Source of the DNA: a virus
Direction: 5' to 3' (one strand)
DNA: 25,315 nucleotides
Virus record (IMG/VR): IMGVR_UViG_3300034062_001613
Coordinates: 1 to 25,315 of that record
A program made the translations under genes and the position numbers. Position 1 is the stretch's first letter, and each line of letters begins with the position of its first letter. The notes beneath the pieces are model-generated. The model was not told the DNA's origin. It was given only the letters and a program-made list of their open reading frames with translations, and made no database searches. Below, piece after piece: positions 1 to 25,315 of the stretch.

Positions 1-225
1 GCCGGTGGTCTACTCGCAGTAGGCGGTTGGTTTTGTCGCCAGTTATGGGATTCTGTGAAAGAACTCAAGACCGACATCTCTGATCTCAAGCTGCACGTCA
101 GCGACGCGTACGTCAAGAAATCCGAGATCGACACAATTAAGTCCGAGATGGACAAACGCTTTGACCGCGTTGAGATGTTGCTTGACCGCTTGTTTGATAA
201 ACTTGAAGCCAAGGCAGACAAATAA
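1..225 (+). CDS. Membrane-anchored coiled-coil protein of the lysis cassette (5' end outside window)
   Basis: Frame 1 is open from the window edge to the TAA at 223-225, giving 74 residues with no start inside the window. The visible N-terminal part is a short glycine-rich hydrophobic stretch (GGLLAVGGWF), probably the end of a membrane segment. It is followed by RQLWDSVKELKTDI, a charged probable coiled coil, and the C-terminus FDKLEAKADK. This pattern (TM, then LWDxVKELKxD, then a coiled coil ending KADK) is one I associate with small proteins next to phage holins; their function is unknown. The stop overlaps the holin start by one base (TAATG), so translation is probably coupled. A spanin-like or holin-accessory role is inference only. 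Confidence 0.75.
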   Translation, partial: AGGLLAVGGWFCRQLWDSVKELKTDISDLKLHVSDAYVKKSEIDTIKSEMDKRFDRVEMLLDRLFDKLEAKADK

Positions 226-620
226 TGTTCCCCATCATGGATATTCTTGGCATTGGCATGAAGGTGCTGGACAAGTTTTTTCCCGATCCTGAACAAAAAG
301 CCCGCGCCCAGCTAGAACTTATGCAGATGCAGCAGAATGGCGAACTTGCCAAGATGCAAGCTGATATGCAAGAGCAAGGCGAACTCACCAAGCGCCAAGA
401 AAACGACATGAGGTCTGATTCTTGGTTGAGTAAAAACATTCGCCCTATGACCCTCATAGCCATCCTAGCGGGCTACTTTATCTTTGCCATGATGTCAGCG
501 TTTGATCTTGACACTAACGAAAAGTACGTCGAGTTGCTTGGGCAATGGGGAATGCTTATTATGTCCTTCTACTTCGGTGGGCGCACCCTTGAGAAGATTA
601 TTGACATGAAAAGAAAATGA
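225..620 (+). CDS. Holin, 3TM (GTA-holin-like) family
   Basis: 131 residues. The N-terminal part has an amphipathic segment and the signature LDKFFPDPEQKARAQLEL, then a long Gln/Met/Glu-rich helix (residues about 30-65), then SWLSKNIRPMTLIAILAGY, which opens the first clear membrane segment (about 72-93). A second hydrophobic segment follows at about 104-120 (GMLIMSFYFGGRTLEKI). This order matches the family known as Holin of 3TMs (PF11351), which permeabilises the inner membrane so the endolysin can reach peptidoglycan. The ATG overlaps the preceding stop (TAATG), and the stop overlaps the next start (ATGA), placing it firmly in the lysis operon. The length is normal for the family. Confidence 0.88.
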   Translation: MFPIMDILGIGMKVLDKFFPDPEQKARAQLELMQMQQNGELAKMQADMQEQGELTKRQENDMRSDSWLSKNIRPMTLIAILAGYFIFAMMSAFDLDTNEKYVELLGQWGMLIMSFYFGGRTLEKIIDMKRK

Positions 621-829
621 CCGTTGCCGACCGCATCACCATAATCTGTTGCGTGTCGTTGTCCATCGTGCTGTTGTCCACGGTGGTTGTGGTGCTGATT
701 GGTTTGTTTGATCCATTAGTCGATAACGCTGAAATATTTAAGTTAATCAACCCTGCGTTTAATATGATCACCGGCGCGTTTGTAGGAACAATCGCCGGAA
801 TTAAAATAGGCAAAGACGATGCTAAGTAA
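617..829 (+). CDS. Small two-TM membrane protein, possible second holin or antiholin
   Basis: 70 residues with two hydrophobic segments: residues about 7-29 (ITIICCVSLSIVLLSTVVVVLIG) and a weaker one at about 45-63 (FNMITGAFVGTIAGIKIG). The ends are short and charged, with a basic/acidic C-terminus KIGKDDAK. ATG overlaps the holin stop (ATGA), and the gene runs 11 bases into the endolysin gene. I do not recognise a named family. Size, topology and position between a holin and an endolysin suggest a holin partner such as an antiholin; this is inference from context. Confidence 0.72.
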   Translation: MTVADRITIICCVSLSIVLLSTVVVVLIGLFDPLVDNAEIFKLINPAFNMITGAFVGTIAGIKIGKDDAK

Positions 830-1331
830 TTGGGATAATGCTTTTAAATTGATGTTGAAGTCGGAAGGGGGCTATGTTGACCACCCCGCTGACCCTGGTG
901 GTCGGACAAACTTAGGTGTTACCCAAGCTACTTGGGAAAACTGGGTAGGCCGCGCAAGTGATGAAGCCGAGATGCGTAGCCTGACGCCCGAGAAGGTCGA
1001 GCCCCTGTACAAGAAAAAGTATTGGGGGGCCGTGCGCGCTGATGATCTGCCTGTCGGGCTTGACTACCTTATGTTTGATTTTGCGGTAAACGCAGGGCCA
1101 GGCCGCGCAATCAAGCTATTGCAATCTGCCGTGGGTGTGACACCTGACGGTGGGTTTGGCCCCATGACGCTTGCCGCTGTGCAAGCCATCGACCCTGTTG
1201 AACTGATTGAGAAGTTTAGCCAAGCCAAGGAAGACTTCTACCGCTCCCTTGGCACCTTTGCAACCTTTGGCAAAGGCTGGCTAAACCGTGTGGCTGACGT
1301 TAAAGTCAAAGCCAATTCAATGCTCGCATAA
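819..1331 (+). CDS. Endolysin, glycoside hydrolase family 108 with C-terminal peptidoglycan-binding domain
   Basis: 170 residues. The N-terminal GH108 motif is plain: SEGGYVDHPADPGGRTNLGVT, where Glu16 is the expected catalytic acid of these N-acetylmuramidases. The middle holds KKKYWGAVRADDLP and the helical segment FDFAVNAGPGRAIKLLQ. The C-terminal half (about 95-170) has VGVTPDGGFGPMT and ends TFGKGWLNRVADV, as in the peptidoglycan-binding domain (PF09374) usually paired with GH108. There is no signal peptide, so export through the upstream holin is expected. The ATG lies inside the previous gene. It is the last gene of the rightward lysis cassette and is followed by a hairpin. Length and domain order are standard. 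Confidence 0.93.
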   Translation: MLSNWDNAFKLMLKSEGGYVDHPADPGGRTNLGVTQATWENWVGRASDEAEMRSLTPEKVEPLYKKKYWGAVRADDLPVGLDYLMFDFAVNAGPGRAIKLLQSAVGVTPDGGFGPMTLAAVQAIDPVELIEKFSQAKEDFYRSLGTFATFGKGWLNRVADVKVKANSMLA

Positions 1332-1342
1332 GAAGTTTGCGC

Positions 1343-1378
1343 CACAGGGGGATGTACGGTCGAACGTACCGCCCCGTG
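1343..1378. terminator. Hairpin between convergent operons, possible bidirectional terminator
   Basis: Arms GTACG (1354-1358) and CGTAC (1365-1369) enclose the loop GTCGAA. They are extended outward by GGGG (1347-1350) with CCCC (1372-1375) and CAC/GTG beyond, with a small internal mismatch. It sits 12 bases after the endolysin stop and 55 bases before the end of the leftward operon, where a shared terminator would be expected. No U-tract follows on either strand, so it may be a weak or Rho-assisted site. Confidence 0.45.
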
Positions 1379-1432
1379 TCAATTGAGCGCGCAATGCGCC
1401 CTGTCCAGTTAACCCCACTTCTATCAAAATCA

Positions 1433-1624
1433 TTAAAACATTTTCTTGACGCAGTATTCACAGTACCCTCCTAAAAGATCACTACAGACTTGACCACACC
1501 CGTCGCAGATTAACTCGCGTGGGAACGGTGGCGGGGGTTTCTCACGGGTGTTAAACAGCCACAACAACGCGGCGACAAAGAGCGCCATAGAGGCGTAGAA
1601 CCACATTAAGATGTCGTAGAGCAT
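1433..1624 (-). CDS. Small membrane protein with a CxxC...CxxC zinc-ribbon-like tail
   Basis: 63 residues. One N-terminal membrane segment (about residues 4-24, LMWFYASMALFVAALLWLF) is followed by a proline-rich linker (REKPPPPFPREL). The tail has two cysteine pairs, CDGC and CEYC, which look like a small zinc knuckle. It is the last gene of the leftward early operon. Its start overlaps the end of the 48-residue gene upstream. No family recognised. A cytoplasmic metal-binding tail held at the membrane suggests protein binding or a membrane-acting host-takeover role; this is speculation. Confidence 0.68.
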   Translation of the reverse strand: MLYDILMWFYASMALFVAALLWLFNTREKPPPPFPRELICDGCGQVCSDLLGGYCEYCVKKMF

Positions 1625-1752
1625 TTGTATTTCTCCAATAAAATTTGAATGTCCACCCGCAACATCAGGTGTTGATGTCTAAGCCTAGCAATGTCGTCGT
1701 CAATCTGTGCAAGGTTCTCGATAATTTGTTTGTACACCTGGCTCTCGGTCAT
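1606..1752 (-). CDS. 48-residue coiled-coil protein
   Basis: This short frame starts at ATG 1752-1750 inside the stop of the upstream gene (ATGA overlap) and ends at TAA 1608-1606. It begins MTESQVYKQIIENLAQIDDD and is mostly one charged amphipathic helix. It fills a gap that would otherwise be the only non-coding stretch in a fully overlapping operon, which is the main reason to accept it. Its 3' end overlaps the next gene by 19 bases. Function unknown. Confidence 0.6.
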   Translation of the reverse strand: MTESQVYKQIIENLAQIDDDIARLRHQHLMLRVDIQILLEKYKCSTTS

Positions 1753-2153
1753 GTGTTCTTCTCCCGTAGCTTGGCTTCAATAAGTTTATAGACATCATCT
1801 GATAGCCCAGGCTTTTGACATTCCCAAATTTCATCATTCGTCAGCCCGATCCACGGCTTGCGTGGTGGTGCTAAGTCAATCACGGCAATCATTCGCTGTA
1901 AGTCAGACGCATACACCGTTGCTTTGCCATCGTGAACACTCATGCCCTTTGGGTTGATTGCCGAGTCAATAGCTTCTTCAATACGTTTTCTCATAAAAGA
2001 CGGAAACGGAACGGTAGCTTGCTCAGGTTTGGCTAACTCATCACGACAATCAATCAGCAGGTCACGCACTTTTTCATGCTCCATTAACTCAGGGTTAACC
2101 AAACCTCCGGCTGCTAAATAATTTGTAATTCTTTGTATTAGTTCACGATTCAT
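1749..2153 (-). CDS. Hypothetical phage protein with LAKPEQ element and LTNDEIW tail
   Basis: 134 residues from ATG 2153. The open frame extends upstream to 2252, but that part lies inside the preceding gene, and the 2153 ATG makes the ATGA overlap seen throughout this operon. It starts MNRELIQRITNYLAAGG. Residues about 36-42 are ELAKPEQ, an element repeated in the neighbouring gene. The C-terminal part has PPRKPWIGLTNDEIWECQ, a motif I know from many modular phage proteins of unknown role (the W-x-x-LT-DEEI type). These modular, Ea22-like proteins are typically accessory. No catalytic motif is visible. Confidence 0.7.
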   Translation of the reverse strand: MNRELIQRITNYLAAGGLVNPELMEHEKVRDLLIDCRDELAKPEQATVPFPSFMRKRIEEAIDSAINPKGMSVHDGKATVYASDLQRMIAVIDLAPPRKPWIGLTNDEIWECQKPGLSDDVYKLIEAKLREKNT

Positions 2154-2587
2154 TTTGATTGTCCCAGTGCGTATAGTTTTGTTCCAATTGGTAATGTTTC
2201 CATCCAATCTGCGTCTGCAATGGTGTCCCATCCTCCTTCTTGTAATTCCCATACCGCAACAGCATCTTGCTCAGGCTTGGCTAGTGGTTCACCAAAATTA
2301 TTTGGGTCAACAGGTATTGACCATTTAACAATGTGTGACTCAGGCGTATCAAAAGTATGCTCAGGTCTGGCTAACTCTTTCTCTGCTAACCATCGACCTT
2401 TTGGCGTACAAGGCTTAATACATTTTTCGTAATCGCCGCAACATACACATTCTTCAGGTTTGGTTAACTCCTCACGCAACTCTTTGGCTGCGGCTAAAGC
2501 CGCGTAGTATTTTTGCATTGCAACAGCAGTTGAATTTGAATACATTAGTTCGTGAATAGTATCAATAATCAAATCAATCTTGTTCAT
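2150..2587 (-). CDS. Hypothetical modular phage protein with repeated LAKPEQ-like elements and a cysteine cluster
   Basis: 145 residues, starting MNKIDLIIDTIHELMYSN. Three related elements punctuate the protein: ELTKPEE (about residue 40), ELARPEH (about 72) and PLAKPEQ (about 101). Between the first two lies CVCCGDYEKCIKPC, a possible metal-binding cluster. The end, WMETLPIGTKLYALGQ, resembles the terminal module of other modular phage accessory proteins. The ATG overlaps the upstream stop (ATGA), and its own stop overlaps the next start. The same peptide element also occurs in the downstream gene, so the two genes are likely partial duplicates or module-swapping relatives. Function unknown. 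Confidence 0.7.
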   Translation of the reverse strand: MNKIDLIIDTIHELMYSNSTAVAMQKYYAALAAAKELREELTKPEECVCCGDYEKCIKPCTPKGRWLAEKELARPEHTFDTPESHIVKWSIPVDPNNFGEPLAKPEQDAVAVWELQEGGWDTIADADWMETLPIGTKLYALGQSK

Positions 2588-2775
2588 GGCCGCACCCCTT
2601 CTTTCAGCAACTCAATACGCTCGCGCGCCACACGCAAAGAGTTTGCGCGCTGGTGCAAGCGCAACAGCATCTTCACCCGACGTTCGTGGGTGCGTTCGTA
2701 CTCAAGCATGGCCATGATTTCATCTTCAGTATAGGTAGCCATGTACTCATTTAGTCTTCGCCAAGTGATTAGCAT
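2584..2775 (-). CDS. Small basic helical hypothetical protein
   Basis: 63 residues, rich in Arg and Glu and predicted by eye to be almost wholly helical (YTEDEIMAMLEYERTHERRVKMLLRLHQRANSLRVARERIELLKEG). An internal Met at residue 12 is an alternative start. The first ATG is preferred because GGAGG lies 6 bases upstream of it on the minus strand. It overlaps the 53-residue gene upstream by 29 bases and the next gene by ATGA. Function unknown; the charge pattern allows nucleic-acid or protein binding. Confidence 0.66.
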   Translation of the reverse strand: MLITWRRLNEYMATYTEDEIMAMLEYERTHERRVKMLLRLHQRANSLRVARERIELLKEGVRP

Positions 2776-2908
2776 ATTTGTCCTCCAGTTTTTTAACAGT
2801 TACAAAAACACGGTTGTAGGCCCGTGTTGCTTCGTTCATTAACTTCTGACGGTGGCGCAACACGTCCTTGGCCGCCGCCAGTTGAGCGCGTAGTAGATCA
2901 AGTTTCAT
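2747..2908 (-). CDS. 53-residue basic coiled-coil protein
   Basis: ATG 2908-2906 is preceded by GAAAGGAATTTG, a good ribosome-binding site, and the frame ends at TGA 2749-2747. It begins MKLDLLRAQLAAAKDVLRHR and is a continuous basic amphipathic helix. It overlaps its upstream neighbour by 11 bases and its downstream neighbour by 29, the same tight packing as the rest of the operon. No family recognised. Confidence 0.6.
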   Translation of the reverse strand: MKLDLLRAQLAAAKDVLRHRQKLMNEATRAYNRVFVTVKKLEDKYANHLAKTK

Positions 2909-3098
2909 CAAATTCCTTTCGTAGTTGGGTTAAGTCACGGCGCACCGCAGCCGATTCCTCAAGGTATTTAAGTATCCCTTCTTGCAATATCCTGTTCGAC
3001 TCTTGCAGCGCGAGTATGTAATGCGCTGCCTCGGTTTGCTCTTGATGGGACATAAGATACCCATGCTGAAGGTTGCGTAGTATTTTGTCAGGTGTCAT
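2898..3098 (-). CDS. Small coiled-coil hypothetical protein
   Basis: 66 residues, beginning MTPDKILRNLQHGYLMSH, then two helices rich in Glu, Gln and Leu (LQESNRILQEGILKYLEESAAVRRDLTQLRKEF). The start overlaps the winged-helix gene stop (ATGA). The N-terminus TPDKILRNLQHGYL echoes TPDKIIAFCTKPHT at the start of the upstream gene; this may be chance. Function unknown; a coiled-coil partner of its neighbour is possible. Confidence 0.66.
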   Translation of the reverse strand: MTPDKILRNLQHGYLMSHQEQTEAAHYILALQESNRILQEGILKYLEESAAVRRDLTQLRKEFDET

Positions 3099-3340
3099 GG
3101 CTGTAATCCAAAAGGGTTATGGGCGTGTTTAATAACTAAGTTTTCAAAATGCTCAACGACTGTAGGCGTGGACACTATGTAAGTAGCAGGCTCGGTATCA
3201 ACGCGCTTGACTAGCCCTTTCATCTGTAGGCGCCCCAACGCGCTGTAGATGCTGCTGCGCTGTATCTTGCAATGATCGGAAATCTCTTGCGCCGTATGCG
3301 GCTTAGTACAAAAAGCAATTATCTTGTCGGGTGTTCTCAT
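3095..3340 (-). CDS. Winged helix-turn-helix DNA-binding protein
   Basis: 81 residues. The pattern is that of a compact winged helix: KIIAFCTKPHTAQEISDHCKI (helices 1-2), RSSIYSALGRLQMKGLVKR (recognition helix), then the wing VDTEPATYIVST. This resembles MarR/TrmB-type domains (helix, AQEIS, xxxxIYxALxRLxxKGLVxR). It probably binds DNA and could regulate phage promoters, for example the divergent promoter at 5140-5210, but the target is not shown by the sequence. It overlaps both neighbours by ATGA and so is co-expressed with the helicase. Confidence 0.78.
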   Translation of the reverse strand: MRTPDKIIAFCTKPHTAQEISDHCKIQRSSIYSALGRLQMKGLVKRVDTEPATYIVSTPTVVEHFENLVIKHAHNPFGLQP

Positions 3341-3567
3341 TTGATCTCCGGCAATTTAAACGTCACATCAATTTTCAAACCATCCATTGAGTACGGGTCT
3401 TTCATTTCGTACACCCGCGTAACAATCTGCTTTGTGTATTCTTCAAGAATCGGCTCAATGTCTTTAGTAATCATTTCAACAAACCGTTGCCTAATTTCGT
3501 TCTTTATTGTTGCGTGAATTGCGCTAGATACAATTGACGCTACGCCCAAACCACTTGTAATAGCCAT
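3337..3567 (-). CDS. Hypothetical protein
   Basis: 76 residues, starting MAITSGLGVASIVSSAIHATI with a mildly hydrophobic N-terminus, then a charged helix (KNEIRQRFVEMITKDIEPILEEYTKQIVTRVYEM), and a short strand-rich end (LKIDVTFKLPEIK). It lies directly after the helicase with a TAATG overlap and before the winged-helix gene. I do not recognise a family. The hydrophobic start is too weak to call a membrane segment with confidence. Confidence 0.65.
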   Translation of the reverse strand: MAITSGLGVASIVSSAIHATIKNEIRQRFVEMITKDIEPILEEYTKQIVTRVYEMKDPYSMDGLKIDVTFKLPEIK

Positions 3568-4889
3568 TATTTCAAAGCCTCCAAAGCAATATCAGACACG
3601 GCGCGCTTGTCATGCAACGCCGCCCAAATTTTTTCATCAACCGTATTGTTGGTGAGCAACACATACACCCACACATCATTCTTTTGCCCCGACCTATGGA
3701 TACGCCCTACGGTCTGTTCATAGAGTTCAAGACTCCAAGGCAATGACAGAAAGACCATCCGGCAACCGCCGTGTTGCAAGTTAAGCCCGTGCCCTGCTGA
3801 CTTGGGGTGGACAAGTAGCAACTCCACTTCTCCCTTATTCCAGCGCTCAATAGCGTCTGTGTCGTCAAGGGTAACGGCGTGGGGGTACTGGTGCTTGAGC
3901 ATGGCAAGTTCTGCGGTAAATGAGTAAACAATGATGGTGTTGGCACGTTGGTTTTCTTCTAACAAATCATCTAACAAATCAAACTTATGTCGGCTTAACC
4001 AAATGGCAGTTTGCGTGGTATCGAACTTGCCTGGCCGTTCGCTTGCAAACGTGTCGGTTTGATAGATAAAGCCTGATGCCATCTGTTGCAGTTTGCCGGT
4101 CACGACCGCTGCGGTGATCGCCTCAATGTGTGTATCGCCAAAACGCAGCACCATGTCTTTTTTCATCGTCTTGTAACTCACCATGTCCATGTCACAGCGC
4201 ATCTCAACGGTGTGGCAGGGCGGCAGCTTGTCGGCGTACTCACCAGGCTCAAGCAGATAGGTCGCCGGTTTGATACGTTCCATGACCGATTGCAACGCCT
4301 TGGGGCGTGGCGCCCACTCGCCGTATTCTTTGTTCATCAACACAAAATAGGTCTGCATAAACGCGCCCTTGCTGCGCCCAAGCAAGGATTGGTCAACGAT
4401 CTTGCATTGGCCGAACACATCTTCTAGGCCGTTCGACGTAAACGATCCGGTCAGGCCCCACCGCACGGTCATGGGTTCGATGACTTTAAGCAACGCTTTG
4501 AAACGCGCGCCCGAAGGGTTCTTTAGCCGTGTCAGTTCGTCAAACACAATGCCGTCAAAATCCAACTCTTGCTCGGCTAACCATTGCAAGTTGTCGTAGT
4601 TGGTCACGACGACTTTTACATCTGAATGGAGCGCAACCAAACGCTGCGCGGGTGTGCCTACGCACACGCCTAAATGCAAAGCAGGTGCCCATTTGACAGC
4701 CTCGGCTGACCATACGCTTGTGGCGACCCGTTTAGGGGCTAGGACAAGCCAACGAAGTACGGGTGAGGCTTGCATAGCAGTCAACGTAATCGCTGTCTTA
4801 CCGGCTCCTACAGGCGCTAACACCATAGCGCGGTCGTGCGTAGCAAGAAAGGCTGCTGCCTCATTTTGGTAGGGTCGCAATAAAAGCAT
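3567..4889 (-). CDS. SNF2-like superfamily 2 DEAD/DEAH-type helicase
   Basis: 440 residues from ATG 4889. A GTG lies two codons upstream at 4895, but GGAG sits 7 bases before the ATG, so the ATG is preferred. Motifs in order: RPYQNEAAAF (Q-like), APVGAGKT (Walker A, about residues 25-32), LVLAPKRVATSVW (Ia), VVVTNYDNL, IVFDELTRLKN (motif II, DEL where SNF2 proteins have DEAH), GLTGSF (III), IIVYSF (IV), then LLLVHPKSAGHGLNLQ (V) and QTVGRIHRSGQ (VI). Motifs V and VI are typical of SNF2-type translocases. It probably remodels or translocates on phage duplex DNA in replication or recombination. It follows the VRR-NUC gene with a 29-base overlap, a pairing common in phages and suggestive of a helicase-nuclease team. 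Confidence 0.9.
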   Translation of the reverse strand: MLLLRPYQNEAAAFLATHDRAMVLAPVGAGKTAITLTAMQASPVLRWLVLAPKRVATSVWSAEAVKWAPALHLGVCVGTPAQRLVALHSDVKVVVTNYDNLQWLAEQELDFDGIVFDELTRLKNPSGARFKALLKVIEPMTVRWGLTGSFTSNGLEDVFGQCKIVDQSLLGRSKGAFMQTYFVLMNKEYGEWAPRPKALQSVMERIKPATYLLEPGEYADKLPPCHTVEMRCDMDMVSYKTMKKDMVLRFGDTHIEAITAAVVTGKLQQMASGFIYQTDTFASERPGKFDTTQTAIWLSRHKFDLLDDLLEENQRANTIIVYSFTAELAMLKHQYPHAVTLDDTDAIERWNKGEVELLLVHPKSAGHGLNLQHGGCRMVFLSLPWSLELYEQTVGRIHRSGQKNDVWVYVLLTNNTVDEKIWAALHDKRAVSDIALEALK

Positions 4890-5139
4890 CAACACACTCC
4901 TTAGTCCATAATGTTGCGTAGTTTTGGTTTAATTTAGCCATGTCGGCGGCAAAAATTTTTTGTAATTCTGACAATCGACCTCCTTTAGTCTTGAGCTCTA
5001 CAAACCATGTCGCCCCGTCAGGGAAACACGCTATACGGTCAGCTACGCCACGGTGGCTAGGCGACGTAAATTTGTACGTCTTACCCCCTGCGCGTTCGAC
5101 CGCCCATTTAAAATAATTTTCGATTTCTGATTCTTTCAT
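4861..5139 (-). CDS. VRR-NUC domain nuclease
   Basis: 92 residues, a complete stand-alone VRR-NUC domain (PF08774), PD-(D/E)xK fold. Visible motifs: helix ESEIENYFKWAVERAGG with Glu7; HRGVADRI with Asp34 (most members have GVPDR); then FVELK with Glu48 and Lys50; and GGRLSELQ. Stand-alone viral members are known to form dimers and cut branched DNA, so a Holliday-junction or fork-cleaving role beside the helicase is likely. It is the first gene of the leftward operon. An extended -10 (TGCTATACT) ends only 7 bases upstream of the ATG and no Shine-Dalgarno is visible, so the mRNA may be leaderless. Confidence 0.9.
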   Translation of the reverse strand: MKESEIENYFKWAVERAGGKTYKFTSPSHRGVADRIACFPDGATWFVELKTKGGRLSELQKIFAADMAKLNQNYATLWTKECVDAFIATLPK

Positions 5140-5146
5140 GTAAAAA

Positions 5147-5176
5147 AGTATAGCACAAGCAAAAAATCGTGTACAA
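5147..5176 (-). promoter_or_regulatory. Leftward promoter of the VRR-NUC/helicase operon
   Basis: On the minus strand TGC-TATACT forms an extended -10 (TATACT at 5152-5147). An 18-base spacer separates it from a weak -35 TTGTAC (5176-5171). The -10 lies so close to the ATG at 5139 that transcription would begin at or just before the start codon. Confidence 0.5.
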
Positions 5177-5177
5177 T
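5172..5177 (+). promoter_or_regulatory. Rightward -10 element upstream of the replication genes
   Basis: TACAAT at 5172-5177 matches the -10 consensus at 5 of 6 positions and lies about 35 bases before the ATG at 5211. No convincing -35 is seen. The same bases serve as the -35 of the leftward promoter, so the two divergent promoters would compete for polymerase. Confidence 0.4.
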
Positions 5178-5210
5178 TAAATCTCTCTAAACTAAATTGG
5201 ACTACACAAA

Positions 5211-5525
5211 ATGAAAATTAAAACCATCACTACCGCTTGGATAAGCAATTCTTGCCCTTTGTCACCCGAACAAATATTGAACCCAACAGGTGAAATATTA
5301 TTAAAAGCAACCGCCTTTACAAATACTGATATGTCTGCTGTTGGGTGGGTAAAAATTGGCACGGCAATTGTTGAGTTTGATTTGATCGACCGCAACGAAA
5401 TGATTGACAACAAAGTGGTAGCGTTGCAAGCTGAAATGCAAATGATTAAAGCTGACGCGCAAGTTAAAGTGCAAAAACTTGAAGATCAATTACAAAGCCT
5501 GTTGGCTATTGAGGTGTCTAAATGA
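5211..5525 (+). CDS. Hypothetical protein with C-terminal coiled coil
   Basis: 104 residues. The first 60 look like a small beta-rich domain (MKIKTITTAWISNSCPLSP, then GWVKIGTAIVEFDLIDR). The last 40 form a clear coiled coil (VVALQAEMQMIKADAQVKVQKLEDQLQSLLAI). It is the first gene of the rightward replication arm and its stop overlaps the next start (ATGA). AT-rich codon use sets it apart from the polymerase genes further on. I do not recognise the family; position suggests an early protein serving the nuclease or recombination gene next door. Confidence 0.72.
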   Translation: MKIKTITTAWISNSCPLSPEQILNPTGEILLKATAFTNTDMSAVGWVKIGTAIVEFDLIDRNEMIDNKVVALQAEMQMIKADAQVKVQKLEDQLQSLLAIEVSK

Positions 5526-6610
5526 ATCACTCAACTATCGTTGGCGGCTCGACCGCCAAACGCGTTATCGCTTGCCCAGCCTCAATTGAATTGGTCGCTA
5601 AGATGCCACCAAAGCCTAGCAGCAAGTACGCTGACGAAGGCACGTTATTGCACGACGCCATTAGCCAAATCCTCGACTGTAAGGCAACGCCTGAGTCTGT
5701 GATCGGTATGGCTTACGAAGGCATTACGCTTACACAGGAGTTGTTTGATGACAAGATTGCTGTGGCGCTTGCGGCGTTGGATGAAATTGACCCCGATAAG
5801 CAGATGGAATTTGCTGTGGAAAGCAGCGTCAACTTTGGTGATCTTTTGCCAGGCGTGTTTGGAAGTGCTGACCTACTTGGTCGGATCGGCAAGAAGGCAA
5901 TTGTGCTTGATTGGAAATTCGGCAATGGCGTGGCTGTTGAGGCAACCGAGAATGAACAAGGTATGTTCTACGCTGCTGCTGCCATGCGTACGCCGGACAC
6001 GCAATGGGTGTTTGAAGATGCTGAAGAAATTGAGATCATCATTGTTCAACCGCCGATGGTGAAGCGTTGGGTGACAACGCCAGAGCGTATCGCTAAGTTT
6101 GAGTTTGATTTGATTGCTGCGGTCAACGGCCCACGCACTAAGCTAGAGTCCGGTGAGCATTGCCGGTGGTGCGCGGCCAAGCCAACGTGCCCCAAAGTGA
6201 CCGGTGCTGTTGATCGGGCGCTGAAAACCGCGCTTGTGAACCTTGACGCTGATAAGGTGAGCGAGTATCTCGCGCAAGCCGAACAACTTGAGTCATGGAT
6301 CGACGCCGTCCGCGTACTTGCGTACGATATGCTTGAGAACAATGTGCGTGTACCAGGTTTTAAGTTGGTCGCCAAAAGGGGCACACGCCAATGGGTAAAT
6401 GACCAAGTAGCAAAAGATTTATTAGGTGACAAGGCTTATGAAAGTAAGCTAATCTCTGTCGCTCAAGCCGAGAAAATTATTGGCAAAAAGAACTTTCCGG
6501 CTGACGTAGCGGTAAGTGTTAGTTCGGGCAGTACGTTGGCTGCGGAATCTGATCCGCGTCCAGCGGTTATTAACCTAGGTAAGCAACTCGCTAACCTAAA
6601 ACTACTCTAA
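5522..6610 (+). CDS. DUF2800-like PD-(D/E)xK (RecB/Cas4-type) nuclease
   Basis: 362 residues. N-terminal motif CPAS (Cys18-Ser21) and EGTLLH (39-44) are followed by the nuclease core: GSADLL (Asp117), VLDWKFGNG (Asp130-x-Lys132), then ENEQGMFYAAAAM, equivalent to the QxxxY motif of RecB nucleases. Cysteines at EHCRWCAAKPTCP (about 217-228), together with Cys18, could bind an Fe-S cluster as in Cas4/AddB. This is the layout of phage DUF2800 proteins (PF10926), thought to be exonucleases for recombination or end processing. It is coupled to the upstream gene by ATGA and lies 11 bases before a probable partner protein. Confidence 0.85.
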   Translation: MNHSTIVGGSTAKRVIACPASIELVAKMPPKPSSKYADEGTLLHDAISQILDCKATPESVIGMAYEGITLTQELFDDKIAVALAALDEIDPDKQMEFAVESSVNFGDLLPGVFGSADLLGRIGKKAIVLDWKFGNGVAVEATENEQGMFYAAAAMRTPDTQWVFEDAEEIEIIIVQPPMVKRWVTTPERIAKFEFDLIAAVNGPRTKLESGEHCRWCAAKPTCPKVTGAVDRALKTALVNLDADKVSEYLAQAEQLESWIDAVRVLAYDMLENNVRVPGFKLVAKRGTRQWVNDQVAKDLLGDKAYESKLISVAQAEKIIGKKNFPADVAVSVSSGSTLAAESDPRPAVINLGKQLANLKLL

Positions 6611-6621
6611 AAGGTACTCTA

Positions 6622-7263
6622 ATGTTTAACTTAGCAAAACTCCCTGAAGTAAAGTCACTCAGTACAGCCCTGCGTACCATTCAAGCCGAAGTTGGCCCCA
6701 CTGGTACAGTCATCATCAAGATGGACAAGACCGGCCATTGGGTCTTTGGCGCCGATCAAACCGAAGTCGAAGCTGACTCAACTTGGGCGGTCAATCCTTT
6801 TTCGTTTGTCCACGGCTACATTGCGTGGGGTGATGGTGACGTTCTAGCTGAAAAAATGGTGTCTGTGTCTGAGCCACTGCCCGAAATGGATGACGCTCCT
6901 GCGGGCGCCAAACGTGGTTGGGAAGTGCAGGTCGGTATGTCGATTAAGTGTTTGACCGGTGAAGACAAAGGTTTGGAAGCACGTTACACCACCACCTCGG
7001 CCGGTGGCAAGCGTGGCGTACAGACCTTGGCGGTTGCGATTGCCGAACAAGTGGATAAGGATCAGTCTAAGCCTGTGCCTGTGGTGCTTTTGAAGAAAGA
7101 GCATTATCAGCACAAGTCTTACGGCCGTATTTTTACACCGCTGTTTGACATTCAGTCGTGGGTGTCGATGGATGGTGAAGAGCCTGAAGTTGAGCCTGAC
7201 ACCTCGCCCGTAGCGTCTGCTATTGATGCTGCACCCGCACGTCGTCGTAGGAGCGCAACATGA
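6622..7263 (+). CDS. Hypothetical DNA-metabolism protein, possible single-strand-binding or recombination partner
   Basis: 213 residues, preceded by AAAAGGTACTCTA. Visible features: GTVIIKMDKTGHWVFGADQTEVEADSTWAVNPFSFVHGYIAWGDGDVLAEKMV, a conserved-looking block I have seen in phage proteins beside DUF2800-type nucleases. A beta-rich middle follows (CLTGEDKGLEARYTTTSAGGKRGV), then an acidic stretch (EEPEVEPD) and a basic tail (ARRRRSAT). An acidic C-terminal region is common in phage single-strand-binding proteins, but here the extreme end is basic, so the assignment is only by context (between nuclease and polymerase). Confidence 0.75.
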   Translation: MFNLAKLPEVKSLSTALRTIQAEVGPTGTVIIKMDKTGHWVFGADQTEVEADSTWAVNPFSFVHGYIAWGDGDVLAEKMVSVSEPLPEMDDAPAGAKRGWEVQVGMSIKCLTGEDKGLEARYTTTSAGGKRGVQTLAVAIAEQVDKDQSKPVPVVLLKKEHYQHKSYGRIFTPLFDIQSWVSMDGEEPEVEPDTSPVASAIDAAPARRRRSAT

Positions 7264-7412
7264 GCACCACAATTTCTATAGATTTAACCGTTGTGGAAAT
7301 CAATGTAATTATGGGCGTACTTGGTCGTCAACCTTATCAAGATGTTGAAGCGTTGATTGCTAATATTCGGCGTCAAGCATTGCCGCAGTTACCACCAGCA
7401 GTAGCCGAGTAA
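7260..7412 (+). CDS. 50-residue conserved-type phage protein
   Basis: ATG 7260 overlaps the preceding TGA (ATGA), and the frame ends at TAA 7410-7412. It starts MSTTISIDLTVVEINVIMGV and continues LGRQPYQDVEALIANIRRQALPQL. This spacing (LTV-x-E-x-NV, then LG, then PY-x-x-V-x-x-LI-x-x-IR-x-Q) is one I recognise from many small phage proteins found beside replication genes. Function is unknown. It is acidic to neutral and probably two helices. Confidence 0.72.
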   Translation: MSTTISIDLTVVEINVIMGVLGRQPYQDVEALIANIRRQALPQLPPAVAE

Positions 7413-7418
7413 GGGTTA

Positions 7419-7510
7419 GGGGGCGGTTAGGCAAGCATTTGAGGATGTCGTAAGCGCGTGTTTTTCTTGCCTTCCAACGCACGGGCAGTAACGGCCAAAT
7501 CAACGCCCCC
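7419..7510 (+). ncRNA. Candidate structured RNA element between the small gene and the 7540 gene
   Basis: Outer arms GGGGGCG (7419-7425) and CGCCCCC (7504-7510), plus TT/AA inside a one-base bulge, enclose inner arms GGCAAG (7430-7435) and CTTGCC (7466-7471). A short U-run (7460-7465) leads into the inner right arm. The segment begins 7 bases after a stop and ends 29 bases before the next ATG. It could be a leader structure controlling the downstream gene or a processing site. No known riboswitch class is recognised. Confidence 0.35.
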
Positions 7511-7539
7511 ACCTATAAACTAAACTAAGGTAAATTAAA

Positions 7540-8319
7540 ATGGAACCATTAAATTTTTGTCGTCAAATTAAAAAACTATATGCTAAATCGTCTTTGCGCG
7601 ATCACGTTAAAAAAGAGCTACCTAAAATGCCGGTAGATGTGCTATTAGATGGGTTAGATTTTGCGGTTAAATTTACTTTGCCTGGCGACGGTAAAATTAT
7701 AGAAGACCCAAAATTAAAAGGTCTTAGTGATATTACCGAATTACATTTACCTTATGCGTCTATTGTTTTGGAATTTGCTTTCCTTGGCAAAAACTCAAGA
7801 AAAATAGTTATTTATGCAATAGAAGACGAAGCGCAAATATTGATGTGCGTTTGGGCGGGGTCAGATGAAGCGTGGCTTCCCCTCGGATTTGCTAGTACAC
7901 CTAAAACAGATTTTATGCGGCAGGACATAGACGGTAATGTACAGTTTGCCATTAAAGGGCGTTTGGTAGAAGAAAAATATAAAGAAGACATGAAGTTATT
8001 TACAAATTTGGGCGTTGATACTTTGCTTGGTTTTCTTAACGCTTTGGCGTGCAGTAATGTTAAAGCTGAAAAATTACCTACCCGCAAACCTAGCAAAACG
8101 CTTGGTGCGTTGCCCTTTGATGAATACCATGTGCTGACGATAGATCGCCCAGCGGGCACCGGCCACGGCCACGCGGGAGGTAGTCACCGCAGCCCACGCG
8201 AACACTTGCGTCGGGGCCACATAAGGCGTTTGTCAACTGGCAGCAAAATATGGGTTAACGCAACGGTCATCAACGCAGGAGCGGGTGGCAAAATCCGTAA
8301 GCAATATGCTATGGGTTGA
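7540..8319 (+). CDS. Conserved phage protein of unknown function with RSPREHLRRGHIRRL motif
   Basis: 259 residues. ATG follows ACTAAGGTAAATTAAA, a leader shared with three minus-strand genes. The N-terminal 185 residues are an uncharacterised domain. The C-terminal part contains LPFDEYHVLTID, then a Gly/His linker (GTGHGHAGGSHRS), the basic block RSPREHLRRGHIRRL, and IWVNATVINAGAGG. I recognise this C-terminal block from many phage hypothetical proteins near replication genes; the basic block could bind nucleic acid. Base composition changes from AT-rich to GC-rich near 8090-8160, just before the conserved block. The 3' end overlaps the polymerase by 35 bases. Confidence 0.78.
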   Translation: MEPLNFCRQIKKLYAKSSLRDHVKKELPKMPVDVLLDGLDFAVKFTLPGDGKIIEDPKLKGLSDITELHLPYASIVLEFAFLGKNSRKIVIYAIEDEAQILMCVWAGSDEAWLPLGFASTPKTDFMRQDIDGNVQFAIKGRLVEEKYKEDMKLFTNLGVDTLLGFLNALACSNVKAEKLPTRKPSKTLGALPFDEYHVLTIDRPAGTGHGHAGGSHRSPREHLRRGHIRRLSTGSKIWVNATVINAGAGGKIRKQYAMG

Positions 8320-10207
8320 CTTTGAAACCCGCAGCCATTGCGACTTGAAAAAGCATGGCGTGTACAACTACGCGCAAGACGCAACGACCGACGTGTTATG
8401 TATGTCTTACGCGTTTGATGATGAAGACGTGGTGACGTGGTTACCCACGCAGCCTTTTCCCAAGCGTGTACGCGATCACAAGGGTTTGATCTACGCCCAC
8501 AACGCAGCTTTTGAGCGTCTGATTTTTTGGTACGTTTTACAGATAAACTTTAAGTTAGAGCAGTTCTATTGCACCGCAACACAAGCCCGAGCAAATTGTG
8601 CGCCTGGTAGCCTTGAAGACGTAGGTCGCTTTGCGGGGGCTAGCATGAAGAAAGATTACCGTGGCGCCCAGCTTATCCGTGCGCTATGTGTACCGCCGTT
8701 TAAAGACGACCCTGCGTTGATGCTTGAAATGGTGCAATACTGTGAGCAAGACGTGCGCGCCATGCGCGCCGTCAGTCAAAGCCTACGCCCCTTATCAGAC
8801 GAAGAGTTGGAGGATTACCATGTCAACGAAAAAATTAACGACAGAGGTGTTTTGGTGGACGTGCCTCTTGCCAGCGCAGCCATCTCTTACGCGGCCATTG
8901 AACTCGCGGACATACAGTCCATTGTCAGAACCGTCACCAATGGCGCGATCACGTCAGTCCGCTCGCCGAAGATGCGCGCTTGGGTTCAAGAAAGACTAAG
9001 CCCCGAGCAGTTAAAACTCATGGAGGTTGAAGATGGAAAGTATTCGATTGATAAGCGCGTACGCGCGAACTTACTCGCGGTCGAAGACCTACCGCCCGAC
9101 GTTGCCGAGGTTATCCAGTGCGCCGATGACCTATGGGCGTCGAGCGTTGCGAAGTTCAGCCGCCTTAAAGACTTGGCAGATGTCGAGGATAGCCGTGTCA
9201 GAGGAGCATTTGTTTTTGCTGGAGGCAGCGCTACAGGGCGCGCGTCGTCATACGGCGCTCAAGTCCATAATTTCACTCGTCGATGCGCAAACCAACCGGA
9301 AAGCGTTAGAGAGAGCATGGTTCTCAGACAGCCCATCGTTCCCCGTTTTGGCAAAAGAGTTACTGACGTTCTAAAGGGTATGTTACGCCCCGCAATCATA
9401 CCGGCCAAGGGTAAGTCCTTGGTCGTAGCCGATTGGGCTCAGATCGAAGCCAGGATGACCCCGTGGTTGTCGGGCCGTGGTGATGACGTGCTAGACGTGT
9501 TCAGGTCAGGCCGCGATATTTACATACGGGAGGCCGCCGCCATGTACAAGATACCCGAAGACCAAGTGACCGCCGATCAGCGTCAGATTGGTAAGGTCGC
9601 AATCCTCGCTTGCGGGTTCGGTGGTGGTATTGGCGCGTTTAGCGCGATGGGTAGAGCATACGGGTTGAGCATGACCGAGTCGGATGCGCAGCGCACCGTT
9701 GACGCTTGGCGGCGCGCAAACCAATGGGCGGTACGCTATTGGCAAGAGCTAGAAACTGGTTACATGATCGCCATGCGAAATAAGGGCAAAGAAATCGTGG
9801 CGGGTAGGGTTACCTACCTGTTTGATGGTGTTCACTTATGGTACGCTTTACCCTCGGGTCGCATTCTCTGCTACCCCTACGCCAAACTTGAAGAAGATGG
9901 AATCAGCTACGCCAAAGCCGCATGGAAGCCAGCCGTTGACGCCCGTGAATGGCCGCGCGCGCGACTATGGCGTGGGTTGGCCTGTGAGAACATCACTCAA
10001 GCCTGTGCGAACGACGTACTACGTTACGCTCTCCGAGCCCTTGACGACGTTGTACTCCACGTTCACGACGAAATTGTTATTGAAACCGATCAGCCCGAAA
10101 CCGTCACCGAACAATTAAGAAAAGTAATGTGTACGCCGCCCCCGTGGGCGGTGGGATTGCCCCTAGACGCCGAGATCAGCACAATGAGCAGATACGGTAA
10201 AGGCTAA
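8285..10207 (+). CDS. DNA polymerase, family A (Pol I-like) with 3'-5' exonuclease motifs
   Basis: 640 residues. Exonuclease motif I is WVDFET (Asp12, Glu14), and a YCEQDVRAM block (near residue 155) gives exo III. Polymerase motif A is VVADWAQIEARM (Asp383, Glu388), motif B is RQIGKVAILACGFGGG (starting Arg433, Lys437), and motif C is VLHVHDEIV (His594-Asp595-Glu596). All catalytic residues are therefore present. It is the phage replicative polymerase. The start is uncertain: GTG at 8285 is used here, with GGAG only 3 bases upstream; ATG at 8306 (residue 8) would keep all motifs. It overlaps the previous gene and is followed by the primase-helicase 46 bases later. Confidence 0.95.
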   Translation: MAKSVSNMLWVDFETRSHCDLKKHGVYNYAQDATTDVLCMSYAFDDEDVVTWLPTQPFPKRVRDHKGLIYAHNAAFERLIFWYVLQINFKLEQFYCTATQARANCAPGSLEDVGRFAGASMKKDYRGAQLIRALCVPPFKDDPALMLEMVQYCEQDVRAMRAVSQSLRPLSDEELEDYHVNEKINDRGVLVDVPLASAAISYAAIELADIQSIVRTVTNGAITSVRSPKMRAWVQERLSPEQLKLMEVEDGKYSIDKRVRANLLAVEDLPPDVAEVIQCADDLWASSVAKFSRLKDLADVEDSRVRGAFVFAGGSATGRASSYGAQVHNFTRRCANQPESVRESMVLRQPIVPRFGKRVTDVLKGMLRPAIIPAKGKSLVVADWAQIEARMTPWLSGRGDDVLDVFRSGRDIYIREAAAMYKIPEDQVTADQRQIGKVAILACGFGGGIGAFSAMGRAYGLSMTESDAQRTVDAWRRANQWAVRYWQELETGYMIAMRNKGKEIVAGRVTYLFDGVHLWYALPSGRILCYPYAKLEEDGISYAKAAWKPAVDAREWPRARLWRGLACENITQACANDVLRYALRALDDVVLHVHDEIVIETDQPETVTEQLRKVMCTPPPWAVGLPLDAEISTMSRYGKG

Positions 10208-10233
10208 AAAAAAGCCACCGGCGAGGGTGGCTT
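10206..10233 (-). terminator. Intrinsic terminator reading leftward, just after the polymerase stop
   Basis: Arms AAGCCACC (10212-10219) and GGTGGCTT (10226-10233) enclose a six-base loop. The plus strand has an A8 run at 10206-10213, so on the minus strand the stem runs straight into a U-tract. This is a textbook terminator for leftward RNA, which here would be antisense to the primase-helicase. For rightward RNA it is only a hairpin. Confidence 0.6.
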
Positions 10234-10253
10234 AAACAACTAAGGAGTATTGC

Positions 10254-12557
10254 GTGGACTTCGTCGATTATATAAGTAAAGTCGCCCCTGAGGGTGAAAC
10301 TTGCCTGTTGGTACGTCAAAAGCCTGTTGGAAAAGAACAACACGCCGACGGCACGATCAAGGCGACATGGCCAGCTTTTTACCCGAGCGAGTACAAAGAG
10401 GGCGGCGCGTGGTACGCCAACACAGCCTCATTTGTCGTTGATCGGTTTAAGAGTAAACCGAGCGCGTCGATTCACAATTGCGACCATGTTGCCTTTCTTG
10501 TGCTTGATGACGTAGGCACCAAATCGAAAGCGCCCCCGCTTGAGCCCACTTGGAAGATCGAAACCTCCCCCGATAACTTTCAATGGGGCTATACCTTTGC
10601 CCTAGACGATCAACCCACGCACCAAGTCTTTAGCGCAGCGATCAAGGCCATAGCCGAGGCCGGTTACACCGATAAGGGTGCTACCAACGCGGTGCGGAAC
10701 TTTAGGATACCTGGCAGCGTCAACCTCAAGCCCGAGCGTAACGGGTTTAAGTCGATCCTGACCGAGTTTCACCCCGAGCGTGAGTTTAGTCTGCCGCAGA
10801 TTATGGGTGCCTTTGGCGTGACTTCCGGCCCCGTAGAGTCCAACGCATACCGGCCGATCAAGATAGACGACGACGGCACCGATAACATTTTTGCATGGCT
10901 TGCCGAAAATAGTTTAGTCATTAGTCGCCCCAATAGCGAGGGCTGGGCGGGCGTGGTTTGCCCCAATGCACACGAACACACAGACGGCAACCCGCAAGGC
11001 AGGTACAACCCGTCTATGCGCGCTTACTGTTGCTTGCATTCGCATTGCTTGCAACTCGACAGCCATATCTTCCTTGAATGGGTCGAGGGCCAAGGCGGGC
11101 CGAGTGCGGCCCCAGGCCTGCGCGATGAACTGTTAGCCAAGACAATGGCCAAGGCCTATGAAATTATCGCCCCCACGGCCGCTTTCCCTGATGATGTTAA
11201 AAAGCGTCAAACCGAGATTGAAAACCGAGAGCTCGGGCGCGTACAAAAGCGCGAGTGGTTCGGCCGGTTTGCTTACATTCAATCCGATGATAGTTATTTT
11301 GACTTGCAAGACCGACGCGAAATCTCGCGCGGTACATTTAACGCGTTGTTTCGCCACGTCATTTGCAAGTCAATCCGCACCGGTCGCCATATTGAGGCCT
11401 CAGTCTGTTTTGATGAACTGCGCCAAGAGAACGGTGCCCCCGCGTTGGTGGGGATAACGTATGCGGCCGGCGATACCGTCTTGGTTAGTCGAGGCGGTGA
11501 CGTGTACGGTAACCGGTGGCGCGATGCGCGGCCCGTGGCCATAGCGGGCGACATTACCCCGTGGCTTGAGCATTGTAGGCACCTAGTGCCCGACGCAGAT
11601 ACGCTCGAGCATTGTTTTAATGTCATGGCCTATAAATTGCAACACCCGCAAACCAAGATTAACCACGCGGTGCTACATACCGGCGTACAGGGTTCGGGCA
11701 AAGATACTATGTGGCACCCGTTTATATGGGCCGTGTGCGGTGATAACGCCGTAAACCGTGGCTTGCTTGATTCTGACACTATGTCATCACAGTTTAATTA
11801 CGCGCTTGAGAGCGAGATACTAATACTGAACGAACTGCGCGAACCTGACGCAAAAGACCGTAGAGCTCTTGCCAATAAATTAAAGCCCATCATCGCCGCG
11901 CCCCCCGAGTACCTGAGCATTAACCGTAAGGGCCTGAAACCGTACGATATGGTGAACAGGTGTATGGTACTGGCGTTTAGTAATGACGCGGTGCCCATTA
12001 CCCTAGATAGTCAGGATAGGCGTTGGTTTGCGATTAAATCAAACGCCCCCCGCATGGCCCCCGAGGTGAGCGCCAAAATATGGTCATGGTTTGCCCGTGG
12101 TGGCGTGGCCGCGTGTGCCGCGTGGCTTGCGGCCCGTGATGTTTCGGCGTTTAACCCTTCGGCCGCGCCTCTCGTGACTGAATTTAAGTTAACCCTGATT
12201 GAACAGGGTATGAGCGCAAATGAATCGTACCTAGTCGATATGATCCGCGAGCGCCGTGGCGTGTTTGCCGGTGGCGTCATAGCGAGCCCCTTTCACGTTA
12301 TCTGTGACACCCTGTCACTCAACGCCCCTGGCACCTACAAAGTGTCGCAGGGCGCCCTATTGCACGCGTTGCTAGAGTGCAATTGGTTCGACTGCGGCCG
12401 GCTGGCCACGCGTGAGCTCACCACTAAAAAACAGGTCTATTGTGCGCCCGACATGATAGGGCACAAGAAAACCGAATTACGCGTAATGGCCGAGGGCCTA
12501 ACCGTGCGCGCTGGTACACCGTTGGCTAGTGTTACACCAATAAAAAAGCCCGCCTAA
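10254..12557 (+). CDS. Primase-helicase (prim-pol-like N-terminus, DUF5906-type SF3/D5-like helicase)
   Basis: 767 residues from GTG 10254, with AAGGAG 9 bases upstream. The N-terminal region has VLDDVGTK (about 83-90), ETSPDNFQWGY, and RNFRIPGSVNLKPE (about 148-160), a set seen in prim-pol-type and RepB-like primases. A cysteine/histidine region (VCPNAHEHTDGN, YCCLHSHC) near 240-270 may bind zinc. The helicase part has Walker A GVQGSGKDT (477-485, Lys483), LILNELRE (Walker B-like), and CMVLAFSNDAVPITLDSQDRRW, as in DUF5906 / NrS-1-polymerase-like proteins. It probably primes and unwinds for the polymerase upstream. Its last codons and stop form a leftward terminator hairpin. Confidence 0.88.
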   Translation: MDFVDYISKVAPEGETCLLVRQKPVGKEQHADGTIKATWPAFYPSEYKEGGAWYANTASFVVDRFKSKPSASIHNCDHVAFLVLDDVGTKSKAPPLEPTWKIETSPDNFQWGYTFALDDQPTHQVFSAAIKAIAEAGYTDKGATNAVRNFRIPGSVNLKPERNGFKSILTEFHPEREFSLPQIMGAFGVTSGPVESNAYRPIKIDDDGTDNIFAWLAENSLVISRPNSEGWAGVVCPNAHEHTDGNPQGRYNPSMRAYCCLHSHCLQLDSHIFLEWVEGQGGPSAAPGLRDELLAKTMAKAYEIIAPTAAFPDDVKKRQTEIENRELGRVQKREWFGRFAYIQSDDSYFDLQDRREISRGTFNALFRHVICKSIRTGRHIEASVCFDELRQENGAPALVGITYAAGDTVLVSRGGDVYGNRWRDARPVAIAGDITPWLEHCRHLVPDADTLEHCFNVMAYKLQHPQTKINHAVLHTGVQGSGKDTMWHPFIWAVCGDNAVNRGLLDSDTMSSQFNYALESEILILNELREPDAKDRRALANKLKPIIAAPPEYLSINRKGLKPYDMVNRCMVLAFSNDAVPITLDSQDRRWFAIKSNAPRMAPEVSAKIWSWFARGGVAACAAWLAARDVSAFNPSAAPLVTEFKLTLIEQGMSANESYLVDMIRERRGVFAGGVIASPFHVICDTLSLNAPGTYKVSQGALLHALLECNWFDCGRLATRELTTKKQVYCAPDMIGHKKTELRVMAEGLTVRAGTPLASVTPIKKPA

Positions 12558-12564
12558 GCGGGCC
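12542..12564 (-). terminator. Intrinsic terminator of the leftward clamp operon
   Basis: GCCCGC (12548-12553) pairs with GCGGGC (12558-12563) around the loop CTAA. The plus-strand A6 at 12542-12547 gives a U6 tract after the stem on the minus strand. It lies 18 bases beyond the last leftward micropeptide gene, exactly where that operon should end. The rightward primase-helicase stop codon (TAA 12555-12557) is in the loop. Confidence 0.75.
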
Positions 12565-12581
12565 GTGGGGTTTGCGTGGCG

Positions 12582-12644
12582 CTACAGGTCAAAAACTAGA
12601 ATTAACAGAATGACCGTAGCGGCCGCGATTAGGCTTATGGTCAT
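12582..12644 (-). CDS. 20-residue hydrophobic micropeptide
   Basis: The frame runs from ATG 12644, overlapping the upstream TGA (ATGA), to TAG 12584-12582. The peptide is MTISLIAAATVILLILVFDL: one transmembrane-length hydrophobic stretch with a short acidic end. Acceptance rests on the ATGA coupling, used by several genes of this operon, on the position just before the terminator, and on the amphiphilic end. Such peptides can insert in the inner membrane; a function cannot be named. Confidence 0.45.
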   Translation of the reverse strand: MTISLIAAATVILLILVFDL

Positions 12645-12844
12645 AAGGGCATCAACTCAGCAAACAAGGGGTGTAGGCGCGGGATATAAGCGCCGATATC
12701 GGCCGGAAATACGCGTTTTATATATCCACGCTCACACATTGAACGCAAGGTTACCGTGTCGCCTATTAAGTAGACGGTATAGGCGCGGTTGCGAACGTGT
12801 ACAACGTCGCCGACGTCGACCGGCTGGCCGTTTTTATATTTCAT
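12641..12844 (-). CDS. Hypothetical small protein with GDVVHV beta-barrel-like pattern
   Basis: 67 residues: MKYKNGQPVDVGDVVHVRNRAYTVYLIGDTVTLRSM, then RVFPADIGAYIPR. The alternation of short strands (NGQPVDVGDVVHVRNRAYTVYLI) resembles small SH3-like barrels common in phage accessory proteins. It is coupled by ATGA to both neighbours. A longer reading frame on the opposite strand is arginine-rich and looks like a shadow. Function unknown. Confidence 0.7.
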   Translation of the reverse strand: MKYKNGQPVDVGDVVHVRNRAYTVYLIGDTVTLRSMCERGYIKRVFPADIGAYIPRLHPLFAELMPL

Positions 12845-13059
12845 AATGTTAGCCCATCGGTGTAATAATTATTTAAAGCATCAGCGGTGCCGGTGCCGTG
12901 TTTGCATTGATACACCCAAACAACGTCACAACCAGGATAAGCGTTTAGGCATTGTTCCTCGGCGTGCTCGGTATCCTCGGCCCATGCTTGAAAAGCAAAC
13001 GGCGCGTCTAATGGGCTTTGTATGCTTTCAATGCGATATAAAATTACATAGTTTTTCAT
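12841..13059 (-). CDS. Conserved-type phage hypothetical protein (HAEEQCxNAYPGCDVVWV)
   Basis: 72 residues. It contains PFAFQAWAEDTEHAEEQCLNAYPGCDVVWVYQ, a pattern I recognise from small phage and plasmid proteins with no assigned function. It starts MKNYVILYRIESIQSP, a beta-strand-like beginning. Both ends are joined to neighbours by ATGA overlaps. Two cysteines in the conserved block might be structural. Confidence 0.72.
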   Translation of the reverse strand: MKNYVILYRIESIQSPLDAPFAFQAWAEDTEHAEEQCLNAYPGCDVVWVYQCKHGTGTADALNNYYTDGLTL

Positions 13060-13244
13060 GTTGTGGCCTTATCGTTGATTAACTGGTACATATTCCAGCC
13101 AATAGTGAGCACTTGTTCGCCGTTGTCGATCATAAAGTTATAGGCCCACCGGTCGGCGTCGTGCCATTCAGGACAACTAATAGGCGCCGTTTTAATGTGG
13201 TGCCAGCCGTGGTTATCGTTTTTTGCGTGATATGCTAATTTCAT
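13056..13244 (-). CDS. Small hypothetical protein rich in His and Trp
   Basis: 62 residues, MKLAYHAKNDNHGWHHIKTA, then CPEWHDADRWAYNFMIDNGEQVLTIGWNMYQL. It has an unusually high aromatic and histidine content for its size. The start overlaps the upstream stop (ATGA), and the stop overlaps the next start. No family recognised; a compact domain with possible metal-binding histidines is conceivable but unproven. Confidence 0.66.
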   Translation of the reverse strand: MKLAYHAKNDNHGWHHIKTAPISCPEWHDADRWAYNFMIDNGEQVLTIGWNMYQLINDKATT

Positions 13245-13459
13245 CTTGAACCCCTTAATGATGGTGGAAAGTGCGCGATCACGCCACGGTCAACGTGATG
13301 TAATTGAATTAAAGCGTTTTCATTAAACGATCGGGCCGGCGCGTGGTTCAGATACCGGTCAAAATCGCGCAACACCTTACCCATCATTCTAGATTCGAGT
13401 AAAACGCTTTGATGGGTGCCTTCGGTCGCGCTATTGTGCCAAACGATAATTCTATACAT
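13241..13459 (-). CDS. Small hypothetical protein
   Basis: 72 residues from ATG 13459. A longer reading from 13489 would run back into the preceding gene, whereas the 13459 ATG has AAGGGG 6 bases upstream and lies 10 bases after the upstream stop. The sequence begins MYRIIVWHNSATEGTHQSVL and includes FDRYLNHAPARSF. It ends basic (PPSLRGSR). Function unknown; ATGA-coupled to the next gene. Confidence 0.67.
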   Translation of the reverse strand: MYRIIVWHNSATEGTHQSVLLESRMMGKVLRDFDRYLNHAPARSFNENALIQLHHVDRGVIAHFPPSLRGSR

Positions 13460-13469
13460 AGCAGGCCCC

Positions 13470-13799
13470 TTAGAATTGAACGTAAACAATATCGCCGGCG
13501 TCGGTAGCCATAGCGTGCGCGGTGTTTTCTTCTAAGTGCTCGAGCACGGCCGCGATAGCGTCATCTTCGTCGAGCCCTTCAATATCAATATCGTATTGCT
13601 CGGCCACGCTTACATAATTATCCTCAGCCCACTCGCAACACAACGCGATTACGTCGAGCTCTACTTGCTCGCCGGCGTCGCTTTCGTACGATTCGATATA
13701 GTCGAAAATCACTTCTAGGCCGTCATAACTGAATTGATCGCCACGGCCGGCCGCTTTAAACGCGTCGCGGAAATCATAAATTGAAATTGTCTTAATCAT
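13470..13799 (-). CDS. Strongly acidic phage protein (ISIYDFRDAFKAAGR family), possible DNA mimic
   Basis: 109 residues with 28 Asp/Glu and only 4 Lys/Arg, so net charge is near -24. The N-terminal block ISIYDFRDAFKAAGRGDQFSYDGLEVIFDY and the core VELDVIALCCEWAED are motifs I recognise from phage and plasmid proteins of unknown function. Such charge at this size is typical of DNA-mimic inhibitors (for example anti-restriction proteins), so that role is a reasonable guess but not shown. The start follows the shared leader CACTAAGGTAAACAAA. A GNRA-loop hairpin separates it from the clamp gene upstream. Confidence 0.75.
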   Translation of the reverse strand: MIKTISIYDFRDAFKAAGRGDQFSYDGLEVIFDYIESYESDAGEQVELDVIALCCEWAEDNYVSVAEQYDIDIEGLDEDDAIAAVLEHLEENTAHAMATDAGDIVYVQF

Positions 13800-13820
13800 T
13801 TTGTTTACCTTAGTGAAGTT
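13800..13820 (-). promoter_or_regulatory. Ribosome-binding leader of the shared CTAAGGTAAAC type
   Basis: Minus-strand AACTTCACTAAGGTAAAC precedes the ATG at 13799. Nearly the same leader precedes 14435 (CACTAAGGTTAAAAA), 14943 (TTTAAGGTAAACGAAA) and the rightward gene at 7540 (ACTAAGGTAAATTAAA). TAAGGT is complementary to the 16S rRNA tail, so it is a ribosome-binding site. The conserved flanks are more than that requires. Confidence 0.55.
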
Positions 13821-13823
13821 TAT

Positions 13824-13841
13824 GGCCCGCTCGCGCGGGCC
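13824..13841 (-). repeat. GGCCCGC hairpin with GNRA loop (copy 1), intergenic
   Basis: GGCCCGC (13824-13830) pairs perfectly with GCGGGCC (13835-13841). The loop on the minus-strand RNA is GCGA, a GNRA tetraloop. It lies 9 bases after the clamp stop. No U-tract follows, so processing or mRNA stabilisation is more likely than termination. Confidence 0.6.
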
Positions 13842-13850
13842 CGAGTGGTG

Positions 13851-14435
13851 TTACATGTACGAACGATTAAAACCGGCGTAGGGCGACTCATGGCCGGCCC
13901 GCATAGGCATAATGACGACTAAGCACTCATTGGTGCCCGCGTGCATCACGGCGCTATCAGAACCGCGCTGAATAAAGTTGAATGTATCTTTTGGCTTAAC
14001 GCCGAGATAGAGCGACAGAGCCGCGCGGCCGCGCACCAATAAATCAGGGTTGTAGGTGCCTGGCGTTTGTTCGGTGCTCGAGTCGATCGACGGTATAACG
14101 CGGCCAATATCAGGGTACTTACCATCGACGGGCACAAAGCGCGCGCCACCAAGTAGATAATTTTGGCCGTCGAACTCGAGATCTGTAAACTCTAATTTTT
14201 TGTCCAGGCGCTTAACGGCGTCAATGGGGATAATGAGATTGAGCGTTGGTGGGCAATAGTCGCCCTCATAAGGCAATTGGCCGGCAAACAAAATATGACC
14301 ATCTGTGCCGTAAACCATACCAACGGCGTTTTTGGTAATTTGGATATTGATACCCTGCAAGTAATACCGAATATCTTTTTTGGCCGCGCACTCAAGCGCA
14401 GCAAATAGGGGCGATGTTTTAAAAGTGATTTTCAT
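13851..14435 (-). CDS. Short beta-sliding-clamp (DnaN-like) protein
   Basis: 194 residues. It shows scattered but specific DnaN features: YYLQGINIQ (residues about 24-32), GTDGHILFA (43-51, compare ATDGHRLA in DnaN), GKYPDIGRVIP (about 104-114, compare FPDYRRVLP), and VVIMPMR (about 173-179), which matches the MPMRL terminus of DnaN but is followed by 15 extra residues. Bacterial clamps have about 370 residues in three domains, so this is a compact form. It probably tethers the phage polymerase or sequesters host clamp partners. It sits in the leftward operon with the shared CTAAGGT leader before its ATG. Confidence 0.8.
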   Translation of the reverse strand: MKITFKTSPLFAALECAAKKDIRYYLQGINIQITKNAVGMVYGTDGHILFAGQLPYEGDYCPPTLNLIIPIDAVKRLDKKLEFTDLEFDGQNYLLGGARFVPVDGKYPDIGRVIPSIDSSTEQTPGTYNPDLLVRGRAALSLYLGVKPKDTFNFIQRGSDSAVMHAGTNECLVVIMPMRAGHESPYAGFNRSYM

Positions 14436-14459
14436 TTTTTAACCTTAGTGAAGTGAAGT

Positions 14460-14531
14460 TTAGATAAAGCAAGCCAGCAACAAAGCCAGGCACATTAGTA
14501 AAGCTGCGACAACATCGGAAAGTTTAGACAT
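14460..14531 (-). CDS. 23-residue hydrophobic micropeptide
   Basis: ATG 14531-14529 follows AAAGGGTTCAAT, a good ribosome-binding site, and the frame ends at TAA 14462-14460. After the polar start MSKLSDVV the rest is one membrane-length stretch with two cysteines (ALLMCLALLLACFI). It occupies the gap between a GNRA hairpin and the clamp leader. A good ribosome site and a single-TM profile support it; no homologue is recognised. Confidence 0.45.
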   Translation of the reverse strand: MSKLSDVVAALLMCLALLLACFI

Positions 14532-14550
14532 ATTGAACCCTTTAAGTTAT

Positions 14551-14568
14551 GGCCCGCTTTCGCGGGCC
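14551..14568 (-). repeat. GGCCCGC hairpin with GNRA loop (copy 2), intergenic
   Basis: GGCCCGC (14551-14557) and GCGGGCC (14562-14568) have the same stem as the copy at 13824. The minus-strand loop is GAAA, another GNRA tetraloop. It begins 9 bases after the stop of the 14578-14943 gene and ends 19 bases before the micropeptide start. There is no U-tract. Confidence 0.6.
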
Positions 14569-14577
14569 GGATTAGAT

Positions 14578-14943
14578 TTAGTCCATTCTGCTATCAACGT
14601 ACGCGTCAACGCCGTTTGCAATTAACACCTCAGCAAATGCGCGCGCGTACACTTCTTTGCGCGTTAACGATTGATTGAAATCGCGCACACTAATGCAATA
14701 GCCACCGCCGTAATTTTTACGGCCGATGTTCATCTTTTTAAGGCCATTGGCGAACTTTATATTTTTAACAACAACGCTAGCAAAGCCACAAACGCCGTCG
14801 GCAACAAAGTAAGAGCGCGTTATCTCGCTATTAGCATCAAGCGGGTTTTTATGCGCGTTGACGATCATTGGTGCTACTTGCGCGGCTTGCGCGGCCAATA
14901 ATCCTGCTGCGCGCGCTTGAGTGTAGAGTTCTGCTATGTTCAT
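14578..14943 (-). CDS. Conserved-type phage hypothetical protein (VADGVCGFA ... RMD)
   Basis: 121 residues. Central motif: YFVADGVCGFASVVVKNIKFANGLKK; then YGGGYCISVRDFNQSLTRKEVYARAFAEVLIANGVDAYVDSRMD. I recognise this second block (VxDFNQSxxxKExYAxAFAxVLxxxGIxAYxxSRMD) from small phage proteins of unknown function. The first 35 residues are an alanine-rich helix (ARAAGLLAAQAAQVA). It is the promoter-proximal gene of the leftward clamp operon, with the leader TTTAAGGTAAACGAAA, and lies beside the large control region. Confidence 0.75.
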   Translation of the reverse strand: MNIAELYTQARAAGLLAAQAAQVAPMIVNAHKNPLDANSEITRSYFVADGVCGFASVVVKNIKFANGLKKMNIGRKNYGGGYCISVRDFNQSLTRKEVYARAFAEVLIANGVDAYVDSRMD

Positions 14944-14978
14944 TTTCGTTTACCTTAAAGTTTAGGGGTTTGATTTAC

Positions 14979-14993
14979 TACACTTGCAGTGTA
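14979..14993. promoter_or_regulatory. Operator-like dyad upstream of the leftward operon
   Basis: TACACT-TGC-AGTGTA is a perfect 6+6 inverted repeat around a three-base centre. It lies 36 bases upstream of the ATG at 14943, where a repressor could block the leftward promoter. No cognate regulator is identified; the winged-helix protein at 3095-3340 is one candidate. Confidence 0.4.
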
Positions 14994-15182
14994 CAGGAAT
15001 TTCTAGCATTGTAGTTAAATAATAGTCCACTATGTGACATTGTGTAGGCAATTAAGGGTAGTCGAAAGGTAACGCGAAAACGCGCAAAGTGCTTTCAGAA
15101 AATGCCTTATAAATTATTGGCTTATATGCTTTGTAGGGTAATAAAGGTAATAGTAATAGTTAGTAAAGATATTTTTATAAAA

Positions 15183-15202
15183 TACTGTATATATGTACAG
15201 CT
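15183..15202. promoter_or_regulatory. LexA-binding site (SOS box)
   Basis: TACTGTATATATGTACAGCT contains CTGT-N8-ACAG with an alternating AT centre. It matches the E. coli consensus TACTG(TA)5CAGTA at 17 of 20 positions. It is flanked by extra inverted arms ATAAAATA (15177-15184) and TATTTTAT (15204-15211). Host LexA would be expected to bind here and repress the nearest promoter(s) until DNA damage. It lies 240 bases before the leftward operon and 440 before TerS. Confidence 0.72.
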
Positions 15203-15284
15203 ATATTTTATGTCGGAGCGCAAACGCGCACACGTTAATGCGCTGCTCACTTTTTGCACATAGGCCAGCGTCGACTTTTTGGGC

Positions 15285-15302
15285 ATTGCCTACATTGCCT
15301 AC
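15285..15302 (+). repeat. ATTGCCTAC repeats (tandem pair; further copies at 15630 and inverted at 15044)
   Basis: ATTGCCTAC occurs at 15285-15293 and 15294-15302 in tandem, again at 15630-15638 just before the TerS ATG, and in reverse at 15044-15052. The second and third copies extend to the identical 16-mer ATTGCCTACATGACCT (15294-15309, 15630-15645). Confidence 0.65.
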
Positions 15303-15324
15303 ATGACCTTCAAGGTAAACTTAG

Positions 15325-15367
15325 TGGCTAAGACTTAGTGAGCTTTAATGGCTAAGACTTAGTGAGC
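15325..15367. repeat. Tandem repeat with CTAAG-A-CTTAG dyads
   Basis: TGGCTAAGACTTAGTGAGC occurs exactly at 15325-15343 and 15349-15367 (period 24). Each copy contains the dyad CTAAG-A-CTTAG, and another half-site CTTAG (15320-15324) stands just upstream. It looks like an iteron or a multi-site operator. Confidence 0.6.
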
Positions 15368-15380
15368 CTTGCTCGGTGGC

Positions 15381-15517
15381 CGGCCGCCAGCCGGTAGCAC
15401 TTGGCCCGCGTTGTGCCGGCCGAGCCCGCCGGCCGCCAGGTGTTAACCGAGCTCGAGCTCGGCCGCCAGCCGGTAGCATTTGGCCCGCCGGCTAGCCGGC
15501 CGAGCTCGACGGCCACC
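15381..15517. repeat. GC-rich imperfect direct repeat rich in palindromes
   Basis: Two copies of a unit of about 57 bases (15381-15437 and 15460-15517, period 79) share a 29-base start that differs at one base. Perfect palindromes include GGCCGGCC (15378-15385), GAGCTCGAGCTC (15449-15460), GCCGGCTAGCCGGC (15487-15500) and CGAGCTCG (15501-15508). The GC content is far above that of the flanks. Confidence 0.7.
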
Positions 15518-15553
15518 GGCTAGGGGCCTGTCGGCATGTTGCAGTGCAGCATA

Positions 15554-15571
15554 GGGGTAGGGGGGGGAGGG
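15554..15571 (+). other. G-quadruplex-capable G-run
   Basis: G4-TA-G8-A-G3 supplies four runs of at least three G on the plus strand, enough for an intramolecular quadruplex. It follows the palindromic block and precedes the TerS -10 element by about 50 bases. Confidence 0.45.
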
Positions 15572-15621
15572 CCCTGCGAGGAGCCCTAGCTAGCGAAGGT
15601 TATGCCACCAAAATTTTTTTA

Positions 15622-15627
15622 TATAAT
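15622..15627 (+). promoter_or_regulatory. -10 element of the packaging operon
   Basis: A perfect TATAAT follows a T7 run and lies 11 bases before the ATG at 15639. No -35 match is seen at the right distance, so a phage activator or modified polymerase may be needed. The predicted leader would be about 5 bases. Confidence 0.45.
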
Positions 15628-15638
15628 AAATTGCCTAC

Positions 15639-16160
15639 ATGACCTACAATCGCAAAATGTTATCTCTACACTTCACACCCCGCGAAGTCCGCGCCACCGA
15701 GTCGCGTTTGTTGCGCGTCTACGAAGCCGCAAAGTTAGGCTTGTCTAATGACGCACTTGCGCTGCGCGCTGGCATGATGCCTGAGGAGTTTCGTAAACTC
15801 TGCCAGCTAGACCCAGTTGTCGAGTTAGCGGCAATGCAGGGTCGAGCCGAAGCCGAGGCCACTATGTCGCAAGTCGTGTATGACGCAGCCGTGGGCGGCG
15901 ACGCCAAGATGGCGCTAGAGTTCTTGCGACACAAACATGATTGGGTCGCCAAGCAGCAAGTGCAAGTCGATGTCACGCAACAGATCAGCATCATCACAGC
16001 ACTCGAGCAAGCCAACCAAAGAGTAGCAAATGGGCTTACAATTGACGAAGCCGATTATCGCGTCAACGATAACCGGCTTCTTATCAACAACCGTGAAAAG
16101 GACGGCGATGACTACCAAGATATTAACTCAAGACCGGCTCAAAGAGCTACTTCAGTATGA
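15639..16160 (+). CDS. Terminase small subunit-like DNA-packaging protein
   Basis: 173 residues. The N-terminal half looks like a helix-turn-helix DNA-binding domain: VYEAAKLGLSNDALALRAGMMPEEFRKLCQLDPVVELAAMQGRAEAEATM. It continues YDAAVGGDAKMALEFLRHKHDWVAKQQVQVDVTQQISII, which matches the terminase small-subunit pattern (GDxxAxxFxLxxxxxWxxxxxVxV). The role is recognition of the packaging site and activation of the large subunit. The ATG has no Shine-Dalgarno; ATG 15657 (residue 7) is an alternative. It sits next to the repeat block and overlaps an HNH gene by 53 bases. Confidence 0.8.
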   Translation: MTYNRKMLSLHFTPREVRATESRLLRVYEAAKLGLSNDALALRAGMMPEEFRKLCQLDPVVELAAMQGRAEAEATMSQVVYDAAVGGDAKMALEFLRHKHDWVAKQQVQVDVTQQISIITALEQANQRVANGLTIDEADYRVNDNRLLINNREKDGDDYQDINSRPAQRATSV

Positions 16161-16635
16161 CGCCGACACAGGCATCTTTACTTGGTTAAACCCAACTAGC
16201 AATAGAATACGACGTGGCAGCATTTGTAACTGCCACGACAAGCACGGCTACATAGTCATACGCATTGATCGCCGGTTATATAAATCGCATCAACTGGCGT
16301 GGTTGTATACCCATGGCGCGTTTGCTAAAGAACTAGACCACATAAACCAAACCCGCAATGACAACCGATTGGTTAACTTGCGCGTGGCCACCCGCGCCGA
16401 GCAGATGCACAATGCCGGTATGTTAAAGAATAATACGTCCGGCGCTAAAGGCGTATCCTGGCACAAAGCAGCTAAGAAATGGCACGCACGACTGTGGGTT
16501 GACGGAAAATGCCAATCGCTAGGGTATTTTGATACTATAGAATCTGCACAAAAGGAACGCGATGCAAACCACTCGTTACTCAGCCGCCGAAGAAATGGCT
16601 CTAATGAGCCGCCTTTGGTCGCCTCAGATAGCTAA
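16108..16635 (+). CDS. HNH homing endonuclease with C-terminal AP2-like DNA-binding domain
   Basis: 175 residues from ATG 16108, which has AAAAGGACGGCG upstream; the frame opens earlier at 16030, but that part lies inside TerS. It starts MTTKILTQDRLKELLQYDAD. The HNH_3 core is KELDHINQTRNDNRLVNLRVATRAEQMHN. An AP2-like domain follows: NTSGAKGVSWHKAAKKWHARLWVDGKCQSLGYFDTIESAQ. These free-standing endonucleases cut DNA to spread themselves between related phages. It overlaps TerS (53 bases) and TerL (74 bases), so it was wedged in without breaking either gene. It may be selfish or may help packaging. Confidence 0.9.
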   Translation: MTTKILTQDRLKELLQYDADTGIFTWLNPTSNRIRRGSICNCHDKHGYIVIRIDRRLYKSHQLAWLYTHGAFAKELDHINQTRNDNRLVNLRVATRAEQMHNAGMLKNNTSGAKGVSWHKAAKKWHARLWVDGKCQSLGYFDTIESAQKERDANHSLLSRRRNGSNEPPLVASDS

Positions 16636-18082
16636 TAATCCTTTGGCTTTTGTATTAATGAGTTTCCCATGGGGTGAGAAAGGTACGCCCCTTGAGAACT
16701 TTACCGGCCCGCGCAAATGGCAACGGGAAGTGTTGCAAGACCTTGCTAACCATATCGCGCAAAACAAAGGCAAAATTGACTTTGATACTTTTCGCATGGC
16801 GGTGTCGTCCGGTCGAGGCATTGGCAAATCGGCGTTGGTTAGCTGGGTAGTGCTTTGGATGATGTCAACGCGCATTGGCGCGTCGGTTATTGTGTCAGCC
16901 AACAGCGAGTCGCAGTTACGATCGGTCACATGGGCTGAAATTACTAAATGGCTGTCCATGTCCTTAAACGGTCATTGGTGGGAAATTTCAGCCACCCGCA
17001 TTATGCCTGCCAAGTGGATTGCTGAATTGGTTGAACGCGACCTTAAAAAAGGTACCCGATACTGGAGTTTAGAAGGCAAACTGTGGTCGGCTGAAAATCC
17101 TGATAGCTACGCGGGTATACACAATGCCGACGGTGTGATGGTGATCTTTGATGAGGCATCAGGTATTGACGACGCTATTTGGGCGGTGACTGCTGGCTTC
17201 TTTACTGAGAACACACCTAACCGCTTTTGGTTGGCGTTCTCTAACCCTCGGCGCAACACCGGCTACTTCTACGAATGCCACAACTCTAAGCGTGACTTTT
17301 GGAATACCAAGATTGTGGACGCAAGAACGGTCGAGGGTACGGACAAAGCGGTCTACCAACAGATCATTGACGAATATGGTGCGGATTCATCACAAGCAGC
17401 GGTTGAGGTCTACGGTGACTTCCCCTCTGCGGGTGATGATCAGTTCATATCATCCTCTATTGTGGACGAAGCCATGCGGCGCCCACGGCTCAAAGACCTG
17501 TCCGCCCCCATTATCGTGGGCGTTGACCCTGCACGCTTTGGTTCTGACTCGACCGTGATTGCCATACGCCAAGGGCGTGACATTATTGGCATTAAACGCT
17601 TCAAGGGCGACGATACGATGACCGTTGTGGGCCATGTCATTGAGTGTATTGAGGAATATAAGCCAGCGTTGGTAGTGATTGACGAAGGCGGCGTGGGCGG
17701 TGGGGTTGTGGATCGATTGAAAGAGCAACGCTACAAGATTCGGGGCGTAAATTTTGGAAATAAGTCCAAAAATCCGCTCATGTATGGTAATTTAAGGGCT
17801 CAGATGTGGGGTGATATGCGTCAATGGTTGAAAACTGCATCGATTCCTAGTGACAGAGTGCTTAAAACTGATTTAATATCACCCATAATGAAGCCCGACT
17901 CTAAAGGTACGATCTTTTTAGAGTCTAAGAAGGATATGAAAGCGCGGGGCCTAGCCTCGCCTGATGCAGCAGATGCTATATGCGTGACTTTTGCATTTCC
18001 CGTCGCGCACCGAGAGTACGCAGAACCAAAGCGCCGTAGTCAATCAACTAATAGTTTACAAACTTCTTGGATGGGAGCTTAG
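16562..18082 (+). CDS. Terminase large subunit (ATPase and nuclease)
   Basis: 506 residues. ATG 16562 is preceded by AAAGGAACGCG. ATPase motifs: SGRGIGKS (Walker A, 83-90, Lys89) and VIFDEA (Walker B, Asp197-Glu198). Nuclease domain: VGVDPARFGSDSTVIAI (Asp322), ALVVIDEGGVGGGVVDRL, and SPDAADAICVTFAFP near the end, giving the three acidic clusters of the RNase H-like nuclease. It drives DNA into the procapsid and cuts concatemers. The HNH gene ends inside its 5' end. The length and motif order are normal. Confidence 0.95.
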   Translation: MQTTRYSAAEEMALMSRLWSPQIANNPLAFVLMSFPWGEKGTPLENFTGPRKWQREVLQDLANHIAQNKGKIDFDTFRMAVSSGRGIGKSALVSWVVLWMMSTRIGASVIVSANSESQLRSVTWAEITKWLSMSLNGHWWEISATRIMPAKWIAELVERDLKKGTRYWSLEGKLWSAENPDSYAGIHNADGVMVIFDEASGIDDAIWAVTAGFFTENTPNRFWLAFSNPRRNTGYFYECHNSKRDFWNTKIVDARTVEGTDKAVYQQIIDEYGADSSQAAVEVYGDFPSAGDDQFISSSIVDEAMRRPRLKDLSAPIIVGVDPARFGSDSTVIAIRQGRDIIGIKRFKGDDTMTVVGHVIECIEEYKPALVVIDEGGVGGGVVDRLKEQRYKIRGVNFGNKSKNPLMYGNLRAQMWGDMRQWLKTASIPSDRVLKTDLISPIMKPDSKGTIFLESKKDMKARGLASPDAADAICVTFAFPVAHREYAEPKRRSQSTNSLQTSWMGA

Positions 18083-18084
18083 AA

Positions 18085-18543
18085 ATGCCAAATTCACAAG
18101 CAATCGGTGTCGCGTATAGCGATCAAATTATCTCTGGCGGTACCGTTGACAATTCGCCTATTGGCTTAGCAACACCTAGCACAATCGAAGGTACAACTGT
18201 TTACGCAGACACAGAGATTGGTTATGGAACTCCGGCACAAGGTGCGGTCACTCAGCTTACAAGCAAATCTACCGGTGTGACGCTTAACAAGTCAGCCGGT
18301 CAGATTACGATGGACGCAGCATCACTTGCCACGGTTACCAACGTCACTTTTACGCTGACCAACAGCGTTTTGTCGGCTAAAGACGTACTAATTCTGAACG
18401 TCACCAATGGCACGTCCGGCGCGTACAACTGCTGGGTGTCTAGCATGGCAGCAGGCTCGGCTACCATTACTTTGCGTAACATTAGTGCAGGCGCACTTGC
18501 TGAAGCCGTTGTCCTTAACTTTGCAATTATTCATTGTGCATGA
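18085..18543 (+). CDS. Virion-type beta-rich protein (QxTSKxTxVTLN family)
   Basis: 152 residues from ATG 18085, with GGGAG 8 bases upstream (an in-frame ATG at 18067 lies inside TerL). It starts MPNSQAIGVAYSDQIISGGT. The C-terminal 100 residues (GAVTQLTSKSTGVTLNKSAGQITMDAASLATVTNVTFTLTNSV ...) form a Thr/Ser/Val-rich beta pattern I recognise from phage hypothetical and head or fibre proteins. A surface or decoration role is likely. It ends with an ATGA overlap to the next gene. Confidence 0.72.
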   Translation: MPNSQAIGVAYSDQIISGGTVDNSPIGLATPSTIEGTTVYADTEIGYGTPAQGAVTQLTSKSTGVTLNKSAGQITMDAASLATVTNVTFTLTNSVLSAKDVLILNVTNGTSGAYNCWVSSMAAGSATITLRNISAGALAEAVVLNFAIIHCA

Positions 18544-18800
18544 TGGCTAAGAAATCCGTGTCGTTATCTGTAGGGCGAGGCGAGAAGCTATCTGTCAAAG
18601 AGGGCGCAGGGCTAACTGCCAAAGGGCGTGAGAAATACAACGCCGCTACAGGCAGCAACTTAAAAGCACCCGCCCCCAATCCTAAGACCGAAGCAGATAA
18701 AGGGCGCAAGGCGTCCTTTTGTGCTAGAATGAAACCTATCGCAGAAAAATCTGAGGAAGGTAGCCGTGCTAAAGCATCAATGCGTCGATGGAAATGTTGA
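18540..18800 (+). CDS. Small basic phage protein (GAGLTAKGRxKYNxATGS family)
   Basis: 86 residues from ATG 18540, overlapping the upstream TGA. It carries SVGRGEKLSVKEGAGLTAKGREKYNAATGSNLKAPAPNP, then KGRKASFCARMKPI and an end KASMRRWKC. I recognise this set (GLTAKGRxKYNxATGS, SFCARM, RWKC) from a widespread phage family of unknown function near packaging genes (possibly DUF6321; the accession is not certain). It is strongly basic, so DNA binding is plausible. The next HNH gene begins one base after its stop. Confidence 0.75.
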   Translation: MMAKKSVSLSVGRGEKLSVKEGAGLTAKGREKYNAATGSNLKAPAPNPKTEADKGRKASFCARMKPIAEKSEEGSRAKASMRRWKC

Positions 18801-18801
18801 A

Positions 18802-19230
18802 ATGTGGGCTGACATTAAAGGTTACGAGGGTCGATACCAAGTAAGCACTTTAGGTCAAATTAAATCTCTTGCCCGTATGCGCCGTGGTAAAAGTGGGTGT
18901 CAAGTTCCTGTGCCTGAGATAATTATGGCATTAACACCTAAAAAAGATAACGGACGAACCAAACCTTATGTTGAAGTTCGTTTTAGAAATGGTGGTTTAC
19001 GCACCGAACGTTGTAAATCGTTTTTGGTTCATCGTCTTGTTGCTGCCGCATTTATTAAACCGTTAGAAAAAGGCGAACAAGTTGATCATATTAACGGCGT
19101 TCATGCTGACAATCGTGTAGAAAATTTAAGAGTAATGCACTACACTGAACACGCTAAGCTACACCCAACTGTGTTAAACCCTCTTTTGCATGACCCTATA
19201 ACTGGCAATTTTTTATCTAGAGAACGTTAA
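18802..19230 (+). CDS. NUMOD4-HNH homing endonuclease
   Basis: 142 residues from ATG 18802. A GTG at 18766 with a strong AGGAAGG site upstream is an alternative that would overlap the previous gene. The N-terminus MWADIKGYEGRYQVSTLGQIKSL is a NUMOD4 motif (W-x-x-I-x-GYEG-x-YQVS-x-x-G). The HNH_3 core is KGEQVDHINGVHADNRVENLRVMHYTEHAKLH. It is a second free-standing homing endonuclease, between two small virion-region genes. Its codon use is AT-richer than its neighbours (many AAA, TTA, GTT), a sign of transfer. Confidence 0.88.
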   Translation: MWADIKGYEGRYQVSTLGQIKSLARMRRGKSGCQVPVPEIIMALTPKKDNGRTKPYVEVRFRNGGLRTERCKSFLVHRLVAAAFIKPLEKGEQVDHINGVHADNRVENLRVMHYTEHAKLHPTVLNPLLHDPITGNFLSRER

Positions 19231-19232
19231 TC

Positions 19233-19385
19233 ATGGCTACTAAACCAGGACTCTACGCAAATATTCACGCAAAACGCGAGCGCATTAAAGAAGGCTCGGG
19301 CGAGAAGATGAACAAGGTCGGTAGCAAAAATGCGCCGACCGCCAAAGATTTCAAACAATCAGCCAAAACTGCAAAGAAGAAATGA
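19233..19385 (+). CDS. 50-residue basic phage protein (KPGLYANIHAKRxRIKxGSGEKM family)
   Basis: ATG 19233 is 3 bases after the HNH stop, and TGA 19383-19385 overlaps the next ATG. It begins MATKPGLYANIHAKRERIKE and continues GSGEKMNKVGSKNAPTAKDFKQSAKTAKKK. This sequence pattern is one I have seen repeatedly in small phage proteins beside portal genes. It is very basic with a lysine tail, so DNA or capsid binding is plausible. Function is not established. Confidence 0.78.
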   Translation: MATKPGLYANIHAKRERIKEGSGEKMNKVGSKNAPTAKDFKQSAKTAKKK

Positions 19386-19627
19386 TCAGACCATTAAACG
19401 ACAATATTGCGGTACGCCCTGACCCGTTTGTGCAAAGCGGGTTGCTAATCCTACCCGAAACAGATACCCAAACGGGAGTGGTGGTAGCGGTCGGCCCAGG
19501 CAAAAAAGACTCAAAACGGCCCTTAATGGTCGCCGTAGGTGATCACGTCATGTACAGCGGTACAATTGACCGCAAGTATGAAGACTTGATCCTGATGAAG
19601 GATAAGGACGTAATCGGACTTGTATGA
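19382..19627 (+). CDS. GroES-like co-chaperonin (Cpn10)
   Basis: 81 residues: MIRPLNDNIAVRPDPFVQSGLLILPETDTQTGVVVAVGPGKKD, then RPLMVAVGDHVMYSGTIDRKYEDLILMKDKDVIGLV. This covers the Cpn10 fold end to end: RPL-x-D-x-I-x-V, SGL-x-LP as the mobile-loop region, G-x-V-x-A-VGPGK, VGD-x-V, and LI-x-x-D-DVIG. Usual GroES is about 95 residues, so it is slightly short in the roof and loop. It probably docks with host GroEL to fold capsid or portal proteins, as T4 gp31 does. It lies just before the portal, joined by ATGA. Confidence 0.88.
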   Translation: MIRPLNDNIAVRPDPFVQSGLLILPETDTQTGVVVAVGPGKKDSKRPLMVAVGDHVMYSGTIDRKYEDLILMKDKDVIGLV

Positions 19628-21798
19628 AAGACAAAGACATCATAGACACCGCGCTGCATCGTATGACGATGGCAATTGCCGCCTATTCTGATAGCCGTGA
19701 GGATGAACTAGATGACCTTCGATTCTACGCAGCAAGTCCGGACAATCAATTCCAGTGGCCCGCAGACGTTCTTGCTACTCGCGGTTCAGTCCAAGGTCAG
19801 ACCATCAATGCGCGCCCCTGTCTTACTATCAACAAACTACCCCAACACGTTCGCCAAGTTACCAACGATCAACGTCAAAATCGTCCTAGCGGAAAAGTAA
19901 TCCCCGCTGACGACAAGGCCGACGTGGAAGTTGCTGAGATTTTCAACGGCATGGTGCGTCACATTGAGTATATGTCCGACGCGGACGTAGCATACGACAC
20001 CGCTTGCGAAAACCAAGTGGCGTATGGCGAAGGCTATATCCGGTTGCTCACCGAGTACGAAAGCCCTAATTCGTTTGATCAGAACATCAAGATCGGGCGT
20101 ATTCGCAACTCCTTTTCAGTCTACATGGATCCGACAATCCAAGACCCGTGTGGGTCAGACGCCCAATGGTGTTTTGTAACCGAAGACCTATTGATTGAAG
20201 ACTTTGAGCGGATGTTTCCGGATGCACAACCTGTGTCGTCCTTACAGGCGCAAAGCGTGGGCAACGAATCCTACGCACCGTGGTTAAGCGTAGACACCAT
20301 CCGGATTGCTGATTATTACTACGTCGAGCATGAGAAGGCTACGCTTAACCTCTACTACGGCAACGTAAGCGCCATCAAGGGCTCACCCGAAGATCAACAA
20401 ATGGCGATGAACGGCATGAAGCCGATCAAGAGCCGCATTGTTGACGTGAAAAAGGTCAAGCATTGCAAGATCAACGGCTTTGAGGTGTTGGAGTCAAACG
20501 ATTGGGCGGGCGATTGGATTCCTGTTGTGAGAGTGGTCGGCAACGAATTTGAGATTGACGGACGTATTCATGTGTCAGGCATTGTTCGTAATGCCAAGGA
20601 CGCACAGCGGATGTACAACTATTGGGTAAGCCAAGAGGCTGAGATGCTCGCTTTGGCGCCCAAAGCACCGTTTATCGGCTACGGCGGGCAGTTCGAGGGT
20701 TATGAAACCCAATGGAAAACTGCTAACACCACCAACTGGCCATACCTTGAAGTTAACCCTGATGTGACCGACGGTGCGGGCGGCACACTCCCGCTCCCCC
20801 AACGCGCCCAACCCCCTATGGCCTCAAGTGGCTTGCTGCAAGCCAAAGCGGGGGCTAGCGACGATATTAAGTCCACCACAGGGCAATATGACTCTAGCCT
20901 TGGTGCGACCTCTAACGAGCGTTCAGGCAAGGCTATTATGGCGCGCGAGCGTCAGACTGACACCGGCACTTACCACTACGTTGACAACCTAGCGCGCGCT
21001 ATTCGGCATATCACACGCCAAATTATTAACTTAGTGCCTAAGATTTACGACACGCAGCGCGTAGCTAGAATCATGGGCGAGGACGGTGAGCCTGATTCAG
21101 CCAAGATCGACCCTATGCAAGCCGAGCCGGTCAAAAAAATTGTTGACCAAAACGGGTTAGAAATTGACAAGATTTACAACCCTGGCGTCGGAACGTACGA
21201 CGTGATGGTCACGACCGGCCCAAGCTACATGACCAAACGCCAAGAGGCGCTCGAGTCAATGGGTCAATTGCTGCAAGGCAACCCACAACTGTGGTCGGTT
21301 GCGGGCGATTTGTTCATCAAGAACATGGATTGGCCTGGCGCGCAAGAGATGGCCAAGCGTTTTGCCAAAACCATTGATCCAAAACTCATGGACGATGGCG
21401 ACAAAGACCCAGCCCTTCAAGCCGCCGAGCAACAGATGCAAGCAATGGCGCAAGAGATGGAGCAGATGCACACTATGCTGCAAAACGTGTCTAAGTCTAT
21501 GGAAGCCCAAGACATTGAGCGCAAGAACTATGAGGCGCAAATCAAAGCATTTGATGCTGAAACCAAGCGTATCTCAGCCGTTCAAGCGGGCATGACCTTT
21601 GAGCAAATCCAAGACATTGTGATGGGTACGGTTGCAGCCGCAATGGATACGGGTGATTTGATTGGCGGCGCACCACAGCGCCAGCAATTTGAGATGCCTG
21701 AGCAGCCCCCAATGGATCAGATGCAACCACCAATGGATCAAGGCATGATGCCACCTGAACAGATGCAACCGCCCCCAATGATGGAGCAACCACAATGA
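19624..21798 (+). CDS. Portal protein, P22-like
   Basis: 724 residues. The first 60 residues (RMTMAIAAYSDSREDELDDLRFYAASPDNQFQWPADVLATR) and NARPCLTINKLPQHVRQVTNDQRQNRP are the P22-type portal opening. Later blocks are YMDPTIQDPCGSDAQWCFVTEDLL, GQYDSSLGATSNERSGKAIMARERQ and TYHYVDNLARAIRHITRQIINLVPKIYDTQRVARIMGEDGEPD. A helical region follows, then a Met/Gln/Pro-rich tail (about 690-724). The portal ring is the DNA channel at one capsid vertex and the docking point for TerL. It overlaps GroES and the next gene by ATGA. The length is close to P22 gp1 (725). Confidence 0.94.
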   Translation: MKDKDIIDTALHRMTMAIAAYSDSREDELDDLRFYAASPDNQFQWPADVLATRGSVQGQTINARPCLTINKLPQHVRQVTNDQRQNRPSGKVIPADDKADVEVAEIFNGMVRHIEYMSDADVAYDTACENQVAYGEGYIRLLTEYESPNSFDQNIKIGRIRNSFSVYMDPTIQDPCGSDAQWCFVTEDLLIEDFERMFPDAQPVSSLQAQSVGNESYAPWLSVDTIRIADYYYVEHEKATLNLYYGNVSAIKGSPEDQQMAMNGMKPIKSRIVDVKKVKHCKINGFEVLESNDWAGDWIPVVRVVGNEFEIDGRIHVSGIVRNAKDAQRMYNYWVSQEAEMLALAPKAPFIGYGGQFEGYETQWKTANTTNWPYLEVNPDVTDGAGGTLPLPQRAQPPMASSGLLQAKAGASDDIKSTTGQYDSSLGATSNERSGKAIMARERQTDTGTYHYVDNLARAIRHITRQIINLVPKIYDTQRVARIMGEDGEPDSAKIDPMQAEPVKKIVDQNGLEIDKIYNPGVGTYDVMVTTGPSYMTKRQEALESMGQLLQGNPQLWSVAGDLFIKNMDWPGAQEMAKRFAKTIDPKLMDDGDKDPALQAAEQQMQAMAQEMEQMHTMLQNVSKSMEAQDIERKNYEAQIKAFDAETKRISAVQAGMTFEQIQDIVMGTVAAAMDTGDLIGGAPQRQQFEMPEQPPMDQMQPPMDQGMMPPEQMQPPPMMEQPQ

Positions 21799-22157
21799 AG
21801 TGCAACGATTTTGTAGGAATGTTTTTCCTAGCGCGTGATGTGACGCATAGCGTACATCTGAACACACGCAGCTACGCCAAACACAAGGCGTTGCAAAAGT
21901 TCTATGAAAACATCATCGACTTGGCTGACAATTTTGCAGAAGCCTACCAAGGCCGTAACGGCATGATTGGTGCAATCACTTTGCAGTCATCTAAAAAGAC
22001 GGCTAATGTCACCGAGTTCTTGGAAGACCAACTTGAGGATATTGAAAAATATCGCTACGAAGTCTGCGGCAAAGATGATTCAGCTTTACAAAATTTGATC
22101 GACGCAATTGTCGAATTGTATTTATCAACGTTATACAAATTGAAGTTCCTTTCGTAA
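21795..22157 (+). CDS. DUF5856-like helical (ferritin-like) protein
   Basis: 120 residues, almost all helical: MFFLARDVTHSVHLNTRSYAKHKALQKFYENIIDLADNFAEAYQGRNGMIG, then TEFLEDQLEDIEKYRYE and a long final helix. The H-x-x-H-x-x-T-x-SYA-x-H-x-AL-x-x-FY-x-x-I-x-D-x-x-D-x-x-AE-x-YQG pattern matches what I know of phage DUF5856 proteins, which resemble Dps/ferritin four-helix bundles. Histidines and acidic residues could bind metal. Its role is unknown; its place after the portal suggests a virion or assembly protein. Coupled by ATGA to the portal. Confidence 0.75.
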   Translation: MKCNDFVGMFFLARDVTHSVHLNTRSYAKHKALQKFYENIIDLADNFAEAYQGRNGMIGAITLQSSKKTANVTEFLEDQLEDIEKYRYEVCGKDDSALQNLIDAIVELYLSTLYKLKFLS

Positions 22158-22165
22158 GGCATATC

Positions 22166-22432
22166 ATGGCAAATTACACCTACATCACGGCGTCTAAACA
22201 GATCAAAGTCGGTGCCGGCAAACTCAGGGGCATCTTTGTAAGTTCTGCTTCCAGTACACCCACGATCACCATTTACGACGTGCAAACCGGCACCGCCACC
22301 ACAATGGTCGGTGTGTTTACGCCCGTTGGCGCGACCTTTTACCCTTTTGGCTCTTTAGATGGGGCATTTTTTAACCAAGGGCTTAACGTGGTGATTAGTG
22401 GTACGGTCGCTGCAACTGTCATCTACGAATAA
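22166..22432 (+). CDS. Small beta-rich virion-type protein
   Basis: 88 residues, with AAGG upstream of the ATG. It starts MANYTYITASKQIKVGAGKL and continues GIFVSSASSTPTITIYDVQTGTATTMVGVFTPVGATFYPFG, then FNQGLNVVISGTVAATVIYE. The short repeated strands and the GL-x-V-x-I-x-GT-x-x-x-TV-x-Y end are familiar from small phage head or decoration-like proteins. No enzyme motif is seen. It lies between the ferritin-like gene and the fibre gene. Confidence 0.72.
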   Translation: MANYTYITASKQIKVGAGKLRGIFVSSASSTPTITIYDVQTGTATTMVGVFTPVGATFYPFGSLDGAFFNQGLNVVISGTVAATVIYE

Positions 22433-22441
22433 AGGGTTGCC

Positions 22442-23818
22442 ATGAGCCGCTTAATTTTTGATGCCAGCACATTAGGCGGCACGACTACGTTGTCGTCTGA
22501 AGATGCAGTTGGCAACTTTACAATTGATGTGCCCGCTGTAACAGGCACTATGCTTATCCCCGCAACAGTCGGGCTTGCTAACCAAGTATTGACGTCTAAC
22601 GCTACCGCAGCGCCTACCTGGCAATATCTAGCCGGTACAGGCACGGTTACTTCAATTAGTGGTTCAGGCGGCACAACTGGTCTAACCTTGACCGGTGGCC
22701 CGATTACCTCTAGCGGTACGCTGACCTTGGGCGGTACGTTGGCTATTGCCAATGGCGGTACGGGTGCCACAACTGATTCTGCCGCTAGAACTGCACTTGG
22801 TCTTGGCACGATGTCTACGCAAGCCGCAAGTGCTGTGGCTATTACGGGCGGTGCAATCGATGGCACAACGGTCGGCTCAACTACGGTAGCTGCGGGGTCG
22901 TTTACTACGCTTAACTCTAGCGGCAACACTCGGCTTGGCGGCTTGTCAGGCAATCAATCGTTGCAAGTTAATAACGTGGCGTCTGCGGTTAACTACGCTC
23001 AGATTGTGGGTGCGATTACTACAGGCGCGCCGGTGTTATCGGTGCAAGGTACCGATACAAATATTGGTTTAGTTTTACAAGGTAAAGGTACAGGTCTTGT
23101 TGCGTTAGGTGGGTCAACGGTTGCCAATAGCGCGGCTCAATTTGTAACAACAACGTCCGGCGTAAATTTTTTACAATTTACAGGCGGCGCAACAGGCGTA
23201 AGCCCATCTTTTGTTTCCTCAGGAACGGACGCGTCTGTTGGGTTTAACATCAGTACAAAAGGCAATGCCAACGTAGCATTTTTTACAAATAATTTTAGTA
23301 ATTTTTCTTTTGTTGTTAAAAACGTAGCTTCTGCCGTAAATTATTTAATTAGCAACGGTGCGGCAACAGGTAATTCACCATCATTTGCAGTCGACGGCTC
23401 AGACACAAACATTAACCTAACGCTTACCCCTAAAGGCACAGGCGTTGTTAGCACAACATCACTTACTCTTTCAAACACGTTAACAACTGCTGCATACACC
23501 GAAACCATTACCGCAAGCGGCACGGTGGGTGCATCTGCCACCTTGGCAATTACCGCCGGTACAATTTTGACGGCTACGCTGACATCAGCCACGGCTTGTA
23601 CGTTCACCATGCCAACGGCAACCGCCGGTAAATCGTTTACTTTGCTGCTCAAGCAACCCGCATCCGGAACGGCTACAACTGCCACGTTTACAGGTGTCAA
23701 GTGGAACGCAGGCGGCGCACCAACCATTACGGCTACGGTGGGTAAGTTGGACATCATTGCTTTTGTCGCCGACGGCACAAGTTGGTACGGCACAGCTTCA
23801 CAAGGGTACACATACTAA
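22442..23818 (+). CDS. Repeat-rich tail fibre or collar-like protein
   Basis: 458 residues. It starts MSRLIFDASTLGGTTTLSSE and is rich in Thr, Ser, Gly and Ala. Residues about 75-120 (GGTLAIANGGTGATTDSAARTALGLGT) carry the NGGTGATT motif common in phage tail fibres. Three repeats of about 50 residues follow (nucleotides about 22960-23110, 23130-23283, 23305-23455). Each has a V-N-(F/Y) then S-x-x-G-TD-x-(N/S)-(I/V) pattern. The end (SLTLSNTLTTAAYTETITASGTV ... WYGTASQGYTY) is a fibre C-terminal domain. It probably binds the cell surface. The stop overlaps the next start (TAATG). Confidence 0.8.
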   Translation: MSRLIFDASTLGGTTTLSSEDAVGNFTIDVPAVTGTMLIPATVGLANQVLTSNATAAPTWQYLAGTGTVTSISGSGGTTGLTLTGGPITSSGTLTLGGTLAIANGGTGATTDSAARTALGLGTMSTQAASAVAITGGAIDGTTVGSTTVAAGSFTTLNSSGNTRLGGLSGNQSLQVNNVASAVNYAQIVGAITTGAPVLSVQGTDTNIGLVLQGKGTGLVALGGSTVANSAAQFVTTTSGVNFLQFTGGATGVSPSFVSSGTDASVGFNISTKGNANVAFFTNNFSNFSFVVKNVASAVNYLISNGAATGNSPSFAVDGSDTNINLTLTPKGTGVVSTTSLTLSNTLTTAAYTETITASGTVGASATLAITAGTILTATLTSATACTFTMPTATAGKSFTLLLKQPASGTATTATFTGVKWNAGGAPTITATVGKLDIIAFVADGTSWYGTASQGYTY

Positions 23819-24639
23819 TGTTTGCCGCTCGTGCCTTATTTCAAACTGCAGGAGGTAAAGCTCCTTATTCAGCAACATATTTAATTGTTGCGGGTGGTGG
23901 TAGTGCGGGTTCGTATGTAAGCGGAGGTGGGGGTGCGGGAGGATTGTTAACAGGCACTTCTGTTTTAACTCCCGCCACGTCGTACACAATTACCGTCGGC
24001 GCGGGGGCAGCTTCGCCAGGAACATTCTCAACTGGATTAAATGGTTCAGACTCTACCGCTTTAGGTTTTACTTCAATTGGTGGCGGTGGTGGTGCGGGTT
24101 ATACTGCTGCCCCCTATACAGGTGTTGCGGGTGGGTCAGGTGGCGGTGGATCGCAAGATAAAGCGGGTGGTGCGGGTACTTCAGGTCAAGGCAATGCTGG
24201 CGGTTCAGGAAACTTTAGCGGAGTTAACCAATTTGGCGGCGGCGGTGGCGGGGCTAGTGCTGTAGGCGCAAATGCAATATCAACCGCAGGGGGTAATGGC
24301 GGAGCGGGTACATCAAGCAGCATTACGGGCAGCAGCGTCACATACGCGGGCGGCGGTGGTGGTGGAGGTAGCGGTGGAACTGCGGGAACTGGCGGCGCAG
24401 GTGGCGGTGGGAATGGTTCTACCTCAGGTAACGGTACTGCGGGCACCGTAAATACCGGCGGCGGTGGTGGGGGAAGCGGGATAGCCACAAGTTTAGGCGG
24501 CGCGGGCGGTTCAGGTGTAGTTATATTCTCTGTCCCAACTGCAAGTTATTCAGGCACAACCACAGGCTCACCAACAGTAACAACTAGTGGGTCAGATACC
24601 ATATTGACTTATACGGCATCGGGGAGTTACACAGCATGA
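23818..24639 (+). CDS. Glycine-rich receptor-binding/adhesin-like tail protein
   Basis: 273 residues from ATG 23818, overlapping the upstream stop (TAATG); a further in-frame ATG at 23782 lies inside the fibre gene. The N-terminus leads to ATYLIVAGGGSAGSYVSGGGGAGGLL and a strand-rich domain (TPATSYTITVGAGAASPG). Long polyglycine segments follow (GGGGGAGY, GGSGGGGSQDKAGG, GGGGGASAVG, GGGGGGGSGGTAGTGGAGGGG), then GSGVVIFSVPTASYSG and a C-terminal beta end. The layout resembles glycine-rich phage adhesins that form polyglycine type II helices (as in phage S16 gp38). It is a likely host-specificity protein. Confidence 0.82.
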   Translation: MFAARALFQTAGGKAPYSATYLIVAGGGSAGSYVSGGGGAGGLLTGTSVLTPATSYTITVGAGAASPGTFSTGLNGSDSTALGFTSIGGGGGAGYTAAPYTGVAGGSGGGGSQDKAGGAGTSGQGNAGGSGNFSGVNQFGGGGGGASAVGANAISTAGGNGGAGTSSSITGSSVTYAGGGGGGGSGGTAGTGGAGGGGNGSTSGNGTAGTVNTGGGGGGSGIATSLGGAGGSGVVIFSVPTASYSGTTTGSPTVTTSGSDTILTYTASGSYTA

Positions 24640-25034
24640 GTTATTTCGCAAGAGTACCCACACTTACAAATGGCAAAGGCATTGTTGATGATGTCATTAG
24701 CGCTGAACAACCGTTTATTGATTCAGGCTTGGTTGGCGACCCGACTATGTGGTGGCAAACTTCCTACAACACGCATGGGAATGTCCACTACGGTCAAAAC
24801 GGTCAGCCTGATGGCGGTGTGGCGCTCCGAGCAAACTACGCCGGACTTGGCTACACGCTTGATACGACGGTTGTGCAAGACGGTGTTATCGGTGTGTTCT
24901 ACGCACCTCAACCGTTCCCTTCATGGGTGCTAGACCCACAAACATATTATTGGGAAGCACCTGTGCCGTACCCTAATGACGGACAAAATTACGTTTGGGA
25001 TGAATCTACAGAATCTTGGGTACTTGTGCCTTAA
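24636..25034 (+). CDS. Tail-associated hypothetical protein (WWQTSYN ... YAGLGYTLD family)
   Basis: 132 residues. It contains VDDVISAEQPFIDSG, WWQTSYNTHGNVHYGQN, LRANYAGLGYTLDTTV, then FYAPQPFPSWVLDPQTYYWEAPVPYPNDGQNYVWDESTESWVLVP. I recognise this arrangement (W-x-QTSYN, R-x-N-x-AG-x-GYTYD, FY-x-P-x-P-x-x-SW-x-LD, WEAP-x-P-x-P, Y-x-WDE-x-x-x-SW) from phage tail-fibre-region proteins, often in marine and freshwater phages. The ATG overlaps the adhesin stop (ATGA). The role is likely a small tail or fibre-associated protein. Confidence 0.78.
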   Translation: MSYFARVPTLTNGKGIVDDVISAEQPFIDSGLVGDPTMWWQTSYNTHGNVHYGQNGQPDGGVALRANYAGLGYTLDTTVVQDGVIGVFYAPQPFPSWVLDPQTYYWEAPVPYPNDGQNYVWDESTESWVLVP

Positions 25035-25046
25035 AGGAAAAACCAA

Positions 25047-25315
25047 ATGAAATGGGCAATTAACTCAATGATGGTCACCAATGATGTCAAACCTGACATG
25101 GTAACAATGACCAATTTTACAATCAACGACACGCAAGATGGGTTGTCAGGGCAAGTGTCGTACTCACTTAACTTGCTTCCCGCTGACCCAAACAATTACA
25201 CGCCTTACGCTCAAATCACACAAGATCAAGCAATTGTTTGGACTAAAGATGCAGCGGGTGTTGACCGCATTGCTTCTTGGGAAGCTGAAGTACAAACGCA
25301 AATTGATGCACAAAA
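25047..25315 (+). CDS. Tail-region protein, 3' end outside window
   Basis: The frame opens at ATG 25047 (AAAGGA 8 bases upstream) and runs past the window edge, giving at least 89 residues. It starts MKWAINSMMVTNDVKPDMVT, then MTNFTINDTQDGLSGQVSYSLNLLPADPNNYTPYAQITQDQAIVWTKDAAG. The strand-rich sequence followed by a helix with VWTK is like small phage tail-region proteins (possibly DUF7936-type; not certain). It continues the fibre cluster. Confidence 0.75.
   Translation, partial: MKWAINSMMVTNDVKPDMVTMTNFTINDTQDGLSGQVSYSLNLLPADPNNYTPYAQITQDQAIVWTKDAAGVDRIASWEAEVQTQIDAQ

Follow-up and report, generated by a model that had tools for sequence, protein, structure and literature searches.

Direct control of phage promoters by host LexA is known mainly from temperate phages. 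In phage 186, the tum gene is LexA-controlled. In Bacillus phage GIL01 (Tectiviridae), the lysogenic promoter P1 is repressed by host LexA together with gp7 (PMC4551915), and in the Gifsy/Fels-2 group antirepressor genes are under LexA control (PMC3121763). Host regulators are also used by phages thought to be virulent, with CtrA sites in Caulobacter-type phages and Spo0A sites in phi29 described under the term 'lytic deferment' (PMC9437464). Here, we describe a 25,315-nucleotide stretch of viral DNA (IMG/VR record IMGVR_UViG_3300034062_001613, positions 1 to 25,315; hereafter the window) that contains a predicted operator of the LexA/SOS-box type, TACTGTATATATGTACAGCT (15183–15202, no strand assigned), recognized by its consensus match, its matrix score and its retention in relatives. 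We consider it reasonably probable that this box serves as an operator for host LexA at a leftward early promoter and that the SOS response would release the corresponding operon. As in GIL01, host LexA is proposed to act directly on an SOS box of a phage promoter, with no need for a CI-type repressor; GIL01, however, is temperate and has a Gram-positive host, a different LexA motif, several boxes and the co-factor gp7, whereas the window phage is a podovirus with one box, no lysogeny genes found and no known co-factor. If a gp7-like LexA co-factor exists here, the small uncharacterized proteins encoded in the leftward operon are no more than candidates for it. As in the Gifsy/Fels-2 group and in 186, coupling of phage genes to SOS would depend on a single proteobacterial LexA box at a phage operon, but in those phages LexA controls the antirepressor of a prophage repressor, and no HTH_3 or S24 repressor or integrase was found in the searched relatives of the window phage. 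The phages with CtrA or Spo0A sites are likewise apparently non-integrating and have co-opted a host regulator for lytic timing; in contrast, they follow a cell-cycle or sporulation signal through another regulator and not DNA damage.

The window encodes a large terminase, a P22-like portal, a family A DNA polymerase, a DUF5906 helicase-primase and an SNF2 helicase, a gene set that marks a P22-like podovirus. Judged by this gene content, the window covers part of the genome of such a phage, a member of a large freshwater group; at least 600 IMG/VR stretches match the terminase patterns, a complete circular relative measures 38.4 kb with a 123-base end repeat, and other kin measure 36–38 kb. 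The nearest named genomes by TerL are Caudoviricetes sp. ctNMl277 (MW202483, 77%) and Phage DSL-LC05 (OR003940, 67%), which share with the window the P22-like layout and a repeat-rich control region before terS but, unlike the window, have no LexA box and contain other repeats (TTTACATAAAC, GACCCACTGGGT). A GroES-like (Cpn10) co-chaperonin gene (19382–19627) precedes the portal gene, as it does at the same place in DSL-LC05. HNH endonuclease genes are located at the terS/terL junction (16030–16635) and downstream (18766–19230), the set including two HNH_3 matches, one with NUMOD4, and one AP2 match. A 92.9-kb record (L007/G004, IMGVR_UViG_3300042472_000301), the first 38 kb of which correspond to this phage group and the remainder to a more distant phage, is probably a chimeric assembly and was left out of the gene counts.

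On the ORF map, the box falls within a non-coding control region of 695 bp (14944–15638, no strand) between a leftward operon and terS, in agreement with the sequence-only reading, which had placed it in the sole large intergenic region. The first rightward gene, 437 bp from the box, is the terminase small subunit gene terS (15639–16160, + strand), identified by its position before terL and by homology to the annotated terS in the DSL-LC05 arrangement. In the opposite direction, 240 bp separate the box from the nearest start codon, a distance that counts against a direct role at the operon. The start codon is that of the first gene of the leftward operon (14578–14943, − strand), which codes for a 121-residue protein with a weak PHROG 22149 match only and is proposed to be under the control of the box. 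The same operon encodes a predicted DNA sliding-clamp (DnaN-like) protein (13851–14435, − strand; AlphaFold pLDDT 80.6, Foldseek to the E. coli beta clamp with E 2.9e-8). With 194 residues, this product is about half a DnaN. PHROG 3007 and several GenBank records label it a RusA-like Holliday junction resolvase; the label looks wrong, the predicted fold being that of a beta sliding clamp.

The 20-mer at 15183–15202 matches the E. coli SOS consensus TACTGTATATATATACAGTA at 17 of 20 positions (three mismatches), in agreement with the sequence-only reading of a near-consensus SOS box, and 0 of 100 shuffles contained a site as close. The accompanying claim of rarity by chance holds for this full match and not for the bare CTGT-N8-ACAG core (CTGTATATATGTACAG, 15185–15200), which is not rare and was present in 26 of 100 shuffles. 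With its CTGT-N8-ACAG dyad, A/T-rich core and low deviation from the consensus, the box has the features of a proteobacterial SOS box. A LexA matrix, scoring with which had been proposed earlier, was built from 65 host-type sites in lexA/recA promoters of Burkholderiales, preselected for CTG...CAG; it gives the box 23.0 bits (host-site median 21.2, 10th percentile 15.6) and the second-best site in the window 8.0 bits, and the score of the box was reached in none of 200 whole-window shuffles and none of 5000 local-region shuffles. A chance match in an AT-rich region, which would gain from the bare 16-bp pattern being expected 0.35 times per window, has next to no probability and is already refuted by conservation, the site being found repeatedly at a single position within a large family. 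The part of the earlier description that fails concerns the flanking arms said to enlarge the site, ATAAAATA (15177–15184) and TATTTTAT (15204–15211): their distances to the dyad centre differ (12 and 15 bp), which puts them out of register, and relatives do not conserve them.

Comparison with related phages, also proposed at the outset, places the site at one fixed position in part of the group. Sites of at least 20 bits occur in 20 of 102 distinct control regions, all of them 370–540 bp upstream of terS, and 10 of the 11 clamp-gene relatives retain CTGTAYRTATATACAG or CTGTATATATATACAG at the same place. Across 21 genomes (719 kb), the only sites of at least 20 bits are those in eight control regions, one per region, and of 94 control stretches of equal length none contains a site of even 15 bits. 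A blind scan of all IMG/VR for the exact 18-mer, in which relatives were not picked by score, identified 69 contigs, 21 of which belong to this podovirus family and extend down to 67% TerL identity; in all 19 family hits with terS in view, the box is located at −372 to −634 from terS and in identical orientation. The other 48 contigs with the exact 18-bp SOS box lie outside the podovirus family, in many unrelated contexts (IMG/VR scan, L330–L398). Among nine flank-distinct box-positive regions, the box core shows 87% pairwise identity and the flanks are near random (0.44 versus 0.40 and 0.27 versus 0.26), a comparison with supporting weight only since the set was chosen by the box. These findings support the view that the box is a family feature and appears to be kept under selection in part of the podovirus group. 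They also make it very unlikely that the box is a relic or passenger, functional in a temperate ancestor and neutral now: absence or breakage of the box in many relatives and the lack of other lysogeny genes among those searched for would be in keeping with such an origin, but the core is conserved while its flanks are at random identity, and the site is always single, at the same place and in the same orientation.

The box is absent in most relatives (about 80%). One group has TACTATATAGCTAYACAGTA, a version of the box in which CTAT replaces CTGT in one half-site, and a natural broken variant reads TACTATATAGCTACACAGTA. In other close kin a different palindrome is found at the place of the box, namely TTAAGTATTACTTTA in L018, L021, L022 and L026, CTATATATATATATATAG in L005 and a paired TGTATACA in the kin of L115, suggesting that LexA at this position is dispensable for the phage. 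Among the box-negative control regions, those of L121, L047, L120, L018, L021, L026, L049 and L133 contain perfect palindromes unlike the box (TGTATACA-N5-TGTATACA, TTAAGTATTACTTTA, TGTAAAAGATTCTTTTACA, TATATAAGTAATAGCTTATATA). On the TerL tree the box is scattered, with at least nine changes forced by the starred branches and 16 in all, a result equalled by 78 of 500 label shuffles; hence, control regions seem to have been exchanged, and TerL is a poor guide to the box. The strong palindromes at the same place in close kin, together with perfect 8-bp palindrome arms in 16 of 81 box-negative regions where 2.2 are expected, would also suit a phage-encoded regulator with drifting specificity, whose operator in this lineage resembles a LexA box by coincidence. 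We think this unlikely. A small TrmB-like winged-helix protein encoded at 3095–3340 (− strand) could be such a regulator, but its gene is present in only 5 of 21 family genomes, three of which are box-negative, and no gene confined to box-positive genomes was found. HTH_3 repressors, detected along with S24 in the positive controls, were found in 0 of 25 records and S24 proteins in 0 of 30, leaving no phage repressor gene of either kind in these records on which CI-type immunity could be based. The exact LexA consensus, with fixed CTG/CAG, a variable centre and unrelated flanks, would moreover be hard to obtain otherwise.

Genes for stable lysogeny of the GIL01 type, by integrase or plasmid partition, were sought in 30 relative records, which gave no match to Phage_integrase and none to ParA-type (CbiA) proteins, the two families that the search covered. 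Plasmid records yielded distant matches only, below 60% identity. Signs of a prophage state were not seen, with no integrase, ParA-type, S24 or HTH_3 proteins found in the searched relatives. This result, together with the lack of any gene that tracks the box, makes a host factor more likely than a phage repressor.

Repeat searches showed that the box is flanked by short repeats. To its left, the 9-bp repeat TGTAGGCAA (15043–15051, − strand) is inverted with respect to the right-hand copies, which form an iteron-like tandem, TTGCCTACA-TTGCCTACA (15286–15303, + strand), followed by two copies (15328 and 15352) of a second repeat type, CTAAGACTTAGTGAG (15328–15366, + strand), with extra copies in relatives. 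Other 9-bp units (GGGTCATTT, GTGGACAAT) take the place of TTGCCTACA in relatives, and the 9-bp arrays TGTAGGCAAT, TTGGGTCAT and TGTGGACAAT beside the box vary independently of it. A tie between the box and one repeat type was rejected, as the box persists while the adjacent repeats change type. The inverted 9-bp arrays (15043–15366 in the window, and in relatives) bracket the AT-rich box region, and their unit varies among close kin, like that of a fast-evolving iteron origin. Direct repeats beside an AT-rich stretch, a feature of iteron-type origins, are present in the control region, and the dyad could mainly be part of a replication origin, as an AT-rich unwinding element between inverted iteron arrays, with LexA having a minor role (e.g. 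gating transcription through the origin) or none. A replication gene product with a weak RepB-primase-like domain and a DUF5906 helicase domain would be in line with this idea, which we nevertheless regard as quite improbable: CTG...CAG ends are unnecessary for an unwinding element, the box is kept across differing iteron types, and cumulative GC skew, although uninformative as an origin test, gives no origin signal at the control region. Further to the right, GC-rich repeats (CGGCCGCCAGCCGGTAGC) and a G-rich run (GGGGTAGGGGGGGGAGGGCCC) lie just before terS (15380–15600), the G-rich run being found also in L007 and in a looser version in L060; they are possibly a packaging signal.

On its left side, the box adjoins a −10-like hexamer, TATTTT (15179–15184, − strand), which is TATATT in most relatives. 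In the 20 box-positive regions, the leftward hexamer matches TATAAT at a mean of 4.45 of 6 positions, compared with a background of 1.93 and 2.75 for the rightward counterpart; the window's own hexamer matches at 4 of 6. The −35 element is poor in most members (mean 2.25 of 6), including the window (1 of 6), and a generic promoter scan found sites no more numerous than in shuffles. In two relatives, TTGCCA stands just ahead of the box, which then forms the spacer of a TTGCCA-16 bp-TATATT arrangement. The E. coli recA promoter has the same layout, its LexA box filling the spacer between −35 and −10. The left half-site, ACTGTATA, varies less than the right one, and less than a symmetric LexA dimer would require, which points to an overlapping element and fits an overlapping promoter element.

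In GTDB, TerL relatives at 72–79% identity are found on short contigs, and the MAGs into which these are binned are beta- and gammaproteobacterial only (Rhodoferax, Burkholderiales, Methylococcaceae and others); no GTDB-binned terminase relative is linked to a chromosome; these bins of close kin are only suggestive of a beta- or gammaproteobacterial host. The lexA promoters of such MAGs and of the Rhodoferax family contain CTG-N10-CAG boxes, usually two and 19 bp apart. Most recA promoters of the sampled Burkholderiales show no box within the stretch read, and the host matrix therefore rests mainly on lexA promoters. LexA of the candidate host groups thus appears to share the motif of the window box, with the phage's own host only tentatively assigned through the bins. 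The earlier proposal that host LexA acts on a phage promoter retains its main elements, namely a LexA-type site apparently kept by selection, the motif of the candidate hosts and an abutting −10-like hexamer, and loses the flanking arms. The host LexA motif, conservation in relatives and a nearby promoter, on any of which that proposal could have foundered, were each examined, and none clearly spoke against it.

Based on these features, we hypothesize that the box occupies the spacer of a leftward promoter, with the −35 region on one side and the −10 element on the other, as in recA, about 225 bp ahead of the leftward early operon. As long as the cell is undamaged, LexA would sit on the box and hold down this operon with the sliding clamp and the small proteins, and during the SOS response RecA-driven cleavage of LexA would release it, such that the DNA-damage state of the host could be read without a phage-encoded repressor. 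That relatives keep, break or replace the box suggests that the host damage alarm is used to time phage genes. A more far-reaching and doubtful version is that host LexA is the sole gate on the early operon and that a phage entering an undamaged cell is kept for a short time in an unintegrated state, from which sunlight or other DNA damage releases it (SOS-gated lytic deferment), with relatives disabling the gate by single half-site changes or swapping operators. Near-identical phages whose operator is intact, half-broken or replaced offer a natural comparison by which the idea can be tested. If true, what would be new is a single LexA operator in a podovirus group without a repressor, its intact, broken and replaced forms all occurring in nature; in an abundant freshwater group with no sign of lysogeny, phages thought to be lytic would then sense host DNA damage, a daily event in sunlit lakes.
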